Shown one piece after another: positions 1-63,259 of a stretch of 63,259 bases of DNA. Both the position numbers and the translations under genes were made by a program. The stretch covers positions 1-63,259 of the IMG/VR virus record IMGVR_UViG_3300025108_000002. One strand, 5' to 3'. Within the stretch, counting starts at the first letter, position 1; each line of letters starts with the position of its first letter. Source of the stretch: a virus. The notes under the pieces were generated by a model that saw only the letters and a list, made by a program, of their open reading frames with translations, had not been told where the DNA came from and made no database searches.

Positions 1-15
1 GCTAGACGAGTAGCT

Positions 16-197
16 TAACTAGGTATGATTAAAGGCGAACGAAGATTAATTAGAAGCATCATTGCATCACCTTCTATTCGGCTCGATGATTACACATAAG
101 TGAATAGCTAGCGGGAACTAGGTCAGGTTAGAGACGCAAGACAGGCTTCGCGACTCGGGCTACCGACGGGTATGAGGTTCGAATCCTCACTAGTTAC
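16..197 (+). ncRNA. Structured RNA with a tRNA-type T arm
   Basis: A T arm is clear: stem 173-177/185-189 around the loop TTCGAAT. The 3' acceptor-like strand CTAGTTA (190-196) can pair perfectly with TAACTAG at 16-22, or with six bases at 116-121. Between them lie a D-arm-like hairpin (122-124/133-135), a hairpin at 135-152 and a variable-arm-like hairpin (155-158/163-166). No standard seven-base anticodon loop forms, so this is not an ordinary tRNA. It may be a degenerate class II tRNA or a tRNA-like RNA. Confidence 0.4.
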
Positions 198-203
198 AAA
201 TAG

Positions 204-375
204 TACAGTATCACGGGTTGCAGAGTAATTTACTGCATGCACGGTGGAAGTCCGATTGTTGAAGCGGTGAGGGATCGTTATGAACTCGTGGAAACAGAGA
301 TAACTGTATTTATAAGCAGTAGTAAGTATAAGTCAGGGTACATACCGGTAAATGACGTGCATCTTATTACTGCTT
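204..375 (+). ncRNA. Two long stems in the structured RNA block
   Basis: Bases 204-212 pair with 299-308 (nine pairs, one bulged A) and enclose about 85 nt. Bases 314-326 pair with 363-375 (13 pairs including one G-U). No open reading frame of note crosses the region. The density of stems suggests a stable RNA, perhaps one transcript with the tRNA-like elements on both sides. No known family was recognised. Confidence 0.4.
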
Positions 376-378
376 TAT

Positions 379-488
379 GGGCGTGAAATGGTTAGACTAC
401 AAAATAGGTGGGCGAATGCTGTAAAGATACCGCGAGGAGCGGTACCTAAATTGTAGTAACGCAGGTTCGATTCCTGCCACGTCCACTA
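379..488 (+). ncRNA. tmRNA-like compact RNA with G3-U70 acceptor stem
   Basis: The acceptor stem is 379-385 with 478-484 (seven pairs), including G381-U482 at the 3-70 position, which is the alanine identity pair. The discriminator is A485, followed by CTA rather than CCA. The T arm is 461-465/473-477 with loop TTCGATT. The D region (386-395) has no stem. Where an anticodon stem should be there is a perfect 7-bp helix (396-402/451-457). It leads to TAGGT/ACCTA (405-409/444-448) and an ACCGC/GCGGT hairpin (429-433/439-443). An acceptor, stemless D loop, long helix 2 and T arm is the plan of the tmRNA tRNA-like domain, but the normal ~300-nt mRNA and pseudoknot part is absent. A tRNA with an inserted segment is the alternative. 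Confidence 0.5.
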
Positions 489-504
489 ATTTTAAATATA
501 AACT

Positions 505-693
505 ATGAACAGAAGAAAAGCGATTGCGCTAGCGTGCGTATTATTTATTGGCGGCTATATGGTCGGTGATAGAAATGGCAAACAAAAGAAAGTAAATGAA
601 ATCAAGCAAACAATGACAGAGCTAGAAATGGACTGGTATCATTGGCAAGATGTAGAAGCTATTATCGAAGACGAAGGCATTAATGGCTACTAA
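505..693 (+). CDS. Small membrane-anchored protein, unknown function
   Basis: 62 residues. An N-terminal hydrophobic segment (about residues 7-20) follows three basic residues, so the protein probably inserts in the inner membrane with a short charged cytoplasmic or periplasmic tail. It is the first gene after the structured RNA block. Its start lies at the edge of the terminal repeat, so its start region is present twice. A two-box promoter-like element begins right after its stop. No family was recognised. Confidence 0.6.
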   Translation: MNRRKAIALACVLFIGGYMVGDRNGKQKKVNEIKQTMTELEMDWYHWQDVEAIIEDEGINGY

Positions 694-730
694 TTTACAA
701 ACAAAATACGAACACTAACAGATAATAAAA
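694..730 (+). promoter_or_regulatory. Two-box promoter-like element, copy 1
   Basis: ACAAAC box starting at 697 and AACAGATAAT box starting at 717, exactly 20 bp apart, as in six other copies near the right end. It sits between the gene at 505 and the gene at 741 and is probably a phage early promoter. Confidence 0.6.
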
Positions 731-740
731 TAAAACAATT

Positions 741-962
741 ATGCAAAACAGACTAAATTTATGGCAAAGGCTAAAGCCTGAGTACAAAAAAACCCTCAAA
801 GAAACTAACAAAAAGTATTCTTACAAAATGGCTAGTATTAAAAAAGAGCTTAAAGACACATACTGGTTTACAGAAGTAAGATATGGCGTGGCTTTTGATA
901 TAATGATACCTAACGAGCTAGACTTTCTTGGCGATGCTTTTAACCCTAACAACAATGAGTGA
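741..962 (+). CDS. Hypothetical protein
   Basis: 73 residues, lysine-rich in the first 40 positions and acidic at the end. It is preceded by a copy of the two-box element and an A-rich leader. The stop overlaps the start of the next gene, which suggests translational coupling. No domain was recognised. Confidence 0.6.
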   Translation: MQNRLNLWQRLKPEYKKTLKETNKKYSYKMASIKKELKDTYWFTEVRYGVAFDIMIPNELDFLGDAFNPNNNE

Positions 963-1470
963 TACAATAAAAAAATGGCATGAAATGCAAGAAGAAGAAA
1001 AATATAAAAATGATATAAAAATGAAAAATAAAAAAATAATTACAGACAATTTAATAGAAAAAAGACTAAAAGAAAAAGGCCTGTCAATGTACGAGCCTGT
1101 AGATGACTCTCTACCTTTTATTAAAGATTATTATAATGTAGAAATAACAGACCAATGGGGCAAGACGCCTGATTTTTCTATATATCCAGAAAGCACATCT
1201 GACGGTTATGAAGTATGGGTTGCTACAAATGGCGATGGTAGAAATATATGTATAAATGAAGACGTATATTACTACGAATCAGACCTAGGTGATGTTTTAT
1301 ATCAAGCTATATCAGATGGATACAGTGAGCTTATATATGTAGACGATATGGAAAGTAGCTATTTTGAAGATGGTATAATGCAAGCTTGGGAAGATCTTAT
1401 CAAAGACAAAATCGAAGAGGTTGAAAACGAACTAATAGAGGAAGGTTATGAACTTGAAACAGTTGAATAA
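955..1470 (+). CDS. Acidic hypothetical protein
   Basis: 171 residues from the ATG at 955, which overlaps the preceding stop. An upstream in-frame ATG at 928 would add nine residues but lies deep in the previous gene. The composition is strongly acidic with many Tyr and Asp residues, and the C-terminal part (after about residue 140) looks helical. Acidic early phage proteins sometimes mimic DNA or inhibit host enzymes, but nothing here proves that. It overlaps the next start by one base. Confidence 0.65.
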   Translation: MSDTIKKWHEMQEEEKYKNDIKMKNKKIITDNLIEKRLKEKGLSMYEPVDDSLPFIKDYYNVEITDQWGKTPDFSIYPESTSDGYEVWVATNGDGRNICINEDVYYYESDLGDVLYQAISDGYSELIYVDDMESSYFEDGIMQAWEDLIKDKIEEVENELIEEGYELETVE

Positions 1471-1949
1471 TGAGTACTAGAAGCTTAACAATGGTAGTGC
1501 CTAGAGATATTTCATCTAAGTACGTTGATGGCTTTGCAATTAATCCATCTGAAATAGCTGACAATAGCTATGTAAACATGTATATACATCATGACGGTTA
1601 TCCTGAGTGGCAAGGTTATATGCTTGCTAAATGGGTACAATACATGCAGGAGTTTAAAGGTTTTACTAAATTTGGCGACCCATCAAGAGTAGCAGCACAT
1701 ATGGTAAAAGATTTTCACTATAATTCTCAGTACTTGTATCCAAGCGTTGAAAGTATAGACCACCAGTATACTTATATATTGTGGACTGGCAAGTCTGACG
1801 TGTGGATTAGTTGCTATGACCAATATAATAGTAAAAATGTTTTTGTATTACCCATACATAAAATTATAGAAAAATATTATGATGAAACATTAGACTATAG
1901 CGGTTCTCCGTGGATAAACTTAGCAGACACAAATCCATTAAATACTTAA
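1470..1949 (+). CDS. Conserved-looking phage protein, unknown function
   Basis: 159 residues, starting on the last base of the preceding stop. It is rich in aromatic residues and contains the stretch MYIHHDGYPEWQG near residue 47, a pattern I associate with uncharacterised phage and bacterial proteins that begin MSTRS. There is no membrane segment. Its place in the early overlapping cluster suggests a host-takeover or DNA-metabolism role, but this is not established. Confidence 0.65.
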   Translation: MSTRSLTMVVPRDISSKYVDGFAINPSEIADNSYVNMYIHHDGYPEWQGYMLAKWVQYMQEFKGFTKFGDPSRVAAHMVKDFHYNSQYLYPSVESIDHQYTYILWTGKSDVWISCYDQYNSKNVFVLPIHKIIEKYYDETLDYSGSPWINLADTNPLNT

Positions 1950-1950
1950 T

Positions 1951-2205
1951 ATGACAGAAAAAGAAATAGAATTAATATCGCAGCGCGTTGCTGAGTTAGT
2001 TATAACAGAGCTAATGTATCATACAGATACTTTTGTAGCTCCATCAACAGCAAATACTTATTTAGCTGAAGAAGACTTGCTCACTGAACTAGCTCAAGCA
2101 ATGACTGCTTTAGACTATAATCTTCAAAAAGAAAATTATGAAAAATGCAAGGAATTGCAAGAAAAAATAAAGAAAATTGAAAATAAACTTAAAAACTATA
2201 AATAA
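1951..2205 (+). CDS. Small helical protein
   Basis: 84 residues. It is predicted largely helical, with a charged coiled-coil-like C-terminal third rich in Lys, Glu and Leu. It starts two bases after the preceding stop and ends immediately before the ligase start. Function unknown. Confidence 0.6.
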   Translation: MTEKEIELISQRVAELVITELMYHTDTFVAPSTANTYLAEEDLLTELAQAMTALDYNLQKENYEKCKELQEKIKKIENKLKNYK

Positions 2206-3048
2206 ATGATAAAACCAATGCTCGCATACAAAGTAGGCACTAAAGATGTCGACTGGTCCGAGAAAGTGTTTATGCAACCAAAGCTAGACGGTGTAAGGTG
2301 CTTGATACAACTCGACGAAACAGGAAAAGTAATAGCTTATTCACGTACAGGAAAACCATGGCTTAACATAAGGCACATACTAAAAGACCTAAAACCTTGG
2401 TTCGACATGCACCCTGACATGATACTTGACGGTGAATTGTACAACCATGATCTACGTGATGACTTCGAACAGATTATATCTCTAGTTAGAACTCAAAAAC
2501 CAACTAGTTATATGCGTTCTAAAGCTAAAAAACTAGTACAATTTCATTGTTATGACTACGCACACGGTAATGAGCCATATGCACGTAGAATGTCTAACTT
2601 AAGTATAAGTGACTTTTATTCTTATTGTGTAAAATATGTTCCAACTTGGCAAGTTACATCTAATGGTCACGCCAACATGAAGCATAAAAGCTTCTTAGAA
2701 AAAGGCTACGAAGGCTCTATATTACGTCTAAATGCTCCGTATCAATGCAAGAGATCTTACAACCTGCAAAAGTTTAAAGACTTTCATGACGCAGAAGCTG
2801 TTATTGTAGGTTACGAAGCAGGTAAAGGCAAACGTAAAGGCACACTAGGTAAGTTCTTAATGCAAGACGAAGAAGGTGTAGAGTTCGGTTGTCCTCCAGG
2901 CAAAGGCTTTACTTACAAAGATCTAGCTAAAATTCAAGATAATATTCACGACTATATAGGTGAAGTTGCTACTTTCACGTACTTCGAACGTACTAAATCA
3001 GGCAACTACAGACACCCTATGTTTAAATGTTTACGTAACTATGAGTAA
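2206..3048 (+). CDS. ATP-dependent DNA ligase
   Basis: 280 residues. It seals nicks in double-stranded DNA using ATP and is needed for Okazaki-fragment joining and recombination. The nucleotidyltransferase motifs are in order: KLDGVR at 26-31 with Lys26 as the adenylated lysine, DGELYN at 75-80, EGSILR at 169-174 and LQKFKDF at 187-193. A short OB-fold region follows (about 198-280). The length fits the minimal phage and viral ligases (T7-like), with no extra N-terminal DNA-binding domain. It is the first clear replication gene of the plus-strand arm. Confidence 0.95.
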   Translation: MIKPMLAYKVGTKDVDWSEKVFMQPKLDGVRCLIQLDETGKVIAYSRTGKPWLNIRHILKDLKPWFDMHPDMILDGELYNHDLRDDFEQIISLVRTQKPTSYMRSKAKKLVQFHCYDYAHGNEPYARRMSNLSISDFYSYCVKYVPTWQVTSNGHANMKHKSFLEKGYEGSILRLNAPYQCKRSYNLQKFKDFHDAEAVIVGYEAGKGKRKGTLGKFLMQDEEGVEFGCPPGKGFTYKDLAKIQDNIHDYIGEVATFTYFERTKSGNYRHPMFKCLRNYE

Positions 3049-3148
3049 GTTAATATATCAACTATACAATGACAATATGATAAGCGAAGAAGTAGTACAC
3101 TTATTATTAGATGCACATTATAATAGAATAAGTAAAAAAAGATACTAA
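3041..3148 (+). CDS. 35-residue hypothetical protein
   Basis: It starts at the ATG at 3041, overlapping the end of the ligase gene by eight bases, and ends on the first base of the next start. The predicted peptide is helical and basic at its C-terminus. The tight overlap on both sides is the main evidence that it is translated. Confidence 0.5.
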   Translation: MSKLIYQLYNDNMISEEVVHLLLDAHYNRISKKRY

Positions 3149-3672
3149 TGAATATATTTTATTTAGATTCAGACCCTGTAAAAGCTGCACAGATACAATA
3201 TAATAAGCACGTGGTTAAAATGATCTTAGAATCAGCCCAAATGCTTTGCACTGCGCATCATCATTATGCAGACAAACATGAGTATGACAATAGTTATATA
3301 CCTTACGCAAAAGCACACTACAATCATCCATCAACTATATGGTGTAGACAAAATAGTAGACAATACTATTGGTTGTTTCATCATATGTTGGCTTTAGGTA
3401 ATGAATATACTAAACGTTATAAGAAAAAACATTTAAGTATAACTAAATGCTTTGATGCTTTAAAAAACTGTCCCGTAGGTATACCATTAGGTGGAGAGTT
3501 CAATGAACCTCCTCAATGTATGCCAGAACATTATAAGGTTCCAGGTTGTAGCATTACAGCTTACTGGAATTATTATGAGCAGGAAAAATATACAATAGCC
3601 ACAAAAGACGAACAATTAATATTTAGACCAGATGACAAGAAGAAAATTATACAAACATATGGAATCAAATGA
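3148..3672 (+). CDS. Conserved phage protein of the MNIFYLD-type, unknown function
   Basis: 174 residues. The N-terminus (LDSDPVKAAQIQYNKHVVKM) matches a pattern I recall from uncharacterised proteins in marine phages, with conserved Lys-His and several His and Trp residues (HHHY near residue 36, WCRQ near 65). There is no signal peptide or membrane segment. Its position beside ligase suggests DNA metabolism, but the activity is unknown. Confidence 0.7.
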   Translation: MNIFYLDSDPVKAAQIQYNKHVVKMILESAQMLCTAHHHYADKHEYDNSYIPYAKAHYNHPSTIWCRQNSRQYYWLFHHMLALGNEYTKRYKKKHLSITKCFDALKNCPVGIPLGGEFNEPPQCMPEHYKVPGCSITAYWNYYEQEKYTIATKDEQLIFRPDDKKKIIQTYGIK

Positions 3673-3757
3673 TTCCTTCGGAATTAAAACTAAAATTAAA
3701 AATTTTACAAAACCAAGGGTGACAAAAGCCCGTAAAGGTATTAAAGTAAGCAGCTAA
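3659..3757 (+). CDS. 32-residue basic peptide
   Basis: It begins with the ATG at 3659 inside the end of the preceding gene and stops in a TAATG overlap with the next gene (start 3757). It has ten Lys or Arg residues in 32 positions. Overlap at both ends and the absence of any other content in this gap support a real translated gene. Function unknown. Confidence 0.5.
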   Translation: MESNDSFGIKTKIKNFTKPRVTKARKGIKVSS

Positions 3758-4371
3758 TGTCACATGACAGAAACATAAAATGGTTGAATGATCGTAGAGT
3801 AAACTATAGGAGAGATCCTATTAGTGATAAACCTACGATCGAAACCTCATTGTATAGTTACTATGAAGATGGTACATACGAATGTTATCACTTGTTTCGT
3901 AGCAAAGCAAAGATAACAACGTACAGATCTTTAAAGTGGCACTTTTATGTTTTATATTTTCTTAATCAAGACAGCGGTTTACTGCCTTCAAACGTTTATG
4001 AGTTTATAGCAGACAAAGAAAACGGCTTTGTAACATTTTTTATTAGCGATAAAAAACTACAAGATATGATAGACGATGTCTTTGAGAACGGCGGTGAACC
4101 ACCTGTAAATAAAAAGCGTAAAATAATATTTAAAGACTATAGCGGTTTAACTTCTAACGAAAAGATGAGTATTGTCGGCAAGCTTGTTGGCAGATCTAGT
4201 CGTGTAGACGGCGAATCAATTTATCAATGCATGCTTGATCTAAATGACACAGGTAAAACAATAACATGGAGTAAAATAGCTAGTTTATTAAATTGCTCTA
4301 CTAGAACTATACAACGCAATCTAAATGATTGCTTGAGAAAAGAAAAAGCAATATTAAATGAAGAAATATGA
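3757..4371 (+). CDS. Helix-turn-helix DNA-binding protein
   Basis: 204 residues. A helix-turn-helix is visible near the C-terminus (about 169-190, containing TWSKIASLLNCSTRTIQRNL). The N-terminal 110 residues are aromatic-rich and resemble no family I know. It lies just upstream of a phage sigma factor, so a role in early-to-middle transcription switching is plausible. The start is set by the TAATG overlap with the preceding peptide gene. Confidence 0.65.
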   Translation: MSHDRNIKWLNDRRVNYRRDPISDKPTIETSLYSYYEDGTYECYHLFRSKAKITTYRSLKWHFYVLYFLNQDSGLLPSNVYEFIADKENGFVTFFISDKKLQDMIDDVFENGGEPPVNKKRKIIFKDYSGLTSNEKMSIVGKLVGRSSRVDGESIYQCMLDLNDTGKTITWSKIASLLNCSTRTIQRNLNDCLRKEKAILNEEI

Positions 4372-4478
4372 TTAAAGATTTTAACGAATGGATGGCAAGT
4401 ATAGGTAATATATACTACGCTGATAACAAACTAATGTCACAGGCATTTGAAAAGCTAGAAGAATATGAAAAAATATAA
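4368..4478 (+). CDS. 36-residue hypothetical protein
   Basis: It starts in an ATGA overlap with the preceding stop and runs 14 bases into the sigma factor gene. The composition is acidic and aromatic, and the C-terminal half is probably helical. The coupled overlaps on both sides are the main evidence for expression. Confidence 0.45.
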   Translation: MIKDFNEWMASIGNIYYADNKLMSQAFEKLEEYEKI

Positions 4479-5226
4479 TATACAAAACTACATAAGATAC
4501 AAAAACGACGTAAAGACTTCTATAGCAAACATGGAAGGTTTAATGTGGGACGAATACAGTAGAGATCAACTCATTGTTAAGTTCATGCCTCTTGTAGAAA
4601 ACCTAGCGCGTAAGTTTTCAACTACACAGCAAGCTTCAGGTGTTTTAAGTATTAACGACTTGTTGCAAATAGGTAATGAAGGTTTAGTTAAAGCTGTAGA
4701 CAAGCTTGACTGGGAAATGCTAAATGAATCAGAAGACATAGAGAAAACATTAAAATCGTTTTTTAGTAAAAGAATTAAAGGTAACATTAGACGTAGAATT
4801 GATATGGCTCGTGGCGATATGCGTATACCAGAACATAAGCTAAATGAAATACGTAAAAACCCTAAAGATAAAAAAATGGTTGAATTGTTTTTCAACTCTG
4901 TATTCTTAAGTATTGACGCTCAAGTTACAAACGATGACGAAGAGAATATGATATATCAAATAGCAGATAAATCAGAACCTTACAACATACAAATACTTAA
5001 TGTTTATTTAAAAGGTTTAATGAAAAAACATTTAAACCATAATGAATACGAAGCGTTAAGATTAAGCTACGGTTTAGACTGTAATAAGCATTCTGCAAAA
5101 GAAATAGCTGACCATTTAAAAATAAACGGTGTAAGTGCTTATGTGCGTGTTTCAGAGCTAAAAAAGCAAGCTGTACAAAAACTAATAGACAACGTAGATC
5201 ACTCGCAAGTGCTTGATATAGTGTAA
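4465..5226 (+). CDS. Phage RNA polymerase sigma factor
   Basis: 253 residues. Sigma-70 region 2 spans about 34-125: LIVKFMPLVENLARKF, then DLLQIGNEGLVKAVDKLD (core-binding helix) and FFSKRIKGNIRRRID. MRIPEHKLNEIR resembles the conserved end of this module in RpoD. Region 4 is at about 190-242 (LNHNEYEALRLSYG and a helix-turn-helix with SAKEIADHLKI). It should direct host RNA polymerase to phage promoters, most likely those of the minus-strand virion arm, since no phage RNA polymerase is seen. It follows a helix-turn-helix gene with overlap. Confidence 0.85.
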   Translation: MKKYNIQNYIRYKNDVKTSIANMEGLMWDEYSRDQLIVKFMPLVENLARKFSTTQQASGVLSINDLLQIGNEGLVKAVDKLDWEMLNESEDIEKTLKSFFSKRIKGNIRRRIDMARGDMRIPEHKLNEIRKNPKDKKMVELFFNSVFLSIDAQVTNDDEENMIYQIADKSEPYNIQILNVYLKGLMKKHLNHNEYEALRLSYGLDCNKHSAKEIADHLKINGVSAYVRVSELKKQAVQKLIDNVDHSQVLDIV

Positions 5227-5249
5227 GTTAAGCGAAGTGAAAAATGTAA

Positions 5250-5280
5250 ACAAACAATTAAACATGTAATTATAATAATA
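5250..5280 (+). promoter_or_regulatory. Possible degenerate two-box promoter element
   Basis: ACAAAC at 5250 is followed 20 bp later by an AT-rich box (TTATAATAAT) instead of AACAGATAAT. It lies in the 74-bp gap before the ERF gene, one of the few gaps in this arm, so a middle promoter here is plausible. Confidence 0.3.
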
Positions 5281-5300
5281 AGCAATTTAAACACAAACGA

Positions 5301-5855
5301 ATGACTATAAACGAAAAATTAGCGACAATCCAAACAAAGTTTAAATCGAAGAAAAGTAGATTTAACTCCTTCGGCAAGTATAACTTCAGATCAGCCGAAG
5401 ACATTCTCGAAGCAACAAAACCCTTTCTATTAGAGTTAGGAGTATCAGTCACAATCAATGAAAAGCTTGATGATATAGTAGGTCTACCTATTATGACATC
5501 AACAGCTACTATAACAGATGGTAAAGATTTTATGGAAGCTACAGCTATAGTTGGTGTAGACTTAAATCAAAAAGGTATGAATACACCTCAGCAATTTGGT
5601 TCAGCATCTTCATATGCTAAAAAATATGCATTAGGTAATTTATTTCTAATTGATGACACAGCTGACAGTGATGCAACAAATGATCATGGCAAAAAGAAAT
5701 TTGTGCCAAAAACAAACAAACCAACTTTAACCTCTAAAAAAGATCCAGCTTACGACAAAGCGGTTCAATACGTAGCAGCAGGTGGTAAAGTATCGGCTAT
5801 AAAAGCCAAGTATGCTCTTTCTCAAGAAGTAGAAGGCGCGTTAAACACACTATAA
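5301..5855 (+). CDS. ERF-family single-strand annealing protein
   Basis: 184 residues. ERF-type recombinases anneal complementary single strands during recombination-dependent replication and circularisation. The ERF core is visible: FNSFGKYNFRSAEDIL (21-36), the central strands with DGKDFMEATAIVGV, and the signature QQFGSASSYAKKYALGNLF (97-115), then an acidic DDTADSDA stretch. A lysine-rich linker and short C-terminal domain follow. It is paired with the exonuclease starting one base after its stop, the usual exonuclease-annealase arrangement. Confidence 0.85.
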   Translation: MTINEKLATIQTKFKSKKSRFNSFGKYNFRSAEDILEATKPFLLELGVSVTINEKLDDIVGLPIMTSTATITDGKDFMEATAIVGVDLNQKGMNTPQQFGSASSYAKKYALGNLFLIDDTADSDATNDHGKKKFVPKTNKPTLTSKKDPAYDKAVQYVAAGGKVSAIKAKYALSQEVEGALNTL

Positions 5856-5856
5856 T

Positions 5857-6588
5857 ATGAATAAAGAAAAAGCAATTGAAAAGTTACGAGATGACGAAAA
5901 TTACTACGGATCTTTCGGTAAGAAATATTTAAGTAATTCAGACATTAGTACCTTGCTTACAAACCCTTTGGCTTTAGGAAAGCAGCAAGCACCGCGACCT
6001 GCTTTTCTAGTTGGCGGATATTTTCATACAGCTATATTAGAGCCAGAAAAGCTCAATAAGTTTAAGATAATAGAAGCATCAACTAGAAATACTAAAGCAT
6101 ACAAAGAGATATCAGGTGGTGAACTATGCTTATTGCAACACGAGGTTGATACAATAGAGTTGATGACAGAAAAAATGTTAGCTAACGATATATGTAAAGG
6201 CTTGATACGTGATACAAATACAGAATACGAAACACCTGGTATAACAGAGCTTGAAGGTCAGTTATGGAAAGGTAAAGCAGATATAATAAACCATAATGAA
6301 AAGCTGATCATTGATTTGAAGACGACAGCGGATCTTAATAAGTTTAGATATTCAGCATCCAAGTACAACTACGATAGTCAAGCTTATATTTATAGTAAAC
6401 TATTTGGTTATGAAATGATTTTTATTGTTATAGATAAAACTACACATCAAATAGGTATATTTGACTGCTCACCAGAATTTTACGAACGTGGTAAGGACAA
6501 GGTCGAAAGAGCGGTGCAGGCTTATGAGTTATTTTATAAGTCTGAAGGCTTTGATCCTGCACAATATTTTATTAACAAAACCCTTTAA
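5857..6588 (+). CDS. PD-(D/E)XK exonuclease (RecE/YqaJ-like)
   Basis: 243 residues. It probably resects double-stranded DNA ends to give single strands for the adjacent ERF annealase. Motifs of the RecE C-terminal-type nuclease are visible: GGYFHTAILEPE (53-64), GKADIINHNEKLIIDLKTT (139-157) supplying the metal-binding Asp, Asp and Lys, and YDSQAYIY (172-179) with the conserved Gln and Tyr. The length fits the PDDEXK-like exonuclease VIII domain. Confidence 0.8.
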   Translation: MNKEKAIEKLRDDENYYGSFGKKYLSNSDISTLLTNPLALGKQQAPRPAFLVGGYFHTAILEPEKLNKFKIIEASTRNTKAYKEISGGELCLLQHEVDTIELMTEKMLANDICKGLIRDTNTEYETPGITELEGQLWKGKADIINHNEKLIIDLKTTADLNKFRYSASKYNYDSQAYIYSKLFGYEMIFIVIDKTTHQIGIFDCSPEFYERGKDKVERAVQAYELFYKSEGFDPAQYFINKTL

Positions 6589-6590
6589 TT

Positions 6591-6770
6591 ATGGCAAGAA
6601 CCAGAAAAAACCAAACAAAAATTTGTACAGTAACAGGAATTGAAACTAGTGTAAATAACTTTTACACAGGACAAAACCATGTTAAAGCAGTAGATAACAT
6701 GCGTAGAAATACAAATGCTACTAAAGATCAAATGCAAAGAATGTTTAATCAAATAAATAATTACGTATAA
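6591..6770 (+). CDS. 59-residue basic protein
   Basis: It starts two bases after the exonuclease stop and ends one base before the SSB start. It is rich in Arg, Lys and Asn, with a CTVTG stretch near residue 12 and a helical C-terminal half. Its position between exonuclease and SSB suggests a replication or recombination accessory. No family was recognised. Confidence 0.55.
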   Translation: MARTRKNQTKICTVTGIETSVNNFYTGQNHVKAVDNMRRNTNATKDQMQRMFNQINNYV

Positions 6771-6771
6771 T

Positions 6772-7077
6772 ATGGCTAGTATAATTAAATGTAGTATAAA
6801 CCTTACTAACATAGATAAATCAAAAGTTATCGATGGTAAAAAAGGTAAGTACTTGCCAATTACTATAACGTTAAATGATGAGCCGGATCAATTCGGTAAT
6901 CAAGGACCTGTAGTGATTGCACAGACAAAAGAAGAACGCGAAGCTAAAGTAGCTAAAACGTACTTAGGTAATGTTCAAGTCGTATGGACTAACGGTGACA
7001 ATGTTGCTGCTGCTCCAAGGCAAGATCAACCACAAGCAGCGCCGGCTGCAGCACCGGCAGATGATTTACCATTTTAA
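6772..7077 (+). CDS. Single-stranded DNA-binding protein
   Basis: 101 residues. Three things suggest an SSB-like role: a small beta-rich N-terminal domain (about 1-75), a flexible Ala/Pro/Gln linker, and an acidic C-terminal tip DDLPF that matches the SSB tail used to recruit replication partners. The neighbours (annealase, exonuclease, primase-helicase) fit. The OB fold cannot be proven by eye, so the assignment rests on tail and context. Confidence 0.7.
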   Translation: MASIIKCSINLTNIDKSKVIDGKKGKYLPITITLNDEPDQFGNQGPVVIAQTKEEREAKVAKTYLGNVQVVWTNGDNVAAAPRQDQPQAAPAAAPADDLPF

Positions 7078-7087
7078 ATTAAATTAA

Positions 7088-8809
7088 ATGCAGACAACAG
7101 AGATCAATGGATTCTTGATTGACGAGTTCAATCAATATAGGCTTGAAGAGGGAAAAAAGCAGGGTGTATGTCCTCTTTGTTCTCACGATAGAAAACCCAA
7201 GAATCAAAAGGCAAAATGCGCGTCTTATGATTGGGAACGTGGTCTCGGCACTTGTCACAATTGCAATACATCATTTCAGTTACATACTTATCAACGTAAA
7301 GGAGCTAGTGAAAAAGAATATGTAAGACCACAGGGTCCACCTAATTCTAAAGAACATCCTGAGTTTTTAAGTGACAAAGTAATTGAATGGTTTAAAGCAA
7401 GAGGTATAGGAACTCAGACCCTTCAAGACTTAGAAGTCAGCGAGGGTCTTGAGTATATGCCACAAACCGGTAAGTCCGAGAATACTATAAAGTTTAATTA
7501 TTTCATGGGCGATCAACTTATTAATGTTAAGTATCGCGACGGAAGAAAGAACTTTAAATTATATAAAGGTGCTGAAAAAGTATTTTATAATATAAATAGT
7601 ATTGTAGGTTATGAGTATTGTATTATAACTGAAGGTGAAATGGATGTGCTAGCGTTACATGAGGCTGGTATGCCTAACAGTATATCAGTGCCTAACGGTG
7701 CTACATTAAATTCTAACAACTTAGATTATCTTGATAATTGTATTGATTATTTTGAAGATAAACAAAAAGTAATATTAGCTGTTGACTCAGATGAAGCAGG
7801 GCAAGCATTACAATCAGAATTAGTCCGTAGACTTGGAGCTGAAGTTTGTTATCTAGCATCGTTTGATGATTGTAAAGACGCTAATGAATACCTTTTAAAA
7901 TATGGAAAACAAAAACTGGCAGAGCGTATTTCTCAATCACGACCAGTACCGCTTGAGAACGTCACAACCTTTAAAGACATCGAAGACGAAGTTACAGACT
8001 TTGTTCGCAACGGTTTTAAGAAAGGATATCAAGTTGGTTTGGAAAACTTTGATGATATATTTAGCACGTACACCGGTCAGTTTATTACTGTTACTGGTAT
8101 ACCTAGTAGTGGTAAGTCTGATTTTGTTGACCAGATGGTTGTAGGTTACAACCGTAACTATGGCTGGAAAACAGCTTTTGCATCACCAGAAAATGCGCCT
8201 ACATATTTACACGCACATAAGTTAATGCGTAAGACTTGGGAAGGTATGCCAACATCCGCTGATATACACAGCGATAAATGGAACCAAATAGCAGATCATT
8301 GTAACACTAATTATTTTCATATTGATATGGAGCGTTATACATTAGAGTCTGTGCTTAGAAAAGGCGCAGAGCTTGTTAAGCGTAAAGGTATTAAATGTTT
8401 GGTTATAGATCCATTTAATAAGATTAGAGACATTGATTGTAAGACAGAAGATGTTAATCGCTATACGATGGAGTACTTAACTAAGATTGAAGTCTTTGCT
8501 AAAAAGTATGATGTACTAGTGTTTATAGTAGCTCACCCTACTAAGATGTATAAGACGCAAGATGGCAAGATTGAAGAGCCTACGATGTATAATATAAAAG
8601 GTGGTGGTGAATGGTATGATGCTAGTTATCATGGTATATTAGTTCATAGAGATTATGAAGCTAAAACAGTTAAGGCTAAAGTATTAAAAGTTAAGTTTCA
8701 AAACCTCGGTGAAAACGGAGCTGAAGCACACTTTAAATGGGAACCAAAGTCTGGTTGTTTTATACCACACGAACCTATATCAAACAATGACCCAATGCCA
8801 TGGGAGTAA
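7088..8809 (+). CDS. T7-type bifunctional DNA primase-helicase
   Basis: 573 residues. A zinc-binding domain comes first (CPLC at 28-31, CHNC at 56-59), then a Toprim primase core (TEGEMD at 181-186, AVDSDEAG at 231-238), then a RecA-like DnaB-family helicase with Walker A GIPSSGKS (337-344) and a Walker B region around CLVIDPFNKI (about 434-443). It should unwind the fork and synthesise primers. Its start lies in an AAATTAAATTAA leader. Phages with this protein normally carry their own family A polymerase nearby; none is visible here. Confidence 0.95.
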   Translation: MQTTEINGFLIDEFNQYRLEEGKKQGVCPLCSHDRKPKNQKAKCASYDWERGLGTCHNCNTSFQLHTYQRKGASEKEYVRPQGPPNSKEHPEFLSDKVIEWFKARGIGTQTLQDLEVSEGLEYMPQTGKSENTIKFNYFMGDQLINVKYRDGRKNFKLYKGAEKVFYNINSIVGYEYCIITEGEMDVLALHEAGMPNSISVPNGATLNSNNLDYLDNCIDYFEDKQKVILAVDSDEAGQALQSELVRRLGAEVCYLASFDDCKDANEYLLKYGKQKLAERISQSRPVPLENVTTFKDIEDEVTDFVRNGFKKGYQVGLENFDDIFSTYTGQFITVTGIPSSGKSDFVDQMVVGYNRNYGWKTAFASPENAPTYLHAHKLMRKTWEGMPTSADIHSDKWNQIADHCNTNYFHIDMERYTLESVLRKGAELVKRKGIKCLVIDPFNKIRDIDCKTEDVNRYTMEYLTKIEVFAKKYDVLVFIVAHPTKMYKTQDGKIEEPTMYNIKGGGEWYDASYHGILVHRDYEAKTVKAKVLKVKFQNLGENGAEAHFKWEPKSGCFIPHEPISNNDPMPWE

Positions 8810-9051
8810 AAAAGAAATCAGTAGGATATCAATATAGTCCTGATGAGTTCAAAGCATATCAATGGTGTATAAATAATGGAATTTATATATCTCCATTTTG
8901 CAAAGAAAATTTTATATCATGGCATATAGACATAGAAATAAATAAAAAAATAAATAGATCACCTCAAGTTTTTGATACAAGAGAACTATGGGAGACAATA
9001 TTTAAATACTATAAATATTATTATGATAAACAGCACAAAAAACGCAAATGA
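8800..9051 (+). CDS. 83-residue hypothetical protein
   Basis: It overlaps the last codons of the primase-helicase gene and contains the start of the next gene. It is rich in Lys, Ile, Tyr and Trp, with a very basic C-terminus (DKQHKKRK). No domain was recognised. The coupled overlaps support expression. Confidence 0.55.
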   Translation: MGVKKKSVGYQYSPDEFKAYQWCINNGIYISPFCKENFISWHIDIEINKKINRSPQVFDTRELWETIFKYYKYYYDKQHKKRK

Positions 9052-9664
9052 AGCTTATGAAGCATTGTTGGATCAAGTCATTTTACATGGCGTAGATTTT
9101 GATAATACTAAAGCTTTGTTTAACTGTGGTTTTTACATACAAAACCCACAAGACAATCATATTACAAATAAACAACGTAACTGGAGCTTAGAATATGCTG
9201 AGGCTGAATGGCAATGGTATTTATCTGGAGATTCTAACATTGCTAAACTAGGTGAGCTATATGGTAAAATACCACCTATATGGAAACGTATGGCTGATAG
9301 TTACGGTTATGTTAATTCTAATTATGGTTGGCAGTGGCAACGAAAAGATCAATTAGATTATGTTGTTGCTAAATTAAAAGACAACCCTAACACACGGCAC
9401 GCTGCAATAAGTATATATGATTGCAAAGAACATAATACTTATTCAAAAGATACTCCGTGTACATATGCAGTTCAATTTACAATTATAAACAATAAGCTTT
9501 GTATGTCTGTCTATATGCGTTCTAATGACATCTGGTACGGTTTCTGTAATGATCAGTATCAGTTTTCATCATTGCAAAAAATGATCGCAGAGAGATTAAA
9601 TATTGAAATTGGTTGGTATTACCACCATGCTCACAACATGCATTTGTATAACGATAAACTTTAA
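9023..9664 (+). CDS. Thymidylate synthase-family enzyme, possible dCMP hydroxymethylase
   Basis: 213 residues from the ATG at 9023; an earlier ATG at 8972 lies inside the previous gene. ThyA landmarks are all present: TRH at 124-126, catalytic Cys146 in DTPCT, Arg166-Ser167, Asp169, Gly173, and His207 and Tyr209 in MHLYN. At the position equal to E. coli Asn177, which reads the uracil ring, this protein has Asp177. In T4 dCMP hydroxymethylase the equivalent residue is also Asp, and Asn-to-Asp changes shift ThyA toward dCMP. It may therefore methylate or hydroxymethylate dCMP rather than dUMP. The protein is shorter than typical ThyA. Confidence 0.75.
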   Translation: MINSTKNANEAYEALLDQVILHGVDFDNTKALFNCGFYIQNPQDNHITNKQRNWSLEYAEAEWQWYLSGDSNIAKLGELYGKIPPIWKRMADSYGYVNSNYGWQWQRKDQLDYVVAKLKDNPNTRHAAISIYDCKEHNTYSKDTPCTYAVQFTIINNKLCMSVYMRSNDIWYGFCNDQYQFSSLQKMIAERLNIEIGWYYHHAHNMHLYNDKL

Positions 9665-9669
9665 AAATT

Positions 9670-10428
9670 ATGTATTATTTATACCACATACCAGGTAAAA
9701 AGATCGGTGTTACACGTAATCTTAATACACGGGTTACCCTTATGCAAGGTTATAAGGAGAATGAGTATGAAGTTCTTGAACAGTCAGACGATATAGATTA
9801 TATATCAGACCGTGAAATAGAACTTCAAAAGTCTTACGGCTATAAAGTCGACAGAAAATTATATAAAAACTTATTTAATAAAATGAAAATAAACGCAACA
9901 CAACAAACCTCAACTTTTCCAGTACCAGTTAATAAATTAAAAGGTAGATTAAGGGATAACATAGGTTTAAAATGGCAAACTGATTTTGGCCAGTTCGAAA
10001 TTACAGAACAAAACGTTTTGTGGATAATGGCTAACGTTAAAGAGTCAATGTATAACGCTAAGAGATGTTATATATATAACAAAGCTTTTTATGAAGCGTT
10101 TTTTAATCCTCATCATACACCAAGTTCTTCGGCAGAAAGATTTGATTTAATACGTGATTGGGCAGCTAAAAGAGGTATATACCAAACAGGCAACTCACAT
10201 ACTCAGTACGTCAAGCTTATGGAAGAGGCTGGCGAGCTTGCTCAAGCATTGCTTAAAAAAGACAAGCCTGAAATACAAGACGCTATAGGTGATATGGTTG
10301 TTGTATTGACTAACTTAGCTTATCAAGAGGGTTTTGAAATTGAAGACTGTATTGATGCTGCTTACACTGAGATAGCTGCTAGAACAGGTAAAATGATTAA
10401 CGGAACATTCGTAAAAGATGCAAATTAA
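9670..10428 (+). CDS. GIY-YIG-like domain fused to MazG-type pyrophosphohydrolase
   Basis: 252 residues. The N-terminal 65 residues look like a GIY-YIG-type module (YYLYHIP, KIGVTRNLNTR, then REIELQKSYGY). The C-terminal part (about 175-245) carries MazG helices with EEAGE (185-189) and DAIGD (204-208), the EXXE and EXXD-like metal-binding sets that hydrolyse nucleoside triphosphates or (p)ppGpp. A linker of about 100 residues with no recognised fold joins them. It lies among nucleotide-metabolism genes. The MazG part is surer than the GIY-YIG part. Confidence 0.7.
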   Translation: MYYLYHIPGKKIGVTRNLNTRVTLMQGYKENEYEVLEQSDDIDYISDREIELQKSYGYKVDRKLYKNLFNKMKINATQQTSTFPVPVNKLKGRLRDNIGLKWQTDFGQFEITEQNVLWIMANVKESMYNAKRCYIYNKAFYEAFFNPHHTPSSSAERFDLIRDWAAKRGIYQTGNSHTQYVKLMEEAGELAQALLKKDKPEIQDAIGDMVVVLTNLAYQEGFEIEDCIDAAYTEIAARTGKMINGTFVKDAN

Positions 10429-10714
10429 AACACAAGACAAGATAGTACAAAACGTACTAAGGAAGATGGACGAACGTAGCTTGATAGGTCAAAAGAAATA
10501 TGGAGCTACAATGATGCAAGAGATCGAAGGTCAGAAAAAAGATCTAGGTAGATTCATTGTTGATGTACAGGAAGAGCTTATGGATGCTATATTGTATCTT
10601 GAATCAGCAAGACATTGTTTACGTGATGAAATTGAAGAAGCTTTATTACATCAAAAATGGGAAGACAACGAGGGTATTAACAATATAGATGTTTATGGGG
10701 AAGAAATCTTTTAA
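10418..10714 (+). CDS. Small MazG-superfamily-like protein
   Basis: 98 residues, overlapping the preceding gene by 11 bases. It is all-helical in appearance, with RSLIGQKKYG (21-30) and DLGRFIVDVQEELMDAILYL near 42-61. This resembles the short all-alpha NTP pyrophosphohydrolases and dATP/dGTP hydrolase relatives found in phages. It is the second MazG-like gene in a row. Its substrate cannot be told from sequence. Confidence 0.6.
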   Translation: MQIKTQDKIVQNVLRKMDERSLIGQKKYGATMMQEIEGQKKDLGRFIVDVQEELMDAILYLESARHCLRDEIEEALLHQKWEDNEGINNIDVYGEEIF

Positions 10715-11150
10715 ACGCAAAAAAGGTCCAGTACAGTCGAAGAAGATCTCATATGATGGGATCAACTTCGCGTCTGGTCTTGAGCGTTATATGTATATGG
10801 CCTTACGTAAAGCTAAAATAACTGCTTTATATGAAGGTCAAACATTTGAGTTATCAGAGTCTTTTGACTTCCCATTTGAATCATACGAAAGGTGTGGCAA
10901 TGGCAAAGGGGACTACAAAAACAGAGGTAACAAAAAAATACTTAATATAAAATATACACCAGACTTTGTAGGTAAGGGTTTTATAATTGAAACTAAAGGT
11001 AGAGCAAACGAATCATTTCCATTACGTTGGAAATTATTTAAAAAACTAATTACTGAAAGACGATTAGGGCCACTTACATTATATAAACCACAAAATCATA
11101 AGGAATGCGACGAGACAGTAAGGTTAATCCTTTCGAAGCTAAAAGATTAG
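10695..11150 (+). CDS. PD-(D/E)XK endonuclease, DUF1064/resolvase-like
   Basis: 151 residues from the ATG at 10695; an in-frame ATG at 10689 is equally possible. The sequence shows YDGINFASGLERYMYMAL (substrate-binding and Glu motif), YTPDF and then IIETKGRA, the Asp...Glu-X-Lys core of phage resolvase-like nucleases. It probably cleaves branched DNA before packaging. The basic N-terminus (KKSFKRKKG) fits DNA binding. It overlaps both neighbours. Confidence 0.75.
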   Translation: MGKKSFKRKKGPVQSKKISYDGINFASGLERYMYMALRKAKITALYEGQTFELSESFDFPFESYERCGNGKGDYKNRGNKKILNIKYTPDFVGKGFIIETKGRANESFPLRWKLFKKLITERRLGPLTLYKPQNHKECDETVRLILSKLKD

Positions 11151-11275
11151 CTAGAAAAAAGTATGCTGAACGGCAAATAGATAAATGGTGGAAGTGGAGC
11201 TGGGAAGTTAGAAACAAAGTTAAATTTAAAGAATTAGTAGAAATACAAGATAAATATGGAATCAAAACAGAGTAA
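11105..11275 (+). CDS. 56-residue basic, Trp-rich protein
   Basis: It overlaps the nuclease gene by 46 bases and the next gene by 20 bases. It contains WWKWSW near residue 28 and many Arg and Lys residues. It fills a gap otherwise empty on the coding strand. Function unknown. Confidence 0.5.
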   Translation: MRRDSKVNPFEAKRLARKKYAERQIDKWWKWSWEVRNKVKFKELVEIQDKYGIKTE

Positions 11276-11405
11276 AAACTGGAGTTTATCAGTAGGCACA
11301 TATCCAGGTGTATTACTAGGAGCAAGAACTTACGATGAACGAGATCAAATAACGCATGTATTATATATACCTTTTATTGATATAGCATTAGAAATTTTTA
11401 AATAA
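11256..11405 (+). CDS. 49-residue hypothetical protein
   Basis: It starts within the preceding small gene and ends directly before the nrdB start with no gap. It has a hydrophobic C-terminal half (LYIPFIDIALEIF). Tight coupling to nrdB suggests co-translation. No family was recognised. Confidence 0.5.
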   Translation: MESKQSKNWSLSVGTYPGVLLGARTYDERDQITHVLYIPFIDIALEIFK

Positions 11406-12374
11406 ATGGGATTATTCGATGAGCGCATAGCGTACAAACCATTTGATTATCCTGAATACTACAACGAAGGTTGGTTAAAACAAGCTCAAGCATTTTGGTT
11501 ACATACTGAAATCTCAATGCAGAGCGATATAAAAGATTGGAATGAAAGACTTAACGAAAAAGAAAAACACCTTGTCGGGAACATACTTCTTGGATTTGCG
11601 CAAACGGAATGCGCGGTATCAGACTATTGGACCCAAAACGTCGTATCGTGGTTTCCTAAACACGAAATAAGACAAATGGCTATGATGTTTGGCTCACAGG
11701 AAACTGTGCATGCTGTGGCATACAGCTATTTAAATGAAACTTTAAAGCTAGAAGATTATGAAGCATTTTTACACGAACCAGCGACGTCTGCTAGATTTGA
11801 TAATTTGGTTGCTTACGACGGTAATGATCATGTGGGTATTGCGAAAAGCTTGGCTGTATTTTCAGCCTTCGCTGAAGGAGTTAGTTTGTATAGTGCTTTT
11901 GCAGTGCTTTATAGTTTTCAGCTTCGAAATTTACTCAAGGGTATCGGGCAACAAATGAAATGGTCAGTAAGAGACGAATCATTGCACAGTAAAATGGGTT
12001 GCAAGCTATACCGTGATATGTGCAGTGAAAACGATCAATTACTTCACTTATGTAGACAAGATATAATTAAAGCCGCTGAGACTATGGTCAAGCTTGAAAG
12101 TAATTATATTGACAAAATGTTTGAAGCTGGAGATATTGAAGGTATATCAGCTAATGATTTAAAACAATTTATAAAAAAGAGAGCAAATGAAAAACTTGTG
12201 GAACTTGGTTATGTTGACCTTGGATCGTATTTCGCGTATGACAGTAAAGCAGCGAGTAATCTTGATTGGTTCTATCATCTTACCGGCGGGGTCACTCATA
12301 CTGATTTTTTCGCGATTAGGCCAACGGATTATTCAAAAGCTGGCGAAGGAGAAGACTTCGAAGATATATGGTAA
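11406..12374 (+). CDS. nrdB: Ribonucleotide reductase class I, small (radical) subunit
   Basis: 322 residues. It generates and holds the radical used by NrdA to reduce ribonucleotides to deoxyribonucleotides. Metal-site motifs are visible: QTECAV, SQETVHAVAY (Glu, His and, four residues after the His, the radical-type Tyr), FAEGVSLYSAF and RDESLHSKMG. The first ligand region reads HTEISMQSD, where many NrdB proteins have EEVDVSRD, so the usual Asp is replaced and a nearby Glu may serve. nrdA follows 0.5 kb downstream. Confidence 0.93.
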   Translation: MGLFDERIAYKPFDYPEYYNEGWLKQAQAFWLHTEISMQSDIKDWNERLNEKEKHLVGNILLGFAQTECAVSDYWTQNVVSWFPKHEIRQMAMMFGSQETVHAVAYSYLNETLKLEDYEAFLHEPATSARFDNLVAYDGNDHVGIAKSLAVFSAFAEGVSLYSAFAVLYSFQLRNLLKGIGQQMKWSVRDESLHSKMGCKLYRDMCSENDQLLHLCRQDIIKAAETMVKLESNYIDKMFEAGDIEGISANDLKQFIKKRANEKLVELGYVDLGSYFAYDSKAASNLDWFYHLTGGVTHTDFFAIRPTDYSKAGEGEDFEDIW

Positions 12375-12459
12375 AATAAATATAACCGAGCAAGATATAT
12401 ACAACGACCTTAACTGGACAGGTGTAAGAAACTTTGTAAAAAAAGAAAAATTAAAATGA
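12187..12459 (+). CDS. Possible small gene overlapping the end of nrdB
   Basis: The frame is open from 12187 and its last 28 codons, beyond the nrdB stop, read like real protein (ITEQDIYNDLNWTGVRNF then KKEKLK). The true start is unclear because every ATG lies inside nrdB. It may be a short gene of about 40-70 residues or chance. No family was recognised. Confidence 0.3.
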   Translation: MKNLWNLVMLTLDRISRMTVKQRVILIGSIILPAGSLILIFSRLGQRIIQKLAKEKTSKIYGKINITEQDIYNDLNWTGVRNFVKKEKLK

Positions 12460-12686
12460 AAGAAAACACACTAATAGAAATGAAAAACAAAGTTGATGCA
12501 ATGGCTAGAGTCATGCAGCAGCTTATAACCGAAATACAATTTACTAGAGAAGTAGCTGTAGGTTCTTTAGAAACAATTAAAAAAATGCCAGGATATGACG
12601 AAGCGTTGGAGCAACTTAAAAATGAAGTTACTGAAAAACCTAGTGAGGCAGAAGAGGCTAAGTCCTTGGAAGCGGTTAGCGACTAG
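12456..12686 (+). CDS. 76-residue helical protein
   Basis: It overlaps the preceding frame's stop. It is entirely helix-favouring with heptad-like spacing of Met, Ile and Leu in the first 45 residues and an acidic tail (PSEAEEAKSLEAVSD). Located between nrdB and nrdA. Function unknown. Confidence 0.55.
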   Translation: MKENTLIEMKNKVDAMARVMQQLITEIQFTREVAVGSLETIKKMPGYDEALEQLKNEVTEKPSEAEEAKSLEAVSD

Positions 12687-12861
12687 GGCAGGATACATGG
12701 GTGCAGGCTTTTTGATTGCAGCACAATGGACATTAGAACCTAGGCTTTATATCCTAGGTTTTATTTGTGTCATGATACAAACAGCCTCAAGAAAACAATG
12801 GAATTTAGTAGCTTTAAACCTTAACGGTTTAATAGCTTGGATAAAACATCTTATAGTATAA
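12622..12861 (+). CDS. Small membrane protein
   Basis: 79 residues from the ATG at 12622. Alternative starts are 12595 and 12697. Two hydrophobic segments are visible (GYMGAGFLIAAQ onward and LYILGFICVMIQ), followed by KQWNLVALNLNG. The basic N-terminal arm suggests a cytoplasmic start. It overlaps the previous gene in another frame and ends two bases before the likely nrdA start. Function unknown. Confidence 0.55.
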   Translation: MKLLKNLVRQKRLSPWKRLATRAGYMGAGFLIAAQWTLEPRLYILGFICVMIQTASRKQWNLVALNLNGLIAWIKHLIV

Positions 12862-12863
12862 AT

Positions 12864-14582
12864 ATGTGGAATAATGAATGGAAAAAAGGAGAAGATTACC
12901 CTAAGTGGGGTGATACAGAAGTATACAAAAAAACAATATCTGGTGGATACTTATTACAAGATGAGACTCCTCGTGATGCTTACATGCGTGTTGCTAAAAC
13001 TGTGGCTAGACGATTATATAAGCCCGAAATGGCAGAAACGTTTTTTGATTACATTTGGAACGGCTGGCTTTGTTTGGCTAGTCCTGTGTTATCCAATACA
13101 GGTACTGATCGCGGTTTACCTATCAGCTGTTTTGGTATCGATGTTGCTGATTCTATACAGGATATTGGTCAAAAAAACTTAGAGATGATGCTACTCGCTA
13201 AGCACGGCGGTGGAGTTGGTATCGGTATAAATCAAATAAGACCCGCCGGCGCTAAAATAACAGGTAATGGAACAAGTGATGGAGTTGTGCCGTTTTGTAA
13301 AATATACGATTCAACTATACTTGCCACTAATCAAGGATCTGTCCGACGAGGAGCAGCATCGGTTAATATCAATATTGATCATGCCGATTTCGAAGAGTGG
13401 CTTGAAATACGTGAACCCAAAGGAGACGTCAATCGTCAATCGCTCAACTTGCACCAGTGTGCTATTGTCGGCGATAAATTCATGCGAAGACTTGAAGCTG
13501 GAGATAAACAAGCAAGAAAACGTTGGGGAAAACTTCTTCAAAAACGTAAAGCTACTGGAGAACCTTATATCTTATTTAAAGGGAACACAAATAAAAATAA
13601 CCCTAAAGCGTACAAAGACAACGGTCTCAAGGTACACATGACAAACATATGCTCAGAGATTACATTGCACACAGATGAAAATCACAGCTTTGTATGTTGT
13701 TTATCATCATTAAATCTAGCAAAATATGAAGAGTGGAAAGGTACTAACCTTATTTATGACAGCATATGGTTCCTTGATGGAGTCATGGAAGAGTTTATAC
13801 AACGAGCTAAAGGCTTACGAGGCTTCGAGAATGCAGTACGATCAGCTACGAAAGGAAGAGCGCTTGGCTTGGGAGTTCTGGGCTGGCACACATACCTACA
13901 AGAAAAAGGTATATCGTTCGAAGGCTTACTTGCTCAGTTTGAAACTAGGAAAATTTTTAGTCAAATCAAAATTGAAAGCGAAAGAGCTTCCATGGCACTT
14001 GCTGAAACTTACGGCGAGCCTCTGTGGTGTTCTGGTACTGGTATGCGTAATACTCACCTGCGTGCTGTTGCTCCCACTGTTAGTAATTCAAAGCTTAGTG
14101 GAAACGTCTCGCCAGGCATAGAACCTTGGGCTGCAAATGTATTTACTGAGCAAACCGCCAAAGGGACTTTTATACGTAAAAACCCTACCTTGTTAAAACT
14201 ATTAAGAAAACTTAAAATAAATAACAATGAAACGTGGGATAAGATCATGGCTGATGGTGGTAGTGTGCAAAATATTGCTGAGCTTGATGATGTTGTGTTG
14301 GCACACGAAACACCCGCAAAGGAGGTATTTAAAACTTTTAAGGAGATTAATCAACTAGAATTAGTTAATCAAGCTGGACTGAGACAGCAGTATGTAGATC
14401 AGTCGGTTAGTTTAAACTTAGCTTTTCCTAGTGTAGCTACACCTAAATGGATTAACAAAGTACATTTTGAAGCATGGAAGAAAGGTGTTAAAACTTTATA
14501 TTATACGCGGACAGAATCTGTCTTGCGTGGAGATATTGCACAGCAAGCTATGAGTGAAGATTGCATTGCGTGTGATGGCTAA
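12864..14582 (+). CDS. nrdA: Ribonucleotide reductase class I, large (catalytic) subunit
   Basis: 572 residues from the ATG at 12864, two bases after the preceding stop; an in-frame ATG at 12837 is possible. Catalytic features are visible: PISCFG and FVCCLSS (the redox Cys pair region), NICSEI (radical Cys between Asn and Glu), a LYYTRTES Tyr-Tyr pair for radical transfer, and a C-terminal CIACDG Cys pair for re-reduction. The N-terminal ATP-cone of E. coli NrdA is absent, so dATP feedback through that domain is lost. No glutaredoxin gene is seen. Confidence 0.95.
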   Translation: MWNNEWKKGEDYPKWGDTEVYKKTISGGYLLQDETPRDAYMRVAKTVARRLYKPEMAETFFDYIWNGWLCLASPVLSNTGTDRGLPISCFGIDVADSIQDIGQKNLEMMLLAKHGGGVGIGINQIRPAGAKITGNGTSDGVVPFCKIYDSTILATNQGSVRRGAASVNINIDHADFEEWLEIREPKGDVNRQSLNLHQCAIVGDKFMRRLEAGDKQARKRWGKLLQKRKATGEPYILFKGNTNKNNPKAYKDNGLKVHMTNICSEITLHTDENHSFVCCLSSLNLAKYEEWKGTNLIYDSIWFLDGVMEEFIQRAKGLRGFENAVRSATKGRALGLGVLGWHTYLQEKGISFEGLLAQFETRKIFSQIKIESERASMALAETYGEPLWCSGTGMRNTHLRAVAPTVSNSKLSGNVSPGIEPWAANVFTEQTAKGTFIRKNPTLLKLLRKLKINNNETWDKIMADGGSVQNIAELDDVVLAHETPAKEVFKTFKEINQLELVNQAGLRQQYVDQSVSLNLAFPSVATPKWINKVHFEAWKKGVKTLYYTRTESVLRGDIAQQAMSEDCIACDG

Positions 14583-14657
14583 AGGCTAAAAGTTATAACT
14601 TTTTTATACATATGAAAACCAATTCGTATAAAAAATTCAATAATCTATACATATAAA

Positions 14658-14690
14658 TCAAAAAAGGGCTCTCGATATGAGGGCCCTTTC
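14658..14690. terminator. Bidirectional intrinsic terminator between convergent arms
   Basis: Stem GGGCTCTC (14666-14673) and GAGGGCCC (14679-14686) with loop GATAT. A run of A precedes it (T-run for minus-strand transcripts) and TTTC follows it. It lies in the 157-bp gap between the ends of nrdA and the last minus-strand gene. Confidence 0.85.
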
Positions 14691-14739
14691 TTGGTTACAG
14701 GAACTTTTGGGTATGGTACGCCCATTTTATTTTTGTTCC

Positions 14740-15441
14740 TTATAGTTTATCAACGCCTTTTATGGCTCCTTTTTTCAAAACATTTTTTGCTACATATTTA
14801 CCGATATTGTAAAGACCTTTAGCTCCTCCTCCTAATATTAAGCCTAAGCTGCCTGAGCTTCCAAGTCTTTGCTGCATCATTGCCTCAGGAATATCTCTTA
14901 ATAAATCTTGCTTATGTTTTTCTTCTTTTGAAATATTGTTTTCACTATTCATTCTTTCTTTAGTAGCTTTAATTTCAGCTAATCTTTCATAAGTAGAATC
15001 ATCTAACTCATTTTGTTTTAAAGCACTATTTCTTTTTACCTTGACTAGTCTTTTTTCTTGTCTAGCAAGTTTTTTCTGAGCTCTTTTTTCACTTCTACTT
15101 TCTTCATAATCTTCAGAAGGTGAATTAGATCTAATAAAAGCTTTTTTTCTAGTTTTTTCTATTTTTTCTCTTAATTTTTGCTCTCTTTGTAGTATTGGAT
15201 TATCTGTTTTTGGCTTTTTTGATTTAATAACCTCTCCAGGACTATAATAATTGTTTTCTGCTCTTCTTGATTCAGAGTCATAAATATAGTCAATATGCTT
15301 GTTAAAAGGATCATTTGTTTTTAAGCTGTCTATAAATTTTTTAACCTCTGGTTTTTCAAATCTACTAAAGTTTTCGTATTGTTGTTTAGCATTTTCTTTT
15401 TTTGCAAAAGGAGATGATTGATGTGGTAGTTTAAAGCTCAT
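14740..15441 (-). CDS. Lys/Glu-rich virion-arm protein with SPF motif
   Basis: 233 residues, highly charged. The N-terminus is MSFKLPHQSSPFAKK, sharing the SPF/SPL motif of several small proteins at 48-51 kb. The middle is a long charged helical region (about 80-190), and the C-terminus has a glycine-rich hydrophobic patch (SLGLILGGGAKG) that could touch membrane. It is the last gene of the late arm. Function unknown; a minor virion or ejected protein is possible. Confidence 0.65.
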   Translation of the reverse strand: MSFKLPHQSSPFAKKENAKQQYENFSRFEKPEVKKFIDSLKTNDPFNKHIDYIYDSESRRAENNYYSPGEVIKSKKPKTDNPILQREQKLREKIEKTRKKAFIRSNSPSEDYEESRSEKRAQKKLARQEKRLVKVKRNSALKQNELDDSTYERLAEIKATKERMNSENNISKEEKHKQDLLRDIPEAMMQQRLGSSGSLGLILGGGAKGLYNIGKYVAKNVLKKGAIKGVDKL

Positions 15442-15722
15442 GATTTTTTTTCTTTATGTTTATTACAAAATGTTTTAGCAGCAGCAACACTTCCAAATCC
15501 CCATTTTTTTAAAGCCATAGCTTTTTTAGTTGGTTCTCCTTTAGCGTCTTTCATAGCGCCGGCCATACCTGCGAATCTACACGCAAATGATACTCTTCGT
15601 TTACCGGTTCCAGACGTCTGTCTTGATCCTAGTGATTTACCAGTTTCTTTTTTATACTTAGATCGCATCTTGCGATTAGACTTTTCGTAAGCCTCTTCTT
15701 TTATGTTTAGTGGTGATTTCAT
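15438..15722 (-). CDS. Small basic conserved phage protein (MKSPL, KKWGF type)
   Basis: 94 residues, starting MKSPL. It carries a basic central region followed by SFACRFAGMAGAMKDAKGEP and MALKKWGF, a pattern I recall from a small uncharacterised phage family (DUF6321-like). It overlaps both neighbours by four bases (ATGA). The Lys/Arg-rich composition suggests nucleic-acid or capsid contact. Function unknown. Confidence 0.65.
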   Translation of the reverse strand: MKSPLNIKEEAYEKSNRKMRSKYKKETGKSLGSRQTSGTGKRRVSFACRFAGMAGAMKDAKGEPTKKAMALKKWGFGSVAAAKTFCNKHKEKKS

Positions 15723-16144
15723 ATATTACAATATTCATTATAAGCGTCAAAGCACGGACAACTTTTTGCAGCAAACTCGTTGTGACCATGTATCGTAGCG
15801 CTTGGGTGCATTTTCTTTAATGTTTTAAGCAGTAATAACAAGCTTTCTTTTTGCTCAGATGTTCTAGTATCTTTAGCAATCCATTTGCCATTAGAGCCAC
15901 GTTCTGATTCAACGCCTCCAATATAACAAATTCCTATAGAACCTTCATTTTCACCTTTTACGTGAGCTCCTTGCTTGTATATGCTACGGCCATATTCTAT
16001 AGTACCGTCTAGCAAAACAACATAATGGTAACCTATACCATTCCAGCCTCTTTTTAAATGCCACCGATTTATTTCAGCGGCATCTAAATCTCTACCTTCT
16101 TGAGTTGCAGAACAATGAACGATAATTTTATTTATCGATCTCAT
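15719..16144 (-). CDS. N-acetylmuramoyl-L-alanine amidase endolysin (T7 lysozyme-like)
   Basis: 141 residues. It cuts the amide bond between muramic acid and the stem peptide at lysis. Zinc ligands fit the amidase_2 fold: His10 (IVHCSAT), His121 (GHNEF) and Cys129 (KSCPCFD). WNGIGYHYVV (34-43) carries the catalytic-site Tyr region, and Lys128 is also present. There is no signal peptide, so release needs a holin. It is preceded by a small holin-like gene. Confidence 0.92.
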   Translation of the reverse strand: MRSINKIIVHCSATQEGRDLDAAEINRWHLKRGWNGIGYHYVVLLDGTIEYGRSIYKQGAHVKGENEGSIGICYIGGVESERGSNGKWIAKDTRTSEQKESLLLLLKTLKKMHPSATIHGHNEFAAKSCPCFDAYNEYCNI

Positions 16145-16292
16145 CTTTTTTGTTTAAATTTATCCATTTAGTAACGGTATACCCTATTGTTACTGCCAAA
16201 AGCAATATTTTCATACCCATTTCTAAAGTAGTAAAGGTTGTAACGCCTAATGTCGAAGCGTTTATTATGTATAGTTTTATTTGCTCGGTCAT
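16128..16292 (-). CDS. Small holin-like membrane protein
   Basis: 54 residues. A hydrophobic segment (about 25-41, MGMKILLLAVTIGYTVT) is followed by a charged C-terminus (NLNKKDEIDK), as in single-helix phage holins such as T7 gp17.5. It ends inside the amidase start region, so the two are coupled. The position beside endolysin is the main argument. A second, three-helix-type holin gene lies at 46.5 kb. Confidence 0.6.
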   Translation of the reverse strand: MTEQIKLYIINASTLGVTTFTTLEMGMKILLLAVTIGYTVTKWINLNKKDEIDK

Positions 16293-16438
16293 TATATTAA
16301 TTTTTTACAAACACATTCCGCTACAGGACAGTCTTTTACGTTAACAATTAATTTTGAAACTAACCAGTTCCATTTACACATTAGCTTACACCAATAAGCC
16401 TGCATCCATAATCCTAATCTTACTAATAATTTTCCCAT
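16292..16438 (-). CDS. 48-residue Cys- and Trp-rich small protein
   Basis: It stops in a TAATG overlap with the holin-like gene. The first 30 residues are amphipathic and aromatic (four Trp), and several Cys residues follow (CPVAECVCKK). It could be a membrane-associated lysis accessory, but no family was recognised. Confidence 0.5.
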   Translation of the reverse strand: MGKLLVRLGLWMQAYWCKLMCKWNWLVSKLIVNVKDCPVAECVCKKLI

Positions 16439-16441
16439 AGT

Positions 16442-16621
16442 TTATATTTTTTTACAATCATTAACTGTTTCACCTGTTCCGCTTGGTGATGGCTTAGTGC
16501 CAACTTTTTTATATCCGTCCCAACATTTTGAATTCTTAGAATTAGCACCTTTGAATTGTGTAGGTGCAGAGTATTTCATTTTGTAAGGTGATTTACATTT
16601 TGTTTTTTGTAACGCGCTCAT
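16442..16621 (-). CDS. 59-residue Lys/Ser/Cys protein with SPY motif
   Basis: It starts in an ATGA overlap with the stop of the giant protein gene. It has CKSPYKMKYSAP near the N-terminus and three Cys residues overall. It resembles the SPF/SPL small proteins in style. Function unknown. Confidence 0.55.
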   Translation of the reverse strand: MSALQKTKCKSPYKMKYSAPTQFKGANSKNSKCWDGYKKVGTKPSPSGTGETVNDCKKI

Positions 16622-19600
16622 TTTTTGTTTTTCTTTTGTAGTTCAATTATTTTTTTAACTCTGTTTTCTTCGTATTTTAATGCCTTTATTTCTTTTTTAG
16701 TTAATCCTAAATCTAATAGCATTGTTTTTTGTTCAGCCGCAGAAGTTTCTTTTTTCATAACGTTTATTTCTTCTATAGCTTTTTCTTCTGCTGAAAGCTC
16801 TTTTCCTTCACCAACTCCATAATAAGGTAATCCAACGTCCCATGTGCTCCAACCTAATCCTAAAGCTATTTTTTGCCAAGCTTTGGTTTGATCGCTTAGT
16901 ATATTTCTTAAAGCGTTTATTTTTACAACAGCCTCGTCTGTAGGTATGTTTGTTAAAGCAGATATAGTTTGAGCTACTGCTAAGTAAGCTGGATTGTTTA
17001 AATGAATACCTTGTCTTTCTATGTCTTTTTTATTCCAAGAAAAAGTATTAGCAGAACTATTTAGTTTTCTTAATTTAGCTTGTATTGGAGGTGATATAGA
17101 AAATAAATCATCTACAGCTTTAGAATAATCGGAAGAGTTTTTACCCATTTCTTCAGCTATTGTCATTAAAGTATTTTTTAACGTAACAGTTAAAGCTCCT
17201 TGTATACCTAAACCTCTTACTTGAGAATCAAACATGCCATTTAAAGTTCTTGATATTCTCTGTGATCTTTTAGCTTGATCTTTTTCATCTGACTCATCAC
17301 CGTCAAACAACAGGAATTGTACTCCTTGTTGTAAAGCGTTAAACATAAGGTTTTGCACTGTAGAGTAATATACTAATTTAGATAAGTTTTCTTTATCATT
17401 ACCTCTTCTATTAACCAAGTCTTGTATTGCTCTTTTTTGTATTCTAGCATACTGCATTTGTGTGTTACCAAAAGATAATATTAATCTACCAGCAGCTGAT
17501 CTTTGTTGATCGCTAATCTTTGCGGCATTACTAGACTGCTGACTAGTTTCTGATATATCTCTAAAATCTTCAAAGGCTTGTTTCTCAGCTGTTTCAGGAT
17601 CCATACCTTGCTTAATAAGAGAATCATATCTATTTCTATAAAACGTTGCACCACCTGTTGCTATAGCAAAACTATCTGCGTATCTTGTAAATACAAAACC
17701 TTTGTTTAAAGCAAGAGCTATAAAGCCTTGTATTTTATTTTCTTTACTAGCAGCTAAATCAGCTATTTCAGATTCACTAATGTTTATTTTTAAACCATCT
17801 CTTCTAGATTTTAAGTAAGGAGAGTTTAATAAAAACATTACATCTTTCCAGTATTGTGGTTGATTAGCAACTGCTTTTGCAGCTTTTAAAGGGTTGTTGT
17901 CACTCCAGTTTACAAAGTTAACATTAGATATCATTTGTAATAAAGCTGATCTAGTGTTAAGGAACATAACAACACCAACGGAGTTATTTATCCAATCATA
18001 CCATTTCTCTGTAATAGAATCAGTGTTACTACTTCTGTTGCTACCACGTTTCATAGCATCTAAACTGTTTCTTAAAGCTTTAACATAACCACTTCCAAAT
18101 GCAGCTTCTAGTTTATTTATTATAGCGTCACTAAATATAATATCTACATTTTCTTGCCATTCTTGTAAATATAGTTTTCTATTAACTTTATTTATACCGT
18201 TTATTATATCTGTAGTTATAGTACCTGCAACCCAACCAGCGCCTGGTTTAGGATATTCTTTTCCTTTTTGAATTTTAATAAGCTCATCAGAAAAAACTTT
18301 TAAATCTGGATCAGCTTTTACAAAATCACTTAATCTTTTTAAATCTCTTTTAGATAAACCAGGTATTGTCATACCTTGTTGCCCCCATATATAAGCTCTT
18401 ATTGCGTGTTCAAATGTAAATTTACCTATACCAGTTTCTTTTTTTAAACTTTTTGGAAGTTTAGGAAAAGCAGCCTTTAATGCGTTATAGTCACTAGCTG
18501 CTGATATTTTAGCTGCATCAATTTCTATTTCAGCTCTGTTGTAGGGATCTAATACATTGTCTTTGAAGAAAGCCATTTGCGCATCACCTATTTTTCCTTT
18601 GCCTAACATTTTATATATTAAGCCAGTAAAATCTTCAGCAGAAGGTGGTATGTAAAAATTATATTTACCTTTTCCAGCTCCTATAGTTTTAGCTTTTGCT
18701 GCTGAGTAGTTTTTGTAAGCTTCAATACCTGTCTTTTTCTCTATTATATCATTCATAATAGTTGTAAAGTTATTTTGCTTACTTCTCATAGCTTGAACAA
18801 CAGTGCCTTTAATATCTAATGCATTGTAAACGTCACCTACAGCTTGAGTGTTTAATATAGCATCGTCACTAAAATAGAAGTCGTTGTAACCTTCAGCTAC
18901 TTTGCTTACCATCCAATTTGCCTTGGCTTGCGCCGCTCCATCTGCTAAACCTACTATGTTATCAAACTTAAGTGTTACACCTTCAGATTTTAACCATTCA
19001 AATATAGCTGTAGCTGCTTCTGGTGCTCTTGCTGTCAGTATAAATACATTTGAGTTACCGTATTTATCTACTGCTTTTTTTAGTTTATCAAATAAAGGTC
19101 CTCTTTTACCATCAACAACTTTATTAAAATCACTAAAATCAAACTCTGCTCCTAATGCTTCTAAATTACTATGTTCTAAAGCAAACTCTGTGGCGTTTAA
19201 TATTCTTATACCACCATTTGGCATTGTAACAACAATCTTACTATTAGTTATACCAACTGTATCGTCAAAATCTAAAACAGATATACCTTTTACAGGCGCG
19301 TTAGGATCTTGAGCTACTCTTCTAGCTTTATCGTAGTCATCTAATATTTTTATTTTATCAGCAACAGTTTGACTACGCATTACTTTTTTACCAAAAGTTC
19401 CGTCTATGTTTTCAGCAGCTTTTATTTTTAAAGGTAAAACTTTTGTTTTAAAGCTTGTAAATTCTGCTTTTGCTTCTGCCAAAGTTATTTCACCTGTTAA
19501 AACTTTAGTTATTAAACCATTAGCAAACTCACCTGCTATTGCTGCACCAGTCTCAGATTTTATATTTAATTTACCTACAAAAAACTCACCTATAGTCATT

Positions 19601-22600
19601 TTAGGTTTTATAAGTTTGTACTCAAAAGGGTTTGATGTATTGTTAGTACTATATCTTATCCAAGAAGCTAAACCATCTGGTAAAAAATCTAATTTACCTT
19701 GCTCTATTAAAGGTATTACAATTTCATAAAAACTAGCAGGCATAGATTCGTTTAAACCAAGTGGTTTTAAACTTAAGTCCTCATTGTATCTTAATCCGCC
19801 TTGAGCGTAAGACTTTTGTATAATTTTAAATTCAGATTCAACTTTACCTTTTATTGCAGCATCTAATAATTGCTTAGCAGCTTGAGTAGCTGGCATCATG
19901 TGTTCTTCTGTTATTTTAGTAACATCTATTTCACCTGTAATAGGATTTATAGGATAAAAAACAGTCGGTGCTAAAAACCTCAAAGGATGGTTTTGATCTG
20001 CGGCACTATCAGCTATAAATCTAGCAAAATCTGGAGCTGAGTCTGGGTTTTTCTTTATATAATCTTGTATAGAAACAAAAAGTTTTTTAAGTAGATCTAG
20101 TTTCTTTTTTATTAAACCAGGATCATCTATAAATCTTTCTATAGTTTTTTTGTTTAACACGCTACCTTTGTTACTATACTTTATTCTACCTATAGGACCT
20201 TTTTTTATTTCAGTAGATATAGCTGCTTGAAACTTAGGTACAGTATTAAAAGTTAAACTAAAACCGCCAGTCATACCTCTTTGAATAAGATATCCTAATT
20301 CAGGATTTAATTTAATAAAATCATCTATAGTATTAACAAACTTTCTACCTTCTGGAGTTGTTAAATCAAATTCTTTTTTAGGAACTCCTTTAGAGTTTAA
20401 AATCGAAGTTGCTATTTTAGTCAACAAAGGTAGTTCTACTGGGAAAACACCTTTTAGCCAATTTCTTTTAACTTCTTTTGATCTTTTAACTTGTGCTTTT
20501 TGTCTAGCTCCTTCTGCTCTTGTCTTAACACCTTCTGCTACTTGTTGATCAATAGCTAATTCAACACCTTTTAAAACTTGAAGTCTAGCTAACAACTCCA
20601 TAAAACCTTTAGCTGCTTGAGCCGTGCCTGATCTTGCGTCTTTAATATTACCAGAAGGATCCATTCCAAACACAGAATAAAAATAAGGTAGATCTAGTTT
20701 GTTTGGATCTAGTCTATATTGTATTTGATTGTTTACTTTTAAAGGCTTGCCATCTGGACCTTTTAATTGTATATAAAAAGCATCTAATAGTTTTTGAGCA
20801 AGCTTTCTACCTTCACCACCTATTTTTATAGGTTTACCGTTTTTATTTTTTATAGTTAGTATGTCAGCATTACCTTTTATTTGTTTTAATATAGATAAAA
20901 AAGCTGGTCCATTGTTTTTTATAAACATTTGTACAGGTGTAACTTCACCTTTACGTAAGTTATCTTTTGGGTTTAATATACGTGATACTGGTATACCTAG
21001 TTGGTCTGCTATTTGCTGTGCAGCGGCTTCTGAAAAAGGCTTTAAATCTTTTAAAGTTATTTTATCTAAATCTATGTTACCTAAATCTATTTCTGATTTA
21101 ACTATTTCAACTATAGATTCAATGTCAGGATTCTTCATAACCTTAAAAGGATCAACATCTATTGTTGTTGCTTCAAGCGAGTCTGATGTTTCGATTTCTG
21201 TAGTACCTTCTGATCCTCCATCTAGTTCACTTGTATTAAAAACTACATCACCAAGATCTTTTGCTCTTTCATATATTATGTCAGCTCTATTACCTAGTCT
21301 ACCTAAATAAGTTGTTACTTCAAACTCAGGATTATAACCTTCTCCTTCCTCAAATAAAGGCGTTGTTTTACCGGACCAAGACGCTATATCACCACCTATT
21401 ATAAGCTCAACAATAGCTTGTTTTATTCCGTTTTCATCTATTCCTTTTACACCTCTTCGTTCATAACCTAGCTTACCTTTTATAAATCCAAAATTTGCCT
21501 CAACAATTGCTTCAGCTGCAGCGTATTGCTCGTCACGTTGTTTTTGGTCTGCAGGTTTTTTTCTAACTATTATAACTAAATCTTTATTAGTTAAAATTCC
21601 TTCTTTAAACCCATCGTAAAGCTCAATGCCTCTAGGTGTTAGTTGAGATCTTTTACCTTTTTTAGCTGTAATAACAACTTCATCAAGAGTTCCCGCGCCT
21701 TCACCTTGCCAAACGTCGGCGTCCATTATACTATTTAAAGCATCGACAGTTAGTTCCCCGTTATTCCAAGCGTCTGCCATAGTTTGAAAAAACTGTAAAG
21801 CTCCATCTGGTCCAGAAAAATCCATATTAAAATCAGACTCAGTACCTGCTTTGATAGCGTTATTCACACCAAACCCTAGTTTATTCCATAGATTAAAACT
21901 AGACGCTTTTTTTATATTTATTCTTCTACCAGAAAGCTCCTCTAAAAACGCCATAACAACTTCATCTGCTTTAGATGTGTCAGCTTTTTGAGTTATTCTA
22001 GTATAAGCTTTAGGGTCGTTTTCTGCTAAATAATCTAGTATACTCTGAGCAACAGGTATAAATGCATCAGAGTTAGTGCTAAGAGCTTCTGAAGCTATAA
22101 CATGGTTTAATTCGTGAAACGTAGTTTCGCTAGCTTGATTAGCTACTGAATTTGTTTGACTCACCACAACATCATAAACTAATTTAGTATCACCATTAGC
22201 CGTTGTTACTGTTGATACAAAAGTAGTTCCGTTCATTGTACCGTCTTTTATACCTTTTGTAAATTCCTCTAGCTCTACTTTTGCTTCTTCTTCTGTTAGA
22301 TTGTTTTTAGGATCATTAACCCTAGCATCTAGCATTGCCTTATATCTCTTTATTAAATCTGAGTTGTTTCTTTCCAAAGCAAAACTCACATCTAAACCTT
22401 TTTGTTTTAAAGATTTTAAAAGATTAAGACCTTTTGATATATTAGCTTCAAACATGTTTGTTATATGAATCTGCTCTGCTTCATTAAATATTTGACTTTC
22501 AGAAGGGTTAATTACGCCACTTTTGTTTAGACTTGCAGCAGCTTCAGCTTTTAATGATTCTCTTTCTGCTTTTGGTAATAAATTAAATGTTTTAGTAAAA

Positions 22601-25497
22601 GCTTGAGTATATTCGTTTCTAGCAGAAACAGTGAGTTCAAACTCGATTCTTAAAGGCTCTAGTAATTTTTCTTTTGTAGCTCGGTCATAAGCTGGATTCT
22701 CATTTATTGCTAAAGCTTTAGCTTGTAGATCAGCTAAACGCTGCATAGCGTCGGAGTATATTTTAAATCCATCTAAGTTAATGTTTTTTAGCTTAGGTTG
22801 TAAATCTAATAATATACCTTCATTTGCTCTTAACAACCCTTCTTGCTGACCTAGCATGTCTTGTACTTGCTCTTCAGTTAAACCTTTTCTAATAGTTTTT
22901 TCTTTAAACCTGCTGTCATATAACGATGCTTCTATGGTGTTCCACAAAGCTACATTGTACTTAAACTCAGCATTCATTTTAGGTGTTGACAAGGCGCTCA
23001 TTATACCTCCAGCAAATTGAGGCGCTACATACATTGTATTTGCAAAAACTAAAGACATAAAACCAGCTTCTTTCATACCTGTAAAAATAGGTCTTCCATC
23101 TATTATATTCTGTCCTGCTTGAGTTAAAGCTACCTCACCTGCAACATCTAATGCTACTAACTTAGCATACTCAGGTAGGCCATTCATTCTTCTTCTTCCC
23201 CAAGCTTTTATTCCAGCTTCTAGTTTTTCGCTACCTACAGTTCCAGCCCATTTACCTTTTAATGCTTTAAAAATTTTCCAATTAGGCAATTGTCCACCAA
23301 CAAACTCTAATGAACTATACCCTAGCATTGCAAGATTCATATCATCAAAATCATACTGTCTACCACCGTTTAACATTTCGTTATATCTTTCTCCAGCGTA
23401 CATACCTCCAGAAGTACCAGACGCAACAGCCATGCCAAGATACGGGTTTCCAGTTACATAAGTAGTACCTATCATAGCGGCATAAAATGGAGCCATTTCC
23501 AGACCTTGATCAAACAAGTATTCACCCATATTTCCCAAGCTACTAAAAGCATTATCAAAAGTAGGTGCTTCTACATATCTTTCTTTTCTTTTATTTCTAT
23601 AATCTATAAAACTAGACTGTATTTCTAATAATTTTTTTTGTTGGTTTTTAATAGACATATCACTTTGTGGAGTACCGCTAGTCATATCTATTAAACCCAG
23701 TAATTGTTGTAATCCACCTAAAGCATAACTTGCTGAATTTATTACTAAATCACCTGGTTCACCAAACCCACCAAAGTATTTCTGTAATTGACTATAATTT
23801 CTTTTCAACCAATTAATTTCGTAAGAATCACTTACGTAATCTTTTTGATTGTTTATATATGCGGAATAATCTAGTTGTATATCTTCAAAACCAAACTTTA
23901 GATCTTTTTTATAAGAATTAACACCCTCTATTCTTTTATTCATTATAGTAAGAGTAGAATTGTATTTTTGCGATAATTCAGTTACGTCAAAACCATTTGC
24001 TTGAGCTGTTTTTATTTCTTGAGCAAGCTCTTGTAGTATTGATTTGTCTTGATATATAGCCGTAGTTAGTCTTCTTATATTGCCAGCCGTACTACCTGTT
24101 TTTAATTTTTCAAGTCTATCTTCGAAATCTAATCTTTCTTTTAGTTCTTTTCTTTTTATTGTCTCTCCTCTAAACTCAATTTGCTTTGGAAGTTTACCTT
24201 TATATATTTGTTCGTTTTTTCTAACTCTATTTAGAACAAAATCAAAAAACTTTAGTCTTTCTTCTTCAGGTAGATTTTCTAAAAAATCTTTTTTTAATTC
24301 ACCATTAGCAGAATCTATTTTTTTATTTTTTATAATTTCTCTAGCAAGACCATGTACTTGATCTATAGTTATAGGTTTAGAATCAACCACGCTTGAAGCT
24401 TGTTGTTTTAGGATCTGTCTTGCTCTATCTAACTCCTCTTCGTAAGGTTGAAATTGATATGAAGTAGGTGATCCACTTGATATGCCCGTTGTAGATGATG
24501 TTCCTGCTGAAAAATTTACTTTAGTTACAGGAGTAAAATCAATATCATTAACAAATCTTTCTATTTCAATCTCCTTTTCAGGACTTATAGTAGTGTCAAA
24601 TACATAGTTGTCATATTTTTCTTCAATAGAACCTATGTAACCAGTTCCTAATTCTTCAACTTCAGAATTTGCGTCTTTATGAGCTTGTATATACTCACTA
24701 ACTTTTGTGAAATTTTCAAAACCTTTTTTGTTATTTCTTATAGAGTTTCTTAGCTCTGCATGACTATATATATAACCGTTTATTTTGTACTTATTTTTAT
24801 TCTCAATAAGACCTTGAAGATTAACTTCATCTAAGTTTTCAGAACCCATAACGAGTTCTTTATTATCTTCTACTTTTGCTTCTGTAAATTCTGGTATTTC
24901 TATATCATAATCATCTACGTTAAAATCCGGATCTCCAATTCCTAATATTTTAGCTATAGTAGCTGTTCTAAGAGGATCACCTTCAGCGCTAGACCAATTC
25001 TCATCACCTATTGGTTTAGAGAAAAAAGTAGCACCTCCATTGTCGTTATATTCTACTTTATAAGCACCAGCTCCTAAATTATAAGTTTTATTTTGTTCAG
25101 GTAGATTTACTATTCTAGCTGTTTGTCTAGTTAGTTCGCTTCCAAAAGCTTCTAAATCAAATATTGTTTCATCACCTCTTTGAGTAAAGTATGATTCCGA
25201 TGTAGAATCTACCGATGTTGATTCCGTATTTTTTTTGTCTGACTCCACAACAGGAATCGCATTCGCAGAGTCTTTTTCTTTTTTTGATGCTTCGTTTGTT
25301 TTTATAGCTGTTTCTTTAGTGTCATCTGAAAAATTATCCACATTTAAACTACCATCATCTTTAAATAAAGACTTATCCTCTTCTTTCTTTTCTAAAGGTT
25401 GATTAGCTAATTTCCACTCTTTTATTTTAGCTTTAATTTCTTCTTTACCTAAACCTTGCTCTTGAAGTGAAGCTACGTATTTTTGTAATTCGTTCAT
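16618..25497 (-). CDS. Giant multidomain virion protein (2959 residues)
   Basis: Probably an internal or ejected virion protein like the giant polyvalent proteins of other podoviruses. Recognisable parts: a zincin-type HELNH motif near residue 1130 in TTFHELNHVIASEA, and a HAD-type phosphatase-like domain with LDFDDT near 2072, TAR near 2155 and FSDD near 2210. A Gly/Ala-rich hydrophobic stretch lies near 700 (PFYAAMIGTTYVTG onward), and a conserved-looking C-terminal region contains SETSQQSSNAAKIS and LSFGNTQMQYARIQKRA near 2680. No RNA polymerase metal motif was found by eye. It spans one seventh of the genome. Confidence 0.75.
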   Translation of the reverse strand: MNELQKYVASLQEQGLGKEEIKAKIKEWKLANQPLEKKEEDKSLFKDDGSLNVDNFSDDTKETAIKTNEASKKEKDSANAIPVVESDKKNTESTSVDSTSESYFTQRGDETIFDLEAFGSELTRQTARIVNLPEQNKTYNLGAGAYKVEYNDNGGATFFSKPIGDENWSSAEGDPLRTATIAKILGIGDPDFNVDDYDIEIPEFTEAKVEDNKELVMGSENLDEVNLQGLIENKNKYKINGYIYSHAELRNSIRNNKKGFENFTKVSEYIQAHKDANSEVEELGTGYIGSIEEKYDNYVFDTTISPEKEIEIERFVNDIDFTPVTKVNFSAGTSSTTGISSGSPTSYQFQPYEEELDRARQILKQQASSVVDSKPITIDQVHGLAREIIKNKKIDSANGELKKDFLENLPEEERLKFFDFVLNRVRKNEQIYKGKLPKQIEFRGETIKRKELKERLDFEDRLEKLKTGSTAGNIRRLTTAIYQDKSILQELAQEIKTAQANGFDVTELSQKYNSTLTIMNKRIEGVNSYKKDLKFGFEDIQLDYSAYINNQKDYVSDSYEINWLKRNYSQLQKYFGGFGEPGDLVINSASYALGGLQQLLGLIDMTSGTPQSDMSIKNQQKKLLEIQSSFIDYRNKRKERYVEAPTFDNAFSSLGNMGEYLFDQGLEMAPFYAAMIGTTYVTGNPYLGMAVASGTSGGMYAGERYNEMLNGGRQYDFDDMNLAMLGYSSLEFVGGQLPNWKIFKALKGKWAGTVGSEKLEAGIKAWGRRRMNGLPEYAKLVALDVAGEVALTQAGQNIIDGRPIFTGMKEAGFMSLVFANTMYVAPQFAGGIMSALSTPKMNAEFKYNVALWNTIEASLYDSRFKEKTIRKGLTEEQVQDMLGQQEGLLRANEGILLDLQPKLKNINLDGFKIYSDAMQRLADLQAKALAINENPAYDRATKEKLLEPLRIEFELTVSARNEYTQAFTKTFNLLPKAERESLKAEAAASLNKSGVINPSESQIFNEAEQIHITNMFEANISKGLNLLKSLKQKGLDVSFALERNNSDLIKRYKAMLDARVNDPKNNLTEEEAKVELEEFTKGIKDGTMNGTTFVSTVTTANGDTKLVYDVVVSQTNSVANQASETTFHELNHVIASEALSTNSDAFIPVAQSILDYLAENDPKAYTRITQKADTSKADEVVMAFLEELSGRRINIKKASSFNLWNKLGFGVNNAIKAGTESDFNMDFSGPDGALQFFQTMADAWNNGELTVDALNSIMDADVWQGEGAGTLDEVVITAKKGKRSQLTPRGIELYDGFKEGILTNKDLVIIVRKKPADQKQRDEQYAAAEAIVEANFGFIKGKLGYERRGVKGIDENGIKQAIVELIIGGDIASWSGKTTPLFEEGEGYNPEFEVTTYLGRLGNRADIIYERAKDLGDVVFNTSELDGGSEGTTEIETSDSLEATTIDVDPFKVMKNPDIESIVEIVKSEIDLGNIDLDKITLKDLKPFSEAAAQQIADQLGIPVSRILNPKDNLRKGEVTPVQMFIKNNGPAFLSILKQIKGNADILTIKNKNGKPIKIGGEGRKLAQKLLDAFYIQLKGPDGKPLKVNNQIQYRLDPNKLDLPYFYSVFGMDPSGNIKDARSGTAQAAKGFMELLARLQVLKGVELAIDQQVAEGVKTRAEGARQKAQVKRSKEVKRNWLKGVFPVELPLLTKIATSILNSKGVPKKEFDLTTPEGRKFVNTIDDFIKLNPELGYLIQRGMTGGFSLTFNTVPKFQAAISTEIKKGPIGRIKYSNKGSVLNKKTIERFIDDPGLIKKKLDLLKKLFVSIQDYIKKNPDSAPDFARFIADSAADQNHPLRFLAPTVFYPINPITGEIDVTKITEEHMMPATQAAKQLLDAAIKGKVESEFKIIQKSYAQGGLRYNEDLSLKPLGLNESMPASFYEIVIPLIEQGKLDFLPDGLASWIRYSTNNTSNPFEYKLIKPKMTIGEFFVGKLNIKSETGAAIAGEFANGLITKVLTGEITLAEAKAEFTSFKTKVLPLKIKAAENIDGTFGKKVMRSQTVADKIKILDDYDKARRVAQDPNAPVKGISVLDFDDTVGITNSKIVVTMPNGGIRILNATEFALEHSNLEALGAEFDFSDFNKVVDGKRGPLFDKLKKAVDKYGNSNVFILTARAPEAATAIFEWLKSEGVTLKFDNIVGLADGAAQAKANWMVSKVAEGYNDFYFSDDAILNTQAVGDVYNALDIKGTVVQAMRSKQNNFTTIMNDIIEKKTGIEAYKNYSAAKAKTIGAGKGKYNFYIPPSAEDFTGLIYKMLGKGKIGDAQMAFFKDNVLDPYNRAEIEIDAAKISAASDYNALKAAFPKLPKSLKKETGIGKFTFEHAIRAYIWGQQGMTIPGLSKRDLKRLSDFVKADPDLKVFSDELIKIQKGKEYPKPGAGWVAGTITTDIINGINKVNRKLYLQEWQENVDIIFSDAIINKLEAAFGSGYVKALRNSLDAMKRGSNRSSNTDSITEKWYDWINNSVGVVMFLNTRSALLQMISNVNFVNWSDNNPLKAAKAVANQPQYWKDVMFLLNSPYLKSRRDGLKINISESEIADLAASKENKIQGFIALALNKGFVFTRYADSFAIATGGATFYRNRYDSLIKQGMDPETAEKQAFEDFRDISETSQQSSNAAKISDQQRSAAGRLILSFGNTQMQYARIQKRAIQDLVNRRGNDKENLSKLVYYSTVQNLMFNALQQGVQFLLFDGDESDEKDQAKRSQRISRTLNGMFDSQVRGLGIQGALTVTLKNTLMTIAEEMGKNSSDYSKAVDDLFSISPPIQAKLRKLNSSANTFSWNKKDIERQGIHLNNPAYLAVAQTISALTNIPTDEAVVKINALRNILSDQTKAWQKIALGLGWSTWDVGLPYYGVGEGKELSAEEKAIEEINVMKKETSAAEQKTMLLDLGLTKKEIKALKYEENRVKKIIELQKKNKK

Positions 25498-25502
25498 TAA
25501 AT

Positions 25503-26606
25503 TTAGTTTAATTCGTTATCGTCTAAAAATTTTTGTGCTTTAGCTTTTTTAGCTTCTGCTAAATCAAACACAGCCGCGTCTTCTTTTACGCTTGGTATTT
25601 GATTAGTCATAAACTCTTTTAAATAATTATATAAAAAATATTCTTTATATTTTTTAGAAAATAATACTTTTTTATCTTGTTTTAATGGAAGATCTTTTTC
25701 ATAAGACCAAGATTTACTACCAGCATTAGCGTCTTGAACCATTTGATCGTCTTCATCAGCTGTAGATCCTTGACCAATATAAACATTCCAAGCAGCAACA
25801 GCATCTTGTTCAGAGCTTAATAAACCAGAAACCTCAGCATTTACAAAAGGATCTATTTTAGCTGATATTTTCTCTATATCATATTTTAAAATATTCCTAC
25901 CTTTTCCATTACCAAGATCTATTATTTCGTAATCTGGCTCACCTTCTTCGTTTAATAATATAAACTCTTCGTTAATTTTAGCGCTTGGTAATAATTCTTC
26001 TTTTTCGCTGTCTATCATTTCAGCTGCAAATAAACCAACTTCAGTCAACAGTCTTAGCATGTCTTTGTTTATATTTGGAGTTGACACAACTAAAGAGGTG
26101 TCTGAATCTACTAAACTTTTTAAAGTATCACTATTAACTTTAAAGTCTTTTTTAAAACCTGGACCACTAAAAATTATTTCTTGACTACCATCTTGAAGTA
26201 GATTTAATTGAACGTTATAGCCATCTGTTTTAGAAAACCCTGGACGCTTCTTTAATATACATTGAGCTACTAAAAAACTATAATCATTATTAACATCATA
26301 ATTATCATCTTCCGTAGCTTCTAGTTCTGCATTTAAAGATTCCATAAACTCTATAGACTTTGCTGGAGCAGCTTCTAATTGTAACAACATTTTATTTTCA
26401 AACGTACAATAATCATCTTCACATTGGTTGTTTTGTATAGCTAATTTAAGCTTAGCGTATAACTTTCCAGTTTCTTTATAAGCGTTGTTAAACAGTCCAA
26501 AATCTGAATCATTAGCTGAAGCTACATACTCTTTATTATAAGCCATAACATCACTTTGTAACATTTGCTTTATAACAAGATTCATGGTTATATTTTCGTT
26601 TTCCAT
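25503..26606 (-). CDS. Acidic virion-arm protein, unknown function
   Basis: 367 residues, acidic, with no membrane segment and no motif I recognise. It is placed directly upstream of the giant protein with a five-base gap, so the two are probably co-translated. It might be a partner or internal core protein. The sequence is Asp/Glu/Asn-rich with a helical C-terminus (EAKKAKAQKF). Confidence 0.6.
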   Translation of the reverse strand: MENENITMNLVIKQMLQSDVMAYNKEYVASANDSDFGLFNNAYKETGKLYAKLKLAIQNNQCEDDYCTFENKMLLQLEAAPAKSIEFMESLNAELEATEDDNYDVNNDYSFLVAQCILKKRPGFSKTDGYNVQLNLLQDGSQEIIFSGPGFKKDFKVNSDTLKSLVDSDTSLVVSTPNINKDMLRLLTEVGLFAAEMIDSEKEELLPSAKINEEFILLNEEGEPDYEIIDLGNGKGRNILKYDIEKISAKIDPFVNAEVSGLLSSEQDAVAAWNVYIGQGSTADEDDQMVQDANAGSKSWSYEKDLPLKQDKKVLFSKKYKEYFLYNYLKEFMTNQIPSVKEDAAVFDLAEAKKAKAQKFLDDNELN

Positions 26607-26616
26607 TTTTTAATTT

Positions 26617-27333
26617 TTATTCGGCTCCCATTCTTTGACCACCTAATTGTGCTAAACTACCAAACATACCTGTTATAGCGCTAGTTTGATCAGCTCCAGC
26701 TTGTGCTTCGGCTCTTGCAGCTCCAGATATTTGAGAAGCAACTCTATTCATTTTAGCAACTTCTCTTTGCTCTGTAGCTCCAAAAACAAATTGCTTACCA
26801 GCTGCCTCAGCTTGTTGTATTCTTTGACCTTCACTAAGTTGAATTCCTTGCAGTCTTCTTGCTTCTGCTAGTTTTTGCATTTCCATTTGTTGTTGACCTT
26901 GAGCTCTTTTATCTTCATTTGCTTTTTCTTGTGCCTCTATGCTAGCGGCTACGCCTTGTTTAGATTTTAAAGCTGCTTCAGCTAAAGCTGTCGCTCCACC
27001 CGCGCTAGCTCCAGTTGCTCTTAACGTGTCTAATGTGTTGGCTAAAGCTATATTGCTTTGATCTATTTTCATTTCAGCAGCTTGAGTTGCTACGCTTAAA
27101 TTTGCAAAAGGATTACTTATTTTATTAGACAAATCTTGAGCTATACTAGATAAGTTTGTAATGCCTTCATACGGGTTTATAACAGCTTGTCTATTATTTT
27201 CAAGTTCTGTCAATTTTTTCTGAAGCATTTTTCTGCGCTTGCGTGCTCTTCTTTTAGCTCGTCTAGCTTTACCTCCGCCAATAAGACCGCCAGCTATACT
27301 AGCTACGCCGCTACCTACCATTATATAACTCAT
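26617..27333 (-). CDS. Probable internal virion or ejection protein, Ala/Gln-rich
   Basis: 238 residues. A glycine-rich hydrophobic N-terminus (VGSGVASIAGGLIGGG) is followed by a very basic stretch (ARRAKRRARKRRK) and then a long Ala/Gln/Glu-rich helical region. This plan matches small podovirus ejection proteins such as T7 gp14 or P22 gp7 in style rather than in sequence. It lies just before the acidic protein and the giant protein. Confidence 0.6.
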   Translation of the reverse strand: MSYIMVGSGVASIAGGLIGGGKARRAKRRARKRRKMLQKKLTELENNRQAVINPYEGITNLSSIAQDLSNKISNPFANLSVATQAAEMKIDQSNIALANTLDTLRATGASAGGATALAEAALKSKQGVAASIEAQEKANEDKRAQGQQQMEMQKLAEARRLQGIQLSEGQRIQQAEAAGKQFVFGATEQREVAKMNRVASQISGAARAEAQAGADQTSAITGMFGSLAQLGGQRMGAE

Positions 27334-27791
27334 TTTTTATCTATTTTTTTTGTTTCATCTTGTTGTAAATAATACTGTTCGTATGTATCAACAACGTTAT
27401 TTTTTTCTAATTTTTTAATGTCTTTTTCATTAGTGGGATTAGAAAACACATTTGTAAATATACAATCTTCTAAAGCATAAACAGCTCTTTTAATACCAGG
27501 TTTAGATATTATAGTAGTAGGAGCTTCTATAACTTGTCTTCCATTTTCTTCATCTACAATGATCATTTTGCCTTTTAATAAAAAACTAACATGCTCATGT
27601 AAATGTATTTTTCCAATAGCAAATATATCTTTAGGTATAGTTATTTCCCTTATATGCATGCCCTTTGCAAAAGTATTTTTAACAGGGCAATTATCAGTAT
27701 CTCCAAAAAAAACGTCTAGATCTTCTGAGTTTTCTAAACTTGTTTGGAAATCAACTATGCTATTTCTAATTTTTTTAGCTAGTTTATTCAT
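27330..27791 (-). CDS. Cupin-like protein in the virion arm
   Basis: 153 residues. The core reads like a cupin barrel: HLHEHVSFLLKGKMIIV (63-79), then ISKPGIKRAVYALEDCIFTNVF. The two His and Glu in HLHEH match the first metal-binding motif, while the second His motif is weak. Some phages carry cupin or beta-helix proteins as virion parts or modifying enzymes. It ends with a basic tail and overlaps the next gene. Confidence 0.55.
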   Translation of the reverse strand: MNKLAKKIRNSIVDFQTSLENSEDLDVFFGDTDNCPVKNTFAKGMHIREITIPKDIFAIGKIHLHEHVSFLLKGKMIIVDEENGRQVIEAPTTIISKPGIKRAVYALEDCIFTNVFSNPTNEKDIKKLEKNNVVDTYEQYYLQQDETKKIDKK

Positions 27792-27801
27792 TTAATTTTA
27801 T

Positions 27802-29094
27802 TTAATAAGATGATTCGTTGTATTCTGTAGATACAGCAAATAATTCGTTTTTATCAGTATCTGAAGCATTTGTAGCTGAAAAAACAGCTGTTGCAAAAAA
27901 TCCTTTAACACCAGAAACTTGACCGCCATAAACAACTTCACCTTGATTAACAGACGATGTGTTAATTAAATCTGCAAAATACTTGTTTTCTTTTGATTTA
28001 AATATATTCTGTAAAACTTGAGCTTCCATTTGAGCTAAAGTAGTAGGTATTACATTAACGCCTACAGGTGTTACTGTGTCATTGTCACTTGTAATAAAAC
28101 TATTTAAAGCCCAATTATTGTCTCCTTCGTAGTTTATAGTTCTAAATCTTTTAACTAAAGAAGGTTGTTGATTAAATATAGTTGTAATAGTTGAATCAGT
28201 GGATCCACCTTGAGCTCCATTATAAAAAGTTGCTCTGTTTACTGCTGTTGAATAATGTTGAAATATAGCTCCACTGTGTGTAGTATAAAAGTTATTTTGA
28301 ACACTAAATAATTGATTTGGTAAATAATTATACCTACTAGTCCAACCATTTACTTTTTCATCAAAACTAAGTGTTGTAAATGTTCCTTGAGAAAATTTAT
28401 TTTTTTCATATAACGACAAAGTGTAACACTTATTGTATATATCCCATCCAGCTCTAACTCTATCATCACTTAAATTAGCAAAAGCATCTCTAAAATAATC
28501 ATACATACCAAACGCAGATATTTCAGTTATACCATTATTACCTAATCTTAAAACAGCACCCTTATCTTTGTCTGTAAAATATTTATTATAACCATATATT
28601 GCAAAGCTTTCTGGATTTCTACTTATACCCCAATCACCTGTATAAGGTTGTATTCCACCAATAACAACATTTGAAGCTGTTTGAACTGGTTGACCTTCTT
28701 GTGTGTAAATAGCGTCTTTGTCTATCAAAGCTCTGTTAACTTTTCTCTCTTGGAATATAGTTAAATTAGTGTCTTCAGCATAAAGTTTTTGTATCGAGCC
28801 TTTGTGAGGATCAACTGTTCTTGTTATGTCTGCGCCAGAAGGAAAAACATTTGTTTGGTTTATACCTGTTCTTGAGTTAAATATACCTGAGTATATTATA
28901 GAAGATGGTCTAGGTTTTTGAGCATTATCTTCAGAAGCTAAAAAAGCTCTAGGGGCTAAACCAGTTTGCACATTGTTATAACCTCCTTTTATTCTTGACT
29001 CTTCAACAAACCAATTATAACCAGCAGGTACACCAACTCTATTTATTTTTTTTAAAACGTAAGTATTGTAATATTTAACTCTTATAAACGTCAT
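27802..29094 (-). CDS. Tail structural protein (probable)
   Basis: 430 residues, rich in Asn, Tyr, Thr and Gly, with beta-strand character, as expected of a tail tube or hub part. The N-terminus contains NWFVEESRIKGGYNNVQTG, reminiscent of tail proteins in Bacteroidota podoviruses. It is encoded right after the 1661-residue tail protein with a short gap. A precise role cannot be assigned. Confidence 0.55.
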   Translation of the reverse strand: MTFIRVKYYNTYVLKKINRVGVPAGYNWFVEESRIKGGYNNVQTGLAPRAFLASEDNAQKPRPSSIIYSGIFNSRTGINQTNVFPSGADITRTVDPHKGSIQKLYAEDTNLTIFQERKVNRALIDKDAIYTQEGQPVQTASNVVIGGIQPYTGDWGISRNPESFAIYGYNKYFTDKDKGAVLRLGNNGITEISAFGMYDYFRDAFANLSDDRVRAGWDIYNKCYTLSLYEKNKFSQGTFTTLSFDEKVNGWTSRYNYLPNQLFSVQNNFYTTHSGAIFQHYSTAVNRATFYNGAQGGSTDSTITTIFNQQPSLVKRFRTINYEGDNNWALNSFITSDNDTVTPVGVNVIPTTLAQMEAQVLQNIFKSKENKYFADLINTSSVNQGEVVYGGQVSGVKGFFATAVFSATNASDTDKNELFAVSTEYNESSY

Positions 29095-29130
29095 AATTTA
29101 TTATTACTTGTTTTTTTTAATTTTAACATA

Positions 29131-32100
29131 CTATGGTCCAGCTGCTATAGGCACCGCTGTTTGATAGTATTGAGTACCAACCGATGTTCCTCCGCTTACA
29201 TAAAAAGGATCTTGTGTTACAGGATTTATTGTAGTTGCATTAGTCGCACCAGCAATAGTAACATTTGCTCCACCTGCTTGACCTAATTGAGTAGTCCATT
29301 GTAGTGTAAATGTAGCACCTGTAAAATACTGAGTAAACTGCGCTCCAAAATTAACCATAGCAGAATTACTAAAATCATAAGTACCAGCAGTACCACCACT
29401 TGACGGGCTTTTTTGACCTGGTCTTACTCCAGCTGATTGCTGCACAGCATTAGGAGTAAAAGCTTTTAATCTACAAACTACAACAGAATAAGTCCCAGGT
29501 GAAGTTGTTATTGTTTGGTTTATGTCTGCTTGAAAGGTAACTGGGCCGTAAGTACTAGCCCAAGCTTGACCATCTGGTTTTTCACCTAATTGACCTGTGT
29601 TTCCTGGAGCAAAAGGTTGACATCTAGCTGTAGCTGATCCTTGATTAGCACCACTACCAGGAGATAATATAGCCCAAACATCTACGTCAGTTGTTGTCCA
29701 GTTTTGTATTTGACCTAACCATTTTGCAAAAGTAAAACCTGGGCCACCTGTAATAGCGCCCCAAGATTGAGAATTTGAATTACTATTTGGAAAACCAAGT
29801 CTAGGTACTTGACCATACGTAGAGGTATTACTTGCTTTTTGATTGTACGCTTTTGTAATTACTTGACCAGTATAATTTGTAGCAGCACAATTATAGCATA
29901 TTGTAAAGTCTACAGTGTCACCATATGTATCGGTTAATCTTAATCCATAACAATAGTTATATCCAGCTTGAGTACCAGCGCTTGTAGCATTCATGCCAAA
30001 AACCCAATAACTAGGTTGGTTACCACTTCCAGAGGGAAAAACATTTGAAAATTGAGGACTTATACTAGCTATATCACTTATAGGGTTGTTTCCTGTTGAA
30101 TCTAAATCACCGTAGTAAATAGTAGGATTAGTTCCAGCTCCAACCCAAGTTTTAGTACAATTTAATATAGTATAACCTGAGTTAGAAGGTGTTCCGTTAA
30201 AAGTTCTTGAATTATCACTAGTATGAGCCTGTTGTAAAGCATATGTATTTGCTGCACAACCATTAGACCCTATAGGTGTTGCTGCTGGACCTGTTGGACT
30301 TGAACTAGTATAATTTGGATTAGGAACAATTACTGTAGTACTAGAAGCTGTGCTTGGTGCTATATCAAAAGTAGAAGGTACATTTTGAACTAATGGACTT
30401 GAGTTTTGTAATTGTAAATCTATTGTTTGGTCAACAGTTACGCCATCAGCCTGAGTCCATCTAATATTTATTTGAAAATTACCTCTAGTGTCTGTGTCAA
30501 ATAACGTTTCACCTGACACAGCTCCGTTTCCTGCATAAAACGTATCTAGCGTTTGTATAGCATAACCACCACTACCATCAGCAACTAAACCAAGTCTATT
30601 TGTTCCGTTTGGTCCATAATCTATACTAGTATCTATAACATTATTTGGATATGATCTAGAAAATATACTTAATATTTGTAAAGTAGCTGTTGTTACTTGT
30701 TGCCCACTTGCTGTAGGATAAAAATAAGATGTAACAACTGTACCTATTGGATCATTTTCAGTTAAGTCTTTTACTGCATTATTCCACGTGTTACCTGTTA
30801 TATCAGTGTTTTCATTTTGTACATCTAAGTTTAAATCAGATATTAAACCTGTGGTTGATGTTTCGTAAAATAATTCTAAAGGAGAAACTAAAGGCGTTGT
30901 TTCTAATACAGCTAATCCCATGTTAGGCGGATAAGGATAGTTACCTGTTCCTGAAGCTGGAGTAGCGTAATCACTTTCTGGAATACCAACTCTTAAATTA
31001 GTAGAAAACTTAGCTAACATAGGTTGACTTTCATCGTCATATATAGCTTCTTCTTTTATATTAGGGGCAGTTCCTCCATCAACTGGAGCAGGAAATAAAT
31101 CACTAACAGTACCTATTAACTCCACTTTATCAGGCGAAGTAGCTGGATCTATTTGTTTATTTACAGCAAAAAACCCAGCTGGCGCTGAATTTACATGAAC
31201 TATGTTAGTAACTCTTGGATAAACTTTAGCATCACTAGTAAATTGAACATCTCTTGGCCCTACTGACTGTAGATCTCTAGGTACTTTATTTATATTATCA
31301 GATATTAAAGTTACAAAACCTATTTCATCTAGCTCTAACGTTTCATTTACAACTGGATAACCATTTATTATACCAGGTAAATAAACATTATAATAATCTT
31401 GTTCTATTTGTTTAACACCAAACTTATAGCTATAAAAACCTTTTACATTAATATCGTATGTAGCAAATACTTCTTCCGTTCCATTGGTCCATGTTTTTTC
31501 AGGTCTAGTTGTAGGTGCTCCATTATATAGGTAACTTTTATTCACTTGTTCTTCAGTCATAAAGTCTACCTTATAAACACCGTCTGTATCACTTGTTGGA
31601 GTAGCTGAAACTATTTCTGTATAATCTATGTATTGTCCAGACAAGTATTTACCTACTCCAAAGTAGTTTTCCCATTGTGCAGGAAACTCTGGAAACAAAG
31701 GCCTAGCGGCACTAGCACTAGCAGTTGTGTAACTATAAAGATTTTGCGTAGTGTATAGTAATTGCACTTTTACATTATGATTTAATGTTATTCCATTTGT
31801 AAAAGTTATTCTTACTTTTCCTGTTACATTAGAAACAGCATAACCTAAGTTACTATCAGATGGATCTCTTAAAACATAACCATCTCCGCTATTAACATAA
31901 ACACTTAGTGTATTTGCGCCAGCCTGTGAGTCTGCGTAATCAATAGCTTGTGTTGTAAAAACTGTTTGACTTGCAGTTGCTGTAAAATACTGAGAGCTAT
32001 TACTCCAGAAATAAGGATACCTAGCATCAGTAGTTGACTCCATTTTAACAGTAAAATAATTGCCTTGCGCGTAAGCTCCAGGATATGCTCCAGATTCATT

Positions 32101-34116
32101 TTCTGGTATTGGCTGTAGATAATTAACTTGAAGAGTATCTCCTGTCCAAGCATCTATATCATTAGTAAAAGATAAGGGTTTATAATCACTAAAATAATTA
32201 GAACCTGCCTGAGGTTTTCCTTCAGAATCTAATCTAGCATCTTGAGAGGATAATATTATATCTGTTTGTCTACCAAATTTATCTGCAAGAACTATACCTA
32301 CTTGATAGTTTCTATTTTGTTTTAATGAGTGTTGAGGATATTCTACAAATTGTTGTTGTGATTTGTTGGTGACATCAACATAATAATCTAATGATCTAGG
32401 AGCTGTCCAACCTTCTAAATAATTAGAATACATTACTCTATTACCAGTAATTTCTTGAGCTAAAGCTTGTACCGGAACTTTATCAAATACTCTTGATGTT
32501 TCAAAAGAAGGTAATGTAGTTATTGGAATTGTAGACTGATAGTTGTATTTGTATATATTAGTGTTGTTTAAATTATTTATAAAGTCCTGGTCAACAGTTA
32601 TTGACTCTAAAACTTGATAAGATAATTTATCAGACTCTTTAAATATAATATCAATTGCTTTTATTTTATATTTATCTATTATATCAATACAAGGTAAAGG
32701 TATATTTAAAACAGCATTGTTAATAGAATTAGTCATAAATTCTACAACTGTTGTTATAAAAGCTTGGTTTTCGTCATCATTAACAAATTTACCTTCTTGA
32801 AAAGGTATAAAAACATCTTGACTAAAAGGCGCTACTACAGAATATTCGTTGTCGTTAAATTTAAATCTATAACTAAATCTAACAAATTTTTCTGTTAAAA
32901 AATCTTCATCACCATTCCATCCTTGATACTGCTGACTTGCATCTTCTACAACTCTTATAGACATACCCGCTTTAGTATCTGTTTGACCAGACACATCAGC
33001 TGTAGCAGCTGTAGTATCACTATATTTAACAAAAGGAGTATTAGATCCAGCGGCAGAGTCGCTTGTCCAATAGAAAGCATTACCAGTTATATGCTGAAAA
33101 GTATTAGAACTTGTGTTTGGTCTATAGCCACCAGGTCTAACGTTTAAACCTGATAAATTGCTACCTGGATTATTAGCCCAATAATTTATACTTTTTTGCT
33201 GAGTCATTGAGTCAGCTTGTACAATAGTTGTCCATTCTGCTAGACTTGGAACTTTAAATCCTATTGGAGCTAAACCTCTAGGATCTATAACCGCCCATTT
33301 GTTATATAAAAAACCATAAGTTACTCCGTTTCCAGTATAGTCTTCATAAATACAATATGCGCCTACTTGAGCAGAGTCTTTAGCATCCCACTCAGCAACT
33401 GTAAACAAAGGTCCATCTATTTGATCTCCATTTCTATATTTTGTTACAGCTAAGTTTTCATTAGAAACTGTTAATATATTAGCTCTAACTGTTGATGGAT
33501 CAGAAGCATTACTCATAGTTGATGGCTTTAAATCCGTAGTACCGTACCAGTTAGTCTCTGTATCTCTTAAATTTATGTATTCAGGTGGGTTTATAGGAGC
33601 AAATTTAGCAACAGATATTTGATCTTCGTTATAATAATAGCTAGAATCACTTTGCGCTCTATTTACGTTTATTTTTCTAGGTTGATTTCTATTGTCTGTC
33701 CAAAAAAGTAAATCTTCAACTAAATTAATACCTGTAACACGATGTGATTTAGAAAAATTCAACCAACTACCACTAACTAAAACAGTCGTGGTACCTGTTT
33801 GATTACCTAAAGTTATCATTTCAATAGAACAATTAGCAGTTGTAGGTGCTGCTGAATTAGAATTATGATCTGTTTTAAGATAATAAACAACGCGGTTAGT
33901 ATCATCAACTACATATCCTATTATTTCAGCATTAGTTGAAGTTACGTTTCCTACTAATTGATTACCAAGTATAGCCTCTAGCGCACCAACGTCACTAGCT
34001 TCTGATCTAGATATAGCAACATTAGTAGCGTCTCTATATTCGTTATTTGGAATTAATCGCTCATCTAAGTCTTTGTTCATTTTAGACTTAATGAAACTAT
34101 TTTTACCTTCTGCCAT
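29131..34116 (-). CDS. Large tail stabilisation/fibre protein with FISUMP-type insertion
   Basis: 1661 residues. The N-terminus (KSKMNKDLDERLIPNNEYRD) matches the tail stabilisation (P22 gp10/T7 gp12-like) proteins I know from crAss-like and marine Bacteroidota phages. Residues about 243-394 look like an inserted FISUMP domain: YGFLYNKWAVIDPRGLAPIG, KVPSLAEW, RPGGYRPN, AFYWTSD and a final SIRVVED. The rest is beta-rich with Ig-like and glycine-rich segments. It probably forms the distal tail and contributes host binding. Confidence 0.7.
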   Translation of the reverse strand: MAEGKNSFIKSKMNKDLDERLIPNNEYRDATNVAISRSEASDVGALEAILGNQLVGNVTSTNAEIIGYVVDDTNRVVYYLKTDHNSNSAAPTTANCSIEMITLGNQTGTTTVLVSGSWLNFSKSHRVTGINLVEDLLFWTDNRNQPRKINVNRAQSDSSYYYNEDQISVAKFAPINPPEYINLRDTETNWYGTTDLKPSTMSNASDPSTVRANILTVSNENLAVTKYRNGDQIDGPLFTVAEWDAKDSAQVGAYCIYEDYTGNGVTYGFLYNKWAVIDPRGLAPIGFKVPSLAEWTTIVQADSMTQQKSINYWANNPGSNLSGLNVRPGGYRPNTSSNTFQHITGNAFYWTSDSAAGSNTPFVKYSDTTAATADVSGQTDTKAGMSIRVVEDASQQYQGWNGDEDFLTEKFVRFSYRFKFNDNEYSVVAPFSQDVFIPFQEGKFVNDDENQAFITTVVEFMTNSINNAVLNIPLPCIDIIDKYKIKAIDIIFKESDKLSYQVLESITVDQDFINNLNNTNIYKYNYQSTIPITTLPSFETSRVFDKVPVQALAQEITGNRVMYSNYLEGWTAPRSLDYYVDVTNKSQQQFVEYPQHSLKQNRNYQVGIVLADKFGRQTDIILSSQDARLDSEGKPQAGSNYFSDYKPLSFTNDIDAWTGDTLQVNYLQPIPENESGAYPGAYAQGNYFTVKMESTTDARYPYFWSNSSQYFTATASQTVFTTQAIDYADSQAGANTLSVYVNSGDGYVLRDPSDSNLGYAVSNVTGKVRITFTNGITLNHNVKVQLLYTTQNLYSYTTASASAARPLFPEFPAQWENYFGVGKYLSGQYIDYTEIVSATPTSDTDGVYKVDFMTEEQVNKSYLYNGAPTTRPEKTWTNGTEEVFATYDINVKGFYSYKFGVKQIEQDYYNVYLPGIINGYPVVNETLELDEIGFVTLISDNINKVPRDLQSVGPRDVQFTSDAKVYPRVTNIVHVNSAPAGFFAVNKQIDPATSPDKVELIGTVSDLFPAPVDGGTAPNIKEEAIYDDESQPMLAKFSTNLRVGIPESDYATPASGTGNYPYPPNMGLAVLETTPLVSPLELFYETSTTGLISDLNLDVQNENTDITGNTWNNAVKDLTENDPIGTVVTSYFYPTASGQQVTTATLQILSIFSRSYPNNVIDTSIDYGPNGTNRLGLVADGSGGYAIQTLDTFYAGNGAVSGETLFDTDTRGNFQINIRWTQADGVTVDQTIDLQLQNSSPLVQNVPSTFDIAPSTASSTTVIVPNPNYTSSSPTGPAATPIGSNGCAANTYALQQAHTSDNSRTFNGTPSNSGYTILNCTKTWVGAGTNPTIYYGDLDSTGNNPISDIASISPQFSNVFPSGSGNQPSYWVFGMNATSAGTQAGYNYCYGLRLTDTYGDTVDFTICYNCAATNYTGQVITKAYNQKASNTSTYGQVPRLGFPNSNSNSQSWGAITGGPGFTFAKWLGQIQNWTTTDVDVWAILSPGSGANQGSATARCQPFAPGNTGQLGEKPDGQAWASTYGPVTFQADINQTITTSPGTYSVVVCRLKAFTPNAVQQSAGVRPGQKSPSSGGTAGTYDFSNSAMVNFGAQFTQYFTGATFTLQWTTQLGQAGGANVTIAGATNATTINPVTQDPFYVSGGTSVGTQYYQTAVPIAAGP

Positions 34117-34122
34117 TTAATT

Positions 34123-35367
34123 TTAGTGTTTTATCCATTTAGACTTACCTCTCATAACTTGTACTATTTCGTCAAGTTTAATATTAGACAGTCTTATTTT
34201 AGCGTTTCTTAGCTTAGCACTTTTTTCTTTTCTTAATCTTTGAACTATGTATTCTTGTACATTTGCTCTACCTGCTAATACATTATATAGTATATAAGCA
34301 TATAATGCATCTTCGGCCATCTTAGGCACCTTGGTATCCATGTCATAAGCTAAACCGTCAGATACATATTCTATTATTACAAGTTTGTCAACACAATTGC
34401 TAGAAAAAGTAAATCTACCTTCTCTTTCATTAATACCAAACCAACCGTTTGCTTGTGAGTACTGAGGATCTAAACCATAAAGTCTTCCCCAATTAAAAGG
34501 TCCATTTATACCATAGTTGTCCCAAGCATAACCAAAGTTATCCCAGTTTTGATACCATGTTCCGTTTATTAATTGAGTATTAGCTTGACCCCATCTTTCT
34601 TCTGTTATAGATGTTCCTTCTGTATTTTCACCATGACTGTCTTGAGTAGGTTGTCCAGCAGAATCTTGTAGAAAAGTATTATATGGATTTGTAGTTAAAT
34701 TGTTATTAGGGTATAAAGGTCTTTTTACACCAAAACCATCTATATAGCAAATACTAACATAGTTAACATAGTCTTGAGGTATTGTTAAAGAAAGTGAATC
34801 TGGAATTGTTAATTCAGATGATTTAATACTTTTTAATGTATCGTAGCTAAATTCTTGCAAACCTCTTTTAGCATGAAATATTATATCTGTTCTTTTAGCT
34901 TCTGGTATTAATTTATCTTTACCTACGTAACCTACTAAAAAATTACTTACAATATCATTTAACTTAACGTAAGCATAACTACCATAGTTGTTTTCTACCG
35001 TTTGACCAAAAGCTTTTTCGTTATCTGTGTTACCGTATTTACCTCCATTTAAAGATTTTAATTGAACAACTATATATATATTAGCGCCTGGAGCAGCATT
35101 TAATATTAATGTTTTACCATCAGATCCTACTGACATTGCTGTTGTCCACTCTGACCAAGTACCAGCAAAACCACTAGAACTAGTATAAACTTTAAAATTA
35201 TTTAAAACATAATCAGCATTTGTAGTGTTCCAACTACCTGCACTACCCATTTTTAAATCTGTGTCAAAACTAGTAACAAATTCTTGATTTTGATCGTTTG
35301 CGTTGTTACCTCTGAAACCTTGTGATCCAGCGTAGTATTGTTGATTTGTTTCTGTTATTAAACCCAT
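34123..35367 (-). CDS. Connector/ring or tail tubular A-like protein
   Basis: 414 residues. The segment KLIPEAKRTDIIFHAKRGLQ near residue 150 and the Asn/Tyr-rich C-terminal half resemble the head-tail ring proteins of crAss-like podoviruses. A beta-rich N-terminal part (about 20-125) precedes it. It lies between a second ring protein and the tail stabilisation protein, the usual order. Its start overlaps the upstream gene's stop by one base. Confidence 0.6.
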   Translation of the reverse strand: MGLITETNQQYYAGSQGFRGNNANDQNQEFVTSFDTDLKMGSAGSWNTTNADYVLNNFKVYTSSSGFAGTWSEWTTAMSVGSDGKTLILNAAPGANIYIVVQLKSLNGGKYGNTDNEKAFGQTVENNYGSYAYVKLNDIVSNFLVGYVGKDKLIPEAKRTDIIFHAKRGLQEFSYDTLKSIKSSELTIPDSLSLTIPQDYVNYVSICYIDGFGVKRPLYPNNNLTTNPYNTFLQDSAGQPTQDSHGENTEGTSITEERWGQANTQLINGTWYQNWDNFGYAWDNYGINGPFNWGRLYGLDPQYSQANGWFGINEREGRFTFSSNCVDKLVIIEYVSDGLAYDMDTKVPKMAEDALYAYILYNVLAGRANVQEYIVQRLRKEKSAKLRNAKIRLSNIKLDEIVQVMRGKSKWIKH

Positions 35368-36305
35368 TATGATCTTTGATTTTGTTGTTCTTTGGCTACC
35401 TCTGCAGCTGCAACTTCAATTATAGTTCTGTCTTTTATAACAACCCCAGCGTACATTAATATTTGCAATATAATATTTGTTTGCTCTGTATCATCGAGCT
35501 CAAAGTCCACTGAGTTTGTATTATCATATTCGTAATAACCATTTGTTGATGTAAAATTCCACATTACATCTGCTGGTTTTTTAATATACGTAGCCTGTAC
35601 TCTGTCTAAAATTGTTTGTGGATGTATTATTATTTGTTTATTTTCATACAAATAAACTGGGAAATAATCTGTAGGCTTACTAATAGGTGACATGTTTAAT
35701 TGTGCTAGCTTGTTTCTTTGTATTGGCTCTACTTCTCTATCATCTCTATATAAAACAGTTCCTAATTTATAAAAATCATTAGGATACAATGTTATAACTA
35801 AATTATTAGCATTGCCAGCAGGTAAATTACCAGCTAATAGTGTTAGTTGTCCACCTATTATAGAATAATTGTTAGCAGGATAAACAACGCCTAAATAAGT
35901 CACTATTACATTGCTAATGTCTACTTGTGTTTGAGTTATAGTTGTTAAGGTATATACTGATTGAGTACTAACTGTTGTAAAGTTTTGTACGCCGCTGGGT
36001 GTTCCTGAAGAAGCTGGAACACTAAAATAACCAGGAGTGGTTGCGGTAGGAGCTGTATAAGCACAATCGCCTATTCTTTTAAATATATCTAATTGTTCTT
36101 GAGCGTTTTTAAGTCTATTAGCATATTCTGTTTCATTTTGCAATACACGTGTTTGTTGATTAATAGTTTCAAAATAAGTGTCTATTATTTCTAATTGAAC
36201 TTGCGTTGCTAGCCTATTAAACTCACTTGGAGTTAGATAACCTCTTTGTTCTTTATTTGTTATTAATAAGACTGTTTTGTATACTTGATCTACGTTTACT
36301 GCCAT
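35367..36305 (-). CDS. Head-tail connector (ring) protein
   Basis: 312 residues from the ATG at 36305; the longer frame to 36359 runs through a terminator hairpin and is unlikely. The N-terminus (MAVNVDQVYKTVLLITNKEQ, then RGYLTPSEFNRLATQVQLEI) matches a conserved structural family of crAss-like phages placed after the capsid gene. It probably forms one of the rings under the portal. A proline/glycine-rich loop region lies at about 85-110. Confidence 0.65.
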   Translation of the reverse strand: MAVNVDQVYKTVLLITNKEQRGYLTPSEFNRLATQVQLEIIDTYFETINQQTRVLQNETEYANRLKNAQEQLDIFKRIGDCAYTAPTATTPGYFSVPASSGTPSGVQNFTTVSTQSVYTLTTITQTQVDISNVIVTYLGVVYPANNYSIIGGQLTLLAGNLPAGNANNLVITLYPNDFYKLGTVLYRDDREVEPIQRNKLAQLNMSPISKPTDYFPVYLYENKQIIIHPQTILDRVQATYIKKPADVMWNFTSTNGYYEYDNTNSVDFELDDTEQTNIILQILMYAGVVIKDRTIIEVAAAEVAKEQQNQRS

Positions 36306-36323
36306 TTTAAATATTTTTATACT

Positions 36324-36346
36324 AAAAAGGCGGCCGAAACCGCCTT
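36324..36346 (-). terminator. Intrinsic terminator in the capsid-connector interval
   Basis: AAGGCGG (36327-36333) pairs with CCGCCTT (36340-36346) around CCGAAA, with an A-run at 36324-36328 that becomes a T-run on the minus strand. It follows the gene ending at 36366 and should cut read-through from the capsid genes into the connectors. Confidence 0.8.
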
Positions 36347-36365
36347 GTATTAGTATCACATGTTT

Positions 36366-37184
36366 TTATAGTTTTTTATCTATAGATCTATAAACCTCTA
36401 CACCTTCATCAGTTTTTAACCAAGCAGCAAATGCAGAATATGGATTTTCATCAAAAGGTACGTTCATTAATTTTCTACCGTTTGATCCCCATGTAAATGA
36501 TCTTTGATCACCAGATAACTTAATTATGTTAGCTTCAACTGCTCTTATAGCAAAGTTTCTAAGCTGTACGTTTTCATCTTTAGCTAGACTTATAAATAAT
36601 GATGGATTATTTCTAGCAAACAACATTAAGTCTCTTCTTAATTCTTTAGAGCTCATAGTGTTTACTTTAGAGCCTATTTCAACTCTTAGTATTGCTTCTG
36701 CAAAATCTACATCCATTTCTCTTGCTGCATTTAAAGCGTCTACTTGAAGATCTAATACATCTAATTCATCTTCGGCAACAGCAACAGCGCTAAATTCTTC
36801 ATAAACTTTATTTTTTAAAGGGTGATATAAAGATAATAGCTTTTGTAAATTTTGTTTAGATTTCTCTACTACCATTTTACCGTCTTTAAATATAATATGC
36901 CCCATAGTGCACTCTCCGTTTTGTTCATCTACAAGCGGTGAGTCTTGATTTGTTGCGTATCGTATTTCTCTTTGCTTACCTGATTCTTGATCAAAATAAA
37001 GCAGCGCATGCTTTTTTGTGTGCCTACCAGGTATTGTATAGGTTAAAGGAGTTTTACTTCCTTTAAGATAATAGATTCTGTCTTTTATTTCCCAACTAGG
37101 TTTTGTTGGTTTTTTTGGTGCAGTTTTTACTGCTACCTCTTGAGGTGCAACCTCAACAGCTTCTGCTTTAGCTTGTTTAGCCAT
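36366..37184 (-). CDS. Structural-block protein downstream of capsid
   Basis: 272 residues. A Lys/Pro/Ala-rich N-terminal tail (1-30) precedes a folded region with KDRIYYLKGSKTPLTYTIPG and a helical C-terminus. It sits between the major capsid gene and the connector genes, flanked by hairpins on both sides, and is led by an A/T-only repeat leader. A capsid decoration or head-completion role is plausible. No firm family. Confidence 0.55.
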   Translation of the reverse strand: MAKQAKAEAVEVAPQEVAVKTAPKKPTKPSWEIKDRIYYLKGSKTPLTYTIPGRHTKKHALLYFDQESGKQREIRYATNQDSPLVDEQNGECTMGHIIFKDGKMVVEKSKQNLQKLLSLYHPLKNKVYEEFSAVAVAEDELDVLDLQVDALNAAREMDVDFAEAILRVEIGSKVNTMSSKELRRDLMLFARNNPSLFISLAKDENVQLRNFAIRAVEANIIKLSGDQRSFTWGSNGRKLMNVPFDENPYSAFAAWLKTDEGVEVYRSIDKKL

Positions 37185-37211
37185 AATATAATATAATATA
37201 AATGTTAATAA

Positions 37212-37245
37212 GGGTAATAATTACCCCCGTCAGTTCAACGAGGGT
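37212..37245 (-). terminator. Hairpins after the major capsid gene
   Basis: GGGTAAT and ATTACCC form a perfect hairpin at 37212-37226, and ACCCCCGT (37223-37230) can pair with ACGAGGGT (37238-37245) with one mismatch. The two are mutually exclusive because they share bases. They lie between the capsid stop and the next start and may attenuate or stabilise the capsid transcript. There is no strong T-run. Confidence 0.45.
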
Positions 37246-37270
37246 AAGAATTACATTAATGTTGAATCAA

Positions 37271-38746
37271 TTAGATTCCTTTGAATAATACAAAGTTGTT
37301 AGCAGCTTGAGTTACTAAACATCTTTCTGATAGGAAGTTTACTTCCATAGCATCAAGAGTTGAAGTAAATGCACCACCAGCAGAACCAGTTAACCAAGAC
37401 TTCATTCTTCTGTCGTCAGCTTGTGAAGCTCTGTAACGTACATGTAAGAAAGGTCTACGAATATTAGTTCCTAAGATTTGGTCATATACTGTTGAAGTTC
37501 CAGCAGGAATTAATACACCTTCAATTGAATTAATACCATTGATAGCACCACGTGTAGAAGCGTCATTTAAGTATTTCCAATCAGTTTTGTAAAAATCGTA
37601 AGAACCTCTTCTGAATCCTGAGAATCCAAGGTTAAGAGCCATTTCTTCTGAGTTTTCAAATAAACCAAAAGCAGTTCCTCCAGCGTATCCACCAGAGATG
37701 CTAGCTAGCATATCATCAAAATCAAGAGCAGTTTGTCTTTGTAAGAAAAGCATGTTTTCTTCAATAGCACCTTGAGTATCTAAGTTTTTAAGAATAGCAT
37801 CGAACTCATCAAGACCAGCAGCGGCTGTAAATCCTGATTGTACGTTACCTCTAGCTTGGATAGCAGCAAATAAACCTTCAGATCCTGGGCTTGCAGCAAC
37901 TCCTGCAGCACCACCAACTTGGTTAAATTCAGCTTCTACCATACTCATTTCTAGGTAATCTTCAAAACGTAGTCTTGTTTCAGACTCAGCTTTTAAGTAC
38001 CATAAGTATCCAGATGTTCCGTCTTCAGTTGCAACTTCTACCCATCCAATTTGAGCCATATCAGATCCAGATACTACGTATTGGCTTCTTAATATGATTG
38101 GTGAATTAGAGTATTGAGTAAGCTGAGGATCAACACTTATACGTCCTTGGTTTAAAGCAGCAACGCTACCTTGAACAGTATCAGTTCCTTTTCTGTAATC
38201 AGAACCGTATACAAATACTTTTTTATCTGCAGCAACTGACCATCCGTTTCCAGCAATAAGAGCTACATTATCAAAAGTTTGTACAGTAAGAACTTGAGCA
38301 CCAAGTCCAGAAGCTGCGTAAGCACCAGAATCAGTAACAATAGCTTTAGCTTCAGCTCCAGTTACAGGATCTAAAATAACAATTGTATCATTAATAGAAA
38401 CAACGTTAGCTTGTGCAGCTGGTAAAGTTACAGCTGTATCATTTCCAGCACCTGGTCCAGCAGCTACACCTACACCAGTGTAAGCGATGTGTAATCTATT
38501 TTGTTCAGACCAAATTACTTGATCAGATGTCATTGGCATTTCAGCGCCAACCATACGTAAAAAACCAGATAACGTTCTGTTTCCATAACGCTCTACTTCT
38601 TGTTCGTATACTTCAGGTAAGTATTGTTGTGCAAAGGTGTTTGTATCACCAGCACCACCACCACCATTAAATTGTAGGTAGTTGCTGTTCAATACCTCCT
38701 GAACTTGTGAAGGGATTAACCCTCCGAATTGTGGAGATAAACTCAT
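37271..38746 (-). CDS. Major capsid protein
   Basis: 491 residues. Position after a scaffold-like gene and after portal and terminase, an Ala/Gly-rich composition and no membrane segment fit an HK97-fold capsid protein. Segments such as RPFLHVRYR near residue 440 and TDWKYLND near 391 resemble crAss-like capsid proteins. Its codons look better optimised than those of its neighbours, as expected of the most abundant virion protein. It is flanked by an A/T leader and terminator-like hairpins. Confidence 0.8.
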   Translation of the reverse strand: MSLSPQFGGLIPSQVQEVLNSNYLQFNGGGGAGDTNTFAQQYLPEVYEQEVERYGNRTLSGFLRMVGAEMPMTSDQVIWSEQNRLHIAYTGVGVAAGPGAGNDTAVTLPAAQANVVSINDTIVILDPVTGAEAKAIVTDSGAYAASGLGAQVLTVQTFDNVALIAGNGWSVAADKKVFVYGSDYRKGTDTVQGSVAALNQGRISVDPQLTQYSNSPIILRSQYVVSGSDMAQIGWVEVATEDGTSGYLWYLKAESETRLRFEDYLEMSMVEAEFNQVGGAAGVAASPGSEGLFAAIQARGNVQSGFTAAAGLDEFDAILKNLDTQGAIEENMLFLQRQTALDFDDMLASISGGYAGGTAFGLFENSEEMALNLGFSGFRRGSYDFYKTDWKYLNDASTRGAINGINSIEGVLIPAGTSTVYDQILGTNIRRPFLHVRYRASQADDRRMKSWLTGSAGGAFTSTLDAMEVNFLSERCLVTQAANNFVLFKGI

Positions 38747-38762
38747 AATTTTAAGTTTTTAA

Positions 38763-39968
38763 TTAGTTAAATTTTCTTGTTTTTATTTTTAATTTTGTAG
38801 AATCAGCACCACTAATTGATTTTACTTTAAGACCGTTTATAAAAACATTACCTTGTTGAGATCTTGCTTTTGTATCAGTTAAATTCTTTGATTTATTAAC
38901 CACTTCTTTAACTGCGTCGGCTTTACCTTGTTCGTAAAAATGAGCGGCAATCTTATCTACATTTTCAGCAGCATACATAGCTTTGTGATAACCTTTCGTA
39001 TCATTAACATTACCTTCGCTGTCTAGAAACTTTCCGACAAGGTTTGTTAGATTTGATTGGTTTTCAGCAACGTTTTGAGCATTTTGAATATTATATTTAT
39101 ACCTTTTATCTCCAACTTTAATATCGAAACCTTCGAAATCGTCATTAAATAATTTTTTGGTATTTTCTTTAAACTGCTCATGTTGCAACGTAGCCTGTTC
39201 TTGTTGCTTGTTATATCGGTTGAAAAAATCCATAGCTTTTTGTTGTTCCTGAGTGACGCCCGGTCTCAACTTGATCTCGTCGTAATATTTACTCTTTGTT
39301 TCCTCTAAAAAACCTTTGGCTTTTGCAACTTCTTCTTTAAACGCAATTTTCTTTTTGCGTATATCTTTTGGTTCGTCTAAATCTTCATCAAATGAAAAAT
39401 CTTCTAACAAAAGATCAATATCTTCACCTTCTAAATAAGGTTTATTTTTTTTGTAATACTCTTTTAATAATGTTTTATCATCTATTTTAGAATAATCAGT
39501 ATTAAGTCTAGTGTAATCTTCTATAGTTCCACCAGTTTCTTCCATAAAGCTAACTAGTTTTTCTATGTTTTCTGGTAGTTGTTTACCTAAAACCTTTTCA
39601 TCTCTAATAGCTTCTTTAACTTCTGCTTCAACTTGTTTAACTTCAGCTTCTGTTATTTCTTTGATTGCAGAAAACCCTTCAGTAGTCTCGTTGGACTCTT
39701 GTACAGGTTCTTCCACCTTAACGCTATCTCCGGATGATGTATCTCCAGATACTTCTTTTGTTTCTCCGATTTGAATGGCATCTTCTTCTTTTTTTATTTC
39801 AACCTTAGTAATATTATCTGGTACCTCTACTAAAGGTTCTTTTGGATTAACATTTACTTTTGTAATGTTATCTTTTGTTTCTACTAATTTTTTAGGAGTT
39901 GTTTTCTTTTTTAATTTAAACTCACCTTCCTGTTTAACAGGTTCATTTGTTTTTACTTCTTCTGACAT
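38763..39968 (-). CDS. Probable scaffolding protein
   Basis: 401 residues, highly charged and mostly helical, with an acidic middle (GEDIDLLLEDFSFDEDLDEP) and a basic C-terminus (TKLKIKTRKF). It lies directly upstream of the major capsid gene and downstream of portal, the standard scaffold position. The two KxNITKV repeats near residues 35 and 53 are unexplained. No protease gene is adjacent. Confidence 0.65.
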   Translation of the reverse strand: MSEEVKTNEPVKQEGEFKLKKKTTPKKLVETKDNITKVNVNPKEPLVEVPDNITKVEIKKEEDAIQIGETKEVSGDTSSGDSVKVEEPVQESNETTEGFSAIKEITEAEVKQVEAEVKEAIRDEKVLGKQLPENIEKLVSFMEETGGTIEDYTRLNTDYSKIDDKTLLKEYYKKNKPYLEGEDIDLLLEDFSFDEDLDEPKDIRKKKIAFKEEVAKAKGFLEETKSKYYDEIKLRPGVTQEQQKAMDFFNRYNKQQEQATLQHEQFKENTKKLFNDDFEGFDIKVGDKRYKYNIQNAQNVAENQSNLTNLVGKFLDSEGNVNDTKGYHKAMYAAENVDKIAAHFYEQGKADAVKEVVNKSKNLTDTKARSQQGNVFINGLKVKSISGADSTKLKIKTRKFN

Positions 39969-40001
39969 AATATAATATAATTAAATAATTAATAATACAG
40001 T

Positions 40002-42392
40002 TTAAATAACTGTAGGAAACGGCTGAAGGCTATTTTCTGTTTCAAAATCAATAGGTCCTGTGTCGTTTTTTCTTTGGCTTATCATTTCACTCTGTTGAGT
40101 TGCTTGAATTTTTGTTCTTTTATCTTTTCTGTTTTCTATTCTATTTTCTTTTGCCTCCATGCTTTTTACGTCCATTTGCTTCAACTGCATGTCGTATTGA
40201 AATTGCTGTTGTAGTCTTTGTTGCTCTATTTGAGCAGCGATTTGCATACGTTCAATTTCCATTTGGCTTTTAGCTTGTTCGTATTGAACATTAGCACCTG
40301 ATATAGCTTCTTGTTTTTGAACTTCTGCCATAGCTGTTTTTTCTGCAGTGTCCGCTTGAGCAGCAGCTTGAGCTTGTATATTAGCTTGCTGAGACTGTTG
40401 GTCTTGGATCATTTTTTGCTTACGTTTTATTTTAAGCATTTGGTTTGCTAGTTTAAGATTTTTAATTTGTCTTAAATCTATAGCGTCTTCAAGATCTATA
40501 CCACCTGATTGTAAAGCTACTTGTATATTTTCTTCTAATTTTGCTTGTTCTTCTTCATCTGGTTCTAGTTCTAAAAATATACCAAAATCATGTAGATTTA
40601 AATTATTAACTTCTTGTAAAGTTTCAACATTATAAGTTGATATGGAATTTTCTAAAGCTTGTCTCGTTAATGGAAACTCTAAAGCATCTGAAACTTTTAA
40701 AGCAATATTTTCTGCTATTTTTAAAGTTAAATATAAACTAGACTGTTTGATGTGTCTAGTTGCTACATTAGAAGCATTAGCCGCTATTTTTTGCAACCCA
40801 ACAAGTGTTTGTTTGTCAGGCGTACTACCATCTCTAGCCTCATTAAGTCCTGTCACATCACGTATCATTTGTAAATAATACTGATAAGTAGTTATTAGAC
40901 TTTGTATTTTTGCTTGACCATTAGAACTATTTAATTCTTGTATAGGTACTTTACCGTGATTAAACTCGCCATCTTGTGTCATTGATCTACCTACAATAGA
41001 ACCAGTTTGAAAATACATATTAAGCGCTTCGGCAGGATTATAATTAGTACCATTGCCCAGGTCAACTTCCGCAAGCCCATCCATGTCTAAATAAACGCCA
41101 TCTGGCACCATTCGAGATAAAACTTGTTGTAATTTTAAATGAGTTAATTGTATTATATCAGCAAAGCCAACACACTTACTTACTAAAGATTCTATTTTAC
41201 CTTTGTATATTCTAGGCGCACATATAGCGTAATTCATTTCTACTTTTGTAGTATCCGCGTAAGGTCTAGACATGTTTTCTGCTAACTCCCATTTTAAAAG
41301 AGTATTTGTTCCTAAAACCTTAGCTCCGCTATATAAAACCTCTATAGATCTTGATACTCTTTCAAAGTTATCATTTTCAGGTGGATTAAAACTATCATCT
41401 TTTTCAATAGCTTTCATTAAACCTTGATCTGTTTGTTTTATTTTAAATACTTGATTGTGATATGTTTTGTAATCAAAATATAACACTTGAACTGTATTTT
41501 CGTCGTAATCACCCCAACCAGTAACATAAGATTTGTTACCAGGCATAGCTTGTATTCTCTTTAACTCATCTTCACTGATATCTGGAAACTCTTTTTTTAA
41601 CTCTGGGATTGTTATAGCTTTTAACTCACCTACATAGTATATGTCTTCAAAATTTGGATCTTCTGTATAAGAATGCACAATATAAGCAGGATCAACGTAA
41701 TCTATAGTAACTCCATTAGCTGTGTTAAAGTTAGTTTTAGCAGCAGCAATACCGCAAACTGTCAAGTCCATGTTTAACCTGCGTCTCACTAAGTCGTATT
41801 TGTTTTGAGCTAATATAGAAGATATAGCCTCTTCTTCTGCTATTTCAACTGATTGTTTATAACTTAATTGCATATGAAGTTCTAGTTGCTCAGCTGTTTC
41901 TGGAATTACTTTTTTATTAGGTGATTGATATAAATCAACTCCTAGTGTGTTTTTTAAACTATCAAGATATTCTTTAGCAAGCATGTCTTCTTGAAGTCTA
42001 GAAGCGTACTCTGTTCTTTTTCTTATAGATTCTGGATCTTGAGAATATGCTTTTATGTCATAACTTTTAGAAGAAATACCATTAACTACAATGTCAACAA
42101 ATTTTGATAAAATAGGAACTGGCTTCCAGTCTAAATTAAGATAAGACAAATCGCCATTAATAGACAATTCATCTTTGTATTTTTGTATGCTTTGTTCTCC
42201 TCTTGCGTATTGACGAAGTTGATGATAATTGTTCCAATTAGTTAAATATCTATTGCCACTAGTTCTGCCTCGACCAAACCACTCTTGTTCTATTGCTTGT
42301 GCAACTTGAGATCCGTACTCCCAACTTGCTTTTTCAGCAGTGCTTACAACTTGGCTAGGAAAAGCGCTATTAGTGTTAGTATATATGTTCAT
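40002..42392 (-). CDS. Portal protein
   Basis: 796 residues. The dodecameric portal is the DNA gate of the head. The sequence opens with an Asn/Gln-rich arm, then SKFVDIVVNGISSKSYDIKA near residue 95. A long central body and a C-terminal Gln-rich coiled coil (about 640-770, QQSQQANIQAQAAAQAD onward) follow, matching crAss-like portals in size and layout. It starts immediately after terminase. Confidence 0.8.
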   Translation of the reverse strand: MNIYTNTNSAFPSQVVSTAEKASWEYGSQVAQAIEQEWFGRGRTSGNRYLTNWNNYHQLRQYARGEQSIQKYKDELSINGDLSYLNLDWKPVPILSKFVDIVVNGISSKSYDIKAYSQDPESIRKRTEYASRLQEDMLAKEYLDSLKNTLGVDLYQSPNKKVIPETAEQLELHMQLSYKQSVEIAEEEAISSILAQNKYDLVRRRLNMDLTVCGIAAAKTNFNTANGVTIDYVDPAYIVHSYTEDPNFEDIYYVGELKAITIPELKKEFPDISEDELKRIQAMPGNKSYVTGWGDYDENTVQVLYFDYKTYHNQVFKIKQTDQGLMKAIEKDDSFNPPENDNFERVSRSIEVLYSGAKVLGTNTLLKWELAENMSRPYADTTKVEMNYAICAPRIYKGKIESLVSKCVGFADIIQLTHLKLQQVLSRMVPDGVYLDMDGLAEVDLGNGTNYNPAEALNMYFQTGSIVGRSMTQDGEFNHGKVPIQELNSSNGQAKIQSLITTYQYYLQMIRDVTGLNEARDGSTPDKQTLVGLQKIAANASNVATRHIKQSSLYLTLKIAENIALKVSDALEFPLTRQALENSISTYNVETLQEVNNLNLHDFGIFLELEPDEEEQAKLEENIQVALQSGGIDLEDAIDLRQIKNLKLANQMLKIKRKQKMIQDQQSQQANIQAQAAAQADTAEKTAMAEVQKQEAISGANVQYEQAKSQMEIERMQIAAQIEQQRLQQQFQYDMQLKQMDVKSMEAKENRIENRKDKRTKIQATQQSEMISQRKNDTGPIDFETENSLQPFPTVI

Positions 42393-44612
42393 TTAAATAA
42401 TTTTTGATGTAATTCCTTTGTTATCGTATTTTTTAAAACCTAAGTCTACAGATTTTAATTCTCTTTTAGCTTGAGGTAAATATCTATGCTTGTTGCAAGC
42501 CATTAAAGCTAAACCTGTACTGATAGAAGCATCATGTTTAGTTCTATTATTTATATTAAATGTAGCCCAGTCTTCTAAGGTTTTTTGAAAATACATATCG
42601 CCATATCCATTTTCTCTTAGTCCAACAAAATGTTCTATGTATGTTTCTATAGCAGCTGCGTGTGCTTGTTTAATGTCTTCACTTGAATTAGGTATACCAC
42701 CTATCTCTCTTTCTGTAACAGATAATTTATTTCTTTTTTTATCTGGTCTATTCATTGCGTAACCTCTATATCCTCTTCTTTTAAAATGATATAGTAATCT
42801 AGGTTTATTATTTTCTACTAATATTGGCATACCGTAAAAAACACAAGCCATAAGTACATCTTCAAAAAATATTTCAGCAGTTTGTGGTCTAGCTATATAT
42901 TCTAAAAAGAAATGATTAGGCGGAACGTCCATCATGCTAAACTTAGTTAAACCATGTAATGAACCGTTAGATCCCTTACCATCAACCGTTCCTGATATAT
43001 CATAAGGATCACAACCAAAAGCTCCTAGTGATTCATTTCCTGGATAATTAACTCCATTTTTTATATATCTTACGTTTTGCATTTCTAACGGCGGAACCCA
43101 AGTTATTTTAAATCTACCGTTTTTGTTTGGCATAAATATAACTCTAGTATCTTTTTTAGCATCTTCCCATTGAAAACTACCTGTAGTTATAGCTAATTCA
43201 TTTTTAGAATCTTCATTAAAATCTATTTGTTGGTAAATCTTAGTTAAGTTAAATAAAGATTCTTTTGACTCATCTCTAAAAGCGTGTTTTGTAGTTCTTG
43301 GAAATTGTCTATAAAATTCATTTAAACCATCTTGATCGTCTTTAAGTCCTTCTACTTCGTTTTTCCAATATTCTATTACACCTATTTTTATTTTATCACC
43401 TTGTGGTCCTTCAATAGGTTTTTTTGGTGTGTCGAATACAGGTAAGCCATAAGAATCAATGTATCCCTCGTAGTTCCATTCCATAGGTATGAACAAAGAA
43501 TAGAGTCCTGAGCGAGTCTGTCCGTTGCTGTTTCTTTTGGTAACGTCTGAATCATCATACAATTTCTTAAAGTTTCTACCACCTTTATCTAAAGCGTTAG
43601 ATGTTGATCCCATCATACACTTACCAATAATTCTAGAACCTAGTCTTAAGGTTGTTTTCGTAACCCTCCAGTTGTTGAGGATGTTGTTCGGCCTTTCCCA
43701 TTTACCGCTCTCATCGTGGACGAGGAGTTTGAGTTTCTCACCATCGTAGGAGTTGTCACCCGTGTTCTTCCAGTCGATTGTGGTGTCCAAGCCCTGGAGT
43801 TCGCCCTGTAAGGTTTCGTCTGTGGTCGTGGCGGTAAGTTTACGACGGGTGTACTTGGTTGCGGGGACACGATAGGCAAGCTCGGTCTTGGGCCTGTCCA
43901 TACCGTCCTGGGTCGGCTTGAAAAAGAATGGGTAATTAACGGATATCGGTACCACCTTGTCTGTAAACATCTTCTTCGCATCAGGTCCAGTCTTAGATAA
44001 TACTCCATATCTAGAGTCGGAGGATATTGTAGCCAAGTTGACCACCTCTCCTGAGGCCATAAATGAAAAACCGGAACGTCTGTTCTTAAGGTAGCACAGT
44101 CCATAGGATCGTATATCGGCCTTGCAAGCCTCCCAGAAAATGAAGAATAATCTATTTGATTCCCGAAAGTCTGGTGCCCCAACGTCAATTTTGCTCCACT
44201 GCAAGTACATGTAATGAGTACCAGTAAGGTAAGTAGCAACGCTTTTGTTATAAAACCAAAAACCTTCCTCCCTACGGGTAAACTCTTTATCAATGTAATC
44301 ATACCATTTTTCTTTAAAATCTTGTGGATATTGCTTCCAGTCGAACGTTGTTTTTATCTTGCTTAAAACCTTAGGATATTCAGTTTTATTCCATTTGTTA
44401 TTATCAAACGTATGAATATCTTTCTTTTCAGGCAAAGCTATTTTTAGGTTTTGTATTTCATAAACCTCTCCAATTTTACCGGTTTTACTTATCACAACCA
44501 TGTCGTGATCTTCGTTGTAACCGTATTCCCACTTGTTATACCTATTCATTCTTTTAAGAACCTTAGGTTTTATGTGGTCGGGTAATACTTTATATAGAGT
44601 TTGTTGATACAT
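42393..44612 (-). CDS. terL: Terminase large subunit
   Basis: 739 residues. It packages DNA: ATPase in the N-terminal half with Walker A NRRSGFSF (177-184) and Walker B LLVHDE (296-301), and an RNase H-type nuclease beginning near Asp535 in FGCDPYDISG. The length and motifs match crAss-like terminases. Codons for about residues 131-324 are strikingly C/G-ending compared with the rest of the gene and genome, suggesting recent recombination inside the ATPase domain. Confidence 0.92.
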   Translation of the reverse strand: MYQQTLYKVLPDHIKPKVLKRMNRYNKWEYGYNEDHDMVVISKTGKIGEVYEIQNLKIALPEKKDIHTFDNNKWNKTEYPKVLSKIKTTFDWKQYPQDFKEKWYDYIDKEFTRREEGFWFYNKSVATYLTGTHYMYLQWSKIDVGAPDFRESNRLFFIFWEACKADIRSYGLCYLKNRRSGFSFMASGEVVNLATISSDSRYGVLSKTGPDAKKMFTDKVVPISVNYPFFFKPTQDGMDRPKTELAYRVPATKYTRRKLTATTTDETLQGELQGLDTTIDWKNTGDNSYDGEKLKLLVHDESGKWERPNNILNNWRVTKTTLRLGSRIIGKCMMGSTSNALDKGGRNFKKLYDDSDVTKRNSNGQTRSGLYSLFIPMEWNYEGYIDSYGLPVFDTPKKPIEGPQGDKIKIGVIEYWKNEVEGLKDDQDGLNEFYRQFPRTTKHAFRDESKESLFNLTKIYQQIDFNEDSKNELAITTGSFQWEDAKKDTRVIFMPNKNGRFKITWVPPLEMQNVRYIKNGVNYPGNESLGAFGCDPYDISGTVDGKGSNGSLHGLTKFSMMDVPPNHFFLEYIARPQTAEIFFEDVLMACVFYGMPILVENNKPRLLYHFKRRGYRGYAMNRPDKKRNKLSVTEREIGGIPNSSEDIKQAHAAAIETYIEHFVGLRENGYGDMYFQKTLEDWATFNINNRTKHDASISTGLALMACNKHRYLPQAKRELKSVDLGFKKYDNKGITSKII

Positions 44613-44887
44613 TATTTTTTAGATCTACCTTCTGCAAAGCCTTTAAAATTACTTTGCTTTATTTCTTTTGGTTTTTCATCTAACATATCCTGCTCTTCTT
44701 GTATTCTATTTAATATTTCAAAAGCATCAAATATTGCTAATTTTTTTGTTGCTGCTGCATTTTTAAGTCTGTCAGCAGATATATCATCATCTGAATCTAC
44801 AATAGGTTCTTTAGCTACCTTTATCAACTCCTCAACTGCTATTTGCCCAGCTTGGATTATATTTTTCTTCGTCTCCTTGGTTTTCAT
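44612..44887 (-). CDS. Possible terminase small subunit or terminase partner
   Basis: 91 residues, charged, mostly helical (DRLKNAAATKKLAIFDAFEI near 39). It ends on the first base of the terminase start, a position often held by the small subunit. No helix-turn-helix is obvious. The role is inferred from position only. Confidence 0.4.
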   Translation of the reverse strand: MKTKETKKNIIQAGQIAVEELIKVAKEPIVDSDDDISADRLKNAAATKKLAIFDAFEILNRIQEEQDMLDEKPKEIKQSNFKGFAEGRSKK

Positions 44888-45437
44888 ACTTAATTACAAT
44901 ATCATTTGATTTCATACAATAAAGTCTTTCGTTATTAACTAAAAACTCCCATTCACCATTTGGTGTATAGCCAACTAAGTCGCCAGGAGTTATTTCTAGC
45001 TTGTTTAACGAGCTATTGCCATACTTTAGTATACCAATAAGACTACGCTCTTTATCTAGTGTTAGATCTTGATTATCTTTTATAGGTTGTATAAAACATC
45101 TATCGCCAAACGAGTGATAACCTTTATTATTTTTATATAAATAAATTTGATCTATAGCACAAAAATATAAATTATCTTTAAAATAAGATCTACTTTTTTT
45201 CTTAACACCTTTCATGTCGTAAAATGTTCTAAAAACATTTTGATGCACAACTATTAAATCACCTTCTTTTATTAGTGTCTTAATAGCTAGTGGTGTTTTG
45301 ACAACCTTAGCTATTCTGTTTACAAATTTCCAGTTTTCTATTTTAGTGTTAACTACTAGTTCTTTGTTACCCACTTTCACCGTGTTACTGTATTTTTCAC
45401 CTACAGGTTTTACGATAAAGTCATATAAACTGTTCAT
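44832..45437 (-). CDS. GroES-fold-like protein, possible second co-chaperonin
   Basis: 201 residues. It appears to hold two beta-barrel halves: MNSLYDFIVKPVGE, then EGDLIVVHQNVFRTFYDMKG (58-77) in the first, and GDRCFIQPIK (about 111-120) then PGDLVGYTP in the second. Phrases like these occur in GroES and gp31-like folds. It overlaps the next gene by 56 bases. A true GroES gene lies at 51.4 kb. The assignment is a fold-level guess. Confidence 0.45.
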   Translation of the reverse strand: MNSLYDFIVKPVGEKYSNTVKVGNKELVVNTKIENWKFVNRIAKVVKTPLAIKTLIKEGDLIVVHQNVFRTFYDMKGVKKKSRSYFKDNLYFCAIDQIYLYKNNKGYHSFGDRCFIQPIKDNQDLTLDKERSLIGILKYGNSSLNKLEITPGDLVGYTPNGEWEFLVNNERLYCMKSNDIVIKYENQGDEEKYNPSWANSS

Positions 45438-45664
45438 TAATATTGCAGATCGTATTCTACTGATATTGCCATGTTAGAGTTAAATTTCTTCCAAGGCAAT
45501 ACTTCGTTGCTTTTCTTTATATGTATATTATAAGAATTATCTGAATCTTCAAAAAGTATATGAGATATTTCATGACCACCATAAACCTGTTGACCTACTG
45601 AATAATGCATGGCGTCATTCTTGTAGTCAGATCCAATACTAATTTTTCTAATATTACTCGGCAT
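45437..45664 (-). CDS. 75-residue hypothetical protein
   Basis: It overlaps its downstream neighbour by one base and its upstream neighbour by 11 bases. Beta-rich, with SVGQQVYGGHEISHILFEDS near residue 22. No motif was recognised. It lies in the terminase-proximal cluster of the late arm. Confidence 0.55.
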   Translation of the reverse strand: MPSNIRKISIGSDYKNDAMHYSVGQQVYGGHEISHILFEDSDNSYNIHIKKSNEVLPWKKFNSNMAISVEYDLQY

Positions 45665-45902
45665 CTTCTTTTTCTATATCAGTATAAGATCCGTCTTTAA
45701 GATCAATATTAATTGAGCCGTATTCGTCTTCTAGTTCTTTTTTAGTATTTTCAATTTCAGCACTAAGTTTGTCAATTCTAGAGTGTGCATTCATTTTTTG
45801 TACTTCAATAACACCAATTGATCTTAGTAATCCATTTAACTGAGTTTGTTGCTCATTAACTAATTTTAGTTGAGCTTCTTTTATTTTTTTAGCTTTTGCC
45901 AT
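45654..45902 (-). CDS. 82-residue coiled-coil protein
   Basis: A long helix with heptad-like Leu/Ile spacing (about 8-60) and an acidic tail. It is led by an AAATTAAATTAAATT leader. It may be a small structural or assembly factor. Function unknown. Confidence 0.55.
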   Translation of the reverse strand: MAKAKKIKEAQLKLVNEQQTQLNGLLRSIGVIEVQKMNAHSRIDKLSAEIENTKKELEDEYGSINIDLKDGSYTDIEKEDAE

Positions 45903-45956
45903 AATTTAATTTAATTTAATTGTTATTATATATTTATATAGTCACCTATATATTAA

Positions 45957-46529
45957 CTATTTACATATAACTATATCAGCTTCTACTATTCCTGTGCCAA
46001 ACCCTGTAACATAATCTACAGCCACTGGTAAAAATGATCCAGCTTGTATTTCTTTGAATGTTATAGCTTGTGCTACAACTGGTACGCCACCATTAACCGC
46101 TGTTATTACGGCTGTTGCTCCTCCAGCGCCACCGCCCGCTTCAGTAACAGTGATAATGTCGCCAGGATTATAACCAGATCCAGCGTCTACAATAGCTAAA
46201 GACTGTATAACCCCACCTGTTTGTGTTATAGCTACAGTTAAACCTTGAGCCATATTATTAGAACATGTTGTTGTTGCGGTTACAGTAGTGTAAGCAGCGC
46301 CTCCTGATGTTAGACTTAGTGAGCTAACAGAATTTAAACTAGTTCCAGCTAATATAACGTCTAGATCTCCTGTTTTTTGCATGTATATTATGGAGCTACA
46401 TAGATTAGTACCTAAAACTCCTGATTGATTTTCAAAAACCCACGCTGGTTTACCGTTAGGAGTTCCTGTTTTACCTACAGGTCTCATAGCTTTGCCAGCT
46501 ATACTGTCACTTATTGGAAATTTACCCAT
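45957..46529 (-). CDS. Beta-rich structural protein with GSGY repeat
   Basis: 190 residues. A repeat of the type GGVIQSLAIVDAGSGYNPGD then ITVTEAGGGAGGATAVITAV (about 105-145) is common in phage structural and adhesive proteins that form stacked beta turns. An N-terminal domain of about 65 residues precedes it. It is probably a minor virion or decoration protein. Confidence 0.55.
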   Translation of the reverse strand: MGKFPISDSIAGKAMRPVGKTGTPNGKPAWVFENQSGVLGTNLCSSIIYMQKTGDLDVILAGTSLNSVSSLSLTSGGAAYTTVTATTTCSNNMAQGLTVAITQTGGVIQSLAIVDAGSGYNPGDIITVTEAGGGAGGATAVITAVNGGVPVVAQAITFKEIQAGSFLPVAVDYVTGFGTGIVEADIVICK

Positions 46530-46533
46530 TTTT

Positions 46534-46932
46534 TTATTTATTACTTATTGATTTATATTTCTCAAAACCACGTGATCCAAAGTAAGCCACGTATACGGTT
46601 GTTAATAGTTGTTTTAATAATTCTATCCATTCTTGTTCTACAGTAAAAGATATTTCGTGATGACTATCAACCCATATAAAAGCTATAGCCATAAACGATA
46701 AGAATATAAGCGCCATAGGACGCGTGTTTTTACTAAGCCAAGAGTCAGATGTCATATCTGATTCCCAACGTTTTGTGATTTGATCTTCAGCTGTAGCGGC
46801 TGCTTTCTCAACTATAACCTGTATGTCTTTTTTGATTTGAAGTTTTTCCTCTTCAGTGGTTGTTAGTTTATCGATAACTTCACCAACATCTTTGATTACG
46901 TTACCGCTTAACCATTGCCAGATTTTTTTCAT
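46534..46932 (-). CDS. Holin, GTA/three-helix type
   Basis: 132 residues. A cytoplasmic helical N-terminus (1-55) is followed by the signature W then NTRP, and two hydrophobic helices (PMALIFLSFMAIAFIWVD and LLTTVYVAYFGSRG). This matches the holin family known from gene transfer agents. It should permeabilise the inner membrane at lysis. It lies far from the amidase, next to small structural genes. Confidence 0.75.
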   Translation of the reverse strand: MKKIWQWLSGNVIKDVGEVIDKLTTTEEEKLQIKKDIQVIVEKAAATAEDQITKRWESDMTSDSWLSKNTRPMALIFLSFMAIAFIWVDSHHEISFTVEQEWIELLKQLLTTVYVAYFGSRGFEKYKSISNK

Positions 46933-46942
46933 CGATCTTTAT

Positions 46943-47146
46943 TTAAATTTTTGTTTCTATCACATATTTAGCTCCTGGAAAAGTATAATCATATCCAGGA
47001 TACATAACCTTCGTATAACCTCTATCGTCTGTTCCTAGTACTTTAAAATTAACACCTTTCATTGTTATTTTATTTCCTTGTATTATATTTTGATGTTTAT
47101 TTACATCAGGACTATCACTTAGATAACCTTTTTCTGAAAAATTCAT
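46943..47146 (-). CDS. 67-residue conserved-looking protein
   Basis: It contains SDSPDVNKHQNIIQGNKITM and later YPGYDYTFPGAKYV, a pattern I recall from small proteins of Bacteroidota phages. It is flanked by the peptidase-like gene and the holin. Function unknown. Confidence 0.55.
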   Translation of the reverse strand: MNFSEKGYLSDSPDVNKHQNIIQGNKITMKGVNFKVLGTDDRGYTKVMYPGYDYTFPGAKYVIETKI

Positions 47147-47454
47147 TATGCGTTTTTATATGCTTCAGCTTCCCATGGTAAGTTTTTAGCACCTTCTTCC
47201 ATGTCAGCTCGTGAATATTTTTTACCTTTCCAGTACACAAAATTATCGTCGTAATTTAAATCACCACGTTTCATTTGATCTAAATGCACTTTTTCATGCG
47301 CAATAACTTCCGCACACTCAGATGGATCTAAATCTTTATTTAAAATTATAGTTCCATTGTTGTTCGCTTTACCCATAACGCCGTCTTCCATATCTACATT
47401 GTAAACTGGAGTATTATCAATTTTATAAGGAGGATTGCTAAGTTTAAAAGCCAT
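47146..47454 (-). CDS. Small zincin-like metallopeptidase
   Basis: 102 residues with HEKVH at 53-57 in AEVIAHEKVHLDQM, the HExxH zinc motif, and a Glu-rich C-terminal helix (DMEEGAKNLPWEAEAY) that could supply the third ligand. It may process virion proteins or degrade peptide cross-links. It overlaps the next gene by one base. Confidence 0.6.
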   Translation of the reverse strand: MAFKLSNPPYKIDNTPVYNVDMEDGVMGKANNNGTIILNKDLDPSECAEVIAHEKVHLDQMKRGDLNYDDNFVYWKGKKYSRADMEEGAKNLPWEAEAYKNA

Positions 47455-47456
47455 AG

Positions 47457-47612
47457 TTATTTTTTATATGGAAACATTTTATTTAATGCTCCTTTTCTAG
47501 CAGCACAACCGCAAGGGATATTTAACCCCTTGCTAACTGTGTCTACCATTTTTTTAATACCAGTAGCTTTAGTAAACTTTTCTATATCGTCTCCTAAACC
47601 TGTTGATCTCAT
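47457..47612 (-). CDS. 51-residue protein with CGC motif
   Basis: It lies between the peptidase-like gene and the 126-residue gene, with its start overlapping that gene's stop. It contains NIPCGCAARKGALN near residue 31 and a basic C-terminus. No family was recognised. It fills an otherwise empty interval. Confidence 0.55.
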   Translation of the reverse strand: MRSTGLGDDIEKFTKATGIKKMVDTVSKGLNIPCGCAARKGALNKMFPYKK

Positions 47613-47992
47613 TACGCGTATAAAAATGCTGTAAATGTTACATAAACCGCATCAGCAACGATTGGTTGACGTCCTTGTCCGCCAGCGTTTGGATTTGGAT
47701 TTTGCGCAGTGTTAACTGGCTGTCCAACAGTTGATACAACTCCTCCTGGGTTTGCAGCTAAAGCAGCATTAAAAGCAGCTAATACGTCTCCTGCAGTAGC
47801 AGCAGCTGTATGAGTTATTTCTAATGTATTAAATCCAGCTCCTTGTCCAAAAAGAATAGTTGTTTTAGTAGTTGGGTTAGCAGTAGCATCGCCATCCTCA
47901 CCTGGTCTTATACCGATAATTTTGTCAGTTGCTACTAAAATTTCTGGTGTATTAGCCACTCCAGATAGTGGGATTTTTAAAAATTTTGCCAT
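47612..47992 (-). CDS. Ala/Thr/Gly-rich structural-type protein
   Basis: 126 residues, beta-rich, with a low-complexity Asn/Pro/Gly segment near 97-106. It ends in hydrophobic VTFTAFLYA. The leader carries a (GTTAGT)n tract immediately upstream, unlike other genes. It may be a highly expressed decoration protein, but no family match is known to me. Confidence 0.55.
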   Translation of the reverse strand: MAKFLKIPLSGVANTPEILVATDKIIGIRPGEDGDATANPTTKTTILFGQGAGFNTLEITHTAAATAGDVLAAFNAALAANPGGVVSTVGQPVNTAQNPNPNAGGQGRQPIVADAVYVTFTAFLYA

Positions 47993-47996
47993 TTTT

Positions 47997-48026
47997 GTTA
48001 GTGTTAGTGTTAGTGTTAGTGTTAGT
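47997..48026. repeat. Five tandem GTTAGT hexamers
   Basis: Five perfect copies lie directly upstream of the gene that starts at 47992 (minus strand reads ACTAAC repeats). A GAGG/CCTC hairpin follows at 48034-48052 on the far side. The tract occupies the 5' leader and could tune translation by slippage in copy number. Confidence 0.85.
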
Positions 48027-48061
48027 GTTTGGCTGAGGTTTTTACAGTCCTCTCTGTTTTA

Positions 48062-48430
48062 TTAATAGTTTCCAGACTTAATATTTCCAATTAATTTATT
48101 CATTTTTGTATTAGCATCATTAATAGAATCTCTAACAAATCCAGTCCTTTCAGATAATGCTTTAGTCTTGTTAAATTGTTCTTCTGTCGGAAACTTAGTT
48201 TTATTATAGTTTTCAATAGCCTTTTTTGCGTCTGAGTCTGCTTTATTAATAACTTCCTCTTGAGTTTGTCCTTGTTTATTTAGTCTATCATTATAGATAG
48301 TCATGCTTTCTTCATTTTGATTTAAAGGTGACATTCTAGACGATTGCGCATGTTTTGACATCCAAGAAGCATGAGATGCTACTGGATTATCATGCATTAA
48401 GTTGTACTTTTCTTGTTTGTTTGATTCCAT
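48062..48430 (-). CDS. Hypothetical protein with MSPL motif
   Basis: 122 residues, charged and mostly helical, with SRMSPLNQNEESM near residue 32. It belongs in style to the run of small Lys/Asn/Ser-rich proteins between 48 and 51 kb. Function unknown. Confidence 0.55.
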   Translation of the reverse strand: MESNKQEKYNLMHDNPVASHASWMSKHAQSSRMSPLNQNEESMTIYNDRLNKQGQTQEEVINKADSDAKKAIENYNKTKFPTEEQFNKTKALSERTGFVRDSINDANTKMNKLIGNIKSGNY

Positions 48431-48436
48431 GATTAG

Positions 48437-48736
48437 TTATTTGTGATTTATGTTATTTTTTCTTGTAAATTCGTTGTGCATTTTGGCAACAGATCCATGA
48501 TGTTCTTTGTCATATTTCATATCGCCAGCTAACTTTGATATGTGTTTTTCGTCAGCAGTCATGTTTTCGTCACTATGCCCGTGTTTATTATCATATAACA
48601 CATCTCTTTTTAAATAATCTATATGCGCAGCATCGTCTCTTTCAGATGCTTTATAATTGCTACTAGTTACTTTTGTGTTTGAGCAACATCTAGCGTTTCC
48701 AGTATATTGTCCGTAATGTCCTTTTGAATATCCCAT
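48437..48736 (-). CDS. 99-residue His/Lys-rich hypothetical protein
   Basis: It opens MGYSKGHYGQYTGNARCC and contains many His and Asp residues (HGHSDENMTADEKH). Possible metal binding is suggested only by composition. It is flanked by small virion-arm genes. Confidence 0.5.
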   Translation of the reverse strand: MGYSKGHYGQYTGNARCCSNTKVTSSNYKASERDDAAHIDYLKRDVLYDNKHGHSDENMTADEKHISKLAGDMKYDKEHHGSVAKMHNEFTRKNNINHK

Positions 48737-48751
48737 TTTTTATTTATTTAT

Positions 48752-49012
48752 TTAACTACAAACACCATTTTTATAAGTACCACCAGCTAAAATACAATCT
48801 GCCATAGCTTGTTGCTGTTTAGTGTTAGTGTTTGATTTATTTTTTGTTGCTTTTGCTGCAATTAATTCTGTTTTTTTATTGAATTTAGAATTAGCATCAG
48901 TAGGCAAATAATTACCACTTGTATCGAATGTTCCTTCTCCTTTTTTAACTCCTCTTTTTTCCCTTCTAGCAACTCTTTTTTCTTGGTAATTACCTATGTT
49001 TTCAGGAGTCAT
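48752..49012 (-). CDS. 86-residue hypothetical protein, possibly the end of a frameshift product
   Basis: From the ATG at 49012 this is a basic, Lys/Asn-rich protein ending ILAGGTYKNGVCS. The frame stays open upstream of that ATG to 49152 without a start codon, and the extra 47 codons read like protein (including YGSPLRGSYQNADDYHY). It may thus be the C-terminal part of a protein begun at 49458 and joined by a -1 shift on nine As. Confidence 0.55.
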   Translation of the reverse strand: MTPENIGNYQEKRVARREKRGVKKGEGTFDTSGNYLPTDANSKFNKKTELIAAKATKNKSNTNTKQQQAMADCILAGGTYKNGVCS

Positions 49013-49131
49013 AGCAGCTCTAGATCCAGCTACTATATTATCTTGTAATCTTTGAAAATCTGCAGCGTTAGAAACATAATGATAATCATCAGCGTTTTGA
49101 TAACTACCGCGTAAAGGACTACCGTAATTGG

Positions 49132-49458
49132 CTACGCTTTCAGTTTTTTTTTCATCTTATGATCTGCTTTGGCCTCTTTGATTTGCTTTTCTACTTGTAC
49201 TTGTAACTCGTAATCTACTCCTCCTTGGCCTTCAGCTCCTTCTTCTCCTTTTTTTACTCTAGCTAATTTAGCTTCTAATGCTGCAATAGCTTTAGGGTCG
49301 TGCTTTTTAGCTGGTGAATCGTGATGCATCTCTGCTGGAGACGCTAATATAGCCGCTTGGTGCTCTGGTGATAATTTGTTTTGACCTCCAACTAATGCTT
49401 TAGAAGCTGGACTCATAGGTGATTTAGCCGAAAAGGCTTTTTGAAATGGTGAACTCAT
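49132..49458 (-). CDS. SPF/SPM-motif protein ending in A9 run
   Basis: 108 residues from the ATG at 49458 (MSSPFQKAFSAKSPMSPASK); the longer frame to 49521 lies inside the previous gene. It has four SP motifs and a helical Lys-rich C-terminus. The last codons are ATG AAA AAA AAA CTG AAA GCG TAG, with nine As at 49144-49152. A -1 shift there would add 47 codons and then the 86-residue protein downstream. Confidence 0.6.
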   Translation of the reverse strand: MSSPFQKAFSAKSPMSPASKALVGGQNKLSPEHQAAILASPAEMHHDSPAKKHDPKAIAALEAKLARVKKGEEGAEGQGGVDYELQVQVEKQIKEAKADHKMKKKLKA

Positions 49459-49460
49459 AA

Positions 49461-49727
49461 TTATATTTTTTCGTATGTTGATGTATTTTTTGGTGTGTTT
49501 GTTAATACGCCATCTTCGCATTCAACGTATTTTCCATATTTTTTACTATAAAAAGGTTTATCTCTTTTACAAGCTACTTGCTGTAAAGAATCTTTTGTTT
49601 TTTGAGATAACTCTCTTTTTTCTTTGCTAGCGTCTGTCTCTACAACAGAAGGTTCTTTTTGTCCAAATTCTTTTTTTTGATACAGTGGACTTTTGGCCAT
49701 AAATGGGCTTGTGAAATTACTACTCAT
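49461..49727 (-). CDS. 88-residue SPF/SPL-motif protein
   Basis: It begins MSSNFTSPFMAKSPLYQKK, carrying both SPF and SPL. A Lys/Glu-rich middle is followed by KPFYSKKYGKYVECEDGVLT. The style is shared with its neighbours, suggesting a set of related assembly or structural proteins. Confidence 0.6.
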   Translation of the reverse strand: MSSNFTSPFMAKSPLYQKKEFGQKEPSVVETDASKEKRELSQKTKDSLQQVACKRDKPFYSKKYGKYVECEDGVLTNTPKNTSTYEKI

Positions 49728-49738
49728 AATGTTTATTT

Positions 49739-49987
49739 TTATTGATCGTCTCCAGTTTTCTTAAGAACAATCTTTCCATTAACACATTCGAATTCTCCTT
49801 TTTCTCTATTGTATTCAGCTAAATTTTCTTCTGCGCTAATTGGAATTTCTTTTTTATCATATCCTCCAGCTTTGTTTTTCTTAGACATATCTAAACTAGT
49901 CTTAGATTTTCTTGACATATAGCTTTCTTTTTTCTTTGCCCAAGCAGCGGCACACTTATCTTGATAGAATGGTGAATTACTTTTCAT
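49739..49987 (-). CDS. 82-residue SPF-motif protein
   Basis: It starts at 49987 (MKSNSPFYQDKCAAAWAKKK), two bases after the next gene's stop. It is basic with CAAAWAKKK, which also occurs as FTAWAKKNGF in the neighbour, so the two are probably paralogues. It ends with beta-like GEFECVNGKIVLKK. Confidence 0.6.
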   Translation of the reverse strand: MKSNSPFYQDKCAAAWAKKKESYMSRKSKTSLDMSKKNKAGGYDKKEIPISAEENLAEYNREKGEFECVNGKIVLKKTGDDQ

Positions 49988-49988
49988 A

Positions 49989-50186
49989 TTATTTTTTTTT
50001 ACAACCAAAGTTATTTGCGTAATTAGCCATTTTAACTACTTCATCGCTGTATTTATTTTTACTTTTCATTACGGCGCTAGCTGCAGAACACGCGTCTTTA
50101 AACCCGTTTTTTTTAGCCCAAGCAGTAAACTTGCCTTTGTTCTTTTCCTTTATTTCAGGGAAATCTTTAAATAGTGGACTAAACAT
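49989..50186 (-). CDS. 65-residue SPL-motif protein
   Basis: It starts MFSPLFKDFPEIKEKNKGK and has AWAKKNGF then CSAASAVM, a basic helical protein ending in NNFGCKKK. It overlaps the next gene by one base. Related in style to the neighbour starting at 49987. Confidence 0.6.
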   Translation of the reverse strand: MFSPLFKDFPEIKEKNKGKFTAWAKKNGFKDACSAASAVMKSKNKYSDEVVKMANYANNFGCKKK

Positions 50187-50407
50187 TAGTAACCTCCTTT
50201 TCCTTTAGCACACTCTGTTATAGGCATACCTTTATAATAGGTTTTTGCTTTTAACAATTGCATACCTGTTATTCCTGAACTTGAACCAACACCGTGTATT
50301 CTACCTTGTTGATCTAATGGTCCGTCCCATATTGCGCTTTCACCTACAACGCCGTGAGCGTTTTTAGATGCCATCGTCGCATTGTAATTTGGATCTGTTT
50401 TATGCAT
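50186..50407 (-). CDS. 73-residue Gly/Lys-rich hypothetical protein
   Basis: It opens MHKTDPNYNATMASKNAHGV and has several Gly-Ser turns (VGSSSGITG). There is no SP motif. It is led by an A-rich leader and is part of the same small-protein run. Function unknown. Confidence 0.5.
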   Translation of the reverse strand: MHKTDPNYNATMASKNAHGVVGESAIWDGPLDQQGRIHGVGSSSGITGMQLLKAKTYYKGMPITECAKGKGGY

Positions 50408-50431
50408 AATATTTATTTTAATTTTTTATTT

Positions 50432-50965
50432 TTAATATTTTCGAAAATGTCTTCCAGCAAAAGGTCTTAATGTATCTCTAGGTTGATCTTCACCTTGGTC
50501 GTAATTAGAAACAGTAGAGCTTGTAGGTCTTGGACCACCATAAGTTTCATTTTGATCTAAAGTTGTCATAAATTGACCTTTATCATCTTCTTGTATTTCA
50601 CTAAGATTTTCAACGTTGTACTTCATTCCTGAGATCTTGTCTTTCAAGTTATTAGATTTGTACGTGCTTTTTTCGTGAATACCTTCCTCTATTAGATCTC
50701 CAACATTTGCGTTTTGCGTTCCTAGTTTTTGCTGAAAAGGTGTAACTGAATTTTGTCTCATTTGCGTACTTCCAAAAACCCCTTGAGCAGCTGTCATAGC
50801 TGGATTATTAAAAACAGGATTAGCGTTACCCATCGTATTAGATGGTTGAGGAGGCATATTACCCATGTTTGCAGAAGCGGGCATTCCAGTTATTGGATTT
50901 ATCGCAGAAGCTATAGCTCCAATTCCAGCGGCTAATTGTTTATTTGGTGAATCTTTATAGGCCAT
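50432..50965 (-). CDS. Pro/Asn/Gly-rich virion-arm protein
   Basis: 177 residues. It begins MAYKDSPNKQLAAGIGAIAS with a hydrophobic patch, then a Met/Pro/Asn-rich region (about 25-70) and a charged C-terminal half. It looks like an extended virion-associated protein. Function unknown. Confidence 0.5.
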   Translation of the reverse strand: MAYKDSPNKQLAAGIGAIASAINPITGMPASANMGNMPPQPSNTMGNANPVFNNPAMTAAQGVFGSTQMRQNSVTPFQQKLGTQNANVGDLIEEGIHEKSTYKSNNLKDKISGMKYNVENLSEIQEDDKGQFMTTLDQNETYGGPRPTSSTVSNYDQGEDQPRDTLRPFAGRHFRKY

Positions 50966-50966
50966 G

Positions 50967-51413
50967 TTATCTATTTTTATCTTTGTTTACGTTGTATATA
51001 GCTTTTGTTAAAACTTTATCAGTATAACTTTTACCATTTATTAATTTATTTCTTCTTTTACTTGTAGGTAAATCTTCTTCACCTAACATTATTCTGTATA
51101 TTCTATGTATAAGTTGTTTGCATTTAAATGATACTTGATACATATTGTGTTTTTGAGTTGTTCTGTTTCTTTTTCTCCATATAACAATCCAACCACTATC
51201 AACAAGTCTACTCCATCTTCTAGTTTCCCAGCTATAAGAGTATGTGCCTATTTTAAAATCTTTTATATTAAAAACACCTATAGAATCTAAATAAATTAAT
51301 AATTCTAAATCAGCGTCATTTAAATCATTATTCTTACATGCCCATTTCCTAATTATCCTATAATGCTTAAGTAAGTTTAATTCTTTAATGTCACTAACAC
51401 TTAAGCTTCTCAT
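50967..51413 (-). CDS. Winged-helix-like DNA-binding protein
   Basis: 148 residues, basic. The region about 15-110 shows a helix-rich start and then RRWSRLVDSGWIVIWRKR, with NMYQVSFKCKQL after it, as in winged-helix (MarR-like) proteins. It starts within four bases of the GroES gene's end, so it is co-transcribed. It may be a regulator or a packaging DNA-binding protein. Confidence 0.5.
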   Translation of the reverse strand: MRSLSVSDIKELNLLKHYRIIRKWACKNNDLNDADLELLIYLDSIGVFNIKDFKIGTYSYSWETRRWSRLVDSGWIVIWRKRNRTTQKHNMYQVSFKCKQLIHRIYRIMLGEEDLPTSKRRNKLINGKSYTDKVLTKAIYNVNKDKNR

Positions 51414-51670
51414 GTCACTATTACTACGTCTTGAGCTTTTATAACGTGATATAATATTTTTTCAAATTCTACTTTATGACCAGCATGTCTATCAAAAAAT
51501 ATATTATCGTCTTTTTTTATACCAACAACTTCTTCACCTGCAGATACAACTACGGCTTTAACGTACCTTATATCTTCTCTTTGGTTTTCAGCAAGAAGTA
51601 AACCACCTTTAGTTTTAGTAGTACCTTCTTTTTCTTTGATTATTATTAAATTTCTACCTACTGCCTTCAT
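51410..51670 (-). CDS. groES: GroES-like co-chaperonin
   Basis: 86 residues. The GroES barrel is clear: GRNLIIIKEKEGTT, then the mobile loop region KTKGGLLLAENQRE (19-32), where GLLL replaces the usual GIVL that docks on GroEL, and GIKKDDNIFFDRHAGHKVEF. It caps the GroEL cage. It overlaps the end of groEL by 17 bases, the reverse of the usual bacterial groES-groEL order. Confidence 0.88.
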   Translation of the reverse strand: MKAVGRNLIIIKEKEGTTKTKGGLLLAENQREDIRYVKAVVVSAGEEVVGIKKDDNIFFDRHAGHKVEFEKILYHVIKAQDVVIVT

Positions 51671-53210
51671 CTATTCTCAAATTATTGATTACACAATCTG
51701 TTGACAATATCGTAGTAGCTACTGAAGCTGCATTTTGAAGTGCACTTTTTGTTACTAGCAATGGATCTATAATGCCTGACTTAATCATATTTACCATATT
51801 TCCTGTAACCACGTTTAACCCTCTTCCTGTTTTTTTAGGTACTTCATAATCTTCAATACCAGCGTTGCTAAGTATTGTTTCAAATGGAGATTTTATTGCT
51901 TTTAATAAAACCTCTTCACCAATAGATTTAGATTTTATTTTACCTGAAGCATTCAAGAGAGCTATACCACCACCAGAAACTATACCTTCCTTTATTGCAG
52001 CTTTAGTAGCACAAATAGCGTCTTCAACTCTATCTGTTTTTTCTTTTAATTCAATATCAGAATTAGCACCAATTTTAACAATAGCAACTTTAGCGGCTAG
52101 CATTGCTAATCTTTTTTCTAATCTTATAACATCAGGTGTAGTATTTTTTTCTAATAACTTAGACTTAATGTCATTTATTATGTTTTTAACCTGCTCTGAG
52201 GTTTCTTTGACCTGTATAATAGTTTCACTATGAGTTGTAATACTTTTAACGCATTTACCCAAATGTTCTATTTGAATAAGATCCATATCATCTCCTAAGT
52301 CTTCATTTATAATTGTAGCGTTTGTAAGCATTGAAAGATCATCAAGCATTTGTTTTCTATTAACACCGTAAGTAGGTGCGTCAATAACATTTATGCGTAT
52401 GTTTCCTTTCATTTTATTCATAGCTAGAGCAGATAAAACACCTTGTTCTAAATCGCCTATAATAAGCAAAGGTTTGTTGTTTTTTATTACGTACTCTAGC
52501 ACTGTTTGAATCTGCCTTATTGTATCAATAGGTGATTCAACCAATAGCACTAGTGGATTTTCTAGTTCAGCAGACTTTGTTTCTTTATTTGTTACAAAAT
52601 GAGAGTTTTTTAATCCTTTTTCATATTGAACACCATCAACTATTTCTATAGCTGTTTCACCTATTGGTGATGGTTCCATTATAACAACACCCGTGTTATC
52701 TACGGCTCTAAAAGCGTCTGCTATTAATTTTCCTAAATTTTTATCATTATTAGTAGATATTGTTGCAACATTATCTATCATATCTCCAGTAACTTTTACA
52801 GATACTGATTCTAAATAGTCTACTACTTTTTTTACAGCTAAGTTGATCCCTTCTTTTAGTTCTCGTGAGTTTGTCTTAGTAGCTACTTTGTATGCTTCTT
52901 TCAATATAGCATGAGCAATCACGGTGGCTGTGGTTGTCCCGTCTCCAGCTTCTCTAACAGTTTTACGAGCAGCTTCTTTTAGTAAAGTAGCACCCATGTT
53001 TTCAACAGGATCTCTTAGTATCACCGAGTCTGCGACCGTTACACCATCTTTTGTAATCACTGGTCTTCCAGCATTATCTTCTAACATTACACATTTACCG
53101 CTAGCCCCAAGTGTGGAGCTAACAGCAGTTGTGAGTTTTGTTATACCTTTAAATACTTCTTCCCTAGCTTTGTCACCAAAGTTAAGGTTCTTGACTATTA
53201 AGTCTGACAT
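51654..53210 (-). CDS. groEL: GroEL-like chaperonin
   Basis: 518 residues. An ATP-driven protein-folding ring. ATP-site motif GDGTTT at 89-94, the conserved RVEDAI and VSGGGIALL regions near the end, and full equatorial, intermediate and apical domains are present. Two differences from bacterial GroEL stand out: TLGASGK (33-39) in place of the near-universal TLGPKGR, and no Gly-Gly-Met tail. An AAATTAAATT-type leader precedes it. It probably folds phage virion proteins together with its GroES. Confidence 0.95.
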   Translation of the reverse strand: MSDLIVKNLNFGDKAREEVFKGITKLTTAVSSTLGASGKCVMLEDNAGRPVITKDGVTVADSVILRDPVENMGATLLKEAARKTVREAGDGTTTATVIAHAILKEAYKVATKTNSRELKEGINLAVKKVVDYLESVSVKVTGDMIDNVATISTNNDKNLGKLIADAFRAVDNTGVVIMEPSPIGETAIEIVDGVQYEKGLKNSHFVTNKETKSAELENPLVLLVESPIDTIRQIQTVLEYVIKNNKPLLIIGDLEQGVLSALAMNKMKGNIRINVIDAPTYGVNRKQMLDDLSMLTNATIINEDLGDDMDLIQIEHLGKCVKSITTHSETIIQVKETSEQVKNIINDIKSKLLEKNTTPDVIRLEKRLAMLAAKVAIVKIGANSDIELKEKTDRVEDAICATKAAIKEGIVSGGGIALLNASGKIKSKSIGEEVLLKAIKSPFETILSNAGIEDYEVPKKTGRGLNVVTGNMVNMIKSGIIDPLLVTKSALQNAASVATTILSTDCVINNLRIDEGSR

Positions 53211-53238
53211 AATTTAATTTAATTTAATTTTATTTATT

Positions 53239-53529
53239 TTATTTAAAAGTCTTAACGACTTGTGGTCCACGAATATGAGCTAATTTTTTCTCATAATGGT
53301 TAATAGAAGCATCTATTGCTGATTCAGCGCCTTCCATTGTTTCGCGTCTCGTTACATCGATCCAACAATCTTCTTTTTTAGGATCAAGGTATTCTGTTTG
53401 GTAAAATCCATTTGGTAGTTGTACAATCCTCCAGTTTTTCTTCTGAACTATGTGTTCCCAAATTTTCTTGGTTTCTTCCGTAATTTGTGGTTGACTAGTC
53501 CACGTGTTAGTCTGGTAAAATAGTGTCAT
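53239..53529 (-). CDS. 96-residue hypothetical protein
   Basis: A Trp-rich, mixed alpha/beta protein (QLPNGFYQTEYLDPKKEDCW near 37-56), with a helical C-terminus. It is upstream of groEL in the direction of transcription and downstream of tail fibre genes. No family was recognised. Confidence 0.55.
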   Translation of the reverse strand: MTLFYQTNTWTSQPQITEETKKIWEHIVQKKNWRIVQLPNGFYQTEYLDPKKEDCWIDVTRRETMEGAESAIDASINHYEKKLAHIRGPQVVKTFK

Positions 53530-53615
53530 TGGTTTTGGTTTTAGTTTGACATTGGTTATCGCTCTTACCGAGCAGGTATATTTCTATTATCACTGGTTTT
53601 ATAACATTTTTACTA

Positions 53616-54341
53616 TTATGTCATTACTTCTAATTTAATATATAAAAAGCCCATATTTGAACCAAGATTACCTCTCCAGTAATCTAAACTTTGGTTACCA
53701 CTAGTTATTGAAACCGTTGGGCTTCTTAGCCAAAAATTTTTATTTGAATATCCTGGACTAGATGTTTCAGCATAGTAATAAGTGCTGTCTCCTCCTGTGT
53801 ACGGTGGTGGCGATAAACCAGTTCCTCCTGATGGAGGAGCGCTGTTAGCTCTTTTGTTCCATCTTAAAGCCGTTGTACCTGTAGCTATATCAAACCAGGT
53901 TACGCTTGAATAAGAGGCAGTATTACTTCTACTGGTCTGCCACGCTGTTCCTGAATAAGTATCAAAATCAAAAGTTGTTGTACCCAAGGTTGCGTTTCCA
54001 CCAACTTGTAGATCTCCTCTAAAGCCAGTTCCACTAACGTAGTGCCATATAAACTTAATATCATGCCCTATGTAAGCATCATCAAGAGTTATCACTTGAT
54101 TAGTCCAACTGCTAGAACTAGATAATGATTGTCCAAAAATAGTATTAACTTGACCTGCAAAAACACCGTTGTAATTTCTAAAATTAGATAATCTATCTTT
54201 AGAACCTTCATAGGCTGGATCAAATGCGTTAGCATTTGCATTGGCAAAACAGTCTACCAGATCATCTGGCTGAGGGTTAAGTTTATCAAACTCGTCAACT
54301 ACATCTTGTAAAGAAAAAGTATTAGTGTCTGGAACCGCCAT
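53616..54341 (-). CDS. Tail fibre or tail appendage protein
   Basis: 241 residues. The N-terminus (MAVPDTNTFSLQDVVDEFDK, then AYEGSKDRLSNFRNYNG) matches the attachment-type start I know from Bacteroidota phage tail appendages. The body is Ser/Thr/Gly/Tyr-rich and beta-structured. It is encoded in a block of four other fibre genes. Probably a receptor-contact protein. Confidence 0.6.
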   Translation of the reverse strand: MAVPDTNTFSLQDVVDEFDKLNPQPDDLVDCFANANANAFDPAYEGSKDRLSNFRNYNGVFAGQVNTIFGQSLSSSSSWTNQVITLDDAYIGHDIKFIWHYVSGTGFRGDLQVGGNATLGTTTFDFDTYSGTAWQTSRSNTASYSSVTWFDIATGTTALRWNKRANSAPPSGGTGLSPPPYTGGDSTYYYAETSSPGYSNKNFWLRSPTVSITSGNQSLDYWRGNLGSNMGFLYIKLEVMT

Positions 54342-55768
54342 TATTTTTCTAGCTTTTTAATTCTTGCTTCTAACTCAACAATTTTACTTATTAATAAATC
54401 TATATAAGCAACAGACTTTGTTCCGTCTACATCTTCTCTTACAAACTCTGGATTTGTTTTTTCTAACTCTTGAGCTATTACACCAACTCTTTTATAATCT
54501 GGTTCTAGCTTTAATTCAAAGCTCTTCCATTTAATATCTATTTTTTTAGGCTCTAAATCTTTTATATTCTTTTTTAATCTTTCATCTGAAGATAATATAA
54601 AATTTGTAGCAGTTGCGGTTCCGGTACAATAGATATTTGTTGTATTAGCCACAGGTCCTATACTAAAATACACTGTCTCGTTTGTAGTACCTGTGCTTAT
54701 ATAAGTTTGACTACTTGCTTGTAGTATTTGCACGTATTTATTTGAAGTAGATCCCGTATATCCAGTTATACTTCCAAAAAAAGCAGAGTTTCCTCTGACA
54801 TCTAGTTTAGCAACTGGACTCCCCGTGCCAATACCTAAATTGCAATTAGCAAATTCAGCCACTTCATCTGGTGATGAAATCTCAAGATAAGACTGTTGTT
54901 CACCTCCACTTATGTCACCAAATTGATAAACATAACCATCATTGTCAATATCAAGACCCGTTTCGTTTCCATTTGTTACTCTAAAACCAGATCCGTTAAC
55001 GTGTAACTTGGCAGTTGGTGCATTAGTTCCTATTCCAACGTTATTATTAGAATGAATCCGCATTATTTCAGTCGTGCTTCTTAAAAACGCGTGTGTGTTA
55101 GCTATATAGTTTAGAGCGTTGGTTGCGTTGTCTATAGTGCTGTATGTAGTCTCAGATCTAACGCTGAATCTATTTGTACCGCCTGTATCTCTTAATATTA
55201 AATATTGCTCACCTCTTATAACTCCATCTACATCTAATTTAAAACTTGGGCTATTATTTCCAATCCCGACGTTGCCTGTATTTCCTTCAATAAACATTTT
55301 AGTCGTGGTTGTTGTTCCCGTGCTAAAATAAATATCATCGACGTCTCTAGTTGTTCTTAGATTTAAATGATTATTTAACGCTCTCACATATGACGTTCCT
55401 GAATCATCAGTCAATAAAATTCCTCCATTGTCGCCAAACCTACCTTCTCCATCAACATCTAGTTTGTATGAAGGACTAGCTGTCCCGATACCAACATTAC
55501 CTCCATTAAAATATGAAGTAGAATCAGAACGTACCAGTACATTTGTATTACCAGCATCATCTCGAAGATACATACTAGCATCATTACCGGAGTCAAAGAA
55601 AAATCCAGAATAGTTGGATCCATTAGAATCATATCTAGCTGCCCAGCCATTAGCTGTAGCTTTACCTAATATACCTACAGAACTAGCTCCTCCAGTGTTT
55701 GCATTTATTCTTCCAGTAACAGTAAGATCACCGTTTATATTTTCATCACAATATAATTCTATTGCCAT
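54341..55768 (-). CDS. Tail fibre with C-terminal S74 autochaperone domain
   Basis: 475 residues. Four repeats like NVGIGTASPSYKLDVDG occupy about residues 90-330 and form a trimeric fibre. The C-terminal part (about 392-475) begins LSSDERLKKNIKDL, the S74 intramolecular chaperone, with the Ser-Asp cleavage site, and ends in a coiled coil (LLISKIVELEARIKKLEK). The chaperone is expected to fold the fibre and cut itself off. Confidence 0.85.
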   Translation of the reverse strand: MAIELYCDENINGDLTVTGRINANTGGASSVGILGKATANGWAARYDSNGSNYSGFFFDSGNDASMYLRDDAGNTNVLVRSDSTSYFNGGNVGIGTASPSYKLDVDGEGRFGDNGGILLTDDSGTSYVRALNNHLNLRTTRDVDDIYFSTGTTTTTKMFIEGNTGNVGIGNNSPSFKLDVDGVIRGEQYLILRDTGGTNRFSVRSETTYSTIDNATNALNYIANTHAFLRSTTEIMRIHSNNNVGIGTNAPTAKLHVNGSGFRVTNGNETGLDIDNDGYVYQFGDISGGEQQSYLEISSPDEVAEFANCNLGIGTGSPVAKLDVRGNSAFFGSITGYTGSTSNKYVQILQASSQTYISTGTTNETVYFSIGPVANTTNIYCTGTATATNFILSSDERLKKNIKDLEPKKIDIKWKSFELKLEPDYKRVGVIAQELEKTNPEFVREDVDGTKSVAYIDLLISKIVELEARIKKLEK

Positions 55769-55788
55769 TTAATTTAATTTTATTATTA

Positions 55789-58302
55789 TTATGCTATTAC
55801 TTTAGTAATTAATACTCTTATGTTTCCTGCTGGGAAACTACCTCCAGAAATACCGACTGCATTTGTAGAGGTTCTATCAACACACGCGTGTATTGTTTCA
55901 TAGTTAGTAGCATTATAGAGTTGCACTATTACATCATAAGATCCTAAATTGTGTGTTACTGTTCCAAACCCAGTTATAGTAGCAGCATATGAATTAACAT
56001 CATGTGTTGCTGCTGCTAGGTTAGATATGGTAACTGCTTTGTTAGTATCACTGCTTGCATCGTAAATTATTAACTCATCAGTAGTTGCAGGTGCACCACC
56101 TAAATTTGTTTGACCTTTAATATCAAGACCAACTTTTGGTACAGGGCCTGTACTGTCTGTTACTTTTATACCTCGTTCGTCACTTACTGTTGCAGCTGAT
56201 ACAGCTGTTACGTCACCTTGTGGTATAGCTGGGAAAGTAACTAAATTACCTTCACCATTTATATATTGACTAGAAGAACCAACAACATCAATATCTATAG
56301 CAGGTGTTGTGGTTGCACTACCAACGCTTACAGTAAACGCGTTTCCTTCGTGCGAAGCACTAACGCTAGTTACAGTACCACCTGAGTTGGTATTTGACCA
56401 AGGCACGTTGACTACTAAATTGTCTGAACCATCAACTTGAACCTTGTATGTTCTAGATGCTGTTGTAGTCGAAGTATTAGCAGCTGTGCTTTGAGTTCCG
56501 TCTACGTTTGCATTTATAGTGTTTCCTGATAAACTTAAACCTGTACCCGCACTTCTCTGTGTGTTTGTATCTGTCGATGTTATGGTTAGAGTATCTCCAA
56601 CGACAGCAGTAGACGCGCCACCGGCACCAACTATTGTTAACGTATCATTGTTATTATCAGCTACGGCTGTACCAGATGATGATGCTACGTTTTTGAATAT
56701 GTTTTGAGAAGAACCTTTATCTGTGTTAGTTAAAGTTGCTTGACCTGATGAAATGTTTGAGCTTATACCAGTTCCGCTTGGATTTATAAACATTAAACCA
56801 GGTGTCGAGTTAGTTGCAAGATCTGTATCAGATTGTACAACTATGAAATCTGCTTCAGTGGCATTACCTGCTGTTTTAGCTGTTTGAACTATAACAGAAT
56901 CTCCAGGAGTTAAAGGTGTTGCAGTGTTTCCAAAGAAATTACCAGCTGTAGTTACTACATAGTAATCACCTACTGATATAGCGACATTAACATATAAATC
57001 TCCACTTAGCGGTGAATCTAAATCACCCGTGTTGGCGTTGAAACCACCTTTGAATTCTAATAAACCTGTAAGAGCAGATTGTACGAAAGCGGTTGTTGCT
57101 ATTTTTTCTGAACTATCACCAGAAGACGGTGTGTCAACATAACCAAAACCACTAGCATCTCTAGCTATAAGTCTTGAAGGTGTAGAAGCTGTAGTTCCTA
57201 AAGCATTAATAGTAGGTACTGGGCCTGAAGCATTAGATATACTTATATAATCTCCCTCTGTAAGACCTGTTAAATCTCCTTGAGGAATATTAGGGAATGT
57301 TACTAAATCACCTTCACCATTTACGTATTGAGATGATGTTCCTTGCCATACACCTGTCATTGTGCCAGATCCTGTAATCGTGTTTGAAGCTACATTTAAT
57401 GAGTTACCGTCAGTTTTAAAGTTTACACTTGTAACACCAGATACTACTGATGACGATGCAAACGGTAAATCAGAAACTAAACCTCTTTTAACAGCGTCAC
57501 TAGCACTAGAGTCTGCATACATTACAAGATCAGTGGTAGCTATAGCAGTTCCTTCAGCGTTTGCAGCTTTAACTACAACGTTGTTTGTACCTGTGTATTG
57601 TACGTTTACTTCTGGAGTCGCTGTAGATCCGTCGTCTATTCTAATACCATCTCCAGCATCAATACCTGTTACATCACCTTGAGGCGCTAAAGCTATTATA
57701 CTACTTATTGATGATTTTTTTGTTAAGTTTGAATCGCTTACATCTTGTATAGCTACAAAGTCTCCAGTCGCTGCTGATACACTCGTTAATTCACTTACAT
57801 CTAAATTAATAGTTAAAGTATCTGTTGCGCTAACTGCTGTATCAATACCTGTACCACCTACAAATGTAGCTGTGTTTCCATCAGCTATTGCTTGAGGTGT
57901 TCCTGTATCTCCATCTAACGTCCATGAAGTATAAGATCCAGATGGTGTTGCCCATGTTCCATCACCTCTATAGAATTGAGTGTTATTTCCAGTTCCTCCA
58001 GCCAGTGTACTAGTTAAAGTTACAGCGCCAGTAGACACGTTGACTGAATTTGTTATATATGTAGATGTACCGCCAGCTAGTGAAGATACGCCTGAACCAG
58101 TTCCATCCATTTCAACCCATGCGCTTCCATTATAAAAATACATAACGTTAGTGGTGGTGTTGTAATACATTTGACCTTCTACCTCACTACCTGTCGCTGG
58201 TGCAGAGGTTTCATTGTCTATGACCGGAAGCACAAGCTCATTACGGTTCATTTCAATATCAGAGCCATTCATCGCGATGGCGCAGTAGTAATTAATAGGC
58301 AT
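55789..58302 (-). CDS. Long repetitive tail fibre protein
   Basis: 837 residues. The N-terminus has MYYNTTTNVMYFYNGSAWVE (about 46-65), a common fibre start, followed by many Gly/Asp/Thr-rich repeats such as GDVTGIDAGDGIRI and several copies of SSQYVNGEGDLVTFP. No lytic or receptor domain was recognised. It begins 20 bases upstream of the S74 fibre gene and likely assembles with it. Confidence 0.7.
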   Translation of the reverse strand: MPINYYCAIAMNGSDIEMNRNELVLPVIDNETSAPATGSEVEGQMYYNTTTNVMYFYNGSAWVEMDGTGSGVSSLAGGTSTYITNSVNVSTGAVTLTSTLAGGTGNNTQFYRGDGTWATPSGSYTSWTLDGDTGTPQAIADGNTATFVGGTGIDTAVSATDTLTINLDVSELTSVSAATGDFVAIQDVSDSNLTKKSSISSIIALAPQGDVTGIDAGDGIRIDDGSTATPEVNVQYTGTNNVVVKAANAEGTAIATTDLVMYADSSASDAVKRGLVSDLPFASSSVVSGVTSVNFKTDGNSLNVASNTITGSGTMTGVWQGTSSQYVNGEGDLVTFPNIPQGDLTGLTEGDYISISNASGPVPTINALGTTASTPSRLIARDASGFGYVDTPSSGDSSEKIATTAFVQSALTGLLEFKGGFNANTGDLDSPLSGDLYVNVAISVGDYYVVTTAGNFFGNTATPLTPGDSVIVQTAKTAGNATEADFIVVQSDTDLATNSTPGLMFINPSGTGISSNISSGQATLTNTDKGSSQNIFKNVASSSGTAVADNNNDTLTIVGAGGASTAVVGDTLTITSTDTNTQRSAGTGLSLSGNTINANVDGTQSTAANTSTTTASRTYKVQVDGSDNLVVNVPWSNTNSGGTVTSVSASHEGNAFTVSVGSATTTPAIDIDVVGSSSQYINGEGNLVTFPAIPQGDVTAVSAATVSDERGIKVTDSTGPVPKVGLDIKGQTNLGGAPATTDELIIYDASSDTNKAVTISNLAAATHDVNSYAATITGFGTVTHNLGSYDVIVQLYNATNYETIHACVDRTSTNAVGISGGSFPAGNIRVLITKVIA

Positions 58303-58322
58303 AGTTTATTTTTTTAAATTTG

Positions 58323-59030
58323 TTAGTTTAGTATTGATGACCCCGCGACGCTTTCGTCAAAGTCAACTGTTATTGTTGTTGCGTTAGTATATGTTATACT
58401 TCCTTTTATTTCGTTTGGCGGATTTGCTGTGTCAGTTAACGTCACTGAAGGTTCTGCCTTGCCTGTTGTGTTATTTATAACCCATTGATTAGCTAGGTTA
58501 AAATTTTGTTTTAAGTTTACATCTCCACTATTTATGTCAAAATGTATCAATGTGTATTGTGTTCCTTCTGGAGCTATTATTCCGTTGCCACCAATATAAG
58601 TTAATGAGGCTATATAATAAAAAGCATCTTGCGGGTCTACACTATATGAATCTAAACTATAGTTACCAAATTGACTTATCTCATCACCTTGTCCTAATAG
58701 TATGGATCTACCTGTTATGTACTCTAGAAACTTTACTACATTCTGGCCGTTTAGTTCAGTTGTAGATATTCTTATCTCTGTTAAGGTGCTAAGTTCATCT
58801 CCAGTGCCACCACCGCCAGTTTTAGATATACTTCCATTTCCGCCGTTCTGTGTATTTGACCACTTAAAAGACATTTGACCACCTATATTAACTTTAGCAT
58901 TAATATTTAAATAAGTAGCTACTGCCGATGCAGTGAATTGCTTTGTTTGTTTATTACTGGCTTCGCTGCCTATCCAAGCATCGTTGTCAGTAACAGTAGT
59001 ATCAAATGGATACGAACTTATTCTTGCCAT
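58323..59030 (-). CDS. Tail fibre-associated protein
   Basis: 235 residues. The N-terminal 45 residues (SYPFDTTVTDNDAWIGSEAS, then KQTKQFTASAVATYLN) look like a virion-docking segment shared by fibre proteins, followed by a beta-rich body. It lies between two other fibre genes. Probable adhesin or fibre base. Confidence 0.6.
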   Translation of the reverse strand: MARISSYPFDTTVTDNDAWIGSEASNKQTKQFTASAVATYLNINAKVNIGGQMSFKWSNTQNGGNGSISKTGGGGTGDELSTLTEIRISTTELNGQNVVKFLEYITGRSILLGQGDEISQFGNYSLDSYSVDPQDAFYYIASLTYIGGNGIIAPEGTQYTLIHFDINSGDVNLKQNFNLANQWVINNTTGKAEPSVTLTDTANPPNEIKGSITYTNATTITVDFDESVAGSSILN

Positions 59031-59037
59031 GTTTTTA

Positions 59038-59586
59038 TTATATTACTTGATATCTAACCGTAATAGAAACAAATCCTGTTCCTGTAATGGTAGCTGAGCT
59101 TATTACTCCAAAAGTTACAGGACTGTTAAGAGCAGGTGATGTAGCTCTTAAAGCAAAAACATCTATTTGACCTGTAGTGTCTGTATCTCCAAAAGAAGCA
59201 GGTATGCTAGCCTGTATGGAATCTGCATTTATGTTGCTGTAAGAAGCCTGCGCTCCTAGAACAAGATCAGCATTCCAATTTAAAGACGTTAAAGGATTTG
59301 TCGGGTAACCTAACACTGTTAAGTAAGCTTGAGTCACAAGTGTTCTCCCTGCTTGAGCTGGCACGATAGTTATTGCTGAAGTTGCTAAAGCTAGCCACTC
59401 TGCATTTGTTAATGTTCTTGTTACTTCCGTGTAGTCCTTGGTTATTAGTGTAGATATTTGACCTACCGAGAAGTTTCTTGTTAAATTCTTTTTAGTACCG
59501 TCTGATTGCACAACGTCCATCTGCGTTCCTACTAGCATAGTGTTTACTGCTGCCGTACCTTGTGGATATGCTTGTATTTCTGCCAT
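59038..59586 (-). CDS. Tail appendage protein, first gene of the late arm
   Basis: 182 residues, beta-rich, with QMDVVQSDGTKKNLTRNFSV near 27-46, a docking-like segment similar in role to the one in its neighbour. It is the first gene read from the divergent control region on the minus strand. Probable fibre part. Confidence 0.6.
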   Translation of the reverse strand: MAEIQAYPQGTAAVNTMLVGTQMDVVQSDGTKKNLTRNFSVGQISTLITKDYTEVTRTLTNAEWLALATSAITIVPAQAGRTLVTQAYLTVLGYPTNPLTSLNWNADLVLGAQASYSNINADSIQASIPASFGDTDTTGQIDVFALRATSPALNSPVTFGVISSATITGTGFVSITVRYQVI

Positions 59587-59856
59587 AATAGTTTATTAGT
59601 TTCTTATACTATATATACTTACAGGTAAAGTGAGGTTTTTACAAGTGTGACACTAGCCCATTACTTATACTTCTTAAAAGGCTAATGTCCTATTTTAAAA
59701 AAATATCACAAATAGAGAGCTGTAGCGTCCCTACTCTCCTCTGATATTGCTAATTTTTCAGTAAAATCGTTTCATATTTGCCAGCCCCGGCGACTTTTTA
59801 TCATGTTTTACACATACTTTTAACATTTTTTCTAGATATATCATAATCTTTCATCT
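59587..59856. promoter_or_regulatory. Divergent control region
   Basis: About 270 bp without a gene separates the late minus-strand arm from the early plus-strand genes. It contains a GAGA-GTAG/CTAC-TCTC hairpin (about 59716-59739), a TAGCC/GGCTA hairpin near 59653-59685 and a GC-rich GCC/GGC stem followed by TTTTT at 59782-59800. No standard Bacteroidota TANNTTTG promoter is obvious. The late promoter for the phage sigma factor is expected here. Confidence 0.5.
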
Positions 59857-59892
59857 TTTACAAACGAAATATTGTAGGCAACAGATAATATA
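59856..59892 (+). promoter_or_regulatory. Two-box promoter-like element, copy 2
   Basis: ACAAACGAAATA box at 59860 and AACAGATAATAT at 59880, 20 bp apart. It faces the 35-residue gene at 59920. Confidence 0.6.
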
Positions 59893-59919
59893 GACGAATA
59901 ACAACTAATAATAACAACT

Positions 59920-60027
59920 ATGTTTAAAAAAGAAAATCTACCTGAAACAATTGGCTTAACAATCACATTCTTATTCATCATTCCATGTCTAACTTGTGTA
60001 ACTGTCTCAATCATTCACTCATTATAA
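59920..60027 (+). CDS. 35-residue membrane peptide
   Basis: MFKKENLPETIGLTITFLFI then a continuous hydrophobic segment to the end (IIPCLTCVTVSIIHSL). One transmembrane helix. It is the first plus-strand gene after the control region and follows a two-box element. It may be an early host-takeover or superinfection peptide. Unknown family. Confidence 0.5.
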   Translation: MFKKENLPETIGLTITFLFIIPCLTCVTVSIIHSL

Positions 60028-60030
60028 CTA

Positions 60031-60118
60031 CATGACACAATGACATGACAGTAAGTCACTGATAACTATGACAATATGTCTTCATGACAATATGACATAA
60101 CTATGACATTATGACATT
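60031..60118. repeat. ATGACA-type iteron-like repeats
   Basis: At least eight copies of ATGACA in about 90 bp, some in direct order and some overlapping, in a gene-free interval between two micro-genes. The regular spacing resembles an iteron array for an origin or a regulator. Confidence 0.55.
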
Positions 60119-60166
60119 GCAGCCAGTACTTTCAACACATTACTAACAACTAAATAAATATACAAC

Positions 60167-60204
60167 TTTTACAAACAAAATATTCTATCAAACAGATAAT
60201 ATAA
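60167..60204 (+). promoter_or_regulatory. Two-box promoter-like element, copy 3
   Basis: ACAAACAAAATA at 60171 and AACAGATAAT at 60191, 20 bp apart, upstream of the gene at 60250. Confidence 0.65.
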
Positions 60205-60249
60205 ATGTAACTAACAAATAATAATAATAACTAATAAAATAATAATACT

Positions 60250-60360
60250 ATGTCTTCTAAATACTTAAACATTTCTTTCAACTTATATGGCAAACACTTC
60301 AATAAGTTAACTAAAGAACAAAAAGATAAAGTCATTGAAATCTATTATGACTTCTACTAA
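60250..60360 (+). CDS. 36-residue early protein
   Basis: MSSKYLNISFNLYGKHFNKL then a Lys/Glu-rich helix and YYDFY end. It follows a copy of the two-box element and has an A/T-only leader. No family was recognised. Confidence 0.45.
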   Translation: MSSKYLNISFNLYGKHFNKLTKEQKDKVIEIYYDFY

Positions 60361-60365
60361 AATCT

Positions 60366-60403
60366 TTTTACAAACAAAATACTGTGCTAAACAGATAATA
60401 TAA
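60366..60403 (+). promoter_or_regulatory. Two-box promoter-like element, copy 4
   Basis: ACAAAC at 60370 and AACAGATAAT at 60390, 20 bp apart, directly after the preceding stop and before the gene at 60443. Confidence 0.65.
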
Positions 60404-60442
60404 TAAACTAATAAATAATAATAATAAATAAATAAATAAACT

Positions 60443-60673
60443 ATGTCAAATTTAATTTCTAAAAGATTCGTAATCAGAAAATCTTTAATCGGTAAAAATC
60501 AAAACATTACTGTCAATTTCAAAAACGGTAAAACTTGTACTTATAATCATGATAAAGTATTCGAAATTATGAAAAGTAAACTAGAAACAATGCCATGTTT
60601 CATCAAGTATAAATCTTATACTTCTTCAAATAATGTACCAGTTTCAGTAAGAAATGTAGTCGAAGTACAGTAA
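60443..60673 (+). CDS. 76-residue basic early protein
   Basis: MSNLISKRFVIRKSLIGKNQ and later EIMKSKLETMPCFIKYKSY, mixed alpha/beta, Lys-rich. It is the longest gene in the first part of the right-end early block. Led by a two-box element and an AAATAAATAAA leader. Function unknown. Confidence 0.6.
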   Translation: MSNLISKRFVIRKSLIGKNQNITVNFKNGKTCTYNHDKVFEIMKSKLETMPCFIKYKSYTSSNNVPVSVRNVVEVQ

Positions 60674-60765
60674 ACTACATTTCAAAACAAAATATCACAC
60701 GGGTGACTGTCCGAACCTGTGGCCTTGGAGCAGGCTTAACTGGGCAGATTAAATACAAGTGATAA

Positions 60766-60806
60766 AGATATAATGGTTGATGTGAGTTCGATTCTCACCA
60801 TATCTA
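60766..60806 (+). ncRNA. Minimal tRNA-like element (acceptor plus T arm only)
   Basis: AGATAT (60766-60771) pairs with ATATCT (60800-60805), and a T arm lies at 60782-60786/60794-60798 with loop TTCGATT. Between them is only the D-loop-like ATGGTTGAT, with no anticodon arm. An extended hairpin (CTGTCC at 60707-60712 with GGGCAG at 60742-60747) precedes it. The D-loop-like part resembles that of the element at 379. The next two-box element begins at its 3' end. Confidence 0.4.
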
Positions 60807-60839
60807 CAAACAAAATAATTTTTAATACAGATAATATAA
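60803..60839 (+). promoter_or_regulatory. Two-box promoter-like element, copy 5
   Basis: ACAAACAAAATA at 60806 and TACAGATAAT at 60826, 20 bp apart. The ATG of the next gene is only five bases after the second box, so a transcript starting seven bases past it would be leaderless. Confidence 0.6.
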
Positions 60840-60843
60840 TAAA

Positions 60844-60975
60844 ATGAAACGTATAAAATACATATCGCTCTTATCACTCTGGCTACAAAGTAACCATGAA
60901 ATACTACCAGTTCTTCCACAAGAATTACTCGATGAAGTATATGTATACCAACGCTTTCAAACTAAACTAATATAA
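60844..60975 (+). CDS. 43-residue early protein
   Basis: MKRIKYISLLSLWLQSNHEI, then an acidic helical end (LPQELLDEVYVYQRF). The start is set by the two-box element five bases upstream. No family was recognised. Confidence 0.45.
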   Translation: MKRIKYISLLSLWLQSNHEILPVLPQELLDEVYVYQRFQTKLI

Positions 60976-60977
60976 CT

Positions 60978-61112
60978 ATGCAATTTATACTAAATCTACC
61001 TAACGGTAAACAAATCGATATGTCAAGTGACGTACTAAAACAAATAAAAGGCGAGATATCTCGTAAAGATGTTCAAGACAGAATAGACTTTTATCAATCA
61101 ACTAATAAATAA
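60978..61112 (+). CDS. 44-residue early protein
   Basis: MQFILNLPNGKQIDMSSDVL, then a Lys/Asp-rich helix. It starts two bases after the previous stop. Function unknown. Confidence 0.45.
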   Translation: MQFILNLPNGKQIDMSSDVLKQIKGEISRKDVQDRIDFYQSTNK

Positions 61113-61116
61113 TACT

Positions 61117-61314
61117 ATGCAATTTCAAGATTATCCTGCAGAGCAAATAGCTGCAAAACTAGAACAAATAAATAAATTCGAAGCACAATTCGGTGAAAAA
61201 CCTGTGAGTAAATCATGGCGTAAATGGTGTACTGACTACGAATATCGTAAGCGTGAGTGGCAGTTTCGTCAAGGTGTTGCAAACAGTATTCAACCTAATA
61301 TTGACTACAGATGA
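61117..61314 (+). CDS. 65-residue early protein
   Basis: MQFQDYPAEQIAAKLEQINK and a Trp/Arg-rich middle (SKSWRKWCTDYEYRKREW). It overlaps the next start by four bases (ATGA). The basic aromatic character may suit nucleic-acid or protein binding. Function unknown. Confidence 0.55.
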   Translation: MQFQDYPAEQIAAKLEQINKFEAQFGEKPVSKSWRKWCTDYEYRKREWQFRQGVANSIQPNIDYR

Positions 61315-61457
61315 AAAGAAATCACTCACACAATAGAATAATAAGAATAACTCGTGCTCAAATAGAATCAATAGAGCGACAGTATTGGACAAGATATAAT
61401 AATGATTCATTAGAATCTATGTTATATTACAAACAAAATAACATTACTAACAGATAA
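61311..61457 (+). CDS. 48-residue basic early protein ending inside a promoter element
   Basis: Starts in an ATGA overlap, is Arg/Asn/His-rich, and ends YKQNNITNR because its last codons and stop lie inside the two-box element (TACAAACAAAATAACATT to AACAGATAA). The same tail occurs in the 64-residue protein ending at 62502. Confidence 0.5.
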   Translation: MKRNHSHNRIIRITRAQIESIERQYWTRYNNDSLESMLYYKQNNITNR

Positions 61458-61462
61458 TATAA
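61426..61462 (+). promoter_or_regulatory. Two-box promoter-like element, copy 6
   Basis: ACAAACAAAATA at 61429 and AACAGATAAT at 61449, 20 bp apart, overlapping the end of the previous gene. Confidence 0.65.
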
Positions 61463-61471
61463 TAAAAAACT

Positions 61472-61663
61472 ATGCAAACAATTAAATTCTTACCAAACAA
61501 TCACATTAAATTATCAAACAAAACCTACAAAGGCTATCACGTCGGCGAATTACCTCCTAAATTTGCTTTTATCTACGACGAAGATAGTGACAAAGACGGT
61601 ATTAGCTCTTGGTTTAACTACAAAGGTTTAACATACATCGAAAAAACTATGTTACCATGGTAG
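61472..61663 (+). CDS. 63-residue early protein
   Basis: MQTIKFLPNNHIKLSNKTYK, then an acidic FIYDEDSDKDGISSWFNYKG segment. Ten bases after the two-box element. It overlaps the next start. No family. Confidence 0.55.
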   Translation: MQTIKFLPNNHIKLSNKTYKGYHVGELPPKFAFIYDEDSDKDGISSWFNYKGLTYIEKTMLPW

Positions 61664-61908
61664 TTACTAACATGAAAGAGCTGTGCGCCTATGCAAAAGC
61701 ACAACGAAAACTTAGAGCAGACGGGCATAGACGTCTAACTCTTCACAACGGCACGTGTAGTGGACTCACTGATGCAGAGTACAATCGAGTACGATACAGG
61801 CAGAAATCTACATTCAGCAAAGCACGAAAGTTCACTCACAACCGTATGTGGCGAGAAACATCAAAGAAATTTACAACAGAACAATTAAAACAAATAAAAA
61901 CCCTATGA
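61657..61908 (+). CDS. 83-residue Arg-rich early protein
   Basis: It is strongly basic (AQRKLRADGHRRLTLHNG, RVRYRQKSTFSKARKF) and overlaps both neighbours. It could bind nucleic acid, but no known fold was recognised. Confidence 0.5.
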   Translation: MVVTNMKELCAYAKAQRKLRADGHRRLTLHNGTCSGLTDAEYNRVRYRQKSTFSKARKFTHNRMWRETSKKFTTEQLKQIKTL

Positions 61909-62306
61909 GAAATTTAGAACAAGAAAATATGGACTGGAAACAAAGACGTATAGAGTTAGTAGATTTATTCGCTAAACGTATGCTTGTAGAATATAATATT
62001 AAAGAAATGACTACTGACAGACAAAAGAAAAATGGCACAAGACAATTTGTGTTACCTAACGGCGACCAACTTGCGTCGTATAAAACAGGCTATGTTAGAA
62101 GATGTAACTCAAGCGACAGAATATATCAACTAAACAAAGTATATAAGCGCGAAGAAAGATGGACAGTCGTACAAGACGGTGAGCTAAAAACTTTAAAAGC
62201 TACGTGTTATGCTAGAGAATTAATACATGACCCGCTTGCGAGACTAATGTACATCATAGACTTTTGCAAAAGAAATTATAATATGAGAAACTTAACAATG
62301 TATTAA
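61905..62306 (+). CDS. 133-residue early protein
   Basis: From the ATG at 61905, overlapping the previous stop as ATGA; an in-frame ATG at 61848 lies inside the previous gene. Basic, mixed alpha/beta, with LPNGDQLASYKTGYVRRC near residue 55. No family. The longest protein in this early block. Confidence 0.6.
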   Translation: MRNLEQENMDWKQRRIELVDLFAKRMLVEYNIKEMTTDRQKKNGTRQFVLPNGDQLASYKTGYVRRCNSSDRIYQLNKVYKREERWTVVQDGELKTLKATCYARELIHDPLARLMYIIDFCKRNYNMRNLTMY

Positions 62307-62307
62307 T

Positions 62308-62502
62308 ATGAGTAAAATGTCAGAATTGGATTTGATTGCACAAGGTGTAGCAGACCACATGAAAGAATTATTATATGACACTGTAGAGTGGCAGATAGCT
62401 GAGCAACCTGTTGACGGCGATGATTATAACGCGTTACACAGTATGGTTATGAATAAAGCTATAGAATATCTTTACAAACAAAATAATATAACTAACAGAT
62501 AA
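62308..62502 (+). CDS. 64-residue early protein ending inside a promoter element
   Basis: Acidic, helical (MSKMSELDLIAQGVADHMKE, then VEWQIAEQPVDGDDY). Its last residues are YKQNNITNR, encoded by the two-box element, as in the 48-residue protein ending at 61457. Function unknown. Confidence 0.55.
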   Translation: MSKMSELDLIAQGVADHMKELLYDTVEWQIAEQPVDGDDYNALHSMVMNKAIEYLYKQNNITNR

Positions 62503-62507
62503 TATAA
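62471..62507 (+). promoter_or_regulatory. Two-box promoter-like element, copy 7
   Basis: ACAAACAAAATA at 62474 and AACAGATAAT at 62494, 20 bp apart, overlapping the end of the preceding gene and 25 bp before the next start. Confidence 0.65.
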
Positions 62508-62532
62508 ATGTAACAAATAAAAATAAATAACT

Positions 62533-62721
62533 ATGTATTGTAAATGCGGCACAGAAGTGCACCCTGTAAGATTAAAGTTAGGCTACAAAACTTGTATGCC
62601 TTGCTCAACGACTCAAACGTACTCGTATGTTCCTATCATCGAGCACAAAACAGGTAATACAATACAAATCGTCAGCCAAGAAGTTAGCGCCTCTGTACAC
62701 AGAGCTTGGCGACGTAAATGA
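62533..62721 (+). CDS. Small zinc-ribbon-like protein
   Basis: 62 residues. MYCKCGTEVHPVRLKLGYKT then CMPCSTT: CKC near residue 3 and CMPC near 21 could bind one zinc as a ribbon. A helical C-terminus follows. Small phage zinc ribbons often bind DNA or host polymerase. It is the last gene before the repeat. Confidence 0.55.
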   Translation: MYCKCGTEVHPVRLKLGYKTCMPCSTTQTYSYVPIIEHKTGNTIQIVSQEVSASVHRAWRRK

Positions 62722-62750
62722 TGGAAGAACCGTAATGGTCCATCAAAAAT

Positions 62751-63259
62751 GCTAGACGAGTAGCTTAACTAGGTATGATTAAAGGCGAACGAAGATTAAT
62801 TAGAAGCATCATTGCATCACCTTCTATTCGGCTCGATGATTACACATAAGTGAATAGCTAGCGGGAACTAGGTCAGGTTAGAGACGCAAGACAGGCTTCG
62901 CGACTCGGGCTACCGACGGGTATGAGGTTCGAATCCTCACTAGTTACAAATAGTACAGTATCACGGGTTGCAGAGTAATTTACTGCATGCACGGTGGAAG
63001 TCCGATTGTTGAAGCGGTGAGGGATCGTTATGAACTCGTGGAAACAGAGATAACTGTATTTATAAGCAGTAGTAAGTATAAGTCAGGGTACATACCGGTA
63101 AATGACGTGCATCTTATTACTGCTTTATGGGCGTGAAATGGTTAGACTACAAAATAGGTGGGCGAATGCTGTAAAGATACCGCGAGGAGCGGTACCTAAA
63201 TTGTAGTAACGCAGGTTCGATTCCTGCCACGTCCACTAATTTTAAATATAAACTATGAA
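62751..63259. repeat. Right copy of 509-bp direct terminal repeat
   Basis: Identical to 1-509 and ending five bases into the ATGAA start of the gene at 505. It contains the second copy of the structured RNA block, including the tmRNA-like element at 63129-63238. Confidence 0.97.

What the first reader, a model, noticed from the sequence alone, without database searches (positions are those of the whole stretch)
379..488. Compact tmRNA-like RNA with the alanine G3-U70 pair and no anticodon
Seen: a 7-bp acceptor stem with G3-U70, an A73-type base, a stemless D region, a perfect 7-bp helix where an anticodon stem would be, nested stems instead of an anticodon loop, and a canonical T arm. Known: this is the plan of the tmRNA tRNA-like domain, and G3-U70 is the alanyl-tRNA synthetase identity element. 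Inference: a phage RNA that could be charged with alanine but has lost the mRNA part, or a reduced tmRNA. A frame GCG AAT GCT onward runs 14 codons to a TAG in the helix; I treat that as possible chance.
Basis: partly seen in the sequence, partly recalled or inferred. Interest (0 to 1): 0.75.

Follow-up and report, generated by a model that had tools for sequence, protein, structure and literature searches.

The report
Phage tmRNA head with swappable inserts
A marine bacterial virus carries only the tRNA-shaped head of tmRNA (the RNA that rescues stalled ribosomes), and in its relatives this constant head holds dozens of different, interchangeable folded RNA inserts, which suggests it is a natural carrier for swappable RNA parts.

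Summary
Bases 379-488 (exact copy at 63129-63238, in a 509-base terminal repeat) match Rfam tmRNA from first to last model position (37.7 bits, E 1.6e-13; cut-off 47), although only 110 nt long. Orthologues of 81-82 nt in related phages score 61-66 bits, above the cut-off. The element is a tmRNA tRNA-like domain (TLD) without tag frame or pseudoknots.

Related uncultured phages, probably of Flavobacteriia, share one shell: acceptor stem with G3-U70 and A73, stemless D loop, T arm. At the same locus the shell holds a different structured insert in nearly every phage: 112 distinct elements, 38 insert families. The closing helix covaries strongly. Inserts are modules: 66 of 112 recur outside tmRNA-type shells, against none of five shuffled sets. 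The window's own insert recurs in an unrelated holder RNA in other phages.

A second, unrelated group, cultured Microbacterium phages, carries an unannotated, mostly missed TLD-only RNA that keeps G3-U70.

Best explanation: a tmRNA-derived, probably alanine-chargeable scaffold displaying interchangeable RNA modules. Charging, SmpB binding and the modules' targets are inferred. TLD-only tmRNA has one published phage precedent (DS6A); the module exchange appears new.

The parts
379..488 (+). tmRNA-type tRNA-like RNA (shell plus insert)
   Evidence: RF00023 37.7 bits, model 1-374; own covariance model R1 78.3 bits (the window's sequence is one of the 32 used to build R1)
63129..63238 (+). identical second copy, in the right-hand terminal repeat
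   Evidence: 509-base repeat measured
379..385 (+). acceptor stem, 5' strand GGGCGTG (G3 pairs U70)
   Evidence: sequence; pair counts
386..395 (+). stemless D region AAATGGTTAG with conserved GG
   Evidence: all 112 elements keep GG
396..402 (+). closing helix P2, 5' strand ACTACAA
   Evidence: all 7 P2 pairs show changes on both sides; permutation tests
404..449 (+). exchangeable insert module (M7) with three helices
   Evidence: found in other holders in L067, L145, L206, L032, L010 and in the second shell type in L184; covariation
451..457 (+). closing helix P2, 3' strand TTGTAGT
461..477 (+). T arm GCAGG TTCGATT CCTGC
478..488 (+). acceptor 3' strand CACGTCC, discriminator A (485), CTA
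1..112 (+). holder RNA 'A' (not tRNA-like) with insert 24-93; same locus
   Evidence: 33 distinct inserts in this holder across relatives; its insert family sits in the tmRNA shell in L026
116..197 (+). tRNA-like holder 'B' with T arm 173-189 and a hairpin where a long variable arm would be
   Evidence: 17 distinct inserts across relatives
204..311 (+). holder RNA 'C' containing module GAGGGATCGTTATGAACTC (269-287)
   Evidence: module also in the tmRNA-type shells L033, L143, L168
312..378 (+). hairpin RNA 'D' (arms 314-326 / 363-375)
60766..60809 (+). 44-nt minimal tRNA-like element: acceptor, D-loop-like 9-mer, T arm, no insert
   Evidence: family of 27 distinct forms; acceptor covaries in 7 of 7 pairs
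1..509 (.). left terminal repeat, identical to 62751-63259; holds the whole RNA array

Best explanation
The element is the tRNA-like domain of a tmRNA that a lineage of phages, probably of Flavobacteriia, has turned into a scaffold. Shown: the head (acceptor stem with the alanine pair, D loop, T arm) is kept nearly constant, the mRNA-like part and pseudoknots are absent, and at the closing helix P2 the head carries one of many structured RNA modules, which are exchanged with other holder RNAs of the same array. Inferred: the RNA is cut from a longer transcript at the tRNA-like ends (RNase P, RNase Z, CCA addition), is protected like a tRNA and can be charged with alanine by the host enzyme, so that it persists and may engage EF-Tu, SmpB and ribosomes. 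Inferred with less certainty: the insert gives specificity by binding a host factor, most likely for host take-over or counter-defence, because variable inserts in a constant frame is the pattern expected of an arms race.
For: tmRNA homology: end-to-end RF00023 match at E 1.6e-13; orthologues with the shell GGGGGTG...CACCTCC, 81-82 nt long, score 60.8-66.1 bits, above the cut-off of 47. Constant shell: 112 distinct elements, G3-U70 in 110, A73 in 112, pair 4:69 C-G 87 / A-U 15 / G-C 10. In one search the search pattern fixed U70, A73 and most of the stem; an open scan that fixed no acceptor bases gave the same shells. Orthology without selection on the RNA: 34 of 46 relatives found through the DNA ligase carry it at E below 1e-6, usually one per genome. 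Variable insert with conserved pairing: 38 insert families; closing run 5.95 bp on average against 3.90 (sd 0.19, maximum 4.66 of 5000) when 3' ends are permuted. Module exchange: 66 of 112 inserts match DNA outside tmRNA-type elements, 0 of 112 in each of five shuffles; a few of those 66 targets are unmasked tmRNA-type elements; contexts. The window's insert has changes on both sides at 3 pairs across holders. Co-transcription: 58 of 108 elements have a start codon of an ORF of at least 30 codons within 22 nt of A73, too close for a separate promoter. Independent group: 29 records of Microbacterium phages with a TLD-only RNA; in an alignment of 11, G3-U70 in 11 of 11 and 13 of 27 pairs changed on both sides.
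Against: No expression, processing, charging or binding data. Only 1 of 112 elements encodes CCA, so CCA must be added; genuine tRNAs of the same phages end in the same way. A few elements (AGGCGTG...CACGCCT or CACGTCT with U73; L022, L165, L169) have lost the alanine features, and two have A3-U70. No insert matches an Rfam family, so no target is known. In the Microbacterium phages the insert is conserved, not swapped.
Confidence: 0.55

Rival explanations
1. Inhibitor of host ribosome rescue. The TLD alone titrates SmpB (or AlaRS or EF-Tu) and so blocks trans-translation during infection; the insert is only a plug that replaces the mRNA part.
For: tmRNA-type head kept with alanine identity. 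Literature: mycobacteriophage DS6A has a TLD-only tmRNA, and a similar TLD molecule strongly inhibits tmRNA, perhaps by titrating SmpB (PMC4131195, citing Mao 2009). The Microbacterium phages have the same plan with a fixed insert.
Against: A plug need not be one of 38 structured module families that also live in non-tRNA holders. Elements that lost G3-U70 and A73 persist, although inhibition was reported not to need charging.
Confidence: 0.22
2. Punctuation element. The tRNA-like shells are RNase P and RNase Z cutting sites that separate RNAs and mRNAs in a long transcript; the insert is tolerated baggage.
For: Start codons lie 2-22 nt after A73 in 58 of 108 cases. Minimal 44-nt shells sit just upstream of small genes. 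True tRNAs directly follow some elements.
Against: Does not explain conserved alanine identity in one shell type but not in the minimal ones, nor the maintenance and exchange of structured inserts.
Confidence: 0.13
3. Mobile or selfish RNA cassettes that spread among hairpins of the array; the tmRNA head is just one landing site.
For: Identical cores in different holders and nested insertions (L168, L130, L077).
Against: Closing stems are rebuilt to fit each holder and cores keep covarying pairs; no coding gene or target-site signature was seen. Recombination by the phage Erf-like annealing protein is a simpler means.
Confidence: 0.06
4. A working but reduced tmRNA that still tags proteins.
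For: Rfam similarity; a 14-codon frame in the window.
Against: The frame is not conserved even within the same insert family; no pseudoknots; inserts of unrelated sequence in relatives.
Confidence: 0.02
5. Decayed tRNA or tmRNA pseudogene.
For: No anticodon; missed by ARAGORN.
Against: Shell nearly identical in phages whose ligases are about 60% identical, and compensatory changes throughout.
Confidence: 0.01

Closest known systems
tmRNA (ssrA), Rfam RF00023
   Same: 7-bp acceptor stem with G3-U70 and A73, stemless D loop with GG, T arm, helix P2 in place of the anticodon stem; end-to-end match of the model
   Different: No tag reading frame and no pseudoknots, 68-188 nt instead of about 350; P2 capped by an exchangeable module; encoded end is CTA, not CCA
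TLD-only tmRNA of mycobacteriophage DS6A (PMC4131195)
   Same: A phage RNA that is little more than the tmRNA tRNA-like domain
   Different: A single published case without swappable inserts reported; its sequence was not in the collections and was not compared here
Phage-encoded complete tmRNAs (about 2% of phage genomes, PMC9004378)
   Same: Phage gene for a tmRNA-derived RNA, often among tRNAs
   Different: Those keep the mRNA-like part
GOLLD and ROOL large phage RNAs (PMC12286853)
   Same: Structured phage RNAs near tRNAs with unknown function; GOLLD has a conserved and a less conserved region
   Different: Much larger, no tmRNA head; no Rfam match to either here
Engineered tRNA scaffold for RNA expression (PMC3753655)
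   Same: A tRNA-shaped shell carrying a foreign RNA in place of the anticodon arm
   Different: Laboratory construct; the phage case would be a natural counterpart

Membership tests
tmRNA | Homology of the tRNA-like domain | tested here: met
   RF00023 E 1.6e-13, 37.7 bits, below the cut-off of 47; orthologues 60.8-66.1 bits, above it
tmRNA | Alanine identity: G3-U70 and A73 | tested here: met
   110 of 112 and 112 of 112 (with the pattern caveat); open scan
tmRNA | Long helix P2 in place of the anticodon stem | tested here: met
   Covarying closing helix
tmRNA | Tag reading frame with resume and stop codon | tested here: not met
   Frame not conserved; unrelated inserts
tmRNA | Pseudoknots PK1-PK4 | tested here: not met
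   The insert is 46 nt with three short helices in the window; the Rfam model skips the interior
tmRNA | Alanylation, SmpB and EF-Tu binding | not testable with these tools
   Needs biochemistry
TLD-only phage tmRNA (DS6A type) | Little more than the tmRNA tRNA-like domain in a phage | tested here: met
   Anatomy above; the definition is from PMC4131195. DS6A itself could not be fetched
tRNA | Four-armed cloverleaf with D stem and anticodon loop | tested here: not met
   ARAGORN finds none; no D stem or anticodon loop
Permuted two-piece tmRNA (RF04321) | Acceptor piece and coding piece in permuted order | tested here: not met
   Only partial, weak matches (13.7 bits, 22.4 bits); the 5' and 3' acceptor strands are in normal order
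GOLLD / ROOL | Match to the Rfam models | tested here: not met
   No match

The most novel reading that the evidence does not exclude
These phages run a modular RNA display system. A set of constant holder RNAs, one of them a tmRNA head charged with alanine, presents interchangeable folded RNA modules that act on host proteins, comparable in logic to variable binding domains on a constant frame but made entirely of RNA.
Probability: 0.35. Interest if true: 0.93.

Novelty: new variant of a known kind. Interest (0 to 1): 0.82.

Why it matters
tmRNA has been read as one molecule with one job. Here its head has been separated and reused by phages, with alanine identity kept and the message part replaced by exchangeable structured RNA. 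If the modules are functional this is a natural RNA scaffold system and a large source of unexplored RNA folds, possibly counter-defence RNAs. The unannotated counterpart in cultured Microbacterium phages makes the old question of what phage TLD-only tmRNAs do directly testable.

Tried and rejected
Ordinary tRNA or intron-bearing tRNA: no anticodon, ARAGORN negative.
Host gene: the exact 18-mer in 84,980 bacterial and archaeal genomes gives only three hits, inside coding sequence.
Reduced tag frame: not conserved.
Two-piece tmRNA: weak matches only.
Antisense pairing to the phage's own array: no long complementary match to the insert.
Known RNA family for the inserts: none in Rfam at E up to 1 on 20 loci.
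Isolated relatives of the array: none in the phage collection; one chance-looking hit led to the Microbacterium group.
Literature on module-swapping phage RNAs: ten searches of the held library found none; subscription journals and preprints are not in it.
Terminal position as a general feature: in relatives the element lies at varied places in the contigs, so the 509-base repeat may be an assembly or packaging feature of this record.

Full report
What is there. The window is a phage genome record of 63,259 bases whose first and last 509 bases are identical. It folds better than all 200 shuffles. ARAGORN and Rfam at its curated cut-offs report nothing. Without the cut-off, Rfam tmRNA aligns from model position 1 to 374 with E 1.6e-13, skipping the interior.

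Which phage. Terminase, portal, primase, ligase, nucleotide reductase and GroEL genes are present. The large terminase is 61% identical to an uncultured podovirus (MW202828) and about 44% to Flavobacterium phages of the genus Elemovirus, with Cellulophaga, Tenacibaculum and Maribacter phages next. The host is probably a marine member of Flavobacteriia; this is an inference.

The shell is constant and the middle is not. An exact search for the first 18 bases found 24 viral contigs, all continuing into the same 3' half, with almost entirely different sequence between. A search on the 3' half brought the set to 82 distinct elements, and with two further shell types, GGGAGTG...CACTTCC and GGGGGTG...CACCTCC, to 112. 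The GGGGGTG type is only 81-82 nt long but scores 60.8-66.1 bits with Rfam tmRNA, above the cut-off of 47. That settles the homology: this is the tmRNA tRNA-like domain without its message part.

Alanine identity. In the alignment of 32 elements the 3:70 pair is G-U in all, while 4:69 is C-G, A-U or G-C. Across 112 elements it is G-U in 110, with A73 in all. The pattern used there fixed U70, A73 and most of the stem; an open scan that fixed no acceptor bases returned the same shells. Three elements of another type (AGGCGTG, U73) lack the alanine features.

The closing helix. With one representative per insert family, the run of pairs closing the insert averages 5.95 bp, against 3.90 (sd 0.19, maximum 4.66 in 5000 permutations) when 3' ends are dealt to other elements (one search gives the same picture). 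In the aligned set all seven P2 pairs show changes on both sides; rows were chosen for at least five pairs in that register, so the permutation test is the fairer one.

The inserts are exchangeable modules. Of 112 inserts, 66 match DNA outside tmRNA-type elements at E below 1e-3, and none of the shuffled inserts do in five trials. A handful of those targets are tmRNA-type elements that escaped masking, but most are other holder RNAs of the same array. The window's own insert occurs in holder A of L067, L145, L206 and L032, in another context in L010, and in the second shell type in L184, with changes on both sides at three pairs. Conversely, the insert of the window's holder A (24-93) belongs to a family that sits inside the tmRNA shell in L026, and the module at 269-287 sits in the shells of L033, L143 and L168. 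Holder A takes 33 distinct inserts and holder B 17. Some modules are nested in others (L168, L077).

Distribution. In 46 records found through the neighbouring ligase, not through the RNA, 34 have a match to the covariance model R1 at E below 1e-6, usually one per genome and, where both lie in one locus, about 2-3 kb upstream of the ligase. No bacterial genome in the collection has the 18-mer outside coding coincidences. In 58 of 108 cases a start codon of an ORF of at least 30 codons follows within 22 nt of A73, so the RNA and the gene must share a transcript there.

A minimal form. At 60766-60809 the window has a 44-nt element of acceptor, D-loop-like 9-mer and T arm only. Relatives have 27 distinct forms, and all seven acceptor pairs change on both sides.

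An independent case. A weak database hit led to Microbacterium phage Gack, where an unannotated 92-nt element scores 43.8 bits with R1. Twenty-nine records of Microbacterium phages (Dismasvirus, Armstrongvirus, Edenvirus) carry it, next to tRNA genes in several of them, nearly always unannotated and once called tRNA-Pro. In the 11 aligned, G3-U70 is kept in all and 13 of 27 pairs change on both sides. Here the insert is conserved. Their hosts are cultured.

Mechanism. Shown: tmRNA descent, loss of the message part, constant alanine-type head, paired and exchangeable inserts, orthologous position. Inferred: release by tRNA-processing enzymes, CCA addition, charging, contact with EF-Tu, SmpB and the ribosome. 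Least certain: that the module binds a host factor. The main rival is inhibition of ribosome rescue by the head alone, supported by the report that a TLD-only molecule inhibits tmRNA and that phage DS6A carries one (PMC4131195).

Novelty. TLD-only phage tmRNA is known from one published case. A large family of them, with a variable slot filled by structured modules that also live in unrelated RNAs, was not found in the held literature.

Noticed in passing
window 62751-63238 (= 1-488) and the loci listed: Between a 62-aa ORF and the next small gene lies an array of several structured holder RNAs (A, B, C, D and others in relatives) whose order and content differ between phages; modules are swapped and nested.
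   Followed up: partly
window 60766-60809; L032, L033, L037, L172 and others: 44-nt minimal tRNA-like elements without D stem or anticodon arm just upstream of small genes, with fully covarying acceptor stems.
   Followed up: partly
PP978884 39854-39945 (L214 539-630) and 28 other Microbacterium phage records: Unannotated TLD-only tmRNA-like RNA, mostly beside tRNA genes; annotated as tRNA-Pro(agg) in BAjuniper.
   Followed up: yes
window 695, 60169, 60368, 60804, 61427, 62472: Repeated promoter-like motif TTACAAACAAAATA - about 10 nt - ACAGATAATATAA upstream of small genes; the phage encodes its own sigma factor (4465-5226).
   Followed up: no
L212 (MW202828) 532-630 and about 630-700: Two further tRNA-like elements without a normal anticodon arm in a freshwater relative; the first looks like a long-variable-arm tRNA with a replaced anticodon arm.
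   Followed up: partly
L022, L165, L169: Shell variants AGGCGTG...CACGCCT or CACGTCT with U73: same plan, alanine features lost; in L022 alongside a normal copy.
   Followed up: partly
window 1-509 and 62751-63259: Exact 509-base terminal repeat; since relatives break elsewhere it may reflect permuted packaging or assembly.
   Followed up: partly
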